Source: Burkholderia catarinensis
GTDB taxonomy: Bacteria > Pseudomonadota > Gammaproteobacteria > Burkholderiales > Burkholderiaceae
Direction: 5' to 3'
NCBI RefSeq assembly: GCF_001883705.2
Contig: NZ_MDEQ02000004.1
Span: 248,001-312,000, forward strand
Length of the DNA stretch: 64,000 nt
The first letter of the stretch is position 1, and each line of letters starts with the position of its first letter. The position numbers and the translations under genes were made by a program. A model generated the notes under the pieces. It was not told where the DNA came from. It ran no database searches and saw only the letters and a program-made list of their open reading frames with translations. This document shows, one piece after another, positions 1-64,000 of this stretch.

Positions 1-122
1 CGCGAACGTCGCGAATTCGACGCCTGGGCGGGACCGTCACGCTGACCGCCGGCCGTCGGCGGATGGTCCGGCCTGTGGCGGGACGCTTGCAGTCGGCACG
101 CATCGGGCATGCGGAACGGCCG

Positions 123-455
123 CTATTCCGGTTGCACGGGCGGGTTCTCCTCCGCCCAGCGCCCGAGTGCGACGATCACGGGCTGCAAGGCTGCGCCGCG
201 GCGGGTCAGCACATATTCGGCATGCGTGGCGCCGCATGTCGGCGCTGCGGGCTGGAGCAGTCCGCCCTCGACCAGTTGTTGCAGCCGATTCGAGAGGATA
301 TTGCTGGCGATGCCGAGGTCCTTTTGTAGCAGGCAGAAGCGGCGGATCCCGAGGAAGATGTCGTAGAGGATCGACAGTGACCATCGATCACCGATGAGAC
401 GTTCCGCACGAACGATTGGGTGGGGCGAAACGGGTAGCAGCCGTTGTTTTTTCAT
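123..455 (-). CDS. HxlR-family winged-helix transcriptional regulator
   Basis: A 110-residue protein matching the HxlR/DUF24 type of winged-helix DNA-binding regulator. The N-terminal part carries the family pattern: a CPI-like start replaced by HPIVRAERLIGDRWSL, then an RRF..LQKDLGIASNILSNRL recognition-helix region (residues about 38-58) and LVEGGLL. The usual conserved cysteine before the first helix is not seen, so thiol sensing as in some HxlR proteins is doubtful. The gene lies downstream of and co-oriented with the MFS exporter gene at 608-1840, with a gap of about 150 bp, so regulation of that transporter is plausible but unproven. Length is normal for the family. Confidence 0.85.
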   Translation of the reverse strand: MKKQRLLPVSPHPIVRAERLIGDRWSLSILYDIFLGIRRFCLLQKDLGIASNILSNRLQQLVEGGLLQPAAPTCGATHAEYVLTRRGAALQPVIVALGRWAEENPPVQPE

Positions 456-607
456 CGATGGCTCCTGGAGAGTTCGGAGAAGCAGGTGACGGCCGCCGCA
501 TGGCGAGGCCCGCGCGGGGCCCGATGCGATTGTGCGTCACGGCGGTTTGCCGTTGAGGGGAGCGTGGCGTCCGCCGCGGCATTCGCGTGCCGCGACACCG
601 GTGGCCG

Positions 608-1840
608 TCAGGTCGCACGTGCCGCGTTGCGCGGCGGGAAGCCGTGCACGTTGGCGCGCCATGCAATCAGGATCGCCAGTAGCAGGAGTGCGATCAGCGC
701 CCACGGAAACGAGCTGGCCTGCCAGGTCTGCAGCAGCACGCCGCCGATCGCGCCGCCGGCTGCGATTGCGACGTTCCATGCGGTGACCAGGATCGATTGC
801 GCCACGTCCGCGCCGGCGCCGGCCGCCTCGGCGGAGGCCGTCTGCAAGAGCGCGGCGGAGCCGCCGAAGGTCAGCCCCCACACGGCCACCGCAAGGTAGA
901 TGACCACCGGCTCGCGGCCGCCGAAGGCAAGCGCGAGTGATGCCAGCGCGAACAGGGCCAGCCCGGCGAGCACCAGCGAACGCAGCATGCGATCGATCAG
1001 CAGGCCGCTCAGCCAGATGCTGGCGAGCGAGGCCACGCCGAATACGAACAGCACCACGTCGATGCGGCTCGCGAGCCCCGCGGGGGCGATGAACGGCACG
1101 AGATAGGTGTAGAGAATGCTGTGTGCGAGCACCCAGCAGACCAGCACGGCCAGCACCGACCGCACGCCGGGCGTCGTGAACACCTTGAGGATCGGGTCGC
1201 GCTGCTCGACGGACTGGCCAGGGTAGTCGGGCACGCGGGCGAGCACCCAGACGATGGCGACGACGGTCAGCGCAGAGACCAGCCCGACAGTGGGCCGCCA
1301 GCCGAAGCTGGCGCCGAGGAAGGTGCCGATCGGCACGCCCAGCGACAGCGCGAGCGGAGCGCCGACGCCGGCCAGCGCCAGTGCGCGGCCCTTGAGCGGA
1401 TCGGGCACCATGCGGCGCGCGTAGCCGGCGAGCATGCCCCAGATCAGGCCTCCGGCCATGCCGGCCAGGAAGCGGGCGGCGAGCGCGACGACGTAACTGG
1501 TGGTCACGGCGGTGAGGGTGTTGAAGGCCAGTAGGCCGGCCAGTGTGGCGAGCATCAGCTTGCGGCGCCGCCAGCCGCGGGTGGCGGCAATCAAAGGAAT
1601 CGCGGCCACCAGGGAGCCGATCGCGTAGAGCGTGACGAACTGGCCGGCCAGCGCTTCGGTAATCGAGAAGCTGGCGCTGATATGGGCCAGCATGCCGGCA
1701 GGAAAGGTCTCGGTGAGCAACGCGAGGAAGCCGGTGGTCGCCAGCGCGAGTAGCGCGGAGACGGGTAGGCTCGCGGGCGCGGCATCGAGGTGATGCACGG
1801 TGCTTGTGCCGGCGACCTCGGCGGTGTTGGGTGTCGTCAT
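608..1840 (-). CDS. MFS transporter, sugar/drug efflux (AraJ/DHA1-like)
   Basis: A 410-residue integral inner-membrane protein with about 12 hydrophobic segments typical of the major facilitator superfamily. The N-terminal half has the Bcr/AraJ-like sequence FLALLTETFPAGML in the first helix, and GMAGGLIWGMLAGYARRM in the fourth/fifth helix, features of the DHA1 proton-antiport exporters often labelled arabinose efflux permease. The substrate cannot be read from sequence. It is divergent from the LysR gene at 2027, which shares its 170-bp upstream region and is the likely regulator. The final 30 residues after the last helix are polar and cytoplasmic. Confidence 0.85.
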   Translation of the reverse strand: MTTPNTAEVAGTSTVHHLDAAPASLPVSALLALATTGFLALLTETFPAGMLAHISASFSITEALAGQFVTLYAIGSLVAAIPLIAATRGWRRRKLMLATLAGLLAFNTLTAVTTSYVVALAARFLAGMAGGLIWGMLAGYARRMVPDPLKGRALALAGVGAPLALSLGVPIGTFLGASFGWRPTVGLVSALTVVAIVWVLARVPDYPGQSVEQRDPILKVFTTPGVRSVLAVLVCWVLAHSILYTYLVPFIAPAGLASRIDVVLFVFGVASLASIWLSGLLIDRMLRSLVLAGLALFALASLALAFGGREPVVIYLAVAVWGLTFGGSAALLQTASAEAAGAGADVAQSILVTAWNVAIAAGGAIGGVLLQTWQASSFPWALIALLLLAILIAWRANVHGFPPRNAARAT

Positions 1841-1992
1841 GGTGTTCCTTTTGTTGAGGCCTTCCGGAGACGGAGCCGGATCGGATAGGTGGCGCAGCCG
1901 GACTCGGCCTGCGCCCCGTTGGCTGATGCCGCCATCCGGTATAGGTTGGCCGAAAACGAATCCATGAAAAATAGGATAAAGTTCACAATATT

Positions 1993-2010
1993 TATGACAC
2001 AGATGTCATA
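1993..2010. promoter_or_regulatory. Candidate LysR operator between exporter and regulator
   Basis: A perfect inverted repeat, TATGACA-N4-TGTCATA, sits in the divergent intergenic region. Its outer T-N-A spacing fits the LysR-type T-N11-A box within the dyad. It lies immediately before the chosen LysR start, which is the usual place for autoregulation. Binding is inference. Confidence 0.5.
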
Positions 2011-2026
2011 GATGGCGGGTGAACCC

Positions 2027-2917
2027 ATGGAACATCATCTCGGATCGCTGGGCGTCTTCGTGCGTGCTGCCGAGGCGCGCAGTTTTACGGCCGCAGCCCA
2101 GCAGCTCGGTCTGTCGTCGTCGGCCGTCAGCAAGGCTATCGTCCGGCTCGAGGAACGCGTCGGCGTGCGGCTTTTCCACCGCTCGACGCGCACCGTGACG
2201 CTGACGCCGGAGGGGGCGCTGTTCCTCGAGCGTTGCCGGCGCATTCTTGGCGAGGTGGAGGCGGCGGAAAACGAACTGCTGCACTTGCAGAACAGCCCGC
2301 GCGGCAAGTTGCGGATCAGCCTGCCGTCGATCAGCATGGTGTTCATCGAGAAGATCGCCGCCTTCAAGGCGCTCTATGGCGAGATCGAACTCGATATCGA
2401 CTACAGTGACCGGCTCGTGGACATGATCGAGGAGGGCTTCGACGTCGTGATCCGTACCGGCGAGCCGACCGATTCGCGCCTAATGGCGCGTACCATCGGC
2501 AGCTACCGGCGCGTGATCGTCGGGACGCCGGCGTATTTCGAGCGCGTCGGGTTGCCCGAGCGGCCCGAGGATCTCATCCGGCATGCCTGCCTGCTCTATC
2601 GTTACCCGACCACCGGCAAGCTCGATGTCTGGCCGCTCGGCAAGGACGCGCGCACCATCAGCGCCGAGCTGCCGGTCAGCATGGTGACCAATACGCTGAA
2701 CCCGCTGGTGTGCTTTGCCGAGCAGGGGCTTGGCGTGGCCTGCATTCCCGATATCGCGATTCGGGAGCAACTGGCCCGTGGCACGCTGATCAGCGTGCTC
2801 GACCGCTACAACCAGGACGTCACGACCTTCCGGATCATGTGGCCTTCCAGCCGCCAGCTGTCGCCGAAACTGCGCGTGTTTGTCGACTATCTCGTCGACC
2901 ACCTGTTTCCGCTCTGA
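2027..2917 (+). CDS. LysR-family transcriptional regulator (PecT/CrgA-like)
   Basis: A 296-residue LysR-type regulator. The N-terminal helix-turn-helix is clear (residues about 5-64: LGVFVRAAEARSFTAAAQQL and AVSKAIVRLEERVGVRLFHR), followed by the effector domain with the sequence pattern of the group that represses a divergent exporter. I chose the ATG at 2027 rather than 2012. The family normally begins only a few residues before the first helix, and the upstream ATG would place the dyad at 1993-2010 directly against the start with no room for a ribosome site. It is divergent from the MFS gene, which is its likely target. Confidence 0.85.
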   Translation: MEHHLGSLGVFVRAAEARSFTAAAQQLGLSSSAVSKAIVRLEERVGVRLFHRSTRTVTLTPEGALFLERCRRILGEVEAAENELLHLQNSPRGKLRISLPSISMVFIEKIAAFKALYGEIELDIDYSDRLVDMIEEGFDVVIRTGEPTDSRLMARTIGSYRRVIVGTPAYFERVGLPERPEDLIRHACLLYRYPTTGKLDVWPLGKDARTISAELPVSMVTNTLNPLVCFAEQGLGVACIPDIAIREQLARGTLISVLDRYNQDVTTFRIMWPSSRQLSPKLRVFVDYLVDHLFPL

Positions 2918-3020
2918 CCAGTCGCCCAAAAAAAGAGACGCGACCCCGTCTGCGCCCGGCGATTCGGCCCCTAAAAAACCAATATCGAGCATATATTCAA
3001 AGGGCCTGTCATACCCGCGT

Positions 3021-3034
3021 CACCCTGCTAGAAT
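3021..3034 (+). promoter_or_regulatory. Extended -10 promoter before DUF1992-tadA
   Basis: TGC-TAGAAT is an extended -10 element (hexamer at 3029-3034), with a moderate -35 CTGTCA 17 bases upstream at about 3006-3011. It lies 30 bp before the DUF1992 gene and would transcribe that gene with tadA. Recognised by eye only. Confidence 0.45.
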
Positions 3035-3063
3035 TCGGCCTGCCGCATTGTTCCCATTGACTG

Positions 3064-4058
<995 letters not shown>

Positions 4059-4165
4059 GCGCGCCTGCCGCGCCGGCCGCCCGGACCGAGCGGGCGCGCA
4101 CGTTTCCTTGAACCGGAGACGGTTCGGACCCTCTAAGCAGGTTTGACGACCCGACACCTTTCGCC

Positions 4166-5104
4166 ATGTCCTTCCAGCCCGCCGCGTCCTACACCATCCG
4201 CCTGCTGGCGCCGTCCGGCTATCCGCACGACCCCGACGCGATCAACCGCGCGCTTGAGCGCCTCGGCACCGCGGAGCATCGCATCGAGAACATCGAAGCG
4301 ACGCAGCGGCGCTTCCAGCGTTTCGGCGGCACCGACGGCGAGCGGGCAGGCGACCTGAACCGTCTCGCCGATCCCGAGCGGCCGCTGCCGGACATTGCGC
4401 TTGCGGTGCGCGGCGGCTACGGCGCCGCACGCATTTTGCACGGGCTCGACTATCGCGGGCTCGAACGCAGGCTGCGCGACCAGCCGGTCGCGCTCGTCGG
4501 CCACAGCGACTTCACGGCGATCCAGCTCGCGTTGTACGCGAAGGCCCGCATCAAGACGTTCGGCGGCCCGATGCTGTCCGCCGACTTCGGCGCGGAGACG
4601 CCGAGCGATTTCACGATGCAGCACTTCTGGCAGACGCTGACGCAGCCGAGCACGACGATCATCGCCGAGGCGCCGCAGGTGCAGACCGTGAACGTGACGG
4701 GCACGCTGTGGGGCGGCAACCTCGCGATCCTCACGTCGCTCATCGGCACGCCGTACATGCCGGACATCGAGGGCGGCATCCTGTTCATCGAGGACGTCAA
4801 CGAGCAGCCGTTCCGGATCGAGCGGATGATCTACCAGTTGCACCTGTCGGGGCTGCTCGCGCGCCAGCAGGCGCTCGTGCTCGGCCAGTTCACCGGCGCG
4901 CGGCCGTTCGAATACGACAACGGCTACGACATGCAGGCGATGATCGACCAGGTGCGCGCGGTGGTCGGCATTCCGGTCGTCACGGGGCTGCAGTTCGGCC
5001 ACGTGCCCGACCTGCTGACGCTGCCGTTCGGCGCGCAGGTGCAACTGGTCGCGAATGCGCACGGTTTCCGGCTCACGCTGTCGGACTATCCGCATCTCGG
5101 CTGA
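4166..5104 (+). CDS. ldcA: Muramoyltetrapeptide carboxypeptidase (LD-carboxypeptidase, S66)
   Basis: A cytoplasmic serine peptidase of family S66 that removes the terminal D-alanine from recycled muropeptide tetrapeptides. Visible signatures are RGGYGAARIL (about residues 82-91), the nucleophile motif GHSDFTA with Ser114, FIEDVNEQPFRIERM containing the catalytic glutamate, and a C-terminal GLQFGHVPDLLTLPFG carrying the catalytic histidine. Length (312 residues) is standard and no signal peptide is present. It is downstream of tadA by 107 bp and is followed by a strong terminator. Confidence 0.92.
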   Translation: MSFQPAASYTIRLLAPSGYPHDPDAINRALERLGTAEHRIENIEATQRRFQRFGGTDGERAGDLNRLADPERPLPDIALAVRGGYGAARILHGLDYRGLERRLRDQPVALVGHSDFTAIQLALYAKARIKTFGGPMLSADFGAETPSDFTMQHFWQTLTQPSTTIIAEAPQVQTVNVTGTLWGGNLAILTSLIGTPYMPDIEGGILFIEDVNEQPFRIERMIYQLHLSGLLARQQALVLGQFTGARPFEYDNGYDMQAMIDQVRAVVGIPVVTGLQFGHVPDLLTLPFGAQVQLVANAHGFRLTLSDYPHLG

Positions 5105-5122
5105 TGCCGGCGCGAACGATCG

Positions 5123-5150
5123 AAAGGCGGGTTTTCCCGCCTTTTTCTTT
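5123..5150 (+). terminator. Rho-independent terminator after ldcA
   Basis: A 9-bp perfect stem (AAAGGCGGG / CCCGCCTTT) with a TTTT loop runs into a T-rich tract. It closes the DUF1992-tadA-ldcA unit. Confidence 0.85.
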
Positions 5151-5221
5151 ATGTGAATGCGCAACTAACGGTCAAATATTTCGACGCACATCGACAGAAT
5201 CGTCATCGAATCTTGCACCAG

Positions 5222-5235
5222 TTTTGTCAACAAAA
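5222..5235. promoter_or_regulatory. Candidate GntR/FCD operator, distal copy
   Basis: A palindrome with 6-bp perfect arms, TTTTGT-CA-ACAAAA, contains the core TTGTNNACAA. The core is of the type bound by FadR/FCD-subfamily GntR regulators. A second copy of the core is 143 bp downstream, next to the GntR gene. The 5105-5412 intergenic region (308 bp) is otherwise AT-richer than its surroundings and holds no ORF I would call. Confidence 0.5.
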
Positions 5236-5365
5236 TGACCGGGATGGCATGCGACGAGAGCAGCCTCTGTCAAGGCGTTCAGGCTTGATATGCATGGATT
5301 TCGCGCATCGTGCACCGATTGGAGTCGAGCCTGTGCACGCCGATTGTGCGAAATTCAGGAAAAGA

Positions 5366-5377
5366 ATTGTTGACAAT
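5366..5377. promoter_or_regulatory. Candidate GntR/FCD operator, proximal copy
   Basis: Palindrome ATTGT-TG-ACAAT, again with core TTGTNNACAA, 36 bp before the GntR start codon. It overlaps a TTGACA hexamer, so binding there would be expected to block transcription of the regulator and possibly the purine genes behind it. Confidence 0.55.
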
Positions 5378-5412
5378 CTTTATGTCCGTCCTAGGATGAG
5401 GACCATCACACG

Positions 5413-6117
5413 ATGCAGAACATGAACGAGCCCGATTCCCACCCGTCCGGCGCAGCCGGCCCCGAAGCGATCGCCGAGCGGATCCGCATGGCGATCCTCG
5501 AGCATCGGCTCGCGCCCGGCGCGAAGCTGACGGAGGCGCAGCTCTGCGACGTGTTCGGCGTGAAGCGCGGGACGATCCGCCAGGCGCTCGCGCAGCTCGC
5601 GACCGACAAGCTGGTCGAGCTCGAGCCGAACCGCGGCGCGTTTGTCGCGAGTCCGACGCTGCAGGACGTGCACGAGGTATTCGAGATGCGCCGGATCATC
5701 GAGCTCGCCGTCGTCGAGCGGCTCGCGACCGGGCCCGGCGCGAAGCGGCTGAAGGGCGTCGCCGCGCTGATCGACAAGGAACGCAAGGCGTTCGAGCGGC
5801 ACGACTTCGCGGCATGGATCCGGCTGTCGGGCGAATTCCATACGGCGCTCGCCACGCTGATGGGCAATGCGACGCTCAGCGAGTGCCTCGAGGGGCTCGT
5901 CGCACGCTCGACGCTGATGTCGGCGCTGTATGAATCGCACGGGCGCAGCCCGTGCTCGTGCGACGACCACGACGAGATTCTCGCCGCGCTGGAGGCGGGA
6001 GACCCGAAGCGGGCGGTGACGCTGATGGCGCACCACCTGCAGCATGTCGAATTGAAGATGCTGGATCGGCCCGCGCAAGGGCAGGTCGATTTGCGCGAAG
6101 TGTTCGGCGGCGCCTGA
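5413..6117 (+). CDS. GntR-family regulator, FCD subfamily, of purine/allantoin catabolism
   Basis: A 234-residue regulator. The N-terminal winged helix is clear (IAERIRMAILEHRLAPGAKL, then TEAQLCDVFGVKRGTIRQAL and a LVELEPNRGAFV wing). An all-helical FCD effector domain follows from about residue 85, with the metal-binding histidine pattern visible as GEFHTALA and later DDHDEILAALEAGD and MAHHL. It heads the co-oriented allantoin gene run and sits behind two TTGTNNACAA palindromes, so autoregulation and control of that run are likely. The effector (for example an ureide or urate) is not readable. Confidence 0.88.
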   Translation: MQNMNEPDSHPSGAAGPEAIAERIRMAILEHRLAPGAKLTEAQLCDVFGVKRGTIRQALAQLATDKLVELEPNRGAFVASPTLQDVHEVFEMRRIIELAVVERLATGPGAKRLKGVAALIDKERKAFERHDFAAWIRLSGEFHTALATLMGNATLSECLEGLVARSTLMSALYESHGRSPCSCDDHDEILAALEAGDPKRAVTLMAHHLQHVELKMLDRPAQGQVDLREVFGGA

Positions 6118-6266
6118 CCGGCGACGCGAACCTGGCCGCGCGCCACAGAACGAGAGCAATGCTGGCCTGCGGTGTTTGCCGCGGGCCGCTGGTCCGACTC
6201 CGGGCGATGATCCGGAGCGATATCGATGACGGTGGAGCGGCCATCCGGCCGCGTCAAGGAGAGGTC

Positions 6267-7751
6267 ATGGCTCAGTTCAGTGTGGCGCACGACAGCGCCT
6301 ATCCGGTGGAAGAAGGCGGCGAGGGCGGCGATCCGACGCTGCCGGGTGGTTATAGCAAACGTCTGTACAACGAAGATTTGGCACCCCTAAAAAATCAGAC
6401 ATGGGGTTCGTACAACATCTTCGCGTTCTGGATGTCGGACGTGCACAGCGTCGGCGGTTACGTGTTCGCAGGCAGCCTGTTCGCGCTCGGGCTGACGAGC
6501 TGGCAGGTGCTGATCGCGCTGATCGTCGGGATCGGCATCGTGAACCTGCTGTGCAACCTGATCGCGCGGCCGAGCCAGCAGATCGGCGTGCCGTATCCGG
6601 TCGCGTGCCGCGCGACGTTCGGCGTGCTCGGCGCGAACGTGCCGGCCGTGATCCGCGGGCTGATCGCGATCGCGTGGTACGGCATCCAGACCTATCTCGC
6701 GTCGAGCGCGCTCGTGATCGTCGTGCTGAAGTTCTTCCCGCAATGGCTGCCTTACGCGGACGTCCATCGCTACGGCTTCCTCGGGTTGTCGGCGGTCGGC
6801 TGGGCCGGCTTCATGCTGCTGTGGGTGCTCCAGGCGTTCGTATTCTGGAACGGGATGGAGACGATCAAGAAGTTCATCGACTTCGCGGGCCCGGCCGTCT
6901 ATGTCGTGATGTTCATCCTCGCCGGCTACATGGTGTGGCGCGCGGGCTGGCGCAACATCGGCATCAACCTGGGCGGCGTCAAGTACCACGGCGCGGAAGT
7001 GATCCCGGTGATGATCACGGCCGTGTCGCTCGTCGTGTCGTACTTCTCCGGCCCGATGCTGAACTTCGGCGATTTCTCGCGCTACTGCCGCTCGTTCGGC
7101 GATGTGAAGCGCGGCAATTTCTGGGGGCTGCCCGTCAACTTCCTCGCGTTCTCGCTCGTCACGGTGATCACGACGGCCGCGACGCTGCCCGTGTTCGGCG
7201 AACTCATCACCGATCCCGTCGCGACGGTCGGCCGCATCGACCATCCGACCGCGGTGATCCTCGGCGCGCTGACGTTCACGATCGCGACGATCGGCATCAA
7301 CATCGTCGCGAACTTCGTGTCGCCGGCGTTCGACTTCTCGAACGTCGCGCCGCGGCTGATCAGCTGGCGCGCGGGCGGGATGCTCGCGGCCGTCGCGTCG
7401 ATCTTCATCACGCCGTGGAACCTGTTCAACAACCCGGCCGTGATCCACTACACGCTCGACGTGCTCGGCGCGTTCATCGGGCCGCTGTACGGCGTGCTGA
7501 TCGCCGACTTCTACTTCGTCAAGCGCGGCCGGCTCGTGCGCGACGACCTGTACACGATGTCGGAACGCGGCACCTACTGGTACACGGGCGGCGTGAACCG
7601 CCGCGCGCTCGCCGCGCTGCTGCCGGCCGCGGTGATCGCGATCGTGTGCGTGATGGTGCCGGGTTGGGAGGGCGTCGCGAACTTCTCGTGGTTCATCGGC
7701 GCCGGGCTCGCGTTCGTGTTCTACCGGTTGCTCGTGAGCGCGAAGGCCTGA
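6267..7751 (+). CDS. NCS1-family nucleobase/allantoin permease
   Basis: A 494-residue inner-membrane symporter of the nucleobase:cation symporter-1 family (PucI/Mhp1/allantoin permease type) with about 12 hydrophobic helices. Family marks include NEDLAPLKNQTWGSYNIFAFWMSD before and in helix 1, PYPVACRATFGVLGANVPA, and YFSGPMLNFGDFSRYC. The start at 6267 is chosen because it is preceded by a good AAGGAGAGG ribosome site; the open frame extends far upstream through the GntR gene. Genome context with allantoin-degrading enzymes makes allantoin or a related purine the likely substrate. The gap to the racemase gene is only 10 bp. Confidence 0.88.
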   Translation: MAQFSVAHDSAYPVEEGGEGGDPTLPGGYSKRLYNEDLAPLKNQTWGSYNIFAFWMSDVHSVGGYVFAGSLFALGLTSWQVLIALIVGIGIVNLLCNLIARPSQQIGVPYPVACRATFGVLGANVPAVIRGLIAIAWYGIQTYLASSALVIVVLKFFPQWLPYADVHRYGFLGLSAVGWAGFMLLWVLQAFVFWNGMETIKKFIDFAGPAVYVVMFILAGYMVWRAGWRNIGINLGGVKYHGAEVIPVMITAVSLVVSYFSGPMLNFGDFSRYCRSFGDVKRGNFWGLPVNFLAFSLVTVITTAATLPVFGELITDPVATVGRIDHPTAVILGALTFTIATIGINIVANFVSPAFDFSNVAPRLISWRAGGMLAAVASIFITPWNLFNNPAVIHYTLDVLGAFIGPLYGVLIADFYFVKRGRLVRDDLYTMSERGTYWYTGGVNRRALAALLPAAVIAIVCVMVPGWEGVANFSWFIGAGLAFVFYRLLVSAKA

Positions 7752-7761
7752 GGAGCGTGCG

Positions 7762-8553
7762 ATGAAGATCCGACTGATCAATCCGAATACGACGCAGCGG
7801 ATGACCGATGCGATGGGCCGCTGCGCGCGCGACGTCGCGGCGGCGGGCACCGAGATCGTGGCCGTGAGCCCGCCGATGGGGCCGCCGTCGATCGAAGGTT
7901 ATTACGACGAGGCGCTCGCGACGCCGGGGCTACTCGCCGAGATCGCGCAGGGCGAGCGCGACGGCTGCGACGCATACGTGATCGCGTGTTTCGGCGATCC
8001 GGGCCTGTACGCGGCGCGCGAGCTCGCGCGCGGGCCGGTGATCGGCATCGCCGAGGCCGCGATGCATGCGGCGAGCGTGCTCGCGCCGGGCTTCTCGGTC
8101 GTCACCACGCTCGCGCGCACGTGCGGGATGGCGTGGCACCTCGCGGAGCGCTACGGGATGAAGCGGTTCTGCCGCAACGTGCGCGCGACCGACGTCGCGG
8201 TGCTCGAACTCGACCGGCCGGGATCGGCCGCGCGCCGGATCATCGTCGACGAGTGCCGGCGCGCGCTCGACGAGGACGGCGCCGACGCGATCGTGCTCGG
8301 CTGCGCGGGAATGGCCGAGTTCGCGCACGAGATCGAGCAGCAGATCGGCGCGCCGGTGGTCGAGGGCGTCACGGCGGCCGTCAAGTGGGCCGAGGCGCTC
8401 GTTGCGCTGCGCCTCGCGACGGCGAAGCGCGGCGATTACGCGCGGCCGCTGCCGAAGCGCTACGACGGCGCTTTTGCCCGCTTCAGCCCGCCGGACGGGG
8501 ATGTGGCGGAACCGGTCCCGAATTTGCCGCAACCGCACATACACACCGTCTGA
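7762..8553 (+). CDS. Asp/Glu/hydantoin racemase family, probable allantoin racemase
   Basis: A 263-residue member of the Asp/Glu/hydantoin racemase family. These use two cysteines as acid/base pair on opposite faces of the substrate; both are visible, in VIACFGDPG and VLGCAGMAEF. The N-terminal MKIRLINPNTT is the hallmark of the hydantoin/allantoin racemase branch. Its place between the permease and allantoinase genes suggests it interconverts R- and S-allantoin so that both isomers enter the pathway, as HpxA does in Klebsiella. A true hydantoin racemase role cannot be excluded from sequence. Confidence 0.85.
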   Translation: MKIRLINPNTTQRMTDAMGRCARDVAAAGTEIVAVSPPMGPPSIEGYYDEALATPGLLAEIAQGERDGCDAYVIACFGDPGLYAARELARGPVIGIAEAAMHAASVLAPGFSVVTTLARTCGMAWHLAERYGMKRFCRNVRATDVAVLELDRPGSAARRIIVDECRRALDEDGADAIVLGCAGMAEFAHEIEQQIGAPVVEGVTAAVKWAEALVALRLATAKRGDYARPLPKRYDGAFARFSPPDGDVAEPVPNLPQPHIHTV

Positions 8554-8702
8554 CATGCACTATCTGCGCCGCTGTATGGGCGCGTATGGACGTTTTCGCT
8601 ACACTGGGCCGTCATCGCATCGGCGTGCGCGGCCAGCCTCCGGCATTCGCGCGGGTCGATGCGAACCCATTATTTCAGCCCGCTTTCGTCGCACTTCGAA
8701 CC

Positions 8703-9656
8703 ATGCCACTCGATCCCAACTATCCTCGCGACCTGATCGGCTACGGCCGCCATCCCGTTCAGGCGAACTGGCCGGGGCGCGCCCGCGTCGCCGTGCAATT
8801 CGTGCTGAACTATGAGGAGGGCGGCGAGAACTGCGTGCTGCACGGCGATCCGGGCTCCGAGCAGTTCCTGTCCGAAATCGTCGGCGCGGCCGCGTATCCG
8901 GACCGTCACATGAGCATGGAGTCGATCTACGAATACGGGTCGCGGGCTGGCGTGTGGCGCATCCTGCGCGAATTCGAGAAGCGCGGGATGCCGCTGACGG
9001 TATTCGGCGTCGGCATGGCGATCGAACGTCACCCGGAGCTGGCGCGCGCATTCGTCGAGCTCGGCCATGAGATCGCGTGCCACGGCTGGCGCTGGATCCA
9101 CTACCAGGCCATGACGCCCGAGCTCGAGGCCGAGCACATGCGCCTCGGGATGGAAGCGATCGAGCGCGTGACGGGCGAGCGCCCGCTCGGCTGGTATACC
9201 GGCCGCGACAGCCCCAATACGCACCGCCTCGTCGCGGAATACGGCGGCTTCCTGTACGACTCCGACAACTACGGCGACGACCTGCCGTTCTGGATGGACG
9301 TCGAAGTGTCGGGCGGCGGCACGTCGCCGCAACTGATCGTGCCGTACACGCTCGACACGAACGACATGCGCTTCGCGACGCCGCAGGGCTTCAACACCGG
9401 CGATCACTTCTTCGACTACCTGCGCGACGCGTTCGACGTGCTGTACGCAGAGGGCGACGAGGCGCCGAAGATGCTGTCGATCGGCATGCACTGCCGCCTG
9501 CTCGGCCGGCCGGGACGTTTCCGCGGGCTGCAGCGTTTTCTCGACCACATCGAGAAGCACGATCGCGTATGGGTGACGCGCCGTGTCGATATCGCGCGTC
9601 ACTGGCGTGAACATCATCCGTATCAGCCCAATCATCGAAACGAAGGGAAAGCATGA
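8703..9656 (+). CDS. puuE: Allantoinase, polysaccharide-deacetylase type (PuuE)
   Basis: PuuE hydrolyses allantoin to allantoate and belongs to the NodB-fold deacetylase family, not to the metal amidohydrolases. The protein shows the family opening YPRDLIGYGRHP, the conserved FVLNYEEGGENC, the ACHGWRWIHY segment with its histidine, and GWYTGRDSPNT. The ATG at 8703 gives 317 residues, the normal size; the open frame runs further upstream but without family similarity. Its stop overlaps the uraD start (ATGA), so the genes are coupled. Confidence 0.93.
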   Translation: MPLDPNYPRDLIGYGRHPVQANWPGRARVAVQFVLNYEEGGENCVLHGDPGSEQFLSEIVGAAAYPDRHMSMESIYEYGSRAGVWRILREFEKRGMPLTVFGVGMAIERHPELARAFVELGHEIACHGWRWIHYQAMTPELEAEHMRLGMEAIERVTGERPLGWYTGRDSPNTHRLVAEYGGFLYDSDNYGDDLPFWMDVEVSGGGTSPQLIVPYTLDTNDMRFATPQGFNTGDHFFDYLRDAFDVLYAEGDEAPKMLSIGMHCRLLGRPGRFRGLQRFLDHIEKHDRVWVTRRVDIARHWREHHPYQPNHRNEGKA

Positions 9657-10174
9657 AGGCGATGCGCTACACGTTGGATCAACTGAACACGATGGCGCCG
9701 AGCGCATTTGTCGCGGCGCTGTCGGGGATCTTCGAACACTCGCCGTGGGTGGCCGAAGTCGCCGCGGGCGAGCGGCCGTTCGCGAGCATCGACGCGCTGC
9801 ACAAGACGATGTCGGGTGCGGTGGAAACGGGCGGCGAAGCGCGCCAGCTCGCACTGATCAACGCTCACCCGGAGCTGGCCGGCAAGGCTGCCGTGCGCGG
9901 CGAGCTGACCGCCGAGTCGACGCGCGAGCAGAGCGGCGCGGGCCTCGGCCAGTGCACGCAGGAAGAGTTCGACAAGCTGCTGACGCTGAACCGCACGTAT
10001 CGCGAGAAGTTCGGCTTCCCGTTCATCCTCGCGGTGCGCGGCTATGACCGGCACGGCATCATCGCGAACTTCGAGTCGCGCGTGAATCATTCGCGCACCG
10101 AAGAGCTGCGCGCGAGCCTCGACCAGATCTACCGGATCGCGCGTTTCCGCCTCGACGACCTGATCGACGCCTGA
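9653..10174 (+). CDS. uraD: OHCU decarboxylase
   Basis: 2-oxo-4-hydroxy-4-carboxy-5-ureidoimidazoline decarboxylase, which converts OHCU stereospecifically to S-allantoin, the third step from urate. The conserved catalytic histidine lies in [11 protein letters not shown]. Also seen are the [17 protein letters not shown] segment and [11 protein letters not shown], all diagnostic of UraD. It has 173 residues and overlaps puuE by 4 bp. Its partners PuuD and UraH are encoded on the other strand about 4-5 kb away. Confidence 0.93.
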
Positions 10175-10236
10175 CACCGCAATACGGCCTGCTGCGTCGC
10201 AGCGGCCCGATCGCATCACTGAAACAAGGAAACATC

Positions 10237-11250
10237 ATGGCTGTTCCGCTTCTCGATCCCAACGCCCCCGATTTCACGCGGCGCTACGTGAATCTTGCCG
10301 ACCCGCGTCTCGGTGCGCAGGCGCTCGAAGCCAGCGACGATTTCTTCGCGCCGAAGGACCGGATGCTGAACCCCGAGCCGGCCGTCTTCATCCCCGGCAA
10401 GTACGACGACCACGGCAAGTGGATGGACGGCTGGGAGACGCGCCGCAAGCGCACGACGGGCTACGACTGGTGCATCGTCAAGCTCGCGCGCCCGGGCGTG
10501 ATCAAGGGCTTCGACATCGACACGAGCCATTTCACCGGCAATTTCCCGCCGGCCGCATCGATCGAGGCCGCATTCGTGGCAGACGGCGCGCCGACGCATG
10601 CGGCCGAGTGGGTCGAGATCGTGCCGTCGACGACGCTGCAGGGCAACAGCCATCACTACGTCGAAGCGAGCGACGCCCGCGCGTTCACGCACCTGCGCGT
10701 GAACATCTACCCGGACGGCGGCATCGCGCGCCTGCGCGTGTACGGCCAGCCGCAACTCGACTGGGCCGGCGCGAGCACGACCGAGCAGTTCGATCTCGCG
10801 GCGATGGAAAACGGCGGCTATGTCGTGGCCGCGAACAACCAGCACTTCGGCGTCGCGTCGAACCTGCTGCTGCCGGGCCGCGGCGTGAACATGGGCGACG
10901 GCTGGGAAACCCGCCGCCGCCGCGAACCGGGCAACGACTGGGCGATCATCGCGCTCGCGCAGCCGGGCGTGATCCGCAAGATCGAAGTCGATACGGCGTT
11001 CTTCAAGGGCAACTATCCGGACCGCTGCTCGATCCAGGCCGCGTACGTGTCGGGCGGCACCGACAGCTCGCTGGTCACGCAGTCGATGTTCTGGCCGGTG
11101 CTGCTCGGCGAGCAGAAGCTGCAGATGGACAAGCAGCACTACTTCGAACACGACATCGCATCGCTCGGCCCCGTCACGCACGTGCGACTGAACATCATTC
11201 CGGACGGCGGCGTGTCGCGCCTGCGTTTGTGGGGGACGCTCGACAAATGA
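10237..11250 (+). CDS. alc: Allantoicase
   Basis: Allantoicase hydrolyses allantoate to ureidoglycolate and urea. The 337-residue protein shows the two tandem jelly-roll repeats of the family: GWETRRKR...[20 protein letters not shown] in the first (about residues 65-90) and [19 protein letters not shown]...[13 protein letters not shown] in the second. Its use in place of allantoate amidohydrolase means that urea, not ammonia, is released at this step. The last codons overlap the start of the ureidoglycolate lyase gene (ATGA). Confidence 0.95.
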
Positions 11251-11759
11251 AGACGCTTGCAATCGAACCGCTGACCAAGGAAGCCTTCGCGCCGTTCGGC
11301 GACGTGATCGAGACGGCAGGGGCGAAGCAGATCCCGATCAATCTCGGCACGACGATCCGCTTTCACGATCTCGCGAAAGTCGACGTGACCGATGACGACG
11401 GCCGCACGCTCGTCAACCTGTTCCGCGGCCAGCCGCGCACGCTGCCGTTCGAAGTGAAGATGCTGGAGCGGCATCCGCTCGGCAGCCAGGCCTTCGTGCC
11501 GCTGAACGACCAGCCGTATCTCGTCGTCGTGGCGCCCGCGGGCGATCTCGATCCGGCGCAGATCCGCGCGTTCGTGACGAGCGGGTGGCAGGGCGTCAAC
11601 TATGCGAAGGGCGTGTGGCATCACCCGCTGATCGCGCTCGGCGGCGTCAGCGACTTCATCGTCGTCGATCGCGGCGGCGACGGCCTGAACCTCAACGAGC
11701 AGGACCTTCAGGAATCGCTGTGGCTCACCGACGAGGCGCTGCACGCGCTGACCGCCTGA
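11247..11759 (+). CDS. allA: Ureidoglycolate lyase
   Basis: Cleaves ureidoglycolate to glyoxylate and urea, the last step of the allantoicase route. The 170-residue cupin-fold protein shows [14 protein letters not shown] at the N terminus, then [13 protein letters not shown], and [10 protein letters not shown] with the paired histidines. The start at 11247 overlaps the alc stop, giving a protein of standard length; the same frame is open far upstream but that is antisense-like shadow. A terminator follows. Confidence 0.94.
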
Positions 11760-11791
11760 GTCGCCGGCGTTTCTGCCGGCGCCTGTCGAAG

Positions 11792-11817
11792 CCCGCGCGT
11801 TTTGCGCGGGTTTTTTT
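11792..11817 (+). terminator. Rho-independent terminator after allA
   Basis: Stem CCCGCGC / GCGCGGG followed by seven T residues, 33 bp after the allA stop. It ends the GntR-permease-allantoin transcription unit and also lies just past the converging LysR gene. Confidence 0.85.
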
Positions 11818-11840
11818 ATGTGCGGCCGTCGTCGTGCGAT

Positions 11841-12806
11841 TCAGGTCGTCACGGCTTTGCGCGTATCCCGCGAACCGTGGCCGCCGCGCCGCCGGTTCGC
11901 GACCGGCGCATGCTGCGCCATCAGGTCGGCGATCCAGTCGACGAAGACGCGCAGCTTCGCGCTGACGTGCCGGTGCGGCGGGAACGCGACGTACATCGGC
12001 ATCGGTTCGAGCCGCCATCGTTCGAACAGCGGCACCAGTTCGCCACGGGCGCGATACGCGGCGGCCATGTAGTCGGGCAGCCACAGAATGCCCAGCCCGG
12101 CGAGGCCGGCCTCGAGGTAGGCATTGCCGTCGTCGACCGCCAGGACGTAGCGTCCGCGCACGTTGATTTGCTCGCCGTCGCATTCCATCGCAAACGGCAG
12201 CGCCTTGCCGGTGCGCGCCCAAAGAAAGCCGACGATCCGGTGATGCGTGTCTTCCAGTTCGCCCGGATGCGCCGGCATGCCGGCGCGCGCGAGATAGGCC
12301 GGCGACGCGTACACGCCGAGCCGCAGGTCGCCGACGCGGCGCGCGACCAGCGACCGGTCGGCCGGTTCGCCGCCGCGCACGACGCAGTCGACGTTCTCGC
12401 CGATCACGTCCACTACACGGTCGCTCACGCCCATGTCGAGCTGGATGTCCGGATAGCGCGCGTGGAACGCCGGCAGCGCGGGAATCAGGATCAGGCGCGC
12501 GAACGGGCTCGGCACGTCCACGCGCAGCCGTCCCCTGGGCGCGGCCGACGCAGCGGACAGGCTCGTTTCGGCATCGTCCATGTCGGCCAGCAGTCGCACC
12601 ACGCGGTCGTAGTACGCGGCGCCGTCGGCCGTGACGACGACCTTGCGTGTCGTGCGGTTGAACAGCTTCACGCGCAGCCGCGCTTCGAGCTGCTGCACCA
12701 GTTGCGTGACGGTGGTGCGGCTCATGTGCAGCGTCTCGGCCGCCTTCGTGAAGCTTCCGGCTTCCACCACGCGGGCGAACGCCTGCATTGCGTCGAATCG
12801 ATCCAT
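11841..12806 (-). CDS. LysR-family transcriptional regulator
   Basis: A 321-residue LysR-type regulator. The helix-turn-helix is at residues about 1-60 (MDRFDAMQAFARVVEAGSFT, then LHMSRTTVTQLVQQLEARL and LFNRTTRKV). An in-frame upstream ATG at 12851 would add 15 residues without similarity, so 12806 is preferred. The last 25 residues are a basic, low-complexity tail (NRRRGGHGSRDTRKA) not needed for the fold. It is divergent from the RidA-like gene, with a dyad at 12836-12854 between them, and regulation of that gene is the simplest reading. It reads toward, but is not part of, the allantoin genes. Confidence 0.85.
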   Translation of the reverse strand: MDRFDAMQAFARVVEAGSFTKAAETLHMSRTTVTQLVQQLEARLRVKLFNRTTRKVVVTADGAAYYDRVVRLLADMDDAETSLSAASAAPRGRLRVDVPSPFARLILIPALPAFHARYPDIQLDMGVSDRVVDVIGENVDCVVRGGEPADRSLVARRVGDLRLGVYASPAYLARAGMPAHPGELEDTHHRIVGFLWARTGKALPFAMECDGEQINVRGRYVLAVDDGNAYLEAGLAGLGILWLPDYMAAAYRARGELVPLFERWRLEPMPMYVAFPPHRHVSAKLRVFVDWIADLMAQHAPVANRRRGGHGSRDTRKAVTT

Positions 12807-12835
12807 CGGGTCAGGGCTCCGCGTCGGTCGGAAAT

Positions 12836-12854
12836 TGTTTGGGGCGCGCAAACA
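12836..12854. promoter_or_regulatory. Candidate LysR operator between lysR and ridA-like gene
   Basis: Inverted repeat TGTTTG-N7-CAAACA in the 152-bp divergent spacer. Its size and spacing fit a LysR-type binding site (T-N11-A class). Inferred from symmetry and position only. Confidence 0.45.
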
Positions 12855-12958
12855 GTGTTGGACAGGGTTGCCCGTTTATCCGCCGCGCAACGCGCCATAA
12901 AGTGCCTTCATCGTTGATGCGGGGGCGGCTTCGCCCCACTGACAGATGGAGGTGTTGG

Positions 12959-13363
12959 ATGGCAAAGCGTAGCGTAGTTTTTCCGCCCGGTCGCCAGGCG
13001 CTGTACGACCGCAACCGCTATTCGCCGGCGCTGCGCTCGAACGGTTTCCTGTTCGTGTCCGGGCAGGTCGGCAGCCGCGAGGACGGTTCGCCCGAACCGG
13101 AACTGGGCGCGCAGGTCCGCCGCGCGTTCGACAACCTGAATGCGGTGCTGCGCGCGGCCGGCTGCACGTTCGACGATGTCGTCGACGTGACGGTCTTCCT
13201 CGTCGATCCCGAAGCGACGTTCGAGCGGGTCTGGGAGATCGTCCCCGAATACTGGGGCGATGCGCCGCATCCGACGCTGACCGCCGTCGGCGTGACCTGG
13301 CTGTACGGGTTCCAGTTCGAGATCAAGGCGATCGCGCGGCTGCCGGAGGCTGTCGACGGGTAA
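12959..13363 (+). CDS. RidA family protein (YjgF/YER057c/UK114)
   Basis: A 134-residue RidA-family protein. These trimeric proteins deaminate reactive enamine/imine intermediates or act on related substrates. Seen are the NGFLFVSGQVG segment, the AFDNLNAVLRAAGCTFDDVVDVTVFLVD core, and HPTLTAVGVTWLYGFQFEIKAIA at the C terminus. The classical RidA arginine (IPCRVTV or similar, Arg105 in E. coli) is not evident, since the position reads VGVTWL, so it belongs to a Rid1-7 side branch rather than RidA proper. The start at 12959 follows an ATGGAGG ribosome site. Confidence 0.85.
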   Translation: MAKRSVVFPPGRQALYDRNRYSPALRSNGFLFVSGQVGSREDGSPEPELGAQVRRAFDNLNAVLRAAGCTFDDVVDVTVFLVDPEATFERVWEIVPEYWGDAPHPTLTAVGVTWLYGFQFEIKAIARLPEAVDG

Positions 13364-13483
13364 GCCGTGCCCGCCAGATGTCCGGCGTGAACCCCCGCGC
13401 CCCCGCGTTTCGCGCCGGTATCGCGCGTGCTATCGTGCCCGCATCGCCACCGCACGACGTCCGGTTCAGGACGTGTTCTTCCG

Positions 13484-13894
13484 ATGAGCCAGCCTGAAAA
13501 CGACCTTGCGATCCTGTTGCGCACGATGCAACCCGAACTGCATCCGGGCGCATTCGCGTTCGTGGCGCTGCCGGCCGATGCGGAAGTATCGTTATCCGAA
13601 ACGATTGCGACGTTCCGCGAAACGGAAGGGCTGACGGTCGTGGTCGACGAGGAGACGGCCGCGCGTCGCGGCTGGCCCGTGCTGTTGCGCGCCGCGTGGA
13701 TCACGCTGACCGTGCATTCCGACCTCGCGGCCGTCGGCCTCACGGCCGCATTCGCGCGCGCGCTCGGCGCGGCAGGCATCAGCTGCAACGTGATGGCCGC
13801 CGCATACCACGATCACATCTTCGTGCCGTTCGACGACGGCCCCCGTGCGCTCGATGCGCTCGTCGCGCTGCAGCGCGACGCGATGCGCGGCTAG
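13484..13894 (+). CDS. ACT-domain protein
   Basis: A 136-residue protein that resembles the small stand-alone ACT-domain proteins (two ACT-like halves). The N-terminal half contains LHPGAFAFVALP and the C-terminal half WITLTVHSDLAAVGLTAAFARAL followed by GISCNVMAAAYHDHIFVPF. The latter matches the family in which an ACT-type ligand pocket is formed by two related repeats. Function is unknown; amino-acid sensing is typical of the fold. The start at 13484 is preceded by a weak ribosome site, and the gene is co-oriented with the RidA-like gene 120 bp upstream. Confidence 0.7.
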   Translation: MSQPENDLAILLRTMQPELHPGAFAFVALPADAEVSLSETIATFRETEGLTVVVDEETAARRGWPVLLRAAWITLTVHSDLAAVGLTAAFARALGAAGISCNVMAAAYHDHIFVPFDDGPRALDALVALQRDAMRG

Positions 13895-13998
13895 CGGGCG
13901 GCGCCTTCGGAACACGCAAAAAGACGGGCCCGTCACCGGGCTCGCGAACGGAGAGGATCGCGCCGGCGACCGATACCCGGCAACCGGCGCACGGCGGC

Positions 13999-15192
13999 TT
14001 ACTTGACCGCGCCACCCTCGAACCAGGCGGCGAGCTTCATACGCTCGTCGTCGGTCATGTGCGTGACGTTGCCGATCGGCATTGCCTTCAGGCGCACGGC
14101 CTGTTCGTAGATGCGCTGCGCGTTCTTCGACACTTCGTCCGGCGTGTCGAACATCACGCCCGCGGGTGCGCTGCCCATCAGCGTCGGCTTCGACGAGTGG
14201 CACTCGACGCAGCGTTGCTGCAGGATCGGCATGATGTCGTTGATCACGATCTTCGGCGCGTTCGCGGCCTGCGCTTCCGGCGCGACCGGCTTCGGCATCG
14301 TCCACACCAGTGCGCCCGACAGCAGCGCGACGCCGCCGATCGGCAGATACCACAGCTGCTTGCCGCGGTGACGCATCACGAAGAACTGGCGGATCAGCGC
14401 GCCGGCCAGCATGATCAGCACGAGCACGACCCAGTTGAACTTGTTCGTGTACGTCATCGCATAGTGGTTCGACAGCATCGCGAACACGACCGGCAGCGTG
14501 AAGTACGTGTTGTGCACCGAGCGTTGCTTGCCGCGCTTGCCGTAGATCGGGTCCGGCTCTTCGCCCTTGAGCATCTTGTCGACCATCTTGCGCTGGCCGG
14601 GGATGATCACGTAGAACACGTTCGCCGACATGATCGTCGCGAGCATCGCGCCGACGATCAGGTAGGCGGCACGGCCCGAGAAGATGTGGCACGCGAGGTA
14701 CGCCGCGACGACGACGTAGAGGCCGACGCAAATGCCGAGCACGCGGTCGTTGGTGCCGAGGATGCGGCACAGCGAGTCGTAGACGATCCAGCCGGCCGCG
14801 AGGAAGCCGAGCGCGGATGCGACGGCGACCACCGGGCCCATGTCGAGCACGCTCTTGTCGATCAGGTACGTGTTCGGTGCGAGCAGGTACAGCACGAAGA
14901 ACAGCGAGAAGCCCGACAGCCAGGTCGTGTACGACGGCCACTTCGACCAGTGCAGGTCATCCGGCATTTCCGGCGGGGCGACCGTGTACTTCTGCATGTT
15001 GTAGAAACCGCCGCCGTGGACGTGCCACAGCTCGCCGAACACACCGCGCTTGCGCTGGTTCGGGTCGGTCGGCGGTTTCAGGCTGTTGTCGAGCGCGACG
15101 AAATAGAACGACTCGCCGATCCACGCAATGGCGACGATGACGTGCAGCCATCGCAGCGCGAGGTTCAGCCAGTCGGTGATGAAGCCTTCCAT
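13999..15192 (-). CDS. puuD: Urate hydroxylase PuuD, membrane-bound with cytochrome c domain
   Basis: PuuD oxidises urate to 5-hydroxyisourate, passing electrons to the respiratory chain instead of oxygen. The first roughly 300 residues form about eight membrane helices (WLHVIVAIAWIGESFYF at the start, conserved histidines in WHVHGGGFY and SVHNTYFTLPV). The last 100 residues form a periplasmic cytochrome c domain with heme motif CVECH and an axial-methionine candidate near AMPIGNVTHM. Length 397 residues is normal. It lies 53 bp downstream of uraH in a two-gene unit on the opposite strand from the allantoin genes. Confidence 0.95.
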   Translation of the reverse strand: MEGFITDWLNLALRWLHVIVAIAWIGESFYFVALDNSLKPPTDPNQRKRGVFGELWHVHGGGFYNMQKYTVAPPEMPDDLHWSKWPSYTTWLSGFSLFFVLYLLAPNTYLIDKSVLDMGPVVAVASALGFLAAGWIVYDSLCRILGTNDRVLGICVGLYVVVAAYLACHIFSGRAAYLIVGAMLATIMSANVFYVIIPGQRKMVDKMLKGEEPDPIYGKRGKQRSVHNTYFTLPVVFAMLSNHYAMTYTNKFNWVVLVLIMLAGALIRQFFVMRHRGKQLWYLPIGGVALLSGALVWTMPKPVAPEAQAANAPKIVINDIMPILQQRCVECHSSKPTLMGSAPAGVMFDTPDEVSKNAQRIYEQAVRLKAMPIGNVTHMTDDERMKLAAWFEGGAVK

Positions 15193-15245
15193 GAAACTCC
15201 TCCAGACTCAGATCGTTTGTCTTGATACGGGCGCTGATGCGTGTG

Positions 15246-15599
15246 TCAGCTGCCGCGATAGGTGCTGTACGACCACGGCGACACGAGCAGCGGCACGTGG
15301 TAGTGCGAGCCGGTGTCGGCGATGCCGAAGCGGAGCACGACGCGGTCGACGAAACGGGGTTCGGGAACCTTCACGCCGAGCGACGCGAAGTAGTCGCCGG
15401 CATGGAACACGAGTTCGTATTCGCCGGCGGCGAGCGCGGCGCCTTCGAGCAGGGGTTCGTCGCAGCGGCCGTCGCTATTGGTCAGCACGGTCTTGATCGC
15501 GCGGCGCGATTCGCCGTCCAGCGCGTAGAGGTCCACCTTGAGTGCGGCGCCGGGACGACCGTGCGCCGTATCGAGTACGTGGGTAGTGAGCTTTCCCAT
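15246..15599 (-). CDS. uraH: 5-Hydroxyisourate hydrolase (transthyretin-like)
   Basis: Hydrolyses the PuuD product 5-hydroxyisourate to OHCU. The 117-residue protein has the diagnostic N terminus LTTHVLDTAHGRPG with its catalytic histidine, and the C-terminal HYHVPLLVSPWSYSTYRGS, ending in the YRGS tetrapeptide that marks the family against true transthyretins. The ATG at 15599 is used; the reading frame is open 25 codons further upstream without similarity. There is no signal peptide, so the enzyme is cytoplasmic. Confidence 0.96.
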   Translation of the reverse strand: MGKLTTHVLDTAHGRPGAALKVDLYALDGESRRAIKTVLTNSDGRCDEPLLEGAALAAGEYELVFHAGDYFASLGVKVPEPRFVDRVVLRFGIADTGSHYHVPLLVSPWSYSTYRGS

Positions 15600-16109
15600 T
15601 CGTTGTGTCCTTGTGTGAATGCGAGGTTCGGCGGCGACTCGATCCATTGACCGTGCGGCGGATCGAGGCTCCACGTCACGTGGCTACATACCCGTCGGCG
15701 AAATTGAAGCGAGCGCCGTGCAGGCATTGTAAAAAGGTTCCCCGTGCAAATACGGGCGCGATATCGAAGATAATGCGCCGCGCATGAGCGGCTGTCGACG
15801 GCACGCCGGATACGGTTTTCAGCGTATGTTTCGGGCGTCCGGCGGGGCCTCGTGCGGCGTACCATATCGAAACCGTGAAACACGGTATTCCGGATCGCGC
15901 ATTGTGCGCCGCGCGCGCTTGGGCGATCCTCCCGCCGTGCGCGTCGGCCCGTGGCCCGCGCGCACCCCGAAGACGGCGAGCACGCCGGGTAACCGGGCCA
16001 GGGCGTTCGAACGGACGCAGGCACCGGGGCGTGCCGCGATTCAGCGTTCGAACGGCTTTGTGACCGCCTCCAGGATCAGCCCCTGGGGGCTGACCGACGC
16101 GGAGAACGC
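15600..16109. other. 510-bp intergenic region without a supported gene
   Basis: Divergent spacer between uraH-puuD and the deaminase gene. I see no convincing gene in it; short open frames here are arginine-rich by composition. It contains a small perfect dyad, ACCGTG-AAA-CACGGT, at 15872-15886. The stretch 15725-15780 is comparatively AT-rich and is the best place for promoters. No copy of the TTGTNNACAA motif was found. Confidence 0.5.
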
Positions 16110-17522
16110 ATGAACCTCGAGCAGCACGCCGGCGCACGCGCGCCGAACGCATCCCCATCCCGCCCGAAAACCCTGCTGGTCAAGCACGCCGACGTGCTCG
16201 TGACCATGGACGACACGCGCCGCGAGCTGCGTGACGCGGGGCTCTACATCGAAGACAACCGGATCGTCGCGGTCGGCCCGACCGGCGAGCTGCCCGACAC
16301 GGCCGACGAGGTGCTCGACCTGCGCGGCCACCTCGTGATCCCGGGGCTCGTGAACACGCATCACCACATGTACCAGAGCCTCACGCGCGCGGTGCCGGCC
16401 GCGCAGAACGCCGAGCTGTTCGGCTGGCTCACGAACCTGTACCGGATCTGGGCGCACCTGACGCCCGAGATGATCGAGGTGTCGACGCTGACCGCGATGG
16501 CCGAGCTGTTGCAGTCGGGCTGCACGACGTCGAGCGACCACCTGTACATCTACCCGAACGGCAGCCGGCTCGACGACAGCATCGGCGCCGCGCAGCGGAT
16601 CGGCATGCGTTTTCACGCGAGCCGCGGCGCGATGAGCGTCGGCCAGCGCGACGGCGGGCTGCCGCCCGATTCGGTCGTCGAACGCGAGCCCGACATCCTG
16701 CGCGACGCGCAGCGCCTGATCGAGACCTATCACGACGAAGGCCGCTACGCGATGCTGCGCGTGGTGGTGGCGCCGTGCTCGCCGTTCTCGGTGAGCCGCG
16801 AGCTGATGCGCGACGCGGCCGTGCTCGCGCGCGAATACGGCGTGTCGTTGCACACGCACCTGGCCGAGAACGTCAACGACATCGCGTACAGCCGCGAGAA
16901 GTTCGGGATGACGCCCGCCGAATATGCGGAGGATCTCGGCTGGGTCGGCCACGACGTGTGGCATGCGCACTGCGTGCAGCTCGACGATGCGGGCATCGGC
17001 CTGTTCGCGCGCACCGGCACGGGCGTCGCGCACTGTCCGTGCTCGAACATGCGGCTCGCATCGGGCATCGCGCCGGTGAAGAAGATGCGTCTCGCGGGCG
17101 TGCCGGTCGGCCTCGGCGTCGACGGCTCCGCGTCGAACGACGGCGCGCAGATGGTCGCGGAAGTGAGGCAGGCGCTGCTGCTGCAGCGGGTCGGTTTCGG
17201 ACCCGATGCGATGACCGCGCGCGAAGCGCTGGAAATCGCGACGCTCGGCGGTGCGAAGGTGCTGAACCGCGACGATATCGGCGCGCTGAAACCCGGCATG
17301 GCCGCGGACTTCGCCGTATTCGACCTGCGCCAGCCGCTGTTCGCGGGCGCGCTGCACGATCCGGTCGCGGCGCTCGTGTTCTGCGCACCGTCGCAGACGG
17401 CGTATACGGTGGTGAACGGGAAGGTGGTGGTACGGGAAGGGCGGTTGGCGACGCTCGATCTGCCGCCCGTCATCGAGCGTCATAACGCACTCGCGCACGC
17501 ACTCGTCGAAGCATCGCGCTGA
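16110..17522 (+). CDS. 8-Oxoguanine/guanine deaminase (amidohydrolase superfamily)
   Basis: A 470-residue cytosolic metal amidohydrolase of the TRZ/ATZ group. Metal and catalytic motifs are intact: NTHHHMYQSLTRA, SLHTHLAEN, VWHAHCVQL and LGVDGSASND. The overall pattern is that of the 8-oxoguanine deaminase branch characterised in Pseudomonas aeruginosa, which makes urate directly. A guanine deaminase role (making xanthine) is the alternative, though the sequence lacks the longer guanine deaminase style. Its position beside the urate-degrading genes supports delivery of urate to PuuD. The first 20 residues form a variable Ala/Pro-rich extension. Confidence 0.85.
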   Translation: MNLEQHAGARAPNASPSRPKTLLVKHADVLVTMDDTRRELRDAGLYIEDNRIVAVGPTGELPDTADEVLDLRGHLVIPGLVNTHHHMYQSLTRAVPAAQNAELFGWLTNLYRIWAHLTPEMIEVSTLTAMAELLQSGCTTSSDHLYIYPNGSRLDDSIGAAQRIGMRFHASRGAMSVGQRDGGLPPDSVVEREPDILRDAQRLIETYHDEGRYAMLRVVVAPCSPFSVSRELMRDAAVLAREYGVSLHTHLAENVNDIAYSREKFGMTPAEYAEDLGWVGHDVWHAHCVQLDDAGIGLFARTGTGVAHCPCSNMRLASGIAPVKKMRLAGVPVGLGVDGSASNDGAQMVAEVRQALLLQRVGFGPDAMTAREALEIATLGGAKVLNRDDIGALKPGMAADFAVFDLRQPLFAGALHDPVAALVFCAPSQTAYTVVNGKVVVREGRLATLDLPPVIERHNALAHALVEASR

Positions 17523-17604
17523 AGAAACGCTGAAGCCGCGCGGCGGCCGCCTTGCCGGGCGTGCCGCGGTCGCCGCGCCGCGCCGGCACGGGCGGCGCGT
17601 ACCG

Positions 17605-18534
17605 TTACTGCTCGATCAGCGTGCGGGTGGCTTCGGCGACGAGGCTGCGCAACCAGCGCACTTCGTCGGAGTAATGGCAGCGCTCGTGCCACAGCTGGTA
17701 GTACTGCATCGGCGGGAAGTCGAGCGGCGCCGGCACGACCGACAGCGGCAGGAACTTCGCGTAGTGATCGGCGAACAGGCGCGTTGTCGTGAAGATCAGG
17801 TCGGACTTCACGAGCACGTAAGGTGCAAGGTTGAAGTACGGCAGCGTGACGACCACGTGGCGCTTGAGCCGTTCGCGCGCGAGATGCACGTCGATCGCGC
17901 CGCGCTGGCCGACCGAGTACGGCGTCGGCGCAAGATGCGGCGCGTTCAGGTACTGGTCGAGCGTGAGCCCGCCGCGCTTCGCGAACGGATGCGTGTTGCT
18001 CATCAGGCAGACGATTTCGTCGACGAACAGGTTCGACAGGTGCAGTTGCTCGGGCGGTTCGGGCCAGTTGCCGACGACGATGTCGAGCTTGCCGTCCTCC
18101 AGCGCGAGCTCGTAGTCGAACGCGGGGCCGAGCGAGTGGAACTCGAGCGTCGCGTTCGGCGCGGCCAGGCGGAAGCGCTCGACGACGGTGGGCACGAACA
18201 GCACGTTCAGGTAGTCGGGGCAGCCGATCCGGTAGCAGCGGATCGACGTGGCTGGGTCGAAGTTGTGCTGCTGGAACTTGATGCGCTCGATTTCACGCAA
18301 TGCGTTCTGTACGGGCTCGAGCAGGCGCAGCCCGTATTCGGTCGGCACCATGCCGGACTTGCCGCGCACCAGCAGCGGATCGCCGGTGATGTCGCGCAGG
18401 CGCCGCAGCGCGGCGCTGATCGCCGGTTGCGACTGGTTCAGTTTGACGGCCGCGCGCGTGACGCTGCGCTCCATCAACAAGGTGTGCAAGACGCGCAAGA
18501 GGTACGTGTCGATCGCCTCGCGTTGCTGACTCAT
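17605..18534 (-). CDS. LysR-family regulator (NodD/LeuO-like branch)
   Basis: A 309-residue LysR-type regulator, with the helix-turn-helix at residues about 10-70 (LLRVLHTLLMERSVTRAAVKLNQSQPAISAALRRLR and LLVRGKSGMVPTEYG). The effector domain carries DIVVGNWPEPPEQLHLSNLF and HPFAKRGGLTL, the pattern of the branch that controls aromatic or purine catabolic genes. It converges on the deaminase gene, so that is a possible target, but the gene also borders dodecin. The start is clear and matches the family. Confidence 0.85.
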   Translation of the reverse strand: MSQQREAIDTYLLRVLHTLLMERSVTRAAVKLNQSQPAISAALRRLRDITGDPLLVRGKSGMVPTEYGLRLLEPVQNALREIERIKFQQHNFDPATSIRCYRIGCPDYLNVLFVPTVVERFRLAAPNATLEFHSLGPAFDYELALEDGKLDIVVGNWPEPPEQLHLSNLFVDEIVCLMSNTHPFAKRGGLTLDQYLNAPHLAPTPYSVGQRGAIDVHLARERLKRHVVVTLPYFNLAPYVLVKSDLIFTTTRLFADHYAKFLPLSVVPAPLDFPPMQYYQLWHERCHYSDEVRWLRSLVAEATRTLIEQ

Positions 18535-18755
18535 GTTATCTCCGGTTTATATGGCTCGGCTGATCGAGGGGTGGGGTGGGTATATCGTTTTTAATATGAA
18601 CGAAAATCAGCGTCAAGAGATGGATACCCGCGGCTACCCGCCGGCGGGGGCTCGACCAGGGGACCGAACGAGGTGAAATGCGGGACGCGCGGCGCCGCGC
18701 GGGTCCGTATTGCACGGATCCGGATCGCGACGCGGCGGGTGAGGGGACGGGCGCG

Positions 18756-18965
18756 TCAGTCGTCGATGCGCATGCCGACCTTCAACGTGACCTGCCAGTG
18801 CACGACCTGGTCGCCTTCGATGTGGCCGCGTGTTTCGGTCACCTGGAACCAGTGCAGGTTGTGCAGCGTCTTGCCGGCTTTCGAGATTGCGTTGCGGATG
18901 GCGTCGTCGCTCGATTGCTGCGACGAACCGGTCAGCTCGATCATCTTGTACACGTGGTCGCTCAT
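18756..18965 (-). CDS. Dodecin (flavin-binding dodecamer)
   Basis: A 69-residue dodecin. This small protein forms a hollow dodecamer that binds riboflavin or FMN pairs and stores or buffers them. The family residues are visible: [10 protein letters not shown] near the start, [21 protein letters not shown] containing the flavin-stacking tryptophan, and [21 protein letters not shown] at the end. It is monocistronic between a LysR gene and an oxidoreductase gene. Confidence 0.93.
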
Positions 18966-19101
18966 GATGCGCTCCCTGGGATATCGGTATGGTTCGCCGG
19001 CGCAAGCCGTGGTCCCGAAGCGGCGCCGCGCGTGCCCGGCTTCTTTGAGTGATAGGTATGATGGGCTGCAAGTTCAACCCATATCGGAGACGGGGCATAT
19101 C

Positions 19102-19995
19102 GTGGAAGTCGGATTTTGCGGACCGGGATTGATGGGCGCGCCGATGATTCGGCATTTGCTGGCGGCCGGGCATCGGGTCAGCGTGTGGAATCGCTCGCGC
19201 GACAAGGCCGAGGCGCTCGTGAAGGACGGCGCGCAGGTGGTCGGCACGCCGCGCGAACTGGCGGAACGCGTCGACACGGTATTCGTGTGCGTGCTCGACG
19301 GCCGTGCGGTCGGCGACGTCGTGTTCGGCGAGCACGGGCTGCTTTCCGGCGACGCTGCTGCGCGCCGCCTGCAGCGCATCGTCGATCATTCGAGCATTGC
19401 GCCCGCCGCGACGCGCGACTACGCGGCGCGCGCGGCCGCACTCGGCGTCGGCTGGGTCGATGCGCCGGTGTCGGGCGGCGTGCCGGGCGCGCAGGCCGGC
19501 ACGCTCGCGGTGATGGCCGGCGGCCGCGCGGCCGATCTCGACGCGGTGCGGCCGTTGATCGACACATATGCGTCGCGCATCACGCACATGGGCGACGCGG
19601 GCGCGGGCCAGACGGCGAAGCTGTGCAACCAGGCGATCGTCACCGCGACGGTGACCGCGATCGCCGAGGCCGTCGGTCTGGCGCAGGCGAGCGGCATCGA
19701 CGCCGCGCGCCTGGCCGAGGCACTGGCCGGCGGCTGGGCTGATTCGGTGCTGTTGCAGACGTTCGTGCCGCGCATGACGTCGGGCGGTCATCCGCCGATT
19801 GGCGCGCTCAGTACGTTCCAGAAGGATGTCGACGCTATCGCCGACGCGGCGCGCGACACGGGCGCGGTGATGCCCGTGTCGGCCACCGTGCAGCAGGTGC
19901 TGCGGCTTGGTGCCGCGCAGGGGCTCGCTGGCGCCGATTTCGCCGCGTTCATCGACATCGTGCGGCCGGGCAACGGCCGCCAGCAGGCATCGTGA
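19102..19995 (+). CDS. NAD(P)-dependent beta-hydroxyacid dehydrogenase (3-HIBADH/GarR family)
   Basis: A 297-residue protein of the beta-hydroxyacid dehydrogenase family. Key elements are the N-terminal dinucleotide-binding GFCGPGLMGAPM, the substrate-binding DAPVSGGVPGAQAGTLAVM, and GAGQTAKLCNQAI with the catalytic lysine. The family includes 3-hydroxyisobutyrate dehydrogenase and tartronate semialdehyde reductase; which substrate is used cannot be told. A role with the glyoxylate made from allantoin is possible but only suggestive. The GTG start at 19102 matches the family start, with GGAGA about 10 bases upstream. Confidence 0.85.
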   Translation: MEVGFCGPGLMGAPMIRHLLAAGHRVSVWNRSRDKAEALVKDGAQVVGTPRELAERVDTVFVCVLDGRAVGDVVFGEHGLLSGDAAARRLQRIVDHSSIAPAATRDYAARAAALGVGWVDAPVSGGVPGAQAGTLAVMAGGRAADLDAVRPLIDTYASRITHMGDAGAGQTAKLCNQAIVTATVTAIAEAVGLAQASGIDAARLAEALAGGWADSVLLQTFVPRMTSGGHPPIGALSTFQKDVDAIADAARDTGAVMPVSATVQQVLRLGAAQGLAGADFAAFIDIVRPGNGRQQAS

Positions 19996-20022
19996 CGAGC
20001 AAGCGGGGCGCGTGAATGGCAG

Positions 20023-20046
20023 ATGGGCCGCCCGGAGGCGGCCCAT
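20023..20046. terminator. Hairpin between convergent genes
   Basis: Perfect 10-bp stem ATGGGCCGCC / GGCGGCCCAT with a four-base loop, in the 66-bp gap between converging genes. There is no T tract, so it may be a bidirectional, possibly Rho-aided, end rather than a classic terminator. Confidence 0.4.
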
Positions 20047-20061
20047 CGAATGGCTGGCGGA

Positions 20062-20508
20062 TCAGCCGAGCGAGCGAGGTGTCGTGTCGCCGGCGTTCTG
20101 GCGACCGAGCCCGCCGCGCAGGCTCGCTTTCGTACCTGCACCAAACTCGGGCAGGATGCGCGCACGCGCACGGCTGGCGAACACGAGGAAGCCGAAGCCG
20201 TTCGCTTCGTACCAGTATCCGCCGTTTTCGAGGCCGTCCAGCGGCTGCTCGAGCGCGTTGGCGATCGATTCGATGCAGCGCTTGCGCAGATCGGCGATGG
20301 CCGGATAGGGCGGCTGGGCGCCGCGCACGCTGCACAGGAGCACATCGAGACCGGGCAGCACATGCGCGTAGAGGACGGGTTCGTCCTGCGCACGGGCGCG
20401 GGCAATCTTGGTGTCGAGCTGGGCAAACGGTTTCGAGTGGCGCAAAACCGCGAGGAATGACTCCTGGCCATCCTGTTGGGCACGCCGACGTTTTTTCGGG
20501 AAGGACAT
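20062..20508 (-). CDS. Conserved-looking protein of unknown function
   Basis: A 148-residue soluble protein I do not recognise. It begins with a basic stretch (MSFPKKRRRAQQ), then has a mixed alpha/beta region with LYAHVLPGLDVLLCSVRG and AIADLRKRCIESIANALEQPL, and GGYWYEANGFGFLVFASRARA near the end. It has normal codon use for the window and no signal peptide or membrane segment. The ATG at 20508 is chosen because GAGGCGAG lies just upstream. Alternative start 20562 adds 18 residues. A nucleic-acid-associated role would fit the basic N terminus but is not supported further. Confidence 0.6.
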   Translation of the reverse strand: MSFPKKRRRAQQDGQESFLAVLRHSKPFAQLDTKIARARAQDEPVLYAHVLPGLDVLLCSVRGAQPPYPAIADLRKRCIESIANALEQPLDGLENGGYWYEANGFGFLVFASRARARILPEFGAGTKASLRGGLGRQNAGDTTPRSLG

Positions 20509-20841
20509 AAACACTCGCCTCAAAAACAATTGCAAGAAATGCGGCACTTTCATGCGACCCACTCCCGGCTATGTACGCCGCATGTCGATCCTTTATAGCA
20601 CACGAAAATGCTGCATTCGTGCAGTACGACGATCAATGTCTCCCGTCGACCTGCTCGCCATGATCGACACAGCCAGCGTCTTGGCGCCCGTACTGTCGTT
20701 TAGTCTCCATCATAGACCTGCTTTCCCCGCGCGTGCATTCGCCCGTCACAAAAAAGTGAGATAGGCCGCATGCGGCAGTGCACGGCGCGCGCAATAAAAA
20801 GGCCCGCACGGGGCGGGCCTGGCAGGCGAGGCGCTCGGCGA
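20509..20841. other. 333-bp intergenic region upstream of the unknown gene
   Basis: Separates the unknown gene (20062-20508, minus strand) from mscL. It contains the mscL terminator at 20793-20820 and, on the minus strand, a TATAAA hexamer near 20597-20602 that could be a -10 element. The G+C is lower than in the flanking genes. I see no gene in it. Confidence 0.4.
20793..20820 (-). terminator. Rho-independent terminator after mscL
   Basis: Read on the minus strand, AGGCCCGC - loop - GCGGGCCT followed by TTTTTATT. An 8-bp GC-rich stem with a T tract placed 22 bp after the mscL stop. Confidence 0.85.
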
Positions 20842-21273
20842 TCAGCGCTGCTTGAGCGAATCGCGGATCTCGCGCAGCAGCACGGTATCTTCCGGCGTCG
20901 CGGCCGCCGCGGCTTCTTCCGGCTTGCGCAGCTTGTTGATGAATTTCACCATCAGGAAAATGATGAATGCGAGGATGACGAAATTGATCGCCACCGTGAT
21001 GAACGAGCCGTAACCGAACGCGGCGACACCGGCGGCCTGCAGGTCCTTGAACGAATCGGGATTACCCTTGAACGTCGGGGGGATGGTGCCGAGCAGAACG
21101 AACTTGTTCGAGAAATCCAGGCCGCCCGTCAGCAAGCCGATGACCGGCATGATGAGGTCTTTCACGATCGAGTCGACGATCTTCGAAAACGCACCGCCGA
21201 TGATCACGCCGACGGCGAGATCCATCACGTTGCCCTTGACGGCAAACTCCTTGAATTCCTTGATGATGCTCAT
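20842..21273 (-). CDS. mscL: Large-conductance mechanosensitive channel
   Basis: MscL is the pentameric inner-membrane safety valve opened by membrane tension in hypo-osmotic shock. The 143-residue protein has the amphipathic N-terminal helix and first transmembrane segment ([27 protein letters not shown]), the pore-lining glycines, a periplasmic loop, the second transmembrane helix ([19 protein letters not shown]) and the cytoplasmic bundle helix [15 protein letters not shown]. The ATG at 21273 gives the family length; the frame continues upstream without similarity. Confidence 0.97.
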
Positions 21274-21510
21274 GAGCGGCTTTCTCCTTCCTGATTGGGG
21301 CGAGGGGAGGCGTGCCGCGACGCGCAGGGATGCATTGCGTCGAATGAGGGTCGGTGGCACGCCGATGGCCGCATGATAGCGAACGCTCCCCATTGCCGGT
21401 AGCCCATCTTGAAATGATTGACAAATCCGCGCGTCGGCGCGGCGGGTCATGCAGGGGAGCGTAGCGTGCGTTGCAGCGTGTCGCGCGGTGCGTCGACGCG
21501 CTGCGCAGGG

Positions 21511-22680
21511 TCAGGTGTTGTCGTCCGTCCAGCCGTCGTCGTTGCTGCCGAGATCCATGCCGCCGCCACCGCCGCCACTGCCGTCGCTCCAGCTGGAATC
21601 GTCGCCGCGGCCGACGTCGAAGCCCGGGCCGGCGTCCTGCCGGCGGTGCTCGCCGTCGACGATCACGTCGCGTTCGACCACGCGCTCGCGGCCGCCCGAC
21701 ATCGCCTCGCCGAGCAGTACGCCGGTCAGCAGCCCGCCCATCCCGCCGCCGAAACCACCGCCGCCTTGCTGGATCACGACGGGCGGCTGCTGTTGCGGGT
21801 AAGGCTGTTGCGGATACGGCTGGCCCGGCGCGCCCGTCATGCGATCGGCTTCCTGCGCGTACACGGAGCCGCTGCCGTTCGCCGGTGCCGCGGGTTGCGC
21901 GGCCGGGTCGGGACGGCCTTCGACGCGTGCCTTCACGCTGGCATGGCGCTGTTCGAGTTCATCGACGCGATACGGCGGCACCGGGTTCTTGCCGTTCGAC
22001 AGCGCCTCGACGAGCGTGCGCGCGTCGGTCTCGATCGCTTCGAGTTCGCCCGTGAGCGCCGCGACGCCGGGCGCCGTCGACAGCTTCGCGTCGAGCTTCA
22101 GCGGGCGGATGTCGTTCAGCACGTCGGTGGCACGCTTGAGCTGCGTGCGGCGTTCGTCGTCGGCGCGGCTGTCGTCGGTCGTGCGTGCGCGCCGCAGCGT
22201 CCAGCGCAGCACCAGCGCGATCACCGCGACGATCAGCCCGAGGCCGATCCACATCCCGGTCGACGGGCCGTGTTTTTCGGCCGGGGCGACGGCGGGCGCG
22301 AGCGACGGCTGCAGCGTACCGGCCTGCGTGGCCGACGGCGCGGTGCCGCTCACGCGCGCGGCGTCGGCGCGGATGCGCGACTCCGTCTGCGCGAAACGCG
22401 ACGCGTCGGTGAACTTCAGTTGCGGATCGAGCGATTTCGCGCGCTGCAGTTGCGCGAGCGCATCGGACGCGCGGCCTTCGCGGTCCAGCACCTGCGCATA
22501 CAGGTAGTGCGCGTGCGCGTTGTTGGGATGGGCGTCGATGACTTGCGACAGCTGCGTGTCGGCGCGTTGCCAGTCGCGCTGCGCGATCGACTGCTCGACC
22601 TGCTGCAGCGACGGTACCGCAAACGCGGCGGACGACAGCAACATCAGCGAGAGGCCGAGTGCGGCGAGAGATTTCTTCAT
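21511..22680 (-). CDS. Exported TPR / glycine-rich membrane protein of unknown function
   Basis: A 389-residue protein with a signal peptide (LAALGLSLMLLSSAAFA, cleavage about residue 21), a TPR-like region (residues 22-95, with AHAHYLYAQVLDREGRASDALAQLQRA), and a single transmembrane helix about residues 148-166. A coiled-coil-like segment follows (about 175-250). The C terminus is low complexity: Pro/Gln repeats (PYPQQPYPQQ), a glycine-zipper GGMGGLLTGVLLGEAMSGG and a Gly/Asp/Trp tail. It is directly downstream of the pspA-like gene, so the two are probably one unit. The role is unknown; membrane stress is suggested by its partner. Confidence 0.7.
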   Translation of the reverse strand: MKKSLAALGLSLMLLSSAAFAVPSLQQVEQSIAQRDWQRADTQLSQVIDAHPNNAHAHYLYAQVLDREGRASDALAQLQRAKSLDPQLKFTDASRFAQTESRIRADAARVSGTAPSATQAGTLQPSLAPAVAPAEKHGPSTGMWIGLGLIVAVIALVLRWTLRRARTTDDSRADDERRTQLKRATDVLNDIRPLKLDAKLSTAPGVAALTGELEAIETDARTLVEALSNGKNPVPPYRVDELEQRHASVKARVEGRPDPAAQPAAPANGSGSVYAQEADRMTGAPGQPYPQQPYPQQQPPVVIQQGGGGFGGGMGGLLTGVLLGEAMSGGRERVVERDVIVDGEHRRQDAGPGFDVGRGDDSSWSDGSGGGGGGMDLGSNDDGWTDDNT

Positions 22681-22760
22681 GGTCGAACCGGGCGCAGGCG
22701 CCCGTCTCCTGACGATCGGTTCGCGCCGCGTGCCCGGGCCGGGCCGCGGCGCGGTTGCCG

Positions 22761-23441
22761 TTACTGCGCGGGCGTGTCGAGCTGCTTCTTCAGCGCGGCG
22801 AGGCGATCCTCGACCGACGGGCCCTTGTTCAGCGCGGCGAGCTTGTCGTCGAGCGCCTTGCCGCTCGACGTGTCGGCGGAATTGAGGCGCGCGTCCGAGC
22901 GTGCGTTCTGCAGCGCGACCTTGTCCTCGAGCTTCTGGAAATCCTCGGACAGGTTCTTGCCGCCGATGCCGCCCAACGCGCCGGCCGCGACGTCCTTCGC
23001 CTGTGCGATTTCCTGCTTGGCCTGCAGGATGTTCGAGCGCGCATTCAGGTCGTTGCGGCGCCGGCGCATGTCGGCGATCTGCCCCTTCAGCTTGTCGACC
23101 GACGGCTCGAGCGTCGTCAGTTCGGCTGCGAGCGCATCGCGCTCGGCTTCCGCGTTCGACTGCGCAGCGAGTGCCTCGCGCGCGAGCGCTTCGTCGCCGG
23201 ACTGCAGCGCGCGCTTCGCGCCGTCCTCGTACTTCTTCACCTTGTCGTCGGCCGCATCGCGTTTGCTGCGCTGGGTCGCGACCTGTGCCTCGATCTCGAT
23301 CAGCGAATTCTCGGCACGGCCGATGCTGTCGTCGAGCTCCCGCACGATCTGCCGTGCGTCGCGCGACGGATCCTGTACCGAATCGGCCGCATCGTTCAGC
23401 AGGCCTTTGATCGTGCGCGAAACAGAGTCGAAAAGCGACAT
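22761..23441 (-). CDS. PspA/IM30 family membrane-stress protein
   Basis: A 226-residue almost wholly helical coiled-coil protein with the PspA/IM30 (Vipp1) pattern. It opens with an amphipathic N-terminal helix (SLFDSVSRTIKGLLNDAADSVQDPSRDARQIVRELDDSI), and continues through long charged helices such as YEDGAKRALQSGDEALAREALAAQ. Such proteins bind stressed inner membrane as oligomers. The family member here is short (PspA is about 220 residues). It is the first gene of a unit with the TPR/glycine-rich protein. No psp regulators are next to it. The start ATG follows GGAGG-like sequence. Confidence 0.8.
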   Translation of the reverse strand: MSLFDSVSRTIKGLLNDAADSVQDPSRDARQIVRELDDSIGRAENSLIEIEAQVATQRSKRDAADDKVKKYEDGAKRALQSGDEALAREALAAQSNAEAERDALAAELTTLEPSVDKLKGQIADMRRRRNDLNARSNILQAKQEIAQAKDVAAGALGGIGGKNLSEDFQKLEDKVALQNARSDARLNSADTSSGKALDDKLAALNKGPSVEDRLAALKKQLDTPAQ

Positions 23442-23863
23442 GAAATCCTCCGTGGTTGAAAGGCGCCGCGTGACCGCGGCAGTACCCGTTGCGAGCCGGT
23501 TCCGACCCGCGTGAGCCGGCGGATATTACACCACCGGTTCACTTAAATACGGCTTAAACGCGCGAGTTCAAGCGGCTTGCGCATCAGGATGTCGAACCTT
23601 TCGCGATTGAAAGAAAATCGGCCGTGCGCGCCGGATTGCGTGTCCATGATAGGCCGAGGATGCCGACAATACGTTCCGCAAATCACGGCGTTGCGGGAAT
23701 TTTTACAAAAAATCGCGAAGGCACCCGGTCGATTTCATTAAAATGCGCTGTCACGTCGCGGGAACGGATCGCCGCGCGGCGGGGTCTGTCGACGTGACAG
23801 CCGCATCACGATGCACCCACTCTGATTCATCCGCTTGCATTTCCGCATGCGTTCGAGGGCGCG
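23442..23863. other. 422-bp divergent intergenic region between pspA and pbp genes
   Basis: Holds the promoters of both flanking units. AT-rich stretches (TTTTTACAAAAAATC at about 23700-23715 and CATTAAAATG at 23738-23747) are the best candidate promoter elements for the penicillin-binding protein gene, but I cannot pair a -35 with a -10 convincingly. No gene is evident. Confidence 0.35.
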
Positions 23864-26404
23864 ATGTACGCCCGCCATTCCGACATGCCAATTATCAAAC
23901 GACCGCCTTCTTCTTCCGACAGGAACGAACCCCACTACACGTTGCGCCGTTCACCGTCCGGAGCCTATTACCCCGATGACGACGATCGCGACGACGGCCG
24001 CCGCGCACAGCGCAGCGACGGCAGCGGAGGGCACCGTCGCACGTTCGGCTCGCGCGTCGCGTTGTGGTTCGCCGGGCTGTTCGCGACGCTGGCGATCGTC
24101 GGCGCGCTGATCGTCGGCTACGCGCTGGTCGTGATGGCGCCGCAACTGCCGTCGCTCGATGCGCTGACCAACTACCAGCCGAAGGTGCCGCTGCGAGTGT
24201 TTTCGGCCGATCACGTGCTGATCGGCGAGTTCGGCGAGGAGCGCCGCAGCCTCGTGCGCTTCCAGGACATTCCCGACGTGATGAAGAAGGCCGTGCTCGC
24301 GATCGAGGACTACCGCTTCTACGAGCACGGCGGCGTCGACTTCGTCGGCATCCTGCGGGCGGGCGTCGCCGACCTGATGCACGGCGGCGCGCGCCAGGGT
24401 GCGAGCACGATCACGATGCAGGTCGCGCGCAACTTCTTCCTGTCGAGTGAAAAAACCTACACGCGCAAGATCTACGAAATGCTGCTCGCGTACAAGATCG
24501 AGAAGGCCCTGACGAAGGACCAGATCCTCGAGCTGTACATGAACCAGATTTATCTCGGCCAGCGCTCGTACGGCTTCGCGGCCGCCGCGCGCGTGTACTT
24601 CGGCAAGGACCTGAAGGACGTCACGCTCGCGGAAGCGGCGATGCTCGCGGGGCTGCCGAAGGCGCCGTCCGCGTATAACCCGGTCGTCAATCCGAAGCGC
24701 GCGAAGGTGCGCCAGGAATACATCCTGAAGCGCATGCTCGAGGTCGGCTACATCACGCAGCCGCAGTACGACGAGGCCGTGAAGGAAGAAATCCACGTGC
24801 GCACGCCGGGCAACCAGTACGCGGTGCACGGCGAATACGTCGCCGAGATGGTGCGGCAGATGATGTACCAGCAGTACAAGGACGAAACCTACACGCGCGG
24901 GCTGACCGTCACGACGACGATCAACTCGGCCGACCAGGAGGCCGCATACCAGGCCGTGCGTCGCGGCATTCTCGACTACGAGCGCCGCCACGGCTATCGT
25001 GGGCCGGAAGCGTCGATCAACCTGCCCGCGGCCGGCGACGAACGCGACGAGGCGATCGACGACGCGCTCGCCGATCACCCGGACAACGGCGACCTGCAGT
25101 CGGCGGTCGTGCTGTCGGCCGCGCCGAACGCGGTCGAGGTGCAGTTCGTCGGCGGCGCGACCACGACGATCGGCCCGGCCGGGCTGCGCTTCGTGTCGGC
25201 CGCGCTCGGGCCCCGCGCGAACAATGCGCTGCGCATCAAGCCGGGCTCGGTCGTGCGCGTGCTGAAGGACGGCAAGGCGGGCTGGCAGGTCGTACAGCTG
25301 CCGCAGGTCGAAGGCGCGCTCGTCGCGATCGCGCCGCAGGACGGCGCGATCCGCTCGCTCGTCGGCGGCTTCGACTTCAACAAGAGCAAGTTCAACCACG
25401 TGACGCAGGCATGGCGGCAGCCGGGCTCGTCGTTCAAGCCGTTCATCTACTCGGCCTCGCTCGACAAGGGCATGGGGCCGGCGACGATGATCAACGACGC
25501 GCCGCTGTACTTCCCGCCGAGCGTACCCGGCGGCACCGCGTGGGAGCCGAAGGACGACGACCAGCCGGACGGCCCGATGACGATGCGCACCGGCCTGCAG
25601 CGTTCGAAGAACCTCGTGTCGATCCGGATCCTCGCATCGATCGGCACGCAGTATGCGCAGCAGTACGTGACGCAGCGCTTCGGCTTCGATCCCGCGAAGA
25701 CGCCGCCGTACCTGCCGATGGCGCTCGGCGCGGGCCTCGTGACGCCGCTGCAGCTCGCGAGCGGCTATGCGGTGTTCGCGAACGGCGGCTACAAGGTCGA
25801 TCCGTACCTGATCGCCGAAGTCGACGACGCGCGCGGCCAGCCGCTGCAGAAGTCGCAGCCGGTGATCGCGGGCAGCACGGCGCCGCGCACGATCGAAGGC
25901 CGCAACGCATACGTGATGAACAGCCTGCTGCATTCGGTCGCGACGGCCGGCACGGGCGCGGGCACCAACGCGCTGGGCCGCGGCGACCTGCAGGGCAAGA
26001 CGGGTACGACGAACGACGCGAAGGACGGCTGGTTCGCCGGCTACCAGCAGTCGATCGTCGCGGTCGCGTGGATGGGCTTCGACCAGCCGAAGAGCCTCGG
26101 CAGCCGTGAATTCGGCGCGCAGCTCGCGTTGCCGATCTGGGTGAACTACATGCGCACCGCGCTGAACGGCGTGCCCGAGCAGCAGATGCCGATGGCGGAC
26201 GGCCTGACCTCGATCGACGGCGAGCTGTACTACGCCGATCGCACGCCGGGCAACGGCTTCGTCGCGAACGTCGACATCAACCCGGCCGAGAATGCGATCA
26301 GCGCGAACGACGCGCTCGGTTCGGCCGGCGCGGCAGGGCTCGCACCGCCGCCCGTCACGCCGCAGGAGAAGCAGCAGATCATGGACATGTTCGAGAACAA
26401 GTAA
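23864..26404 (+). CDS. mrcA: Class A penicillin-binding protein 1A (glycosyltransferase/transpeptidase)
   Basis: Bifunctional peptidoglycan synthase of the inner membrane. After a charged, Asp/Arg-rich cytoplasmic tail (about 70 residues) comes one transmembrane helix (LFATLAIVGALIVGYALVVMA). The GT51 glycosyltransferase follows (AIEDYRFYEHGGVD, GASTITMQVARN, LELYMNQIYLGQ), then an OB-like insert, and the transpeptidase with SSFK (catalytic serine), SKNL and KTGTT. The start at 23864 has GAGGG five bases upstream; an alternative ATG at 23885 lacks such a site. Length 846 residues (839 from the second start) is normal. It is not beside pilMNOPQ, where the usual betaproteobacterial copy lies, so it may be a second paralogue. 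Confidence 0.93.
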   Translation: MYARHSDMPIIKRPPSSSDRNEPHYTLRRSPSGAYYPDDDDRDDGRRAQRSDGSGGHRRTFGSRVALWFAGLFATLAIVGALIVGYALVVMAPQLPSLDALTNYQPKVPLRVFSADHVLIGEFGEERRSLVRFQDIPDVMKKAVLAIEDYRFYEHGGVDFVGILRAGVADLMHGGARQGASTITMQVARNFFLSSEKTYTRKIYEMLLAYKIEKALTKDQILELYMNQIYLGQRSYGFAAAARVYFGKDLKDVTLAEAAMLAGLPKAPSAYNPVVNPKRAKVRQEYILKRMLEVGYITQPQYDEAVKEEIHVRTPGNQYAVHGEYVAEMVRQMMYQQYKDETYTRGLTVTTTINSADQEAAYQAVRRGILDYERRHGYRGPEASINLPAAGDERDEAIDDALADHPDNGDLQSAVVLSAAPNAVEVQFVGGATTTIGPAGLRFVSAALGPRANNALRIKPGSVVRVLKDGKAGWQVVQLPQVEGALVAIAPQDGAIRSLVGGFDFNKSKFNHVTQAWRQPGSSFKPFIYSASLDKGMGPATMINDAPLYFPPSVPGGTAWEPKDDDQPDGPMTMRTGLQRSKNLVSIRILASIGTQYAQQYVTQRFGFDPAKTPPYLPMALGAGLVTPLQLASGYAVFANGGYKVDPYLIAEVDDARGQPLQKSQPVIAGSTAPRTIEGRNAYVMNSLLHSVATAGTGAGTNALGRGDLQGKTGTTNDAKDGWFAGYQQSIVAVAWMGFDQPKSLGSREFGAQLALPIWVNYMRTALNGVPEQQMPMADGLTSIDGELYYADRTPGNGFVANVDINPAENAISANDALGSAGAAGLAPPPVTPQEKQQIMDMFENK

Positions 26405-26430
26405 GCGGTACGCCGCTGTTCATGCATGCG

Positions 26431-26459
26431 ACGGGCGCCTTCGGGCGCCCGTTTTTTTT
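26431..26459 (+). terminator. Rho-independent terminator after PBP1A gene
   Basis: Stem ACGGGCGCC / GGGCGCCCGT with a short TTC loop, then eight T residues, 27 bp after the stop. Confidence 0.9.
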
Positions 26460-26488
26460 GCGCGTCGCCGACAGCGGGGGAAATGGAA

Positions 26489-26917
26489 TCAGAACGACGC
26501 GCAGGCCGGCACGAGCGTCATGCCGACCGATTGCTGCCGGAATCGCTCCGCGTACGCTTGCCGGATTGCGGCGAGCCGTGTGCGCGTATCGGGCGTATCG
26601 CCGGCGATGATACGGATCACGAAGCTGTCTTCGCGTGTGATCCCGCCGCTTGCGCGGTCGCGCCACTGGCCGTGCGTGTCCCAGTAGGTGAGACCGTCGG
26701 GGAAACGCGGCGTGACGGTGTCGGCGAGGAACGCCGCGCGTTCCGCATCGGTGACGGGGCCGCGCCCGGCGATGTCGCGCCCGAACAGCAGATCGGCCTG
26801 CAGCATGCGGTTCTCGCCCGGCCGCGTGCAGGCCGGCGGCGCGTTGACCATGGGCGAGGGCGGGGTTGCGCAACCGGCGAGCAGCGCGATCGCGATGGCG
26901 CCGATCAGCGGCCGCAT
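26489..26917 (-). CDS. DUF3574-like lipoprotein
   Basis: A 142-residue predicted outer- or inner-membrane lipoprotein. The lipobox is LLAGC with the acylated cysteine at residue 16. The mature part contains LLFGRDIAGRGPVTDAERAAFLADTVTPRFPDGLTYWDTHGQWRD and IRIIAGDTPDTRTRLAAIRQAYAERF, which is the DUF3574 pattern (an uncharacterised enzyme-like fold). The ATG at 26917 places the lipobox correctly, whereas the open frame extends upstream 33 codons. Monocistronic; it converges on the PBP1A gene. Confidence 0.75.
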   Translation of the reverse strand: MRPLIGAIAIALLAGCATPPSPMVNAPPACTRPGENRMLQADLLFGRDIAGRGPVTDAERAAFLADTVTPRFPDGLTYWDTHGQWRDRASGGITREDSFVIRIIAGDTPDTRTRLAAIRQAYAERFRQQSVGMTLVPACASF

Positions 26918-26994
26918 CTGCCCATTTCGCGTCGATCGACCCCCGCGCGGGCAAAACGCTGCGCGCTCAACCACTTGCGTGCGTGTGCGGCGGG

Positions 26995-27029
26995 TTATCA
27001 ACAGGGCTGTCAACATAATCTGGGGATAA
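26995..27029. promoter_or_regulatory. Two DnaA-box-like sites in inverted orientation
   Basis: TTATCAACA at 26995-27003 and TGGGGATAA at 27021-27029 (reverse complement TTATCCCCA) each differ from the TTATNCACA box at one position. They sit immediately before the inverted-repeat element. This may be chance at this GC content, so confidence is low. Confidence 0.25.
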
Positions 27030-27035
27030 CCCTAG

Positions 27036-27315
27036 GGTCTGTTTACATATGGAACGCGCATGCGTTGCCACGAGAACGGCCGCTCGCGAGGCGCGTGACG
27101 CCGCGAATACTGACGTATTCGCAAGGAGCGCAACGCGGCGAGCGGCCGTTCTCGTGGCAACCCCAAATTAAAAAATCAAGTCACGGGAATGCCCGAAATC
27201 GCCCGTATGGCGGCGTCGCTCGTCGCTTGTTTGGCACGGCCAAACGGCGCTCCTCACTTCTTGCCCTCCGAGCGATTTCGGGCATTCGCATGTGCGTTCC
27301 ATATGTAAACAGACC
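27036..27315. repeat. 280-bp inverted-repeat element with nested hairpins (MITE-like)
   Basis: Terminal inverted repeats of 29 bp with one mismatch (start GGTCTGTTTACATATGGAAC, end at 27287-27315) bound a 280-bp element. It is flanked on each side by CTAG (27032-27035 and 27316-27319). Inside are two long perfect stems: 23 bp at 27064-27086 with 27139-27161, and 16 bp at 27187-27202 with 27272-27287. Each encloses a smaller hairpin, at 27103-27122 and 27229-27245. The element has no coding capacity. This looks like a non-autonomous transposon using a CTAG target, as IS5-family elements do. The parent element is not identified. Confidence 0.8.
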
Positions 27316-27346
27316 CTAGGTTTGTTCGCCGGTGCCCGGTGCGGGG

Positions 27347-28366
27347 TCAGTGCTGCAGTTTCGCGTGCGCGAGATGCATGCCGAGCGTGCCGGGGTCGGT
27401 ATTCGTGCCCGACAGCAGCACGCCGACGCGCTTGCCCTGCAGCGTTTCGCGCAGCGGGCCGAGCAGCGCGGCGAGCGCGGCCGCGCACGCCGGTTCGACC
27501 GACAGTTTCAGGTGCGAGAACAGGAACAGCATCGCCGCGCGCAGCGCGGCGTCGGACACGGTGACGATGCGATCGACGTGGCGCCGGCACAGCTGGTAGC
27601 TGTATTCCTCGGTATGCGGCGCCATCAGCGAATCGGCGATCGTCTGCATCGCGCTCATCTTGATCGTGTGATTCGCCGCGAAGCTGCGGCTCATCGCGTC
27701 GGCGCCTTCCGGCTCGACGCCATACACGTGCACGCGCGGATTCGCGAGCCGCAGCGCGGTCGCCATGCCCGCCGCGAGCCCGCCGCCGCCGATCGGCACG
27801 ATCACCGCGTCGAGGTCGGGTGTCTGCGTCGCCCATTCGTAGCCGAGCGTCGCGGTGCCGAGTATCGTGTGATAGCCGTTGAACGGATGGATGAAGAAGC
27901 GGCCTTCCTCGGCTTCGATCCGCCGTACGAGATCGAACGCCTGCGATGCGCTGCCCGCGAGCACGACTTCCGCGCGGTACTGCTTGCACTGCGCGATGCG
28001 CGTCGGGCTCGCGGTATGGAACATCACGACCTTCGCGCTGCTGCCGAGCCGCATCGCCGCATACGCGACGGCCGCCGCGTGATTGCCGGCCGACACGCAG
28101 GTGACGCCGGCATTCTTGCGCGCCTGGTCGAGCGCGAGCAGGTGCGTGAATGCGCCGCGCGCCTTGAAGCTGCCGCTCGCCTGCAGCAGCTCGAACTTGA
28201 AGTTGACGTGCGTGCCCTCGAGGGACGGCAGGTCGGCGCGTTCGAACACGGGCGTGCGCGCGACCCAGGGTGACAACGCGAAATGCTGCGCGGCAATTTC
28301 GTCGAGCGTCGGAATCGGCTCGCCGTCGATCGTCGTATGGGCAGTGCCCTGTTGTTCAGTCGGCAT
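27347..28366 (-). CDS. PLP-dependent serine/threonine dehydratase family protein
   Basis: A 339-residue fold-type II PLP enzyme. The lysine that forms the Schiff base is in SGSFKARGAFTHL, the phosphate-binding loop is VPIGGGGLAAGM, and the N-terminal active-site residues follow (SAGNHAAAVAYAAMRLG). It lacks the C-terminal ACT regulatory domain of biosynthetic IlvA, so it is a catabolic or other branch (TdcB-like, 3-hydroxyaspartate dehydratase, or EutB-like). Substrate is not readable. It is encoded 60 bp downstream of argE on the same strand. The ATG at 28366 is chosen over 28402 by similarity. Confidence 0.85.
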   Translation of the reverse strand: MPTEQQGTAHTTIDGEPIPTLDEIAAQHFALSPWVARTPVFERADLPSLEGTHVNFKFELLQASGSFKARGAFTHLLALDQARKNAGVTCVSAGNHAAAVAYAAMRLGSSAKVVMFHTASPTRIAQCKQYRAEVVLAGSASQAFDLVRRIEAEEGRFFIHPFNGYHTILGTATLGYEWATQTPDLDAVIVPIGGGGLAAGMATALRLANPRVHVYGVEPEGADAMSRSFAANHTIKMSAMQTIADSLMAPHTEEYSYQLCRRHVDRIVTVSDAALRAAMLFLFSHLKLSVEPACAAALAALLGPLRETLQGKRVGVLLSGTNTDPGTLGMHLAHAKLQH

Positions 28367-28426
28367 GACGTGGCGGGTGGCGGAGTGGGCCGGCCCGCAC
28401 ACGCGGGCCGGCGTGGCGGGAGGCAG

Positions 28427-29647
28427 TCAGTGCGCGTCGACCGACATGCTGCGGATGAACTTGCGCAGGAACTGCTCGCAGCCGGCGAGCTGCGCGAGCT
28501 CGACATATTCGTTCGGCTTGTGAGCCTGCTCGATGTTGCCGGGCCCGCATACGACGCTCGGAATGCCCGCGCGTTCGAACAGGCCGGCCTCGGTGCCGTA
28601 CGCGACCTTGCGCTTGTCCTGGTCGGCCGTCAGCGCGCGCACGAGCTGCGTGATCGCGGCCTGTTCGGTGGCGTCGAGCCCGGGCGCCGCGGCGATCTTC
28701 GAGAACTCGATCGCGGCATTCGGATGCTCGCGGCGCATCTGCGGCAGCAGCGTTTCCTGCGCATACGCTTCGATGCGCGTGAAGATCTGCTCGGGATCGA
28801 GCGTCGGCAGGTTGCGGAACTCGAAGTCGAAGCGGCATTCGGCCGGCACGGTGTTGATCGCGTTGCCGCCCTGGATCGTGCTCGTCTGCGCGGTCGTGAA
28901 CGGCACGTCGTACAGCTCGTCGAACGGGCCTTCGGCGCGGAAGCGGTCGGCGATGTCGCGGATGTGGCAGATGAGGCGCGCCGCATACTCGATCGCGTTC
29001 AGCCCCTTCGGCGTCAGCGACGAATGCGCCGCGTGGCCGCGCACACAGCAGCGGTACGCGTTGATGCCCTTGTGCGCGATGATCGGCCGCATGCTGGTCG
29101 GCTCGCCGACGATGCAGCCGGACGGCTGCACGCCGCGCCTGACGAGGTCGGCGATCATCAGCGGCGCGCCCGCGCAGCCGATTTCCTCGTCGTAGGACAG
29201 CGCGAAATGGATCGGCTTCGCAAGCTTCGTCGCCTGCATCTCGGGCAACAGCGCGAGCGCCGTGCCGATGAAGCCCTTCATGTCGCAGGTGCCGCGGCCG
29301 TACAGGCGGCCGTCGCGGATTTCCGGCGCGAACGGGTTGCTGTCCCATTGCTGGCCGTCGACCGGCACGACGTCGGTGTGCCCCGACAGCACGATGCCGC
29401 CGTTCGTCGAGCCGTCGTGCGCGGGAACGGTCGCGAACAGGTTCGCCCAGCCTTCGCGCGGATCGTGCGTGATCGTCGATGCGATGCCCTTCGCGGCGAG
29501 CGCGTCGCGCACCGTTTCGATCAGGCCGAGATTCGGCACGCGGCTCGTCGTGTCCATCGACACCAGTTGCTTGATCCAGGGCAGGCCGACGAGCGACGCG
29601 TCGCCTTCGGTTGCGGCGGACGGCGCCGTCGCGTCGAGAGTGGACAT
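28427..29647 (-). CDS. argE: Acetylornithine deacetylase
   Basis: M20-family zinc hydrolase that removes acetate from N-acetylornithine in arginine synthesis. Zinc and catalytic motifs are present: [31 protein letters not shown] and [13 protein letters not shown]. Length 406 residues is typical, as is the dimerisation domain between about residues 190 and 300. The ATG at 29647 has GGAG just upstream. The product is a cytoplasmic homodimer. It is next to a dehydratase gene on the same strand but an operon relationship is uncertain. Confidence 0.9.
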
Positions 29648-29741
29648 GGCAAAACTCCGTCTGATGAATGGGAAAATCATACTCAAAAACGCGTCGGCCC
29701 GCCTTCGCCGGGCGCGATGCGGTGCAGCATTGCCGCGGCCG

Positions 29742-32700
29742 TCAGCGCGCCGCGGCCACCGCTCCCTGCTTCGGGCCGAGCGCGCGCAGCGTTTCCTTGA
29801 TCGTCGACACGCGGATCGCGAGATCGGGCGAGCGCGTCTCGATACGCAGCTTGTCCTGTCCCGCGAGCTTGATGTGCCGGTGCTTCTGCACCATCTCGAT
29901 GATCCGCATCGGATCGATCGGCGGATTCGGCTCGAACTGCAGCCCGATCGCGACCTCGCTCGCGTCGATCTTCACGATGCCGAGCGGCTTCGCGGCGATC
30001 CGCAGCCGGTGCGTCTCGACGAGCGCGTGGGCCTGCGGCGGCAGCTTGCCGAAGCGGTCGATCAGTTCCTCCTGGATGCCGTCGATCGCGTCGCCGTGCT
30101 CGCAGTTCGCGAGCCGCTTGTACAGCGACAGCCGCTCCTGCACGTCCGCGCAGTAATCGGCCGGCAGGATCGCGGGTGCATGCAGATTGATTTCCGTCGT
30201 CGCGGCGAGCGGGGCGGTGAGGTCGGGCTCCTTGCCGTTCTTCAGCGCCTTCACCGCGTCGTTCAGCATGTCCGTATACAGCTGGAAGCCGATCTCGTGG
30301 ATCTCGCCCGACTGCTTGTCGCCGAGCACTTCGCCTGTGCCGCGGATCTCGAGGTCGTGCATCGCGAGATAGAAGCCCGAGCCGAGCTCCTCCATCTGCT
30401 GGATCGCCTCCAGCCGGCGCTGCGCCTGCTTGGTCAGCGCCTGCGGATCGTGGACCAGCAGGTATGCATAGGCCTGGTGATGCGAGCGGCCGACGCGACC
30501 GCGCAACTGGTGGAGCTGTGCGAGGCCGAACTTGTCCGAGCGGTGCATGATGATCGTGTTCGCGCTCGGCACGTCGATGCCGGTCTCGATGATGGTCGTG
30601 CACAGCAGCACGTTCGCGCGCTGCGCGACGAAATCGCGCATCACGCGCTCGAGTTCGCGCTCGTGCATCTGGCCGTGCGCGATCACGATGCGCGCCTCGG
30701 GCACGAGCACCTCGAGCTTCGCCTTGCGGTTCTCGATCGTCTCGACCTCGTTGTGCAGGAAATACACCTGGCCGCCGCGCTTCAGCTCGCGCAGCATCGC
30801 CTCGCGGATCACGCTTTCTTCCTCGCGGCGCACGAAGGTCTTGATCGCGAGGCGCTTCTGCGGTGCAGTCGCGATCACCGAGAAATCGCGCAGCCCTTCG
30901 AGCGCCATCCCGAGCGTGCGCGGGATCGGCGTCGCGGTGAGCGTCAGCACGTCGACTTCCGCGCGCAGCGCCTTCAGCGCTTCCTTCTGGCGCACGCCGA
31001 AGCGGTGTTCCTCGTCGATGATCACGAGGCCGAGGCGCTTGAACTGCACGTCCGACGACAGCAGCTTGTGCGTGCCGATCACGATGTCGACGCTGCCTTC
31101 GTTGATCTGCGCGATCGCCGCGTTCACTTCCTTCGTGGTCTTGAAGCGCGACAGCTCGACGATCCGCACCGGCCAGTCCGCGAAGCGGTCGGCGAAGGTC
31201 TGCGTGTGCTGCTCGGCGAGCAGCGTCGTGGGCGACAGCAGCGCGACCTGCTTGCCGCCCAGCACCGCGATGAATGCGGCGCGCAGCGCGACCTCGGTCT
31301 TGCCGAAGCCGACGTCGCCGCACACCAGGCGGTCCATCGGCTTGCCGCTCGTCATGTCGCCGATCACGGCCGCGATCGCCGCGGCCTGGTCGGGCGTCTC
31401 CTCGAAGCCGAAGCTTTCCGCGAATTTCACGTAGTCGCGCGGGTCGAGCGAGAACGCGTGGCCCTCGCGGGCCGCGCGGCGCGCGTACAGGTTCAGCAGC
31501 TCGGCGGCCGTATCGCGGATCTGCTGCGCGGCCTTGCGCTTTGCGCGCTCCCACTGGCCGGAACCGAGCGCGTGCAGCGGCGCGCTGTCGGGATCGGCGC
31601 CGCTGTAGCGCGAGATCACGTGCAATTGCGCGACCGGTACGTAGAGCTTGCTGTCGCCCGAGTATTCGAGATGCAGGAATTCGGTCTCGCCTTCGCCGAG
31701 ATCCATCGACACGAGGCCCATGTAGCGGCCGATGCCGTGCTGCGCGTGGACGACCGGGTCGCCGATCTTCAGCTCCGACAGGTCGCGCACCATCGCGTCG
31801 ACGTTGCTGGCCTGTTCCTGGCGGCGGCGTCCCGCGCGGCGGCCGAGCGCGCCGTACAGCTCGGTTTCGGTGACGACCGCGTAACCTTCGCCCGGCACCG
31901 CGAAGCCGTTCGACAGCGGCGCGACACCGAGCGCGAAGCGCTCGTCGCTCGCGAGCCAGCCCGCGAAGTGGTCGTTCGACGCGGGGCGCAGATGGTGTTC
32001 GGCGAGCAGTTGCAGGATCGTTTCGCGGCGGCCGGCCGATTCGACCGTCAGCAGCACACGCTTGGCCGAAGTTTCGACGAATGCGCGCAGCGACGCGAGC
32101 GGATCGTCGGAATGGCGGTCGACGGCGAGTTCGGGCAGCGCCGTCGCCCAGCCGCCGGCCGGCTGCGCGGGCAACACGACGCGCGCGAACGGCTTCGCGA
32201 ACGCGAAGAAATCCTCGTCGGACAGGAACAGCCGCTGCGGCTCGAGGATCGGCCGCTCGCGATCGTGCGACAGGAACGCGTGGCGCTGCTTGGTATCGGC
32301 CGTGAAGCGGCGGATCGACGCTTCGAGATCGCCGGTGAACACCAGGTGCGCGTCCTGCGGCAGGTAGTGGAACAGCGTGGCCGTCTCGTCGAAGAAGAGC
32401 GGCAGGTAATACTCGATGCCGGCCGACGGCACGCCGTTGCCGATGTCCTTGTAGATCGGCGCGCGGCTCGGGTCGCCTTCGAAGGTCTCGCGCCAGCGGC
32501 TGCGGAACGCCGTGCGCGCGGCTTCGTCGAACGGAAACTCGCGGCCCGGCAGCAGCCGCACGTCGCGCACCGGGTAGAGGCTGCGCTGCGTGTCGGGGTC
32601 GAACGCGCGGATCGAGTCGACCTGGTCGTCGAACAGGTCGATCCGGTACGGCAACGGCGAGCCCATCGGGTACAGGTCGATCAGCGAGCCGCGCACGCAA

Positions 32701-33212
32701 TACTCGCCGGGCCGCACGACCTGGCTGACGTGCTCGTAGCCGGCCAGCGTGAGCTGCGCCTTCAGCTTCGCCTCGTCGAGCCGCTCGCCCTGCGCGAACG
32801 CGAACGTGTACGCGGCCATGAACGACGCGGGCGGCATCCGGTACAGCGCGGTGGTCGCGGGCACGAGCAGGATGTCGCAGCGGCCCTCGCCGAGATCGTG
32901 CAGCGTCGCGAGACGCTCGGACACGAGGTCCTGGTGCGGCGAGAACGTGTCGTACGGCAGCGTTTCCCAGTCCGGCAGCAGGCGCACGCGCGCATCGGGC
33001 GAGAAGTAGCGGATTTCCTGCGAGAGCCGCTGCGCGTCGACCGCATTCGCGCAGATCACCGCGAGGAGCGGCACCTCCTGGCGGTTGTCGGCGAGATAAC
33101 GGGCGATGGCGAGCGCGTCGGCGGAGCCATGCGCGCCGTCGAAGGCGAAACGCTGGCCGGGTTTGACGTAGGCAACGGGCGAGGCGAACGGGGTGGAAGC
33201 GTTATCTGGCAT
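29742..33212 (-). CDS. mfd: Transcription-repair coupling factor
   Basis: Mfd displaces RNA polymerase stalled at DNA lesions and recruits UvrA. The 1156-residue protein shows the UvrB-homology N terminus ([24 protein letters not shown]), the RNA polymerase interaction domain ([17 protein letters not shown]), and the superfamily-2 translocase motor: Walker [20 protein letters not shown] in [15 protein letters not shown], then [13 protein letters not shown] and the TRG motif region [11 protein letters not shown]. The ATG at 33212 was taken; a GTG at 33236 is possible. Start-codon spacing to the divergent ispD leaves a 108-bp promoter region. Confidence 0.97.
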
Positions 33213-33272
33213 AGGGACGACAGGGGTGGCGTGCACGGGCGCAGCGCGGTGCGCCGGTCGAGACGAAAGACC

Positions 33273-33279
33273 TATTATA
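33273..33279. promoter_or_regulatory. Shared -10 region between mfd and ispD
   Basis: TATTAT on the plus strand and, overlapping it, a perfect TATAAT on the minus strand (plus-strand ATTATA at 33274-33279). The minus element is about 60 bp before the mfd start and the plus element about 45 bp before ispD. Both -35 elements are weak or absent. It is read as a bidirectional promoter. Confidence 0.4.
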
Positions 33280-33320
33280 AAATCCGCTTCTCGATTTCAT
33301 CTTTCCGGCGTTTTCCCTTC

Positions 33321-34031
33321 GTGACTTCCCGACTTTTCGCCCTGATTCCCTGTGCCGGCACGGGCAGCCGTTCCGGCTCGGCCGTGCCGAAGCAATATCG
33401 TACGCTGGCCGGCCGCGCGCTCCTGCATTACACGCTTGCCGCGTTCGACGCGTGCAGCGAATTCGCGCAGACGCTCGTCGTCCTCGCGCCCGACGATTCC
33501 CATTTCGACGCGCGCCGCTTCGCGGGCCTGCGCTTCGCGGTGCGCCGCTGCGGCGGCGGCTCGCGGCAGGCGTCGGTGCTGAACGGGCTGCTCGAGCTGG
33601 CCGAATTCGGCGCGACCGACCACGACTGGGTGCTCGTGCACGACGCCGCGCGCCCGGGTATCACGCCGGAGCTGATCCGCACGCTCGTCGCGACGCTGAA
33701 GGACGACCCGGTCGGCGGCATCGTCGCGCTGCCGGTTGCCGATACGCTCAAGCGCGTGCCGGCCGGCGGCGACGCGATCATCCGCACCGAGTCGCGCGAC
33801 GCGCTGTGGCAGGCGCAGACGCCGCAGATGTTCCGCATCGGCATGCTGCGCGAGGCGATCCTGCGCGCGCAGCGCGAAGGGCACGACCTGACCGACGAGG
33901 CGAGCGCGATCGAATGGGCTGGCCATACGCCGCGCGTCGTGCAGGGCAGCCTGCGCAATTTCAAGGTCACGTACCCGGAAGATTTCGCGCTCGCGGAAGC
34001 GATCCTCGCGCGCCCCGCGAGTGCTTCCTGA
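33321..34031 (+). CDS. ispD: 2-C-methyl-D-erythritol 4-phosphate cytidylyltransferase
   Basis: Third enzyme of the MEP pathway to isoprenoids; joins CTP and MEP. The nucleotide-binding signature is [19 protein letters not shown] at the N terminus, followed by [11 protein letters not shown] and later [29 protein letters not shown] and the C-terminal [24 protein letters not shown] at 33321 is the start (236 residues), as in many Burkholderia homologues; the open frame upstream is the antisense shadow of mfd. Followed after 28 bp by ispF. Confidence 0.96.
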
Positions 34032-34059
34032 CTTTCACCCCATCTCAATCGGAACACGC

Positions 34060-34545
34060 ATGGATTTCAGAATCGGACAAGGCTACGACGTGCACCAGCT
34101 CGTCCCGGGGCGCCCCCTCATCATCGGCGGCGTGACGATTCCGTACGAGCGCGGCCTGCTCGGCCACTCGGACGCGGACGTGCTGCTGCACGCGATCACC
34201 GACGCGCTGTTCGGCGCGGCGGCGCTCGGCGACATCGGCCGCCATTTCTCCGACACGGACGCGGCATTCAAGGGCGCCGACAGCCGCGTGCTGCTGCGCG
34301 CGTGCGTCGCACGCGTGCAGGCGGCCGGCTTCGCGATCCAGAACGTCGACAGCACCGTGATCGCGCAGGCGCCGAAGCTCGCGCCGCATATCGACGGGAT
34401 GCGCGCGAACATCGCAGCCGATCTCGGGCTGCCGCTAGATCGCGTGAACGTGAAGGCGAAGACCAACGAAAAGCTCGGCTATCTCGGCCGTGGCGACGGC
34501 ATCGAGGCGCAGGCCGCCGCGCTGCTGGTGAAGCAGGGCGGCTGA
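34060..34545 (+). CDS. ispF: 2-C-methyl-D-erythritol 2,4-cyclodiphosphate synthase
   Basis: Makes the cyclic diphosphate in the MEP pathway, acting as a trimer with a zinc ion and a divalent cation. The diagnostic motifs are [20 protein letters not shown] (metal site Asp and His), [19 protein letters not shown] (metal histidine), [10 protein letters not shown], and the C-terminal [22 protein letters not shown]. Length 161 residues is standard. It is co-transcribed with ispD and followed by a strong bidirectional terminator. Confidence 0.97.
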
Positions 34546-34597
34546 CGCCCGGCCGTTGCGGCGCGCGGTTCGCGCCGCACGTCATGCCGCCGAAATG

Positions 34598-34626
34598 AAA
34601 AATGCCACGCGGATGCGTGGCATTTT
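34598..34626. terminator. Bidirectional terminator between ispF and ahpD
   Basis: Stem AAAATGCCACGC / GCGTGGCATTTT, 12 bp, with A/T tracts on both sides. It can terminate both the plus-strand ispD-ispF transcript and the converging minus-strand ahp transcript. Confidence 0.8.
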
Positions 34627-34680
34627 CGTTGGAAGCGAGCGGTGCGCCCGGCATCGCTGCCGGGAGCGCGACGCAACCGC

Positions 34681-35208
34681 TTATTCGCCTTCGGCGGCGA
34701 TGACCTGCGCGGCGGCGTTGATCACCGACACGATGCGGCCGACGTCGCGCAGCTGCGTGACGGTCATTCCCTGCTCGTTCTTCAGCAGCGCGTAGTGCGA
34801 CTTAACGCAGAAGTGGCACTTGCCGACGATCGACGCGGCGAGCGCGTACATCTCGAACTTGCGCTTGTCGACGCCACCGTGCGTCGCATACGCGCCCATC
34901 CGCAGCTCGGCGCGCTGCGTCTTCAGGTCGGCGTCGTCGGCCATCTCGACATACGGATACCAGGTGTTGTTCATCCCCATCAGCGCGGCCGCCGTCAGCA
35001 CGGCGTTCGTCTCTTCGGGCGACAGCACGCCGGCTTCGCGGATCGTCTTCACGAGCACGGTGCTCTTCGCCGCGATCGCCGCCGCCAGCGCGACGCCGAC
35101 CGCGTCGGTGCCTTCGAGCGACGAGCGCGAGATCGTGCCGTCGAGGTTCAGGCGAATGTCCTTCGCGTAGTCGGGAATACGTGCCTTAATCGATTCGATG
35201 AATTCCAT
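34681..35208 (-). CDS. ahpD: Alkyl hydroperoxide reductase AhpD (CMD-like reductant of AhpC)
   Basis: AhpD is a carboxymuconolactone-decarboxylase-fold thiol protein that recycles AhpC. Its redox motif is CHFCVKSH near residue 130, with the glutamate-histidine relay nearby. Length 175 residues is normal. It lies downstream of ahpC on the same strand, 76 bp apart, separated by a hairpin that could lower its expression relative to ahpC. No ahpF is nearby. Confidence 0.95.
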   Translation of the reverse strand: MEFIESIKARIPDYAKDIRLNLDGTISRSSLEGTDAVGVALAAAIAAKSTVLVKTIREAGVLSPEETNAVLTAAALMGMNNTWYPYVEMADDADLKTQRAELRMGAYATHGGVDKRKFEMYALAASIVGKCHFCVKSHYALLKNEQGMTVTQLRDVGRIVSVINAAAQVIAAEGE

Positions 35209-35234
35209 TGATATCTCCTATGGGTTGGCCGTTA

Positions 35235-35269
35235 AAAAAGCCCGCAGGCAAGACGTGCGCCGCGGGCTT
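35235..35269 (-). terminator. Hairpin/terminator between ahpC and ahpD
   Basis: On the minus strand an imperfect GCCCGC...GCGGGC stem is followed by six or more T residues. It lies between ahpC and ahpD, so it either ends the ahpC transcript or acts as an attenuator giving less ahpD than ahpC. Confidence 0.65.
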
Positions 35270-35284
35270 CGTGCATCGATGCGC

Positions 35285-35833
35285 TTACAGCGTTGCGCCG
35301 CCGACTGCACGGTTGCACGGGCACAGTTCGTCCGTTTGCAGGCCGTCCAGAATACGCAGGACTTCTGCCGGGCTACGGCCGACGTTCAGGTTGTTCACCG
35401 AAACGTGCTGGATCGTGTTGTCCGGATCGACGATGAACGTTGCACGCAGGGCCACGCCGGCTTCCTTGTCGCGCACGCCGAGCTGGTCGATCAGCTCGCC
35501 CTTGACGTCGCCGAACGAGTAGTGGTTCAGCTTGTCGAGGTCCTTGTGCTCACGGCGCCATGCGAGCTTGACGAATTCGTTGTCCGAGCTGCCGCCCAGC
35601 AGGATGGCGTCGCGCTCTTCGAACTGCTTCGTGAGCTTCGCGAACTCGACGATTTCCGTCGGGCACACGAACGTGAAATCCTTCGGATAGAAGTAGATGA
35701 TCTTCCACTTGCCCGGGAACGACGCTTCGGTGACGGTCTCGAACGCCGACTGGCCGTTTTCCTCGTGATTGTTGAAGCCCGGCTTCGCGGCTACGACGGT
35801 GAATGCTTCGAGTTTATCGCCCACGGTTTTCAT
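35285..35833 (-). CDS. ahpC: Alkyl hydroperoxide reductase AhpC, 2-Cys peroxiredoxin
   Basis: Reduces hydrogen peroxide, organic hydroperoxides and peroxynitrite. The peroxidatic cysteine is in DFTFVCPTEIVEF, and the resolving cysteine is in the C-terminal LCPCNRAVGG region. The 182-residue chain is of the AhpC/AhpE branch paired with AhpD, as in mycobacteria, rather than with AhpF. It is expressed from a good promoter on the minus strand (35916-35944). Confidence 0.95.
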   Translation of the reverse strand: MKTVGDKLEAFTVVAAKPGFNNHEENGQSAFETVTEASFPGKWKIIYFYPKDFTFVCPTEIVEFAKLTKQFEERDAILLGGSSDNEFVKLAWRREHKDLDKLNHYSFGDVKGELIDQLGVRDKEAGVALRATFIVDPDNTIQHVSVNNLNVGRSPAEVLRILDGLQTDELCPCNRAVGGATL

Positions 35834-35915
35834 GCGGATACTCCTGTATGAGTTGGGAAGAAGACTGAGTCAAGCTACCTCGGTGCTGCAACGATGGTGT
35901 GACAGCATGGGGCAA

Positions 35916-35944
35916 ACTATAACACTATTAATAAAGCGCTTCAA
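35916..35944 (-). promoter_or_regulatory. Sigma-70 promoter of ahpC
   Basis: On the minus strand a -35 TTGAAG (plus 35939-35944) and a -10 TATAGT (plus 35916-35921) are separated by exactly 17 bases. The -10 lies about 85 bp upstream of the ahpC start, giving a leader of roughly 75 nt. Sequence match alone. Confidence 0.65.
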
Positions 35945-36022
35945 TAGATTTTGACTAACGATCTTCATAGTTTTTTTCAACCGGATCGATAGTGTGAAGT
36001 GCGGGAAGCGTGCGCGAGCGCG

Positions 36023-37384
36023 TCACGCAGTCGCACGCGCCTTGCCGGCGCCGGGGAATTCGACCGTGACTTCGAGGCCCGCGTCGGGGTTGCGGTTGCG
36101 CAGGCGCAGCGCGCCGCGATAGCGGCCGACCAGACGCAACACGATCGCCATCCCGAGGCCCGTGCCGTCCGCCTTGGTGCGCGCGGTGTCGACGCGGTAG
36201 AACGGCCGCATCACGAGCGGCAGTTGATCCTCGGGGATGCCGGGGCCTTCGTCGCTCACCGACAGCTCGACGCGCGCGTGCGACACGCGCGTCTCGAGCG
36301 TGATGCGCGAGACGCCGTCCTGCTTGCTCTGGCCGTACTTGCGCGCGTTCTCGACGAGGTTGCCGATCACGCGGCGCATGTCGGTCTCGTCGGCTTCGAT
36401 GATCGCGCTCGGCGCGAGCCGCGTGCGGATCTCGACGCTGTCCTCGCCCGATACGCGCGCGGCGACTTCCTGCGCGATCGACGACAGGTCGACGGGTTCG
36501 GGCTTGCGCTGAGACGGGCGCGCGTAATCGATGAAGGCCGCGATGATGCGGTCCATCTGCTCGATGTCGTCGACCATCGCGTCCTTGGTCGCCTGGTCGG
36601 ACGGGCTCATCTCGGTTTCGAGCCGCAGCCGCGCGAGCGGCGTGCGCAGGTCGTGCGAGATGCCCGCGAGCATCAGCGCGCGGTCGGCCTCGAGCTGTTC
36701 GAGGTCGCGCACCATCTGGTTGAAGCTGCGGTTGGTGTCGGCCGCGACGCCCATCCCGCGTTCGGGCAGCAGTTCGGGCGCCTGGCCCGAACCGACCTGG
36801 CGCGCGGCGAGCGCGAGCCGCGAGAACGGCCGGTTCACGAGGCTCGTGATGAACGCGGAGCCGAACAACGACAGCGCGAGCGCGAACAGCCCCCAGCCGG
36901 CCCACTGCAGGCCCGTGACGTTGTCGAGCTGGTCGCGGTCGAGCGCGACCCAGTAATCGTCGTCGTCGATCTTGAAGCTGATCCACACGCCGGGAATGTC
37001 GTTGACCGACTGCGCGATCACGGTATCGTCGCCGAGGCGGCTGCGGATATCGTGTTCGATCAGGCGGTTCAGCGATTCGTCGGGCTGCAGCTTGAACTTG
37101 TCGGTTTTCTCGCGCGGGTAAACGCGCACGCCCTCGTTGCTCTCGAGATCCTGGAGCAGCGCGCGCCGCAGATCGGGATCGGAATAGAGCAGGGCGGTGC
37201 GCGTGAGCTTCACGACCGCGACGAGCTGCAGCGCGACGCGCTGCGCACGCGGCTCGCGTTCGATTACGCGAAAGCTCTGGAACCACGCGGCGAGACTGAC
37301 CGAGATCAGCAGCGCGATCAGCAAGAAGGTGCGCCAGAACAGCCCGCCGAACGCGAGCTGCAGGAGGCGCCGGTCAATACGCAT
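36023..37384 (-). CDS. risS: Sensor histidine kinase RisS (EnvZ/OmpR-type system)
   Basis: Membrane-bound sensor kinase, 453 residues. There are two transmembrane segments (about residues 14-36 and 164-184) with a periplasmic sensor between, then HAMP, and the dimerisation helix with phosphorylated histidine in GISHDLRTPLARLRLE. The catalytic ATPase domain has NLVENARKYG (N box), DEGPGIP and GTGLGMAIV (G boxes). It is encoded downstream of the response regulator gene with a 39-bp gap. In Bordetella and Burkholderia this pair is called RisAS and responds to stress and acid/osmotic conditions; the signal here is not readable. Confidence 0.9.
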   Translation of the reverse strand: MRIDRRLLQLAFGGLFWRTFLLIALLISVSLAAWFQSFRVIEREPRAQRVALQLVAVVKLTRTALLYSDPDLRRALLQDLESNEGVRVYPREKTDKFKLQPDESLNRLIEHDIRSRLGDDTVIAQSVNDIPGVWISFKIDDDDYWVALDRDQLDNVTGLQWAGWGLFALALSLFGSAFITSLVNRPFSRLALAARQVGSGQAPELLPERGMGVAADTNRSFNQMVRDLEQLEADRALMLAGISHDLRTPLARLRLETEMSPSDQATKDAMVDDIEQMDRIIAAFIDYARPSQRKPEPVDLSSIAQEVAARVSGEDSVEIRTRLAPSAIIEADETDMRRVIGNLVENARKYGQSKQDGVSRITLETRVSHARVELSVSDEGPGIPEDQLPLVMRPFYRVDTARTKADGTGLGMAIVLRLVGRYRGALRLRNRNPDAGLEVTVEFPGAGKARATA

Positions 37385-37423
37385 GGGACGGGCCGTGGAC
37401 GGGCGAAACCGGGAGGGAAAAGG

Positions 37424-38158
37424 TCAGGCGGCGCCGTCCGGGATGAACACGTAGCCGAGGCCCCAGACGGTCTGGATGAAGCGCGGGCTGCCCGGATCCG
37501 GTTCGATCAGCTTGCGCAGGCGCGAGATCTGCACGTCGAGGCTGCGGTCGAACACTTCATATTCACGGCCGCGTGCGAGCTCCATCAGCTTCTCGCGCGA
37601 CAGCGGCTGGCGCGGATGACGTGCGAACACCTTCAGCACCGAGAATTCGCCGGTCGTCAGCGGAATTTCCTGGCCGGACTTCGTCAGCGTGCGCGTGGCG
37701 AGGTTCAGCGAGAACTCGCCGAACTCGAACACCTCGGTGGTTTCCGACGGCGCGCCCGGCAGTTCGGCCGGAGCCTGGCGGCGCAGCACTGCATGAATGC
37801 GCGCGACGAGCTCGCGCGGGTTGAACGGCTTCGGCAGGTAATCGTCGGCACCCATCTCGAGGCCCACGATGCGATCGACGTCCTCGCCCTTCGCGGTGAG
37901 CATGATGATCGGCGTGCGGTCGTTGCTGCCGCGCAGGCGGCGGCAGATCGACAGGCCGTCTTCACCCGGGAGCATCAGGTCGAGCACGAGCAGGTCGAAA
38001 CGCTCGCGTACCCAGAGCTTGTTCATCGCGGTCGCGTTTTCCGCGACATATACGTTGAAACCCTGCTCGCCGAGATAGCGGCGCAGCAGGTCGCGCAGGC
38101 GCGGGTCGTCGTCGACGACGAGAATCTTGGAGGGGTTTTTCGTTTCCATGATCGGCAT
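37424..38158 (-). CDS. risA: Response regulator RisA (OmpR/RstA-like)
   Basis: A 244-residue OmpR-class regulator. The receiver domain has phosphoacceptor aspartate in DLLVLDLMLPGEDG, with the DDDPRLRD acidic pocket and the conserved lysine in YLPKPF. The winged helix follows (residues about 140-235, with TTGEFSVLKVFARHPRQPLSREKLMELA and RLRKLIEPDP...TVWGLGYVFIP). Alternative start 38149 is possible. It precedes risS in an operon, and RstA/OmpR-like boxes lie upstream at 38203-38227, consistent with autoregulation. Confidence 0.9.
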   Translation of the reverse strand: MPIMETKNPSKILVVDDDPRLRDLLRRYLGEQGFNVYVAENATAMNKLWVRERFDLLVLDLMLPGEDGLSICRRLRGSNDRTPIIMLTAKGEDVDRIVGLEMGADDYLPKPFNPRELVARIHAVLRRQAPAELPGAPSETTEVFEFGEFSLNLATRTLTKSGQEIPLTTGEFSVLKVFARHPRQPLSREKLMELARGREYEVFDRSLDVQISRLRKLIEPDPGSPRFIQTVWGLGYVFIPDGAA

Positions 38159-38202
38159 CTTATCGCGAATGGGAATTGGCGCACGGCTACGTATTTTCGT
38201 GC

Positions 38203-38227
38203 GTTACAGTCAGTTACAAAATTTACC
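38203..38227 (-). promoter_or_regulatory. RstA/OmpR-like direct repeats upstream of risA
   Basis: GTTACA at 38203-38208 and 38213-38218 (10 bp apart) and TTTACC at 38222-38227. The paired element TACA-N4-GTTACA resembles the RstA box (TACATNTNGTTACA) and has the 10-bp helical repeat expected of OmpR-family dimers. It lies 45-70 bp upstream of risA. Confidence 0.5.
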
Positions 38228-38240
38228 CGTAGTGTCGCGC

Positions 38241-38275
38241 CGAGTAAAGGCAGGCTATATAGATTCCTTTACTCG
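38241..38275. promoter_or_regulatory. 10-bp inverted repeat between risA and the small exported gene
   Basis: CGAGTAAAGG / CCTTTACTCG, perfect arms at 38241-38250 and 38266-38275 with a 15-base AT-rich loop including TATATA. Likely operator or promoter-overlapping dyad; as RNA it could form a 10-bp stem. Binding protein unknown. Confidence 0.45.
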
Positions 38276-38416
38276 AAGCCGAAATTCGGTAGATACTCCC
38301 CTGCACTCCATCTTTCATCTTTGCACACCCGAATTCCGCAGGGTTTTTCAAGTACCAGAGGTAGCCGGTTGCCGCGTGACGAAGGGAACAAATCGACCAA
38401 AGAAGCGAGGACGGTC

Positions 38417-38695
38417 ATGCGATCTGCACGGATTGCACTGATGCTGACGATCGCGCTTGCCGGTCCATATGCGTCGAACTTCGCGTATGCGCAGCGCTCC
38501 GAGCAGGGCGCACCGTCGCGCAAGCTGCCGCGCGGCAAAGCGCCGCAGTCCGATCATGCCGCCGAGACGACGGTCCGTTCCGCCGTGCCCCCCGATCTCG
38601 AACAGCGCCGCCGCGACGGGCACATGACGCTCGAGGAGCGGCACCTGTTGCGCCAGCACATCGAAGACGCCGTTCGCGAGCTGTACAAGCGCTGA
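38417..38695 (+). CDS. Small exported protein, unknown function
   Basis: A 92-residue protein with a clear signal peptide (MRSARIALMLTIALAGPYASNFAYA, cleavage about residue 25). The mature part is basic (SRKLPRGKAPQSDH) and ends in a charged helix (PPDLEQRRRDGHMTLEERHLLRQHIEDAVRELYKR). This end resembles the small periplasmic RND/UPF-type proteins with a C-terminal LxxHIxxAxxxLY signature often encoded next to DUF1800 genes. There is no transmembrane anchor beyond the signal. It is 129 bp before the DUF1800 gene. Function is not known. Confidence 0.65.
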   Translation: MRSARIALMLTIALAGPYASNFAYAQRSEQGAPSRKLPRGKAPQSDHAAETTVRSAVPPDLEQRRRDGHMTLEERHLLRQHIEDAVRELYKR

Positions 38696-38823
38696 CGCGC
38701 GCCGTCTTTCGCGCTGCGCGGAACACACCGCGCGGAAAGAATTCGTAGCACTTTTTCCGTCAACTTTCGCCTGCCGAATGCCGTTGTACCGGCATCCGCA
38801 CCGCCGGTGCGTTCCGGGAGTCC

Positions 38824-40332
38824 ATGACGATGAAAGCGAACGCTGCCGTACCGGCGCCGTCGCCCACCATGCAGTCGCCGCTCGACGCCGATGATGCGCT
38901 GTTTTTCCTGAGTCGCACCGGTTTTTCTCCCGCGCCCGCCGATGTCGCGCGCGTCGTCGGCATGACGCGCGCGCAGGTCGTGGCCGACACGCTCGGCAGT
39001 GTGCGCCGCGAACCCGTCACGACGTGGCCCGACTGGCTCGGCGAGCTGCCGCCGACGCGCGCGCAGCGGCAGGCGCTGACACCCGACATGCGGAGCGACG
39101 AGCAGCGCGAACGCAATCGCCGCTACGATGCGCTGCGCGCGGCCTGGGTCAACGAGATGGTCGTCACGCCGTCGCCGCTGACCGAGCGCATGACGCTGTT
39201 CTGGCACGGGCACTTCACGTCGGGGCAGGACAAGGTGCCTTACCCGCAGACGATGGCCGCGCAGAACGCGCTGTTTCGCCGCGAGGCGCTCGGCAACTTC
39301 GGCACGCTGCTGCACGCGGTCGCGAAGGATCCGGCGATGCTGCAGTATCTCGACGGCGCGAGCAATCGCAAGGGGCGCCCGAACGAGAATTTCGCGCGCG
39401 AGGTGATGGAGCTGTTCACGCTCGGCGAAGGGCATTACACGCAGTACGACGTGACCGAAGCCGCGCGGGCGATGACGGGCTGGACGATCGATCCCGATAC
39501 GCTGCGCTTCGAAGCGCGGCCGGAATGGCACGATGCGGGCGACAAGACGATCCTCGGCGAAACGGGGCCGTTCGACGGCGACGGCTTTCTCGACATCCTG
39601 CTGAAGCGGCCGGGCACCGCGCGCTTCATCGTCGGCAAGCTGTGGCGCGAGTTCGTGTCCGATACGCCCGACCCGGGCGCACTCGATAGCGTGGCCGAAC
39701 GGTTTCGCGCGAGCGGCTACGACATTCGCGTGGCGCTCGCCGCGCTGTGGTCGACCGACGCGTTCTGGGATCCGCGCAACCGCGGCGTGCTTGTCAAGTC
39801 GCCGGTGGAATTCGTCGTCGGGTCGGTGCGGCTGTTCGACGTCGCGTACGGCGATCCGCAGATGCTCGCGAACACCGTGCGCACGCTCGGGCAAAACCTG
39901 TTCTACCCGCCGAACGTGAAGGGCTGGCCGGGCGGCGCACTGTGGATCAACAGCACCACGCTGCTCGCGCGCAAGCAGTTCGTCGAGCAACTTTTCCGCG
40001 CGACCGAGACGGCCGGCATGCGCTCGCCTGCCCGTGCGGCGGCGCCGCCGCCGAACGCGCGTGCGCACGCGATGCCGGTGGTCGACACGGCGTCCGCCGC
40101 CGGCACGCGCGGCACGCCCGCGAAGCCGGTGCGCGGCGGCTTGCGTTTCGACCTCGAACGCTGGCTTGCACAGTATCGTGCGCGGCCGCAGGCGATCGCG
40201 GGATTGTCGACCGAGCTCCAGCTGCAGCACGCGGTGCTGCAGCTTTCGCCGGTCGCGGCGATCGATACGGATTCGACCGGCAGCGCGTATCTCGAGGCGC
40301 TGCTGATGGATCCGGCCTATCAACTGAAATGA
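38824..40332 (+). CDS. DUF1800 family protein
   Basis: A 502-residue protein of the DUF1800 family, without known activity. The family pattern is present: LDADDALFFLSRTGFSPAPADV at the N terminus, then LTERMTLFWHGHFTSGQDK, FAREVMELFTLGEGHYTQYDVTEAARAMTGWT and GRPNENFAREV. No signal peptide is seen, though the family is usually exported. It is followed after 67 bp by a DUF1501 gene; this pair is conserved widely in bacteria and thought to act together at the cell envelope. Start 38824 or the ATG 6 bases later is equally likely. Confidence 0.85.
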   Translation: MTMKANAAVPAPSPTMQSPLDADDALFFLSRTGFSPAPADVARVVGMTRAQVVADTLGSVRREPVTTWPDWLGELPPTRAQRQALTPDMRSDEQRERNRRYDALRAAWVNEMVVTPSPLTERMTLFWHGHFTSGQDKVPYPQTMAAQNALFRREALGNFGTLLHAVAKDPAMLQYLDGASNRKGRPNENFAREVMELFTLGEGHYTQYDVTEAARAMTGWTIDPDTLRFEARPEWHDAGDKTILGETGPFDGDGFLDILLKRPGTARFIVGKLWREFVSDTPDPGALDSVAERFRASGYDIRVALAALWSTDAFWDPRNRGVLVKSPVEFVVGSVRLFDVAYGDPQMLANTVRTLGQNLFYPPNVKGWPGGALWINSTTLLARKQFVEQLFRATETAGMRSPARAAAPPPNARAHAMPVVDTASAAGTRGTPAKPVRGGLRFDLERWLAQYRARPQAIAGLSTELQLQHAVLQLSPVAAIDTDSTGSAYLEALLMDPAYQLK

Positions 40333-40399
40333 TGCAAACGACGACGACGCGGGAAGTCGCTGCGGCAAAGGTGCCGGGCGGCGAACCAAAGGATGCGCG

Positions 40400-41620
40400 A
40401 TGAACCGACGTGATTTTCTGGCGCTGACGGGCGCTGCGGCCGCCGCCGGCGTGTCGCTGTGGCAAGCGCCCGCGATGGCGGCTGCCGCGACGCAGGCGGG
40501 ACGGCAAGCGGCGGCCGGGTATGCGAACGTGCTGATTCTCGTCGAGCTGAAGGGCGGCAACGACGGCCTCAACACGGTGGTGCCGTACGCGGACCCGTTG
40601 TACTACCAGTTCCGGCGCAGCATCGGCATCAAGCGCGAGCAGGTGCTGCAGCTCGACGCGCACACGGGGCTGCACCCGTCGCTCGCGCCGCTGATGCCGT
40701 TGTGGCGCGACGGGCAGGTCGCGGTCGTGCAGGGCGTCGGCTATCCGCAGCCGAACCTGTCGCATTTCCGCTCGATCGAGATCTGGGATACCGCGTCGCG
40801 CTCGGACCAGTATCTGCACGAAGGCTGGCTCACGCGCACGTTCGCGCAGGCGCCCGTGCCGCCCGGTTTCGCGGCGGACGGCGTCGTGCTCGGCAGCGCC
40901 GAGATGGGGCCGCTCGCGAACGGCGCGCGCGCGATCGCGCTCGTCAATCCCGCGCAGTTCATCCGGGCGGCCCGGCTCGCCGAGCCGTCGTCGCTGCGCG
41001 AGCAGAACCCGGCGCTCGCGCACATCATCGACGTCGAGAACGATATCGTGAAGGCGGCCGACCGGCTGCGTCCGCGCGGCGGGATGCGCGAATTCAAGAC
41101 GGTATTTCCGGCCGGCGCGTTCGGCACGTCAGTCAAGACCGCGATGCAGGTGCTGGCCGCCTGCGAGGCGTCCGGGCCCGGCACGCAGGATGGCGTCGCG
41201 GTGTTGCGCCTGACGCTCAACGGTTTCGACACGCACCAGAACCAGCCGGGGCAGCAGGCCGCGCTGCTCAAGCAGTTCGCGGAAGGGATGAGCGCGATGC
41301 GCGGCGCATTGATCGAACTCGGGCGCTGGAACCAGACGCTCGTGATGACGTATGCGGAATTCGGGCGGCGCGTGCGCGAGAACCAGAGCAACGGCACCGA
41401 TCACGGCACGGCCGCGCCGCATTTCGTGATGGGCGGCCGCGTGGCCGGCGGGCTGTACGGTGCGCCGCCGGCGCTCGGGCGGCTCGACGGCAACGGCAAC
41501 CTGCCGGTCGCCGTCGATTTCCGCCAGCTTTACGCGACCGTGCTCGGGCCGTGGTGGGGCCTCGACGCGACGCACGTGCTGCAGCAGCGCTTCGACACGC
41601 TGCCGTTGTTGAAGGCGTGA
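40400..41620 (+). CDS. DUF1501 family, Tat-exported sulfatase-like protein
   Basis: A 406-residue DUF1501 protein, which has an alkaline-phosphatase/sulfatase-like fold. The N-terminal MNRRDFLALTGAAAA is a twin-arginine (Tat) signal. Family residues include LVELKGGNDGLNTVVPYADP, HPSLAPLMPLWRDGQVAVVQGVGYPQPNLSHFRS and TYAEFGRRVREN with DHGTAAPHFVMG, the last two with likely metal ligands. It is the partner of the preceding DUF1800 gene. It ends 10 bp before the convergent squalene-synthase-like gene. Confidence 0.88.
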   Translation: MNRRDFLALTGAAAAAGVSLWQAPAMAAAATQAGRQAAAGYANVLILVELKGGNDGLNTVVPYADPLYYQFRRSIGIKREQVLQLDAHTGLHPSLAPLMPLWRDGQVAVVQGVGYPQPNLSHFRSIEIWDTASRSDQYLHEGWLTRTFAQAPVPPGFAADGVVLGSAEMGPLANGARAIALVNPAQFIRAARLAEPSSLREQNPALAHIIDVENDIVKAADRLRPRGGMREFKTVFPAGAFGTSVKTAMQVLAACEASGPGTQDGVAVLRLTLNGFDTHQNQPGQQAALLKQFAEGMSAMRGALIELGRWNQTLVMTYAEFGRRVRENQSNGTDHGTAAPHFVMGGRVAGGLYGAPPALGRLDGNGNLPVAVDFRQLYATVLGPWWGLDATHVLQQRFDTLPLLKA

Positions 41621-41630
41621 TGCGTCAGGG

Positions 41631-42464
41631 TCAGCGCCGGCGCGCGCCACGCCACGTGACCCACAGCTTGCGGATCGGCGTCAGCGCGATGCGCTGGTGC
41701 AGCACCTGGTAGCCGTCGCGCTCGATTTCGTCGAGCAGCGAGCCGGCCAGTGCGATCTGCGCGCGCAGCGTGCGCTGCGCTCGGCGTTCGGATGCGGGGA
41801 TCGCCGCTGCGGCGGCCGCAAGCGCTTCGCGCGCACGGGCCGTCTGGAATTGCAGCAGTTCGGTGAAGGCCGGGCTGTAGCGGCGGTTCAGCAGATCGGC
41901 CGCGGTCACGTTGTAGCGCTGCAGTTCATCGATCGGCAGATAGATGCGGCCGTGGCGCGCGTCGTTGCCGAGTTCCTGCACGAATTGCGCGAGCATCAGC
42001 GCGCGGCCGGCGTCCGCGGCCCATGGCTGCGGGTCGGCCGGGTTCGCCGCGCTTGCGCGCGCGACCAGCGACGCGAAGGTGCCGCCGACCTGCGCGACGT
42101 AGCGCTGCAGGTTCGCGAAATCGAGGTAGCGCGCCTGTTCGAGGTCCATCCCGTAACCGTTGACGAGCGTGCGCAACGCGTCGGTCTCGGCGGCGATCGC
42201 CGGATGATGCTGTGCGAGCGCCTTCGTGACCGGGTGCGACGGCTGCCCGTCGGCCAGCGCCGCGAGTTCCTTGTGCCACCACGCGAGCTTCGTGTGGCCG
42301 ATGGTCGGGTCGCTGGTTTCCTTGACGGTTTCCTCGAGTTCGCGGCGCAGCGCGAACAGCGCCGTCAGGCGCGGCTGCGTGGCAAGCGGCGCCTGGCGCA
42401 GCGCGTAGTAGACGCTGGAGCCCGCGGGGGCGGCCTTTTGCTGACAGTAGTCGTCGAAGTTCAC
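41631..42464 (-). CDS. Squalene/phytoene synthase-like protein with degraded catalytic motifs
   Basis: A 277-residue all-helical protein of the squalene/phytoene synthase family by overall pattern (HTKLAWWHKELAALADG and ARHGRIYLPIDELQRYN). However, the DDxxD-type motif normally seen as REVDDVVDE reads RRELEETVKE here, and the second, normally RDVGEDARRGR, reads QELGNDARHGR. Acidic ligands are replaced by Glu, Asn or Lys, so it may not be an active synthase; a non-catalytic role like the mitochondrial NDUFAF6 family is possible. The GTG at 42464 is the likely start. It converges on the DUF1501 gene. Confidence 0.65.
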   Translation of the reverse strand: MNFDDYCQQKAAPAGSSVYYALRQAPLATQPRLTALFALRRELEETVKETSDPTIGHTKLAWWHKELAALADGQPSHPVTKALAQHHPAIAAETDALRTLVNGYGMDLEQARYLDFANLQRYVAQVGGTFASLVARASAANPADPQPWAADAGRALMLAQFVQELGNDARHGRIYLPIDELQRYNVTAADLLNRRYSPAFTELLQFQTARAREALAAAAAAIPASERRAQRTLRAQIALAGSLLDEIERDGYQVLHQRIALTPIRKLWVTWRGARRR

Positions 42465-42591
42465 GGGCGGAATCGTGTGGGGGCGGGTTCGGGGGACACG
42501 CGGCGGCGTGGTGCCGAAACGTCGAGCGCGGCATTCTAGCACCGCTGCACGACGGGTGCCGGCAGGGCGAGACAAGGCCGTACGGATCGGG

Positions 42592-42597
42592 TAGAAT
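42592..42597 (+). promoter_or_regulatory. Candidate -10 upstream of tRNA-Leu
   Basis: TAGAAT lies 17 bases after GAGACA (about 42569-42574), a weak -35. It is about 105 bp before tRNA-Leu, so a leader would be processed. Position is suggestive only. Confidence 0.3.
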
Positions 42598-42701
42598 CTC
42601 GCGCTCGCCTGATCGGGTGTGCCGGTTTTCAGGCCAGCACGATGTCCCGGGCGCGTGGAGAACGTATCTTGCGTGCCGCGCGGTCAGGCGACAGAAAATA
42701 C

Positions 42702-42788
42702 GCGTGAGTGGCGAAATTGGTAGACGCACCAGGTTTAGGTCCTGACGCCCGCAAGGGTGTGCCGGTTCGAGTCCGGCCTCACGCACCA
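42702..42788 (+). tRNA. tRNA-Leu(TAG)
   Basis: An 87-nt class II tRNA with a long variable arm. Acceptor stem GCGTGAG / CTCACGC, D-arm containing AAATTGGTAGAC, anticodon loop TTTAGGT giving TAG (leucine, CUA/CUN), T-loop GGTTCGAGTCC, and encoded CCA. The anticodon stem has one mismatch at its outer pair. Followed by a strong hairpin terminator. Confidence 0.95.
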
Positions 42789-42823
42789 GAAGTCGGACGC
42801 GCCCCTGCCCGGGGCCGTTCACG

Positions 42824-42861
42824 AAAAAGCGCTGCCGGTCGGCTGACCGCAGCGCTTTTTT
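42824..42861 (+). terminator. Terminator after tRNA-Leu
   Basis: Stem AAAAAGCGCTG..CGGTC / GACCG..CAGCGCTTTTTT with one bulged base and a GGCT loop, followed by a T tract. It ends the tRNA transcript 36 bp after its 3' end. Confidence 0.8.
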
Positions 42862-42982
42862 GTTGATGCCGGCTCCGCCGGGTATGCAGACCGCGCACAA
42901 GCCCGTACACGAAGGATCGAGCCGCGTGTAATATCGTGCTCACTTTTCATAGAAGAAGCACAATCACACCGCGGGGCCGCCG

Positions 42983-43276
42983 ATGAAAAACACCGTACGT
43001 ATCCCGATTTCCGTCCTGACGCTGATGCTGGTTGCGCCGGTATTTGCCAATACGCCTGCCGACAACATCGCATGGAGTGCCAAATCCGTGCAGACGGTTG
43101 CATCGCCGTCGGCGTGCTCCGCGTACTCGGGGCGGGTGGCGTCGAGCGGCGAGCCGCTGTCGACCGAGAGCGTGCTGAAAGCGCTCGGTACGTCGCTGGC
43201 CGGCGCCGCGCTGGGCGCCGTCGCCGGCGGATATCAGGGCGCAGCCCCCAATCCGTGCCCGCGTCCCGGCCTGTGA
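42983..43276 (+). CDS. Small exported protein with glycine-zipper tail
   Basis: A 97-residue protein with a signal peptide (ISVLTLMLVAPVFA, cleavage about residue 22). The mature part is mostly Ser/Ala-rich, with two spaced cysteines, and a hydrophobic glycine-zipper near the C terminus (GTSLAGAALGAVAGGYQGAAPNPCP). I do not recognise the family. A role at the envelope is plausible. The start at 42983 follows GGGGC. The gene ends before a strong hairpin. Confidence 0.6.
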   Translation: MKNTVRIPISVLTLMLVAPVFANTPADNIAWSAKSVQTVASPSACSAYSGRVASSGEPLSTESVLKALGTSLAGAALGAVAGGYQGAAPNPCPRPGL

Positions 43277-43333
43277 CCGGCTCGCAAGCGAACCGCTGGG
43301 CTCACCGCTTCACCTGAAAACAAGTTCGATGAC

Positions 43334-43364
43334 AAGCGCCGCGCGTCGCCCGACCGCGGCGCTT
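43334..43364. terminator. Hairpin between convergent small genes
   Basis: Arms AAGCGCCGCG / CGCGGCGCTT of 10 bp, extendable outward by GACA / TTGTC, with an 11-base loop. It lies between the two converging small genes and could end transcription in both directions, though T tracts are short. Confidence 0.5.
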
Positions 43365-43381
43365 TGTCGTTTCCGGCGCGT

Positions 43382-43612
43382 TTACTCCCAGAAGCTCCGG
43401 ATCGCGACCGCCACGATCACCGGCACCGAGAACACCAGCGGAATCGCGAAATACTGCGCTTCGCGATCGACGACCCAGCTATAGATCACCCACGCCGCGC
43501 CGATCGCGAACGTGATGAGGCCGACCGTCACGGCGGCGATGTTCAGGGCCAGCTTCGAAGGCTGGCGGCGCGTTTTGGCGTTGTCGTTGTTATCGCGCGG
43601 GGACGATTTCAT
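43382..43612 (-). CDS. Small membrane protein with two hydrophobic helices
   Basis: A 76-residue protein. A basic N-terminal tail of about 20 residues is followed by two transmembrane-like segments (LALNIAAVTVGLITFAIGAAWVIYSW and YFAIPLVFSVPVIVAVAIRSFW). No known family was recognised. Its start has GAGGA-like sequence upstream and codon use matches the window. It sits between a hairpin and the deacetylase gene. Confidence 0.6.
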   Translation of the reverse strand: MKSSPRDNNDNAKTRRQPSKLALNIAAVTVGLITFAIGAAWVIYSWVVDREAQYFAIPLVFSVPVIVAVAIRSFWE

Positions 43613-43723
43613 CGGAAGAGTGCGGCCGTGGGCCGGAACAGGGGTAAAAGCACAGGAAACCCCATCCGCACGGATCGCGCAAGGGCCGGCGCGGGCCGGC
43701 CCGGTTTCATCGCTTCCCGCGCG

Positions 43724-44833
43724 TTACAACCCGAACGATGCCGCCAGTTCGTCGAGCAGTTCGCGCTGGAACGCGACGAACCGCTCGCCCGGCTGCTGCG
43801 AGATCGCGAGGTCGAGCATCGGATCGGCGACGTCGGTGCGAATGCCGGCCAGTTCCTCGACGATCGCGAGCCCGCAGAACGGTACATAGGCCTCCGAATA
43901 GCCGCCTTCGTGAACGATCGCGAGCCGCCCGCCGCAATGGCGCTGTGCGGCCTCCTTCACCGCGCGCGTCATGGACCGGTAGCTGTCGGTATGCAGCTGC
44001 ATGCGCGCGAGCGGATCGACCGCGCTCGCGTCGAGGCCGCTTGCGACGACGATCAGCTCGGGCCGGAAACGCACCAGCGCCGGCAGCACGATCCGCTCGA
44101 ACGCGTAGCGATACGCGTCGTCGCCGCTGCCCGCGAGCAGCGGCACGTTCAGGTTCGCGCCGACACCCGCGCCTTCGCCGCGATCGTCCGCGCCGCTGTA
44201 GCCGGGCGGGAAGCAGCGGTCCTGGTGCAGCGAGATGGTCAGCGTGTCCGGATCGTCGTAGTAGATCGACTGCGTGCCGTTGCCGTGATGGACGTCCCAG
44301 TCGATCACCGCGACGCGTTCGATGCCGTGCTTCGCGCGGGCGGCCTCGATCGCGATCGGGATGTTCGCCAGCATGCAGAAGCCCATCGGGCGGTCGCGCA
44401 GGCAGTGATGGCCGGGCGGCCGCGACAGCGAGAACGCATTGGCCGCGCGCTCGCCGACGACCGTATCGATCGCCGCGATCGCGAGGCCGGCCGACAGTGC
44501 GGCGATCTCGTAGCTGCCCTTGCCGAACGGCGCGAGATCGCCGAGGTCGCCGCCGTTCGCGTCGCTGAGGGCGCGGAACGCGTCGAGATAGTGCGCCGGA
44601 TGAATGCGCAGCAGGTCGGCCGTCGAGGCCGGCGCGGCACCGCGCAGGTCGAGCTGTGCGGCCAGGCCCGAGGCTTGCACGAGCGACAGGAAGCGGCGCT
44701 TCGAATCGGGCGATTCCGCGTAGCCCGCGCTCGACGGCGGCTGGACCCACCCGCCGACCGGGAAGAACAGCGCGTGCGTGCCGCCGGTATGCCAGAAAGT
44801 GCGTTCGTCGGTGAAGAAGGCAGTGCGATTCAT
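43724..44833 (-). CDS. Class II histone-deacetylase-like amidohydrolase
   Basis: A 369-residue zinc hydrolase of the arginase/deacetylase fold; bacterial members include acetylpolyamine amidohydrolases and HDAH. Zinc ligands and catalytic residues are intact: SLSRPPGHHCLRDR, VAVIDWDVHHGNGTQSIYYDD, VVASGLDASAVDPLARM and IVHEGGYSEAYVPFCGL. It is cytoplasmic. The substrate cannot be read; acetylated polyamines or other acetylated amines are likely. It is the last gene of a porin-MFS-deacetylase unit, 16 bp after the MFS gene, so the substrate is probably an imported acetylated compound. Confidence 0.88.
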   Translation of the reverse strand: MNRTAFFTDERTFWHTGGTHALFFPVGGWVQPPSSAGYAESPDSKRRFLSLVQASGLAAQLDLRGAAPASTADLLRIHPAHYLDAFRALSDANGGDLGDLAPFGKGSYEIAALSAGLAIAAIDTVVGERAANAFSLSRPPGHHCLRDRPMGFCMLANIPIAIEAARAKHGIERVAVIDWDVHHGNGTQSIYYDDPDTLTISLHQDRCFPPGYSGADDRGEGAGVGANLNVPLLAGSGDDAYRYAFERIVLPALVRFRPELIVVASGLDASAVDPLARMQLHTDSYRSMTRAVKEAAQRHCGGRLAIVHEGGYSEAYVPFCGLAIVEELAGIRTDVADPMLDLAISQQPGERFVAFQRELLDELAASFGL

Positions 44834-44849
44834 GGATGTGCGTGAGCTG

Positions 44850-46058
44850 TCACGGTTGGGAGGAAGCGGAAGGGTGTGCGCGGCGATCGACATGGCGCAG
44901 CGTGGCGAACGAGACGATCGCGACGGCCGTCGCGGCCGCGAACAGCGCGTGCATCGTGCCGCCGGCGTCGAGCATCAGCCCGGCGAGCAGCGGGCCGGCC
45001 GCGAGGCCGGCGCCGATCACGAAATTGAGCGTCGCGACGAGGCGGCCCGACGTGTCGATCTGCGCGACGGTCGCGAGGATGAACGGGAGCACGAACGTCC
45101 ACGCGAACTTGAACACGAAGATCGCCGTGCTGTAGCCGCCGGCATGCCGCATCGCGGCGAGCGCGACGAGCGAGGCCGCGAGCAGCGCGTAGCCGGCCGC
45201 CAGCATCGCGCGCCGTGCAAGCCGGCCGCCCGCGCACGACGCGAGCGCCGCGCCGGCAATCCCCATCGCGCTCGCGATCGCGAGCACGTTGCCGGTCGAC
45301 TGCGGATCGAGCCCGGCCTCGGCTGCGGCACGGCTCGCGAACGTCCATACGCTGCCGATCGCGAGATAGAACGTCAGCACTGCGCCGATCGCGAGCACGC
45401 TGAACCGCCGTGGCGTCTGCGTCGCGTCGCCGCGCGCGGTTTGCGCGGGTGCCGTTCGCGCGCCGAGCGACGACGGAAAGCCGCGCGACAGCGGCGCCGC
45501 GAGCAGCGCGAGCACGGCAAGCGCGACATACAGCGCGCGCAGCCCGAACGCGGCGAACACATGCGGCAGCACGAACAGGCCGATCGCGCCCGCGATCAAC
45601 TGGCCGACGACCCACAGGCCGTACACGCGGTCGCTGTTCTTGCTCGTCGCCGCGCTCGTCATGCAGAGCACCATCAGCGAGCCGCCGCCGAGCGCGGTGA
45701 CGGCGCGCAGCGCGAGCAGCGCGGCAAAACCCGGCATCCACAGCGCGGTCAGCAGGTTGCCGGCGCCGAACAGCGCGATCGCGAATGCGGCGACGCGGCG
45801 CGCGTCGACCCGGCCGAGCCACAGGTACGACGGCACGGTCGCGAGGCTGAACGCGCCGAGTTCGACGAAGAAGTAGGTGCCGATCTGCGACGCGGACAGC
45901 CCGAGCTGCGTCGCGAGCTGGCCAGCGACGGCCGGCGCCACGAGCAATAGCAGCGGCGTGATGGCCGCGAACACGACGAGCGCGACGAGCGTCGAGCGCG
46001 CGAAGGTCGACGTGCGGCCGTCGGGCGATAGTGCGGCATCCGGGGACAGGGTTTTCAT
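44850..46058 (-). CDS. MFS transporter
   Basis: A 402-residue inner-membrane protein with about 12 hydrophobic helices of the major facilitator superfamily (for example FAAITPLLLLVAPAVAG, LGGGSLMVLCMTSAA, and the central FAALLALRAVTALGGG). The second half begins after a cytoplasmic loop about residues 195-215. It is 21 bp downstream of the porin gene and 16 bp upstream of the deacetylase gene, so it likely imports or exports the compound handled by these. Direction of transport is not known. Confidence 0.85.
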   Translation of the reverse strand: MKTLSPDAALSPDGRTSTFARSTLVALVVFAAITPLLLLVAPAVAGQLATQLGLSASQIGTYFFVELGAFSLATVPSYLWLGRVDARRVAAFAIALFGAGNLLTALWMPGFAALLALRAVTALGGGSLMVLCMTSAATSKNSDRVYGLWVVGQLIAGAIGLFVLPHVFAAFGLRALYVALAVLALLAAPLSRGFPSSLGARTAPAQTARGDATQTPRRFSVLAIGAVLTFYLAIGSVWTFASRAAAEAGLDPQSTGNVLAIASAMGIAGAALASCAGGRLARRAMLAAGYALLAASLVALAAMRHAGGYSTAIFVFKFAWTFVLPFILATVAQIDTSGRLVATLNFVIGAGLAAGPLLAGLMLDAGGTMHALFAAATAVAIVSFATLRHVDRRAHPSASSQP

Positions 46059-46079
46059 GGCGGGATCTCGTTTGGGGGA

Positions 46080-47126
46080 TCAGAACAGGTGGTACATGCC
46101 GACCATCGCGCCGAACTGCGATGCGCCGGCGAGCGGCGTCGGGTCGTATTCGTAGACGGTCTGCGAGCTCTGGCCGCTGTTGCGTGCGTAGCCGAGGTTC
46201 ACGTACGCGACGGTGCGTTTCGACAGCGCGTAGGTGGTGCTCGCGATGAACAGCGTCGGGTGGCCGATCGCCGGCGTGTGCGAGTCGGTGTGGTAGACGC
46301 CCGCATTCAGGCCGATCCCGTTCGGTGTCAGATAGCGCGCACCGCCCCAGACGATCGTGCGCGCCGCGTCGAGGTCGCCTGTCAGTCGTTCGACGCCCGC
46401 ATAGACGGTCAGCGGCAACGCGGCGAACGCATAGCGCGCGGCGAGCGTGCCGAGTTCGCGGCGCCGCGCCGACGCATCGTCGGCCCCCGACACGTCGCCG
46501 TGCGCCTGATGCAGCACCGCGCTGACCGACAGCCCGTTGCTCGTGTACTGGCCGCCGAGTTCGAGCACGCGTCCGGCGCGCGTATTGCCGGCGACGCCGG
46601 CCGTCGCGGCGAGTGCCTCGACGTCGAAGCCCGCGAACGTCGGCGACTGGTACTTGACCGAGTGGTCGATGAAGTTCGCGTTCATCGGCACGATCACGCC
46701 CTGGCCGCTGTACGACGCATACCAGAGCGGGTCGTAGAACAGCGTCTTGTCGAACAGCACGCTGAACTGCCGGCCGAGCGTGACGGTGCCGACAGGCCCC
46801 GCGATGCCCGCGTACGCGCCGCGGAAGAATGCATAGCCGGGCACGGTCGGGGTGCCGTCGTTGAGGTTGAGGCCCTGTTCGAGCTTGAACAGCGCGCGCC
46901 AGCCGCCGCCGAGATCCTCGTTGCCCTTCAGCCCGATCTGCGAAGGCAGGATGCCGTAGTTCTGCAACTGCACGGCCGAGCGGCGCCCGTCGGCGTGCGT
47001 CAGGTATTGCACGCCGGCGTCGAGCGCGCCGTACAGCGTGAGAGTCGACTGCGCGTGCGCGGCGGCGCTGCACGCGGCAAGCGTCGCGACGGCCGCGGCC
47101 GTGCGGATGAAGCGGGGTTTCGTCAC
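46080..47126 (-). CDS. Outer membrane porin (Burkholderia/Neisseria type)
   Basis: A 348-residue trimeric-type beta-barrel porin. The signal peptide is AAAVATLAACSAAAHA and the mature chain begins QSTLTLYGALDAGVQYL, as in Burkholderia porins. Internal family marks are SQIGLKGNEDLGGGWRALFKLEQGLNLNDG and GTVTLGRQFSVLFDKTLFYDPLW, and the protein ends in the terminal phenylalanine GMYHLF needed for assembly. GTG at 47126 with GGAGA upstream gives the right length; the frame stays open 77 codons further. It leads the porin-MFS-deacetylase operon. Confidence 0.9.
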   Translation of the reverse strand: MTKPRFIRTAAAVATLAACSAAAHAQSTLTLYGALDAGVQYLTHADGRRSAVQLQNYGILPSQIGLKGNEDLGGGWRALFKLEQGLNLNDGTPTVPGYAFFRGAYAGIAGPVGTVTLGRQFSVLFDKTLFYDPLWYASYSGQGVIVPMNANFIDHSVKYQSPTFAGFDVEALAATAGVAGNTRAGRVLELGGQYTSNGLSVSAVLHQAHGDVSGADDASARRRELGTLAARYAFAALPLTVYAGVERLTGDLDAARTIVWGGARYLTPNGIGLNAGVYHTDSHTPAIGHPTLFIASTTYALSKRTVAYVNLGYARNSGQSSQTVYEYDPTPLAGASQFGAMVGMYHLF

Positions 47127-47220
47127 GTGGGGTTCTCCATACCGTCCTGCACCGGTTTGTCGTTGGTGTTGTCGCGACGCAGTGTCCGCAGCGGTAAAAC
47201 CTTCGAACAGTCGTACAGAT

Positions 47221-47313
47221 GAACGGTGCGGAAAACCCGCGGTGCACGGCATGGACGCGGCACGATGCCGCTGCGCGCCGTGCTGCGGAGCAGCAACGTG
47301 CCGTGCACCGTTC
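47221..47313. promoter_or_regulatory. Complex dyad region between porin and luxR genes
   Basis: CGGTGCACGGCA (47240-47251) is an exact inverted repeat of 47299-47310, and GAACGGTGC (47221-47229) of 47305-47313, so the right arm can pair with either left arm. Between them lies a 6-bp hairpin GCGGCA-CGA-TGCCGC at 47257-47271. The 302-bp intergenic region (47127-47428) has no gene. Regulation of the porin operon by the LuxR protein is the likely purpose. Confidence 0.45.
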
Positions 47314-47428
47314 AAATGGATGGGGTTGGCGCCCGTTCCGGCGCCGTGGCCCGTCAAAAAAGCCGATCGCTATAATCGGCCGGTGTCGTTGCGCACATCA
47401 GCAGCCCGATCGGGCAGGGGAGCGGAAG

Positions 47429-48574
47429 GTGAGGATCACGACCGATATCGGGCAGGATCTCGAGGCACTGCGCGCCGTGCCGGCCGCCATCGTGCTCGAC
47501 GAATTCGCGTGGCCGCCGCAGCCGTCCCGGCGCGCCGATTTCGACGGCGTCACGCGTGGCGACGCGTCGCAGCGCGAACTCGGGCTGATGCTGCTCGACC
47601 TGTACGCGGTGGCCGCGCGGTCCGCCATCGGCGAATTCGAATGCCGCTTCTTTTCGCTGCTGCAGGCACTCGTTCCGTTCGATGCCGCATGGACCGGTGT
47701 CGCGACCCATGTGCCGACCGGCCCCGTGATGCACAACAGCTTCCTGTACCGTTTGCCGCATGCGTTTTTCAGCGACTGGAAGCGCGTGCGCGATTGCGAC
47801 CCGCTTGCGCACCGCACGTCGCACGGCGCGCACGGTCGCGCGGTGCGGCTGTCGGTCGTCGAGCCGGGGCTCGATGCACGGTTTCGCGACTGGTGCGTGA
47901 AGTACGGCCTCGCGCAACTGATGTGCGTGTGTACGCTCGATCGCCGCTTCGGCCTGACGACGTTCATGTCGATCTACCGCCAGGGCCTGAATCGCCCGTT
48001 CAGCGACGACGATGCACGCCGTTTCGAGGAAGTGATTCCGCATCTTGCGGCCGCGCTGACGATCAATCGCGCCGTACAGCTCACGCGCGAGCGCGGCGAG
48101 ACGGTTGCACCGGCGGCGCGCGCGCTGTGCGACAACTTCGGCGTGCTCCACCACGCCGATCACGGCTTCGACGATGTGCTGCGTGCCGAATGGCCGGCGT
48201 GGGCCGGCGCGCGCGTGCCGGAGCCGCTCGTCGCGCACCTGCGGCGCCAGTCGGGCCAGCCGTTCGTCGGCGACGCGCTGCGCATCCAGTGCGTGCCCGT
48301 CGCTGGGCTGTTCCAGATCGAGGCGCGGCCGCGCTCGCTGCTCGACCGGCTGAGCCCGCGCGAACTCGCGGCGATCCGCTATTACGGCGCCGGGCGTTCG
48401 CACAAGGAAGTCGCGCAACAGATGGCGATTTCGCCGACGACCGTGCGCCACTATCTGCGCTGCGCGTACCGCAAGCTCGGCATGCACGACAAGAGCCAGA
48501 TCGCAGGCGTCCTCGGCGCGACGGGCGGCGCGGCCGACGACGAGCCGGTGGAAGCCGGCGGCGAGCCGCACTGA
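47429..48574 (+). CDS. LuxR-family transcriptional regulator
   Basis: A 381-residue regulator with a C-terminal LuxR-type helix-turn-helix (LSPRELAAIRYYGAGRSHKEVAQQMAISPTTVRHYLRCAYRKLGMHDKSQIAGVL). The N-terminal ~250 residues include AARSAIGEFECRFFSLLQALVPFDAAWTGVATHVPTG, a GAF-like sensor fold, but not the autoinducer-binding signature of LuxI/LuxR systems. GTG at 47429 is the start, preceded by GGAAGG. It is divergent from the porin-MFS-deacetylase operon and probably controls it. Confidence 0.8.
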   Translation: MRITTDIGQDLEALRAVPAAIVLDEFAWPPQPSRRADFDGVTRGDASQRELGLMLLDLYAVAARSAIGEFECRFFSLLQALVPFDAAWTGVATHVPTGPVMHNSFLYRLPHAFFSDWKRVRDCDPLAHRTSHGAHGRAVRLSVVEPGLDARFRDWCVKYGLAQLMCVCTLDRRFGLTTFMSIYRQGLNRPFSDDDARRFEEVIPHLAAALTINRAVQLTRERGETVAPAARALCDNFGVLHHADHGFDDVLRAEWPAWAGARVPEPLVAHLRRQSGQPFVGDALRIQCVPVAGLFQIEARPRSLLDRLSPRELAAIRYYGAGRSHKEVAQQMAISPTTVRHYLRCAYRKLGMHDKSQIAGVLGATGGAADDEPVEAGGEPH

Positions 48575-48674
48575 ATCGCGTGCATGCGGGCGCGTCGCGC
48601 GCCGCCGCGAGAATGGTTGTGCCCGCAACCATTGAGCGTTATGCTCGTCAGCTCCCAGGAGACGGAATTCCATC

Positions 48675-49673
48675 ATGAACGACACGAATTCAGGGTCGGT
48701 GCGCGCGGCGGTGGTCGGTGTCGGCGCGATCGGCGGATTGCTCGCGGCCGCGCTGTCGCGGGCCGGCATGACCGTAAGCGCGTACGCGCGCGGCGCGACG
48801 CTCGACGCGCTGAACGCGCACGGCGTGCGCGTGATCGACGAGGCGGGCGCGACATCGTCGGTTCCGGTGCGTGCGAGCGACGATGCGGCCGCACTCGGCG
48901 TGCAGGACTACGTGGTGATCGCGCTGAAGGCGCAGGCGCTGCCGGCGCTGGCCGCGCGCATTGCGCCGCTGGTCGGGCCGGACACCGTGATCGTCGCGGC
49001 GATGAACGGGCTGCCGTGGTGGTTCACGCACGGGCTCGAAGGGCCGATCGACGGCGTGCCGCTCGATGCGGTCGATCCGGCCGGCGCGGTATCGGCGGCG
49101 TTGCCGCCCGCGCAGGCGATCGGCTGCGTCGTGCACCTGTCGTCGAGCACCGATGCGCCGGGCGTCGTGCGCCGCGGGCGCGGCAACCGGCTGATCGTCG
49201 GTGCGCCCGATCCGCGGCTCGACATGGCCACCGCACGGTTCGCCGCAGCGCTCGCGGCGGGCGGTTTCGACGTCGAGTCGACGCCCGCGATCCGCGCCGA
49301 GATCTGGACGAAGCTGTGGGGCAACATGAACATGAATCCGCTGAGCGCGCTGACGGGGTCGACAGCCGAGCAGTTGCTCGACGATCCGTACACGCAGGGT
49401 CTCGCGCTGCGGATGATGGAGGAGGCTGCCGCGATCGGTGCGAAGCTCGGCCTGTCCACGGGGATGAGCGGGCCCGAGCGGATCGCGGTCACGCGCAAGC
49501 TCGGTGCGTTCAGGACGTCGATGCTGCAGGATTTCGAAGCGGGGCGCTCGCTCGAGATCGGGCCGATTCTCGGCGTGTTTCCGGAACTCGGGCGCAAGCT
49601 CGGCGTGCCGACCCCGTATTGCGACGCGGTGCTCGGGCTGCTGCGCCAGCGCGCGACGAACAGCGGGCTGTAG
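48675..49673 (+). CDS. 2-Dehydropantoate 2-reductase family (PanE/ketopantoate reductase)
   Basis: A 332-residue NADPH-dependent ketopantoate reductase family member. The nucleotide-binding site is AVVGVGAIGGLLAAALSRAG, the catalytic lysine and asparagine are in EIWTKLWGNMNMNPLSALTG (equivalent to Lys176/Asn180 in PanE), and QDFEAGRSLEIGPILGVFPELGRKLGVPTPYCD closes the active site with its conserved Glu/Ser. Whether it supplies pantothenate or has another substrate is unclear, as family paralogues are common. A good AGGAGACGG ribosome site precedes the start. Confidence 0.85.
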   Translation: MNDTNSGSVRAAVVGVGAIGGLLAAALSRAGMTVSAYARGATLDALNAHGVRVIDEAGATSSVPVRASDDAAALGVQDYVVIALKAQALPALAARIAPLVGPDTVIVAAMNGLPWWFTHGLEGPIDGVPLDAVDPAGAVSAALPPAQAIGCVVHLSSSTDAPGVVRRGRGNRLIVGAPDPRLDMATARFAAALAAGGFDVESTPAIRAEIWTKLWGNMNMNPLSALTGSTAEQLLDDPYTQGLALRMMEEAAAIGAKLGLSTGMSGPERIAVTRKLGAFRTSMLQDFEAGRSLEIGPILGVFPELGRKLGVPTPYCDAVLGLLRQRATNSGL

Positions 49674-49843
49674 CGCGTGCGGGGCCGCTGCATGCGCGGC
49701 CTCGGGCCGGCGGCGAACGGCGATCCGTTCGCCATGCACGCTGCATGAAGCGAAGCGGGCCGCCCGCGTCGCTGGTCAGGCGGCCCGGGCAGCCCTTCGA
49801 ATTCGCCGGATCGATACTGCCGGTGCCGAGCCCGTGCTGCGGC

Positions 49844-50293
49844 TCAGTCGTCCCGCTCGGTTGCGTGCGCGACGACCTTGTCGAGCAGCCGCTCGAACGT
49901 CTGGCGTTCGCTGTCGGACAGGCACGTGAGCAAGCCGTCGTTCCACTTGCGCACGATCGGCATGATCTTGCGATGCAGCGCGCGGCCGTCGGCGGTCAGC
50001 GCGATCAGCACGATCCGGCCATCCTCGTCGCTCGCGCTGCGCTCGAGCAGACCTTGGCGCAGCAGCGCCTCGGCCGCACGGCTCGCCTGGCTCTTGTCGA
50101 GGTTGGTGTGGCGTGCGAGATCCATGATCGAGAACGGACCGAAGGCGCCGACGGCGGCGATCACGCGCGCCTCGGGCAGCGAGATGTCGAGCTTGTGCCG
50201 GTACACCTCGCCGATCCCGCGGTCGGATCGCTTCGTGAGCGCGTGGAGGCGATAGGTCAGAAACTGATCGAGCCCGGCTTGACGGCCTTTCAT
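49844..50293 (-). CDS. MarR-family transcriptional regulator
   Basis: A 149-residue winged-helix regulator of the MarR family. The DNA-binding part is LPEARVIAAVGAFGPFSIMDLARHTNLDKSQASRAAEALLRQGLLERSASDEDGRIVLIALTADGRAL, with the conserved D..GR wing. The start at 50293 is used because the upstream open frame (to 50566) lacks similarity. It lies between the converging PanE-like gene and the glycerate kinase gene on its own strand, and may regulate either one. Confidence 0.88.
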   Translation of the reverse strand: MKGRQAGLDQFLTYRLHALTKRSDRGIGEVYRHKLDISLPEARVIAAVGAFGPFSIMDLARHTNLDKSQASRAAEALLRQGLLERSASDEDGRIVLIALTADGRALHRKIMPIVRKWNDGLLTCLSDSERQTFERLLDKVVAHATERDD

Positions 50294-50355
50294 GTCGAAT
50301 CCTGAAGAAAAAGGGCGGGCCCGATTGTTCCTGTATCGCGCGCTCGGGTCAACGG

Positions 50356-51525
50356 TCAGAGTGCGCCGTACTTCAGGCGCGTCAATTGCTCCGCTTCGTT
50401 CGCGAGCAGGTTCGCCGCGTCGCGGATCGCGACGTCGAGCGTGATCGGCCCGGGAGCCGGCGAGAAGCAGCCGGAAAAATGTTCGGACAGGCGCGGCAGC
50501 GCGGCCGGGTCGACCGCACCCGACAGCAGCGACGCGGGCACGCCGGCGGCCTGAGCGTGCCGGCACGCGATGAACGGCGCCTTGCCGTGCAGCGTCTGCA
50601 CGTCGGAGCGGCCTTCGCCGGTGATCAGCCAGTCGGCGCCGGCGAGCGCCGCGTCGAGCCCGACCTGCCGCGCGACCACCTCGGCGCCGGCTTCGAACTG
50701 CGCGCCGAGCATGTGCAGCGCGAAACCGAGGCCGCCCGCGGCGCCGGCGCCCGGCAGGTCGCGGCTACGACCAACGGAAGTCCCGGTGGGACGCCGGTCG
50801 AGCGCGGCTTCGAGCAGATCGGCGAAGCGGCCGAGGGCGGCGTCGAGGGTCGCAACCTGCTCGGGCGTCACGCCCTTTTGCGGGCCGAACACGGCGGTCG
50901 CGCCGTGCGCGCCCGTCAGCGGGTTGTCGACGTCGGACATGCCGACGAATTCCGTTTCCTTCAGGCGCGGGTCGAGCCCCGACGCATCGATACGCGCGAT
51001 GTCGGCGAGCCGCGACGGCACGGGCTCGACCGGCTGGCCGTCGGCGTCGAAGCACTGCAGGCCGAGGCCCGCGAGCAGCCCGGCGCCCGCGTCGTTGGTG
51101 CTGCTGCCGCCGAGCGCGACGAAGAAGCGGCGCACGCCGTCGTCGAGCAGCATGCGGATCGCCTCGCCCATCCCGCGCGTGCTGCGCGCGTCGACCGGCA
51201 CGCTCATGCCGACCGGATCGGTAATGCCGACGACCTCGGCCGTCTCGACGATCGCGGTGCGCGCATCGATCACGCCGACCGCCGCGTCGCGTGCCGCGAG
51301 CGACGCGCCGGCCACCCGCAGCGAGCGCCGCGTGCCGCCGCCTGCCAGCATCGCGTCGAGCGTGCCTTCGCCGCCGTCGGCCATCGGGCAGCCGCGCACG
51401 ACCGCGTCGGGCCGGGCGCGGCGGATGCCGGTGGCGATCGCGTCCGCGACCTGCTCCGCGGAAAGCGAGCCTTTGAACGAATCGGGCGCGACGACGACGA
51501 CAGGCGCGGACGGGTGTTGCGGCAT
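50356..51525 (-). CDS. Glycerate kinase (GlxK/GarK family)
   Basis: A 389-residue cytoplasmic kinase that phosphorylates D-glycerate, in glyoxylate/hydroxypyruvate metabolism. The N-terminal signature is VVVAPDSFKGSLSAEQVADAI, and the family also shows GCPMADGGEGTLDAML, LGGSSTNDAGAG and GAGAAGGLGFALHML, with ITGEGRSDVQTLHGKAP near the end. Members of this type usually make 2-phosphoglycerate. It sits 63 bp downstream, in transcription order, of nothing obvious; MarR follows it on the same strand. It could join the glyoxylate route from allantoin, but it is 40 kb away. Confidence 0.88.
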   Translation of the reverse strand: MPQHPSAPVVVVAPDSFKGSLSAEQVADAIATGIRRARPDAVVRGCPMADGGEGTLDAMLAGGGTRRSLRVAGASLAARDAAVGVIDARTAIVETAEVVGITDPVGMSVPVDARSTRGMGEAIRMLLDDGVRRFFVALGGSSTNDAGAGLLAGLGLQCFDADGQPVEPVPSRLADIARIDASGLDPRLKETEFVGMSDVDNPLTGAHGATAVFGPQKGVTPEQVATLDAALGRFADLLEAALDRRPTGTSVGRSRDLPGAGAAGGLGFALHMLGAQFEAGAEVVARQVGLDAALAGADWLITGEGRSDVQTLHGKAPFIACRHAQAAGVPASLLSGAVDPAALPRLSEHFSGCFSPAPGPITLDVAIRDAANLLANEAEQLTRLKYGAL

Positions 51526-51915
51526 GGTGTCTCCGGAAGGCGTGATTGGTGTGAGGAATGATGGCGCCGCGACGGCGGCGCACCCTCAATCGGAGCTTAC
51601 AGGATGGCGGGCCCGCAGTGGATACGGCGTTCGGCATAGCGGCGATCCGCACGCGTTGCCGTGCACGGGGGCTGCCGACGCGGCGGGGACGCACCTGCGT
51701 CGAGCCCGATCTGGCGGTGCGAGGAAAATTGTTTGCTAGAATAGTCGATTCTTCCGGCCAAAGCCGTGCTCCGAGCCGCTTGCGCTAGCCATTCGGCGCG
51801 TGCAGGGATGGCGTGGCGCTCCGGCGCGGCGTGACCATGTGACGCACATCACGCTGCAGGCAGGTACGGCAAGGAAAACCCGATTCGCTCGAATAATTTT
51901 AGGACGATTGAAGCC
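51526..51915. other. 390-bp region upstream of trigger factor gene
   Basis: Contains an extended -10, TGC-TAGAAT (hexamer 51737-51742), with no clear -35. Such an element, about 175 bp before tig, is a plausible promoter of the tig-clpP-clpX cluster. Another AT-rich patch with AATAATTTTAG is at about 51892-51903, close to the start codon. No gene is evident in the rest. Confidence 0.4.
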
Positions 51916-53262
51916 ATGGCTAACGTTGTTGAGAACCTCGGCAAGCTTGAACGCCGCGTGACGATTTCCCTGCCGAAAGACACCGTGCAGAAGGAAATCG
52001 ACGCCCGTATCCACAAACTCGCGAAGAACGTGCGCATGCCGGGTTTCCGCCCGGGCAAGGTGCCGCTGAAGATGGTCGCGCAACAGTACGCGGGTCAGGT
52101 CGAGGCGGAAGTGCTGAGCGACAAGATCGGCCAGGAGTTCTTCACGATCAGCCGCGCGGAAAACCTGCGCGTCGCCGGCCAGCCGAGCTTCGAGCCGAAG
52201 CAGGAACAGGCTGAAGATGCATACGCGTTCGACGCGACGTTCGAGGTCTACCCGGAAGTGAAGATCGGCGACCTGGCGACGGCTGAAGTCGAGCGCTCGA
52301 CGACGTCGATCGGCGACGCCGAAATCGACCGTACGCTGGACATCCTGCGCAAGCAGCGCGTGCACTTCCACGCACGCGGCGAAGCCGGCGAACACGGCGA
52401 CGGCGGCGCGGATACCGCAGCCAAGAACGGCGACCGCGTGACGGTCGACTTCGTCGGCAAGATCGACGACGTCGCGTTCCAGGGCGGCACGGCCGAAGAT
52501 TTCCCGTTCGTGCTCGGCGAAGGCCGCATGCTGCCGGAATTCGAAACCGCGGCGCTGGGCCTGAAGGTCGGCGAAGCGCGTACGTTCGATCTGAAGTTCC
52601 CGGACGATTACCACGGTGCCGACGTCGCGGGCAAGACCGCGCAATTCACGGTCACGATGAAGAAGATCGAGTGGCCGCACCTGCCGGAAATCGACGGCGA
52701 ATTCGCGAAGTCGCTCGGCATCGAAGACGGCGACCTCACGAAGATGCGCGGCGAGATCAAGGAAAACCTCGAGCGTGAAGCGAAGCGCCGCACGCAGTCG
52801 ATCGTCAAGAACCAGGTGATGGACGCACTGCTGAAGATTTCCGAACTCGACGTGCCGAAGGCGCTGATCGAGCAGGACCAGCAACGCCTCGTCGAAATGG
52901 CTCGCCAGGATCTGGCGCAGCGCGGCGTGCCGAACGCGAAGGACGCACCGATCCCGGCCGAGATGTTCGCCGAGCAGGCCGAGCGTCGCGTGAAGCTGGG
53001 CCTCGTGCTGGCCGAGCTCGTGAAGTCGAACAACCTCGAAGCGAAGCCGGAGCAGATCCGCGCGGAAGTCGACGAGTTCGCCAAGAGCTACGAAGACCCG
53101 AAGGAAGTGGTCCGCTGGTATTATTCGAACCAGCAGCGCCTCGCCGAGATGGAAGCGTTCGTCGTTGAAAGCAACGTCGTCGATTTCGTGCTGGGCAAGG
53201 CGAAGGTGACGGACAAGGAAGTGAGCTTCGAGGCACTCGCGAGCGCATCGGCGCAAGCGTAA
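51916..53262 (+). CDS. tig: Trigger factor
   Basis: Ribosome-associated chaperone and peptidyl-prolyl isomerase, 448 residues. The N-terminal ribosome-binding domain contains [12 protein letters not shown] (signature loop GFRxGxxP), then an FKBP-type PPIase domain about residues 165-250 ([39 protein letters not shown]), and a C-terminal helical chaperone domain. It opens the quality-control cluster with clpP 140 bp downstream. Confidence 0.98.
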
Positions 53263-53402
53263 GTGTCGCTCTAGCGGCGTGCCGGCTGTCGGAGCGACGG
53301 CCCGCACGCCGTTTTTACGTCAAGCGCACGGTTGCCATTAATATGGCGATTGAGCGGGCGGCTTCCTTCCGTTCAATTTTCCATTCGAACAAGGTTCATT
53401 GA

Positions 53403-54056
53403 ATGATCACTCGCGCTGAATTGCTGGACATGCTTGCTTCGAACGCGCCGCAGGGGTTCGAGGCGCAAGCACTGGGGCTGGTGCCGATCGTCGTCGAAAC
53501 GAGCGGCCGCGGCGAGCGTTCGTACGATATTTATTCGCGTCTCCTGAAGGAGCGCCTGGTGTTCATGGTCGGCGAAGTGAACGACCAGACCGCCAACCTC
53601 GTGGTGGCGCAATTGCTGTTCCTCGAGAGCGAGAATCCCGACAAGGACATCAGCCTGTACATCAACAGCCCGGGCGGGTCGGTGTCGGCCGGCATGGCGA
53701 TCTACGACACGATGCAGTTCATCAAGCCGGACGTGTCGACGCTGTGCATGGGGCTCGCGGCCAGCATGGGCGCGTTCCTGCTCGCGTCGGGCGCGAAGGG
53801 CAAGCGCTTCGCGCTGCCGAACTCGCGCGTGATGATTCACCAGCCGCTCGGCGGCGCGCGCGGCCAGGCGTCCGACATCGAGATCCAGGCGCGCGAAATC
53901 CTCTACCTGAAGGAGCGGCTGAACAATCTGCTCGCGCAACACACGGGCCAGGACGTCGAGCGCATCGCGCGCGACACCGACCGTGATAACTTCATGTCGA
54001 GCGAAGACGCGAAGGCGTACGGGCTGATCGATCAGGTGCTGCTGAAGCGCCCGTGA
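53403..54056 (+). CDS. clpP: ATP-dependent Clp protease proteolytic subunit
   Basis: Serine protease of 217 residues that forms the ClpXP tetradecamer. The catalytic serine is in [16 protein letters not shown] and the histidine in MIHQPLGG, with the catalytic aspartate in a downstream loop. The N-terminal 14-20 residues are probably processed. It is followed by clpX after 164 bp, as in most bacteria. Confidence 0.98.
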
Positions 54057-54220
54057 GCTTAAGTGGGGTGCCGCCCCGATTTGCGCGGCGCCCCTGCGAC
54101 GTCCCGAACGCCCCGGGCATCTGCGGCAAGCGCATCCGGCCGGCTCCGGTCGCGCCCTAGGCGCGGCGTTCGGAGCATTCGGCGTATCATGTCATTTACC
54201 TGTCCGGAGGCTCTACATTC

Positions 54221-55492
54221 ATGGCGGACAAAAAAGGTTCGAACAGCGAAAAGCTGTTGTATTGCTCGTTTTGCGGAAAGAGTCAGCATGAGGTGAAAAA
54301 ACTCATCGCGGGCCCGTCGGTGTTCATCTGCGATGAATGTATCGACCTCTGCAACGAAATCATTCGCGACGAGGCGGCTGCCGCCGGCGTCGAGGCCAGC
54401 CTGTCCCGGTCGGATCTGCCGAGCCCGCAGGAAATTCGCGACATCCTCGATCAGTACGTGATCGGCCAGGAGCGCGCGAAGAAGATCCTCGCGGTGGCCG
54501 TGTACAACCACTACAAGCGCCTGAAGCATCTCGACAAGAAGGACGACGTCGAGCTGTCGAAGAGCAACATCCTGCTGATCGGCCCGACGGGCTCCGGCAA
54601 GACGCTGCTCGCACAGACGCTCGCGCGGTTGCTGAACGTGCCGTTCGTGATCGCCGATGCGACGACGCTGACCGAAGCCGGCTACGTCGGCGAAGACGTC
54701 GAGAACATCATCCAGAAGCTGTTGCAGAACTGCAACTACGAGGTCGACAAGGCCCAGCGCGGGATCGTCTACATCGACGAAATCGACAAGATCAGCCGCA
54801 AGTCGGACAACCCGTCGATCACGCGCGACGTGTCGGGCGAGGGCGTCCAGCAGGCACTGCTGAAGCTCGTCGAGGGCACGATGGCGTCGGTGCCGCCGCA
54901 GGGCGGCCGCAAGCACCCGAACCAGGATTTCATCCAGGTCGACACGACCAACATCCTGTTCATCTGCGGCGGCGCGTTCGACGGCCTCGAAAAGGTGATC
55001 ACCGATCGTACCGAGAAAACCGGCATCGGCTTCGGCGCGACGGTCAAGAGCAAGCAGGAGCGCGACGCGGGCGAAGTACTGCGCGAGACGGAACCGGAAG
55101 ATCTGATCAAATTCGGTCTGATCCCCGAATTGATCGGCCGTCTGCCGGTGGTCGCGACGCTCGGCAAGCTCGACGAAGCCGCGCTGATGAAGATCCTGGT
55201 CGAGCCGAAGAACGCGCTCGTCAAGCAGTATCACAAGCTGTTCGCGATGGAGCGCGTCGAGCTGGAGATCCGGCCGGGCGCACTGCAGGCAGTCGCCCGC
55301 AAGGCGATCCGCCGCAAGACCGGCGCGCGCGGTTTGCGTTCGATCATCGAACAGGCGTTGCTCGACGTGATGTACGAGCTGCCGACGATGAAAGGGGTCA
55401 GCAAGGTCATCATCGACGAGAACGTCATCGATGGAGACGGCAAGCCCTTGCTGATCTACGAGGACACGCCGAAGGTGGCGGGTTCGAACTGA
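54221..55492 (+). CDS. clpX: ClpX, ATPase subunit of ClpXP
   Basis: AAA+ unfoldase, 423 residues. The N-terminal zinc-binding domain is [30 protein letters not shown]. The ATPase core has Walker A GPTGSGKT, Walker [10 protein letters not shown], and the IGF loop (KTGIGFGA) that docks into ClpP. It lies 164 bp after clpP and 197 bp before lon, with a weak terminator-like hairpin between. Confidence 0.98.
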
Positions 55493-55516
55493 CCGGCTGG
55501 CCGACGATGTTCTGCG

Positions 55517-55553
55517 AAAAAGGCCGTTCATGAGTCCGTGGGCGGCTTTTTTT
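55517..55553 (+). terminator. Probable terminator after clpX
   Basis: GGCCG...CGGCC-like imperfect stem (AAAAAGGCCG to GGCGGCTTTTTTT) with a T tract, 25 bp after the clpX stop. The stem is short, so termination may be partial. Confidence 0.5.
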
Positions 55554-55689
55554 CGTTTATCTTGTGGGTAACTCTGACTCGACACGCGGTGGTTACTTTC
55601 TTACCGAATATTTCCCGCACTTGAAGGCTTGCAATTCGTTGTGGCGGCCTCAATTACCGAACAATTGATTCCACTCATGGGGAAATGAA

Positions 55690-58113
55690 ATGTCAGGCAC
55701 CCAACTTCTCCCGCCGGAACGCATCACGCTCCCGCTGCTGCCGCTGCGGGACGTCGTCGTTTTCCCGCACATGGTGATTCCGCTCTTCGTTGGCCGGCCG
55801 AAATCGATCAAGGCCCTCGAAGCAGCGATGGAAGGCGGCAAGCACATCATGCTCGTCGCCCAGAAAACCGCGGCCAAGGACGAGCCGACCGAAAAGGACA
55901 TGTACGAGGTCGGTTGTATCGCCAACATCCTGCAGATGCTGAAGCTGCCGGACGGCACCGTGAAGGTGCTCGTCGAGGGCCTGCAGCGCGCGAAGGCGTT
56001 GTCGATCGAAGAACAGGAGACGCAGTTCTCCTGCGAAGTGATGCCGCTCGAGCCCGATCATGCCGACAGCGCTGAAACGGAAGCGCTGCGCCGCGCGATC
56101 GTGTCGCAGTTCGACCAGTACGTGAAGCTGAACAAGAAGATCCCGCCGGAGATTCTCACGTCGCTGTCGGGTATCGACGAGGCCGGCCGTCTCGCCGACA
56201 TGATCGCCGAGCGCCTGCCGCTGAAGCTCGACCAGAAGCAGCACATCCTCGAGATGTTCCCGGTCATCGAGCGCCTCGAGCACCTGCTCGCGCAACTCGA
56301 AGCCGAGATCGACATCCTGCAGGTCGAAAAGCGCATCCGCGGGCGCGTGAAGCGCCAGATGGAAAAGAGCCAGCGCGAGTACTACCTGAACGAGCAGGTC
56401 AAGGCGATCCAGAAGGAACTGGGCGAGGGCGAGGAAGGCGCCGATCTCGAGGAACTCGAGAAGCGCATCAACGCCGCGCGCATGCCGAAGGAAGCCAAGA
56501 AGAAGGCCGATGCCGAGCTGAAGAAGCTGAAGCTGATGTCGCCGATGTCGGCGGAAGCCACCGTCGTGCGCAACTACATCGACACGCTGATCGGCTTGCC
56601 GTGGCGCAAGAAGAGCAAGGTCAACAACGACCTGTCGAACGCCGAGCAGGTGCTCGACGAGGATCACTTCGGCCTCGAGAAGGTCAAGGAACGCATCCTC
56701 GAGTATCTCGCGGTCCAACAGCGTGTCGACAAGGTCAAGGCGCCGATCCTGTGCCTCGTCGGGCCCCCGGGCGTCGGCAAGACCTCGCTCGGCCAGTCGA
56801 TCGCCCGTGCGACGAACCGCAAGTTCGTCCGGATGGCGCTCGGCGGCGTGCGTGACGAAGCCGAGATCCGCGGCCACCGCCGTACGTATATCGGCTCGAT
56901 GCCGGGCAAGATCCTGCAAAGCCTCGCGAAGGTCGGCGTGCGCAATCCGCTCTTCCTGCTCGACGAAGTTGACAAGATGGGCATGGATTTCCGCGGCGAT
57001 CCGTCGTCGGCGCTGCTCGAGGTGCTCGATCCCGAACAGAACCACACGTTCGCCGACCACTACATCGAGGTCGACTTCGACCTGTCGGACGTGATGTTCG
57101 TCGCGACGTCGAACTCGCTGAACATCCCGCCGCCGCTGCTCGACCGGATGGAAGTGATCCGTCTGTCGGGCTACACGGAAGACGAGAAGGTCAGCATTGC
57201 CCAGCGTTACCTGCTGCCGAAGCAGAAGAAGAACAACGGGCTGAAGGAAGGCGAGATCGACGTCACCGAGCAGGCGATCCGCGACATCATCCGCTACTAC
57301 ACGCGCGAAGCCGGTGTGCGTTCGCTCGAGCGGGAAGTGTCGAAGATCTGCCGCAAGGTCGTGAAGATGCTGCTGCTGAAGAAGGCATCGGGCGCGATCA
57401 AGGTCGACGGCGAGAACCTCGACACGTTCCTCGGCGTGCGCAAGTACGACTTCGGCCTCGCGGCGAAGGAAAACCAGGTCGGTCAGGTGACGGGCCTCGC
57501 GTGGACGGAAGTGGGCGGCGATCTGCTGACGATCGAAGCCGCGGTGATGCCGGGCAAGGGCAACGTGATCCGTACGGGTTCGCTCGGCGACGTGATGAAG
57601 GAGTCGGTCGAGGCGGCGCGTTCGGTCGTGCGCTCGCGTTCGCGCCGTCTGGGCATCAAGGACGAGGCGTTCGAGAAGCAGGACATCCACATCCACGTGC
57701 CGGAAGGTGCGACGCCGAAGGACGGTCCGTCCGCCGGCGGTGCGATGACGACCGCGCTGGTGTCGGTGCTGACGGGTATTCCCGTGCGTGCCGACGTCGC
57801 AATGACGGGCGAAATCACGTTGCGTGGCGAAGTGCTGCCGATCGGCGGGCTGAAGGAAAAGCTGCTGGCCGCGCATCGCGGCGGCATCAAGCTCGTGCTG
57901 ATCCCGGAAGAGAACGTGAAGGATCTCGCGGACATTCCGGACAACGTGAAGAACGCGATCGAGATCGTGCCGGTCCGCTGGATCGACAAGGTGCTGGAGC
58001 TCGCGCTCGAGCGTTCGCCGACTCCGCTGCCGCCGGAAGAAGAAGCGAAGGCAGCGGCGCCGGTCGGCGAGGCGGCGAAGGATGCCGGCTCGACGGAAGT
58101 CGTCAAGCACTGA
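55690..58113 (+). CDS. lon: Endopeptidase La (Lon protease)
   Basis: ATP-dependent serine protease, 807 residues. The N-terminal substrate domain begins [23 protein letters not shown]. The AAA+ domain carries GPPGVGKT and [10 protein letters not shown], and the C-terminal protease has the catalytic serine in [10 protein letters not shown] and lysine in [14 protein letters not shown]. The last 25 residues are an Ala/Glu-rich extension. It closes the tig-clpP-clpX-lon cluster and ends with a strong terminator. Confidence 0.98.
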
Positions 58114-58150
58114 GACCCTGAACGCCGTCCTTCCTGACGGTTGTTCACGA

Positions 58151-58180
58151 AACCCGCGGCGATGTCCGCGGGTTTTTTTT
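58151..58180 (+). terminator. Rho-independent terminator after lon
   Basis: Stem AACCCGCGG / CCGCGGGTT of 9 bp and a tract of eight T residues, 38 bp after the lon stop codon. Confidence 0.9.
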
Positions 58181-58231
58181 ATGTGCATCGGAAGCGTGTG
58201 CGCGAGCGATCCAAAAAAATCGCGTCGGGGC

Positions 58232-58261
58232 TTGGCAAAATGATCGGGGATGAATTAAACT
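58232..58261 (+). promoter_or_regulatory. tRNA-Val/tRNA-Asp operon promoter
   Basis: TTGGCA (58232-58237) and TAAACT (58256-58261) are 18 bases apart, followed by GC-rich discriminator GCGGGCTCGC. It lies 60 bp before tRNA-Val, as usual for stable RNA promoters. Confidence 0.55.
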
Positions 58262-58320
58262 TGCGGGCTCGCTGATTGTTGATGCGGAAACGCAGATCGC
58301 AGTCAGAACGAATCGGAAAC

Positions 58321-58396
58321 GGGTGCTTAGCTCAGCTGGTAGAGCGGCGCCCTTACAAGGCGTAGGTCGGGGGTTCGAACCCCTCAGCACCCACCA
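58321..58396 (+). tRNA. tRNA-Val(TAC)
   Basis: A 76-nt tRNA with acceptor stem GGGTGCT / AGCACCC, D-loop AGCTGGTAG, anticodon loop TTACAAG giving TAC (valine, GUA/GUG), T-loop GGTTCGAACCC and encoded CCA. It is the first of a tRNA pair between lon and ppiD, replacing the hupB gene seen there in enteric bacteria. Confidence 0.97.
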
Positions 58397-58419
58397 GTTT
58401 CCCGATTCAGCCAGACCCA

Positions 58420-58496
58420 GGAGCGGTAGTTCAGTTGGTTAGAATACCGGCCTGTCACGCCGGGGGTCGCGGGTTCGAGTCCCGTCCGCTCCGCCA
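58420..58496 (+). tRNA. tRNA-Asp(GTC)
   Basis: A 77-nt tRNA with acceptor GGAGCGG / CCGCTCC, anticodon loop CTGTCAC giving GTC (aspartate), T-loop GGTTCGAGTCC and encoded CCA. It is followed by a terminator, and a degenerate second copy of its 3' end and terminator lies 166 bp downstream. Confidence 0.97.
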
Positions 58497-58506
58497 GAAA
58501 ATGAAG

Positions 58507-58530
58507 AAGCCCGCCTTGTGCGGGCTTTTT
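58507..58530 (+). terminator. Rho-independent terminator after tRNA-Asp
   Basis: Stem AAGCCCGC / GCGGGCTT with loop CTTGT and T tract, 10 bp after the tRNA 3' end. Confidence 0.9.
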
Positions 58531-58661
58531 CATTTGTACGTCCAGTTGTTGCGCCCGTTCTCGGGCGCGTGACTGCGGCGCGGAGGAAGCCGCCTGCGCG
58601 GCTTCCGGCGGGACTCGAAGGGATGCGCGTGCACGCGCATCCGCGGCCTGCGGGAGGTAGG

Positions 58662-58682
58662 CGAGTCCTGTCCGCTCCGCCA
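58662..58682 (+). pseudogene. tRNA-Asp 3' end remnant
   Basis: The sequence CGAGTCCTGTCCGCTCCGCC and its final A match the last 21 bases of tRNA-Asp (58476-58496) at 20 of 21 positions. The rest of the tRNA is missing. It is followed by its own terminator, so it looks like the leftover of a tandem tRNA copy or a recombination scar. Confidence 0.8.
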
Positions 58683-58690
58683 AGCAAATG

Positions 58691-58718
58691 AAAATGCCCG
58701 CCCTGTGCGGGCATTTTC
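58691..58718 (+). terminator. Second terminator, copy of the tRNA-Asp terminator
   Basis: Stem AAAATGCCCGC / GCGGGCATTTT, 11 bp, followed by T-rich sequence. It resembles the first terminator in loop and spacing to the tRNA 3' end. Confidence 0.85.
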
Positions 58719-58820
58719 GTTTGTATTTCCGATTGCGCCCGCACGCAGCACGTCTGCTTTTCTCCCGTCCCACCCCGTATGTTGTAATATCGGTCGTTTT
58801 GTCCAATTTTCCCGTCACGC

Positions 58821-60755
58821 ATGCTCGATTTCTTCCGTAATCACCAGCGCCTGATGATGGCGCTCCTGCTCCTGATCGTGTTGCCGGGGCTGGGTTTCGT
58901 CGGGATCCAAGGCTTCCGCGGTTTCTTCGACGATAGCGCGAACGTCGCGGCAGTCAACGGGCACAAGATCACGCGGGTCGAATTCGACGGCGCGTTCCGC
59001 CAGCAGATCGACCAGGCGCGTCAGGCGCTCGGCGGGCAGTTCGACATCAAGATGTTCGATACGCCCGAACACCGCAAGCAAGTGCTCGACGGCCTGATCC
59101 AGCAACGCGTGCTGGCCGACGAGACCCAACGCCTGCACCTTACTGCGTCCGACAATGCCGTGCGCGACGCACTGATGAGCGACCCGATGATCGCGTCGCT
59201 GAAGAAACCCGACGGTTCGATCGACGTCGAGCGCTATGCGCAACTGCTGTCGTTCCAGGGGATGACGCCCGAGCAGTACCAGGAGCGCGTGCGCTACAGC
59301 CTGTCGCTGCAGCAGATTCCGGCCAGCATCGTGTCGAGCGCATTCACGCCGAAGAGCCTCGCGCAACGCCTGTCCGAACTCGCCGCGCAGCAGCGCGAAG
59401 TGCAGGCGCTCGTGCTGAAGACGAGCGACTACGCAGCGAAGGTCCAGCCGACCGACGCGCAGCTCACCGCATACTATGACGCGCACAAGCAGGGCTTCGC
59501 GACGCCGGAGACCGCGACGATCCAGTACCTCGTCTATTCGCCGGCCGCGGCGGCCGCGAGTGCGCAGCCGACCGATGCGGACATCAAGAAGTTTTACGAC
59601 GACAACCCGACGCACTTCCGCACCGAAGCGCAGGTTCGCGTGAGCCACATCTTCATCGCCGCGGCTGGCAGCGCAAGCGCGGCCGACAAGGCCGCAGCGA
59701 AGACGAAGGCGGAGCAACTGCTCGCCGATGTGAAAGCGCATCCGGACCAGTTCGCGCAGATCGCGCAGAAGGACTCGCAGGACGCGCCGTCGGCCGCGAA
59801 GGGCGGCGACCTCGGCTTCATCACGCGCGGTTCGACGGCAGGCGGCAAGGCGTTCGACGATGCCGCGTTCGCGCTCAAGCAGGGCGACGTGAGCGGTATC
59901 GTGCAATCGGATCTCGGCTTCCACATCCTGAAGGCGACCGAAGTGAAGCCGGCGGCCGTCAAGCCGTTCGCGGAAGTGAAGGACCAGATCGCGACCGAGC
60001 TGAAGCAGCAATACGCATCGAAGGCGTTCACGGACAACGCGGAAGGATTCACGTCGACCGTCTACGAAAAGGCGAAGACGCTGCAGCCGGCCGCGGACAA
60101 GTACAAGCTGACGATCCAGACGGCCACCGTCACGCCGACGCCGAATCCGCAACTGCCGCCGACGAGCCCGCTGAACAATCCGAAGTTCCTGGCCGCCGTG
60201 TTTGCAAGCGACTCGGTGAAGAGCCAGAACAACACGCAGGCGATCGACGTCGGCAACAACACGCTGATCTCGGCACGCGTGACCGACTACAAGCCGGCCG
60301 CCGTGCCCGCGCTCGACGCGATCAAGAATGTCGTGCGCCAGAAGGTCGTCGCCGAGCAGGCCGCGGAACTCGCGAAGAAGGACGGCGCGGCGAAGCTCGC
60401 CGAACTGCAGAAGTCGAAGTCGGCCGACGGGTTCGCGCCCGCGCAGAAGGTGGCGCGCACGCAGTCGCAGGGCCTGACGCCGGCTGCGCTCAGCGCCGTC
60501 TACAAGGTCGACGGGAAGGCGCTGCCGGCCTACGTCGGTGTCGATCTCGACGCGGACGGCTATGCGATCTACCGCGTGAATGCGGTGATCCCGGGTTCGG
60601 CGGTCGATCCACAGCAACTGGCGGCCGCGCAGCAGCAGATGGCGCAGGTCGACGCGCAGAGCGAAGGCGAGGCGTATCTCGCCGCGCTGCGCGATCGCTC
60701 GAAGGTGAAGCTGTACGGGGCGACGACCGGCCAGTCGCAGGATGGCGGCAACTGA
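58821..60755 (+). CDS. ppiD: Peptidyl-prolyl isomerase PpiD (SurA N-terminal domain)
   Basis: Inner-membrane anchored periplasmic chaperone, 644 residues. An N-terminal transmembrane helix (LMMALLLLIVLPGLGFVGI) is followed by a SurA-like chaperone domain (about residues 60-270) and a parvulin-type rotamase domain at about 275-370 with RVSHIFIAA, KGGDLGFITRG and LKQGDVSGIVQSDLGFHILKATE. It helps fold outer membrane proteins at the Sec translocon. It is the gene after the lon-tRNA region and ends with a bidirectional terminator. Confidence 0.95.
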   Translation: MLDFFRNHQRLMMALLLLIVLPGLGFVGIQGFRGFFDDSANVAAVNGHKITRVEFDGAFRQQIDQARQALGGQFDIKMFDTPEHRKQVLDGLIQQRVLADETQRLHLTASDNAVRDALMSDPMIASLKKPDGSIDVERYAQLLSFQGMTPEQYQERVRYSLSLQQIPASIVSSAFTPKSLAQRLSELAAQQREVQALVLKTSDYAAKVQPTDAQLTAYYDAHKQGFATPETATIQYLVYSPAAAAASAQPTDADIKKFYDDNPTHFRTEAQVRVSHIFIAAAGSASAADKAAAKTKAEQLLADVKAHPDQFAQIAQKDSQDAPSAAKGGDLGFITRGSTAGGKAFDDAAFALKQGDVSGIVQSDLGFHILKATEVKPAAVKPFAEVKDQIATELKQQYASKAFTDNAEGFTSTVYEKAKTLQPAADKYKLTIQTATVTPTPNPQLPPTSPLNNPKFLAAVFASDSVKSQNNTQAIDVGNNTLISARVTDYKPAAVPALDAIKNVVRQKVVAEQAAELAKKDGAAKLAELQKSKSADGFAPAQKVARTQSQGLTPAALSAVYKVDGKALPAYVGVDLDADGYAIYRVNAVIPGSAVDPQQLAAAQQQMAQVDAQSEGEAYLAALRDRSKVKLYGATTGQSQDGGN

Positions 60756-60780
60756 GCCTGAGCATCGTTTCGTACGCAAC

Positions 60781-60815
60781 AACCAAAAGCCCCGCTTCGA
60801 GCGGGGCTTTTGGTT
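60781..60815. terminator. Bidirectional terminator between ppiD and tesA
   Basis: Perfect 16-bp arms AACCAAAAGCCCCGCT / AGCGGGGCTTTTGGTT with a three-base loop. A and T runs on both sides allow it to end both the ppiD and the converging tesA transcripts. Confidence 0.9.
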
Positions 60816-60834
60816 TTCCGGCGGGGCTGCGTCG

Positions 60835-61509
60835 TCAGCCGCGCGGCTTGCCGAGCAGCGGCTTCAACGCCGGCCAGACATTGTCGAGCAGAATGCCCTG
60901 AGCCCGCTGCGCGGGATGCATCTGGTCGGACTGGAACATCTCGGGCTTGTTCTCGATGCCGGCCAGCAGGAACGGCACGAGCGGCACGCCGAGATCCTTC
61001 GACAGCCGCGTATAGACGGCGTGGAACTTCTGCGTGTAATCGGGGCCGTAATTGGGCGGCACATACATGCCGACCAGCACGACCTGCGCCCGCGCATGCC
61101 GCGCGCCGGCGATGATGTCGCGCAGGTTCTGCTCGGTTGTCGCGAGCGGCACGCCGCGCAGCGCATCGTTCGAACCGAGCTCGACGACGACGATCGACGG
61201 CTTGAGCCGCTGCAGCACCGCGGGCAGCCGCGCACGGCCGCCGCTCGTGGTGTCGCCGCTGACGCTGGCGTTCGCGACGCTATAATCGATTCGCTCGGTC
61301 GTGAGTCGTTGCCGCAGCAATGCCACCCAGCCGGTGTCGCGCGGCAGCCCGTATTCGGCCGACAGGCTGTCGCCGAGCACGACGATCACGGGCTGGCCCG
61401 ATGTCGGGGCCGGCGCCGTCACGGCGCGTGCGGGCGCGGTGACGGCCAGCAGGGTGCCCAGCAGCGCGGCGACCGCCGTGCGTCTTTTCCAGCGAAATGT
61501 CGTGTCCAT
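60835..61509 (-). CDS. tesA: Arylesterase/thioesterase TesA (GDSL/SGNH family)
   Basis: Periplasmic esterase of the SGNH fold, 224 residues. The signal peptide is the first ~28 residues. The blocks are GDSLSAEYGL (nucleophile serine), ELGSNDALRG, MYVPPNYG and the C-terminal FQSDQMHPAQRAQ with the catalytic Asp and His. Its ATG at 61509 overlaps, on the other strand, the start codon of the ABC ATPase gene (the sequence CATG serves both). The same divergent arrangement of tesA and ybbA exists in E. coli. Confidence 0.93.
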   Translation of the reverse strand: MDTTFRWKRRTAVAALLGTLLAVTAPARAVTAPAPTSGQPVIVVLGDSLSAEYGLPRDTGWVALLRQRLTTERIDYSVANASVSGDTTSGGRARLPAVLQRLKPSIVVVELGSNDALRGVPLATTEQNLRDIIAGARHARAQVVLVGMYVPPNYGPDYTQKFHAVYTRLSKDLGVPLVPFLLAGIENKPEMFQSDQMHPAQRAQGILLDNVWPALKPLLGKPRG

Positions 61510-62209
61510 GTTCAAGATTACCGATCCGATCATCGAAGTCCGTGACGTGTGCAAACGGGTTGCCGACGCAACGGGCGAGCTGACGATTCTCGACAGCATC
61601 ACGCTCGCCGTGCGGCCGGGCAGCAGCCTCGCGATCGTCGGCGCGTCGGGGTCGGGCAAATCGACGCTGCTCGGCCTGCTTGCGGGGTTGGACAGCGCGA
61701 CGAGCGGCACGGTTCGCTTGCTCGGACGCGCGCTCGACCAGCTCGACGAGGATGCGCGCGCCGCGCTGCGCAACGGCGCGGTCGGGTTCGTATTCCAGTC
61801 GTTCCAGCTGATGCCGCACCTGACGGCGCTCGAGAACGTGATGCTGCCGCTCGAACTGCAGGGCGGCATCAGCGCGCGCGACGCGGCCGACCGGGCACGG
61901 GCGCTGCTCGTGCAGGTCGGTCTCGGCGAACGCACCGCGCATTATCCGAAGCTGCTGTCGGGCGGCGAGCAGCAGCGCGTCGCGCTGGCACGCGCGTTCG
62001 TCACGCGCCCGGCGATCCTGTTTGCGGACGAGCCGACCGGCAGTCTCGATGCGGCCACCGGCCACGCGGTCATCGACCTGATGTTCGAGCTGAACCGCGC
62101 GCACGGCGCGACGCTCGTGCTCGTCACGCACGATGCCGAACTCGCGCGGCGTTGCGCGACGACGGTGACGATCGACGCCGGACGCATCGTCGCACCGCAC
62201 GCGGTGTAG
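61508..62209 (+). CDS. ABC transporter ATP-binding protein (YbbA/LolD-like)
   Basis: A 233-residue ATP-binding subunit of the MacB/LolD/YbbA class. It has Walker A GASGSGKST, the signature motif LSGGEQQR, Walker B LFADEPTGSLD and the H-loop VTHD. In E. coli the homologue YbbA is followed by the permease YbbP; here pgi lies convergently downstream and no permease is adjacent. Its partner may be encoded elsewhere. The start codon overlaps that of tesA on the opposite strand. Confidence 0.9.
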   Translation: MFKITDPIIEVRDVCKRVADATGELTILDSITLAVRPGSSLAIVGASGSGKSTLLGLLAGLDSATSGTVRLLGRALDQLDEDARAALRNGAVGFVFQSFQLMPHLTALENVMLPLELQGGISARDAADRARALLVQVGLGERTAHYPKLLSGGEQQRVALARAFVTRPAILFADEPTGSLDAATGHAVIDLMFELNRAHGATLVLVTHDAELARRCATTVTIDAGRIVAPHAV

Positions 62210-62227
62210 CGCGACGCTGAATATTCT

Positions 62228-62267
62228 TGCCGGCCGCAACGGGCGGAATCGCCCGGTGTGGCCGGCA
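62228..62267. terminator. Symmetric hairpin between ABC ATPase gene and pgi
   Basis: Outer arms TGCCGGCC / GGCCGGCA (8 bp) enclose an inner hairpin CGGGCG-GAAT-CGCCCG (6 bp), separated by 4-by-4 internal loops. No long T tract follows. It is likely a bidirectional end of the two convergent genes. Confidence 0.45.
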
Positions 62268-62285
62268 TGTGCATGATGCGTTGCG

Positions 62286-63908
62286 TCAGCGCCCGAGCGC
62301 GGCACGCGCGCGCTCGATCAGCGCGGTCGTCGACGAATCGTGCTTTGCCGGATCGATCGACTCGGCCGTCAGGTCGGCTTCGACCACCTTGCCGAGAATC
62401 TTGCCGAGCTCGACGCCCCACTGGTCGAACGGGTTGATGTCCCACACCGTCGCCTGCACGAGCACCTTATGTTCGTAAAGCGCGATCAGCGCGCCGAGCG
62501 TGCGCGGCGTCAGCGCATCGACGAGCAGCGTCGTGGTCGGGCGGTTGCCCGGGAACGTCAGGTGCGGCGCGAGCGCCTCCTTGCCGGGCCCGGCGACCTT
62601 GCGCGCTTCTTCGAGCGTGCGGCCGAGCATCAGTGCCTCGCTCTGCGCGAAGCAGTTCGCGAGCAGCTTCGGATGATGGCTCGCGAGCGGATGCTCGGGC
62701 GTCAGCACCGCGATGAAGTCGATCGGCACGATCGTCGGCCCCTGGTGCAGCATCTGGAAGAACGCATGCTGGCCGTTGGTGCCCGGCTCGCCCCACGTGA
62801 CGGCCGAGGTCGGGTAATCGACGAAGGTGCCGTCCAGGCGCGCGGATTTGCCGTTGCTCTCCATTTCGAGCTGCTGCAGGTACGACGGCAGGTAGTGCAG
62901 CGCTTCCGAATACGGTGCGACGAGATAGCTCTGCGAGCCGAAGAAATTCCGGTACCAGATGCCGATCAGGCCGAGCAGCACCGGCAGGTTGCGCTCGAGC
63001 GGCGCTTCGCGGAAATGGCGATCCATGTCGTTCGCGCCCGCCAGCAGCTCGTCGAATTGCTCGGGGCCGATCGCGATCATGATCGACAGCCCGACCGCCG
63101 ACCACAGCGAATAGCGGCCGCCGACCCAATCCCACATTTCGAATACGTTGTCCGCGGCGATGCCGAACTTCACGACTTCGGCCGGGTTCGCCGACACGCC
63201 GACGAAATGTTTCGCGAGCGCGTCCTCGGGGCAGCCGCGCGTGACGAACCAGTCGCGCAGCGAGCGTGCGTTCGTCATCGTCTCGAGCGTCGTGAAGGTC
63301 TTCGACACGATGATCGCGAGCGTTTCCTCGGGATCGACCTGTTCGAGCACGCGCGCGAGATCGGCGCCGTCGACGTTCGACACGAAGTGGGTCGAGATGT
63401 CGGGTGTCGCGACGTGGTGCAGCGCATGGACGACCATCTTCGGCCCGAGATCGGAGCCGCCGATGCCGATGTTGATCACGTGGCGGATACGCTTGCCCGT
63501 GTAGCCCGTCCACGTGCCGCTGCGCACGGCGCGCGCGAAGGTCGCCATCTTCGCGCGCTCGGCGCTCACCTGCGCGTGGAACGGCGCTTGCGGGTCGGTT
63601 GCGCGCAACGCGGTGTGCAACGCGGCGCGGCCTTCGGTCGGGTTGACGATCTCGCCCGCGAACATCGCGTCGCGGCGCGCTTCGACGCCGGCGTCGCGCG
63701 CGAGCTGCACGAGCAGGCGCAGCGTTTCGTCATTGATGCGGTTCTTCGAGAAATCGGCCGCGAGACCGCCGCCCGGGATCGTGAAGCGTTCGGCGCGAGT
63801 CGGCGCGCGGTCGTTTTCCGGCGCGAACCAGTCGCGCAGCCGGGCGTGGCGGATCTGTTCGAAGTGGGATTGAAGGGCAGTCCAGGCGGGGAGCGAATTC
63901 AGCGTCAT
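62286..63908 (-). CDS. pgi: Glucose-6-phosphate isomerase
   Basis: Interconverts glucose 6-phosphate and fructose 6-phosphate, 540 residues. The substrate-binding signature is [16 protein letters not shown]; the catalytic glutamate and histidine are in the region [18 protein letters not shown], and [23 protein letters not shown] is the C-terminal signature with the active-site lysine. The ATG at 63908 gives standard length; a further in-frame start at 63956 adds residues without family match. It lies in front of the window end, so its upstream promoter region is nearly all visible (63909-64000) but shows no clear element. Confidence 0.98.
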
Positions 63909-64000
63909 GGCGGTTCGAGTGAAGCGTGAATCGGGAGGAATGCCGCGCCGGCTCATCGGGATCGGAAGGCCGGCGGACGAGAAGGCCCGCCGTGCGGCGG

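Follow-up and report, generated by a model that had tools for sequence, protein, structure and literature searches.

A branched palindromic repeat of Burkholderiaceae with IS5-family ends and mirrored changes in its stems

Background

The RUP elements of pneumococcus are short repeats that use a TA target and have inverted ends similar to the ends of a complete insertion sequence, IS630-Spn1 (passages of PMC2229807), and in these traits they are like the Burkholderia repeat described here, which differs from them in its IS5-family partner, its length of 282 bp, its two inner hairpins and its mirrored evolution. ERIC sequences are also intergenic repeats, and their orientation is reported to be crucial for their effect on messengers (in passages of the same source), but their hosts and size differ, the fold of the Burkholderia element is branched and its effect on messengers is putative. 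A further likeness is to inverted repeats altered by template switching in yeast genes and in RNA genes, for which arm homogenisation, spacer inversion and instantaneous two-sided changes are described (in parts of PMC8604942 and PMC8794818); in the yeast cases, as presented in the relevant part of PMC8604942, the spacers are of a few bases, whereas here the inverted interior is about 220 bp, contains two hairpins and belongs to a mobile family.

Two-sided changes in a stem are usually taken as proof of a functional RNA. The present family has many copies at known orthologous sites, where mirrored changes and inversions can be traced, and RNA selection and templating at the DNA level can be separated with real data from it.

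Results and discussion

The element and its fold

The window (the whole 64,000-nucleotide stretch of Burkholderia catarinensis DNA analysed, from contig NZ_MDEQ02000004.1) holds one such element, and comparison with other copies set its limits at 27035-27316 (282 bp) with TA on both flanks. The initial annotation had described a palindromic element bounded by CTAG on each side; the CTAG borders are there, while the limits then given (27036..27315) were too narrow by one base per side. The inverted arms are also present as described, the one mismatch in the outer arm being a G.T pair (27058/27293), and so are the two inner stems, of which the second has the 16 bp reported (27187-27202/27272-27287) and the first has 24 bp and not 23; the observation as a whole was confirmed. 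Three helices make up the fold, P1 formed by both ends, P2 (24 bp) and P3 (16 bp), with small hairpins tipping P2 and P3. The parts of the element and its neighbours are listed below with the evidence for each.

26489..27016, minus strand: neighbouring 175-aa ORF, its start facing the left end of the element; no NCBIfam match
27033..27034, no strand: left TA, one half of the target duplication (target CCTAGG); empty orthologous loci, and TA duplication at two other sites
27035..27063, plus strand: P1, left terminal inverted repeat; it starts with the 14 bases GGGTCTGTTTACAT, which are also found at one end of an IS5-family insertion sequence
27064..27087, plus strand: P2 stem 5' arm, 24 bp, perfect; fold and copy comparison
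27088..27137, plus strand: P2 tip, which encloses hairpin 27103-27122 and has kept much of its sequence between subfamilies
27138..27161, plus strand: P2 stem 3' arm; fold and copy comparison
27162..27186, plus strand: A-rich unpaired linker, the fastest-changing part of the element
27187..27202, plus strand: P3 stem 5' arm, 16 bp; fold and copy comparison
27203..27271, plus strand: P3 tip with inner hairpin 27229-27245; site of 27-bp inserts in one or both arms in some copies
27272..27287, plus strand: P3 stem 3' arm; fold and copy comparison
27288..27316, plus strand: P1, right terminal inverted repeat; copy comparison
27317..27318, no strand: right TA, the other half of the target duplication; loci without the element, and TA duplication elsewhere
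27347..28402, minus strand: neighbouring threonine/serine dehydratase-like ORF, its stop facing the right end of the element; the NCBIfam matches shown are below curated cut-offs

Folding predictions, which the initial annotation had proposed as a check, gave a structure far more stable than chance both as RNA (z-score -16.1 for 27036-27315) and as DNA (z-score -15.0 for 27035-27316), with none of 200 shuffles equally stable in either case. The end motif GGGNCTGTTYAC occurs twice in the window (0.04 expected), at the two ends of the element. Mechanical ORFs cross the element and nothing examined marks them as genes. A known RNA family was dropped as a candidate because Rfam has no match over 27035-27316 at gathering score, and so was a phage origin, the phage collection having no match to the element. 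A promoter or intrinsic terminator role was also dropped, with no promoter-like sites in the element and two terminator-like sites compared to 0.8 expected.

By eye, the P3 tip (27203-27271) resembles the reverse complement of the P2 tip (27088-27137), and the two hairpins look like products of an inverted duplication; short complementary stretches in them (GACGCCGC with GCGGCGTC and AGGAGCGC with GCGCTCCT) might allow P2 and P3 to pair tip to tip.

Copies, subfamilies and spread

Ten near-full copies with 87-100% identity lie in the element's own genome, and matches were found in 60 of 65 genomes of the genus, its own included (E <= 0.001, weak and partial matches counted), a search of related genomes that bears out the earlier suggestion of a mobile family. 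In a sample of the wider family, Burkholderiaceae, 43 of 200 genomes, from 9 of 25 genera, have a match, 23 of the 43 being of the element's own genus. A sister subfamily (type 2) has largely different P1, P2 and P3 sequences on the same plan, and elements from other genera follow this plan too. With the type 2 query, 59 of the 65 genomes have a match and the own genome has six at full length; since genome matches were not sorted by subfamily, the genome counts of the two overlap, and type 1 and type 2 queries match each other's copies at about 75%.

From among the matches listed, 117 distinct full copies were studied, leaving out eight partial matches and two copies at contig ends; the end motif yielded no element in 5 of 48 loci. 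The 117 copies represent 75 sites, 17 of them common to at least two genomes. In the plasmid collection eight records match the element and an end-only query matches six, all among those eight; two of the collection's records (H1 and H2) have no gene annotation at the element's place. No description of the element was found in the titles and abstract openings listed, a coverage outside which most subscription papers fall, and the searches made gave the repeat no name.

Insertion sites and target

When 30 orthologous loci from other genomes were aligned to the window flanks, the element was absent from all 30, and 21 of these empty loci have an uninterrupted CCTAGG where the window has CCTA-element-TAGG, so that the comparison of orthologous spacers proposed earlier reveals a clean insertion. 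At a CTAG target a duplication of 2 bp is indistinguishable from one of 4 bp, and the matter was settled by two other sites, where an empty CTAA becomes CTA-element-TAA and the duplication is therefore of TA (the empty loci behind this number one and three, one of the three being CTAC). TA is duplicated at two of the three element sites tested, the third (L058), with CTGG in most relatives and no clean TA, being uninformative. The commonest flanks among the 117 copies are CTA..TAG (34) and TTA..TAA (20); YTA..TAR flanks occur in 65 copies and other flanks in 52, with TA on both sides in 76.

A probable partner among IS5-family insertion sequences

A transposase gene with the same ends, which the initial annotation had recommended looking for, was found in L199 (the same place as L228), one of 30 IS5-type (DUF4096) loci examined from the matches listed. 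It is an 826-bp IS5-family insertion sequence lying between CTA and TAG, its two ends reading CTA followed by GGGTCTGTTCACATTC and CTA followed by GGGTCTGTTTACATTC, and is equal to the element in 14 of 14 terminal bases at the right end and 13 of 14 at the left. The likeness is known from these ends and the CTA/TAG flanks; unlike the element, L199 carries transposase reading frames, which match DUF4096 and DDE_Tnp_1 and are assigned by NCBIfam to the IS5 family. Its group would correspond to the IS427 group. Another locus, L200, has one identical and one similar end, and three insertion sequence copies with both ends readable sit between CTA and TAG. DNA matches to L199, short ones included, occur in 24 of the 65 genomes; the own genome has one, a truncated piece with one end (L239, C1:639679-640005), and nine DUF4096 matches, one of which (L212) was looked at.

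The element has the traits of a MITE, with many copies, a length (282 bp) too short for a transposase gene and ends shared with a transposase-bearing element; together with the empty sites and the TA duplication these make the MITE-like insertion favoured by the initial annotation a well supported idea, and the comparison of sequences points to a MITE of an IS5-family group with ends TA followed by GGGTCTGTTTACAT. The L199-type group would then be the putative source of its transposase in trans. The suggestion that the cloverleaf might reflect a peculiar mobilisation was not upheld, as the element's ends and its target are those expected of an ordinary transposase of the IS5 family.

TA duplication and CTAG targets also occur in IS630/Tc1-mariner elements, and the TA target would suit a MITE of that type, a reading that we consider highly improbable given that IS630-type (PF13358) matches at E <= 0.001 are lacking in 46 of the 65 genomes, that the element's ends were found in none of 30 such loci except L174, which holds an element copy alongside, and that the same 14-bp end belongs to an IS5-family element. 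An IS630-type partner was the candidate examined first, and was dropped when the 30 IS630-type loci proved to be without these ends. In L174 a copy of the palindrome, at about 1088-1372, appears to adjoin an IS630-type element directly, with a CTAG common to both at the right border, as in a nested insertion. The REPIN/REP systems with RAYT are recognised by a REP tetranucleotide together with a genomic RAYT transposase gene; membership in these is unlikely because the element has IS5-family ends.

Two-sided changes in the stems

Stem covariation across copies, a point raised by the initial annotation, is very strong. In the 117 copies the outermost 28 pairs give 3276 cells, of which 3159 are Watson-Crick, with at most four Watson-Crick types per position, and by helix the paired cells are 3564 of 3744 (P1 with three flanking pairs), 2780 of 2808 (P2) and 2079 of 2106 (P3). 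For 32 diverged representatives 97.4% of cells pair compared to 85.7% in shuffles (none of 500 shuffles being as high), and 48 of 99 pairs show two-sided changes; slid-structure controls gave 32-41% paired, a comparison in which the tested structure is favoured, having been derived from the same alignment. These 32 are from 38 representatives, without L081, L095, L118, L119, L132 and L295, and L306 is poorly aligned in P3.

At the 17 shared sites, with changes counted relative to each pair's commonest state, there are 29 two-sided Watson-Crick states and 31 one-sided mismatches (6 G-T, 5 A-C and 20 other). Another 10 changes are one-sided and give a Watson-Crick pair, and 2 are two-sided mismatches. 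Without the shifted-arm copies L124 and L126 the two-sided states are 28 against 14 one-sided mismatches (4 G-T, 4 A-C and 6 other), and all 10 one-sided changes to a Watson-Crick pair are at 27058/27293. Arm changes arise in place, on both sides, within single orthologous sites, as at site 7 (L103 and L107), where two-sided arm changes differ between genomes. Mean divergence within these 17 sites is 0.076 for flanks, 0.055 for outer P1, 0.019 for P2 stems, 0.031 for P3 stems and 0.137 for the linker. The P2 and P3 stems are slower than the flanks, and therefore something besides mirroring holds the stems and tips; their slowness, and the keeping of the tips between subfamilies, is unexplained by purely neutral mirroring.

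Inserts of 27 bp in the P3 arms are lacking in 101 copies, on the right only in 9, on the left only in 4 and on both sides in 3, and at seven shared sites the genomes differ in insert state. The left-hand and right-hand inserts are approximately reverse complements (by eye, and also in the fold of L121). This pattern fits copying between arms, although exchange between copies could yield the same.

Interior inversions

The interior is inverted between genomes, with the same flanks, at 5 of 23 shared sites (from 106 sites in all, both subfamilies). In 11 flank-aligned comparisons interior identity is 0.86-0.955 when reversed against 0.62-0.66 as it lies, and the 250-bp flanks of inverted pairs have an identity of 0.77-0.98. 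Two of these sites have arms, GGGACTGTTTCCATATGG and GGGTCTGTCTACCGATGG, that are common to both orientations and occur at no other site among the 117 copies; site-specific arms in both orientations argue against separate insertions. L080, another copy at the second of the two (GGGTCTGTCTACCGATGG), carries arms of a common kind, at the L073/L104 site the arms of L104 also occur elsewhere, and the weakest of the five sites rests on L126, the arms of which are damaged. Flips were found at 2 of 14 shared sites between same-strand genes compared to 3 of 8 others, and are thus not clearly rarer there.

Orientation relative to genes

Among 69 sites of type 1 copies, those between same-strand genes favour one orientation by 29 sites to 4, and the remainder have divergent, convergent or unclear flanks; before the merging of inverted sites the numbers were 30 to 5 of 75 (one-sided binomial for 30 of 35, 1.1e-5). 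The window copy, with both neighbours on the minus strand, obeys the rule, as does one annotated Paraburkholderia record. A second set, of type 2 and other-genera loci, gave 9 to 12 of 40 loci, unmerged by site. Strands were called from codons in both flanks, replacing a rough gene caller (33 to 8 of 75); the codon-based caller was trained on 35 window ORFs and its check on the same ORFs (105/105) is circular, and one annotated record agrees with it. As the interior can flip, a type 1 bias of this size suggests selection or biased insertion. It hints at an orientation-dependent effect on a transcript, and so at a function in the cell.

RNA selection, exchange between copies or templating between arms

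The fold might be kept by selection on an RNA, the element being transcribed with its neighbours and acting on messenger stability or termination, with compensatory changes making the stems two-sided, and this we regard as possible though doubtful. It would accommodate the strong covariation, the conservation of the tips while stems change and the 29 to 4 orientation bias of type 1, and pair 27058/27293, with 44-45 G-T against 1 A-C among the 117 copies, by itself fits RNA pairing on the plus strand; this pair looks like an old polymorphism, but could be a true wobble. If pairing is kept in an RNA, most of the one-sided changes that remain would be expected to be G-U on the strand that is transcribed. 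Counted as distinct site-pair-state events, leaving out L124 and L126 (shifted arms) and pair 27058/27293, they are 13 G-T, 11 A-C and 14 other in P1, 4, 6 and 8 in P2 and 5, 5 and 2 in P3; the totals of 22 G-T, 22 A-C and 24 other therefore show no wobble preference on either strand, whereas G-U pairs were the ones affected by 78.5% of the two-step compensatory changes in published RNA genes (in a part of PMC8794818). Of 140 two-sided states in P1, counted with pair 27058/27293, 34 are of transversion type, for which no passage via a wobble is possible. Against RNA selection stand also the interior inversions, the unbiased second set of 40 loci (9 to 12), the lack of an Rfam match at gathering score, and the counts of promoter-like and terminator-like sites given above. 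Ectopic gene conversion among the many copies of a genome, keeping arms and interior alike, appears unlikely as the general cause. It would suit the inner stems being more alike than the outer arms and the insert states differing across genomes at seven shared sites, and could be the cause of part of the insert exchange, but the arm changes of site 7 (L103 and L107) are two-sided and genome-specific at one site, of the 39 distinct left arms (18 bases) 27 are confined to a single site, and the arms at two inverted sites were found nowhere else among the 117 copies, though copies beyond these may be donors.

Template switching between inverted repeats is described as leaving homogenised arms and inverted spacers (in a part of PMC8604942); both marks are present here at orthologous sites, and in nematodes an active maintenance of inverted repeats against sequence change was inferred (PMC1803023). 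It is likely that the stems are kept matched by arm-to-arm exchange at the DNA level, rather than by RNA selection alone, and we infer that the mirroring is the work of template switching or of an equivalent arm exchange. Taking the family, its insertion sites, the shared ends, the single-site mirrored changes and the inversions as observed, we think it probable that a MITE moved in trans, with stems mirrored by arm templating, is the right explanation. The element would be non-autonomous and moved by the transposase of an IS5-family group; insertion sequences of this group would carry GGGTCTGTTYACAT at their ends and would target YTAR-like sites, duplicating TA. After insertion the element could persist for long, and during DNA synthesis its strand would fold so that one arm templates the other; this would mirror substitutions across the stem and occasionally invert the interior, thereby keeping the pairing while the stem sequence drifts. 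The fold thus seems to matter for the in-place evolution of the copies. That such a protein-free element keeps its architecture by using its arms as mutual repair templates, and by flipping, in an orientation held by the host, acts on its neighbours, is rather improbable as we see it; if true, a self-templating element would be a slow heritable switch on neighbouring genes.

Related repeats and small-RNA scans

A 27-bp GC-rich hairpin-forming module with core GGGGACTTCCTTCGGGG, which has no copy in the window, lies in the P3 arms of L017, L121 and others, and a similar form is in the P2 tip of L295; the module could be an independent small repeat. The palindromic repeat should be masked or annotated in scans for small RNAs. 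Elsewhere in the window, at 38304-38523 on the plus strand, Rfam has a match to BTH_s19, a Burkholderia small RNA, at 191.8 bits.
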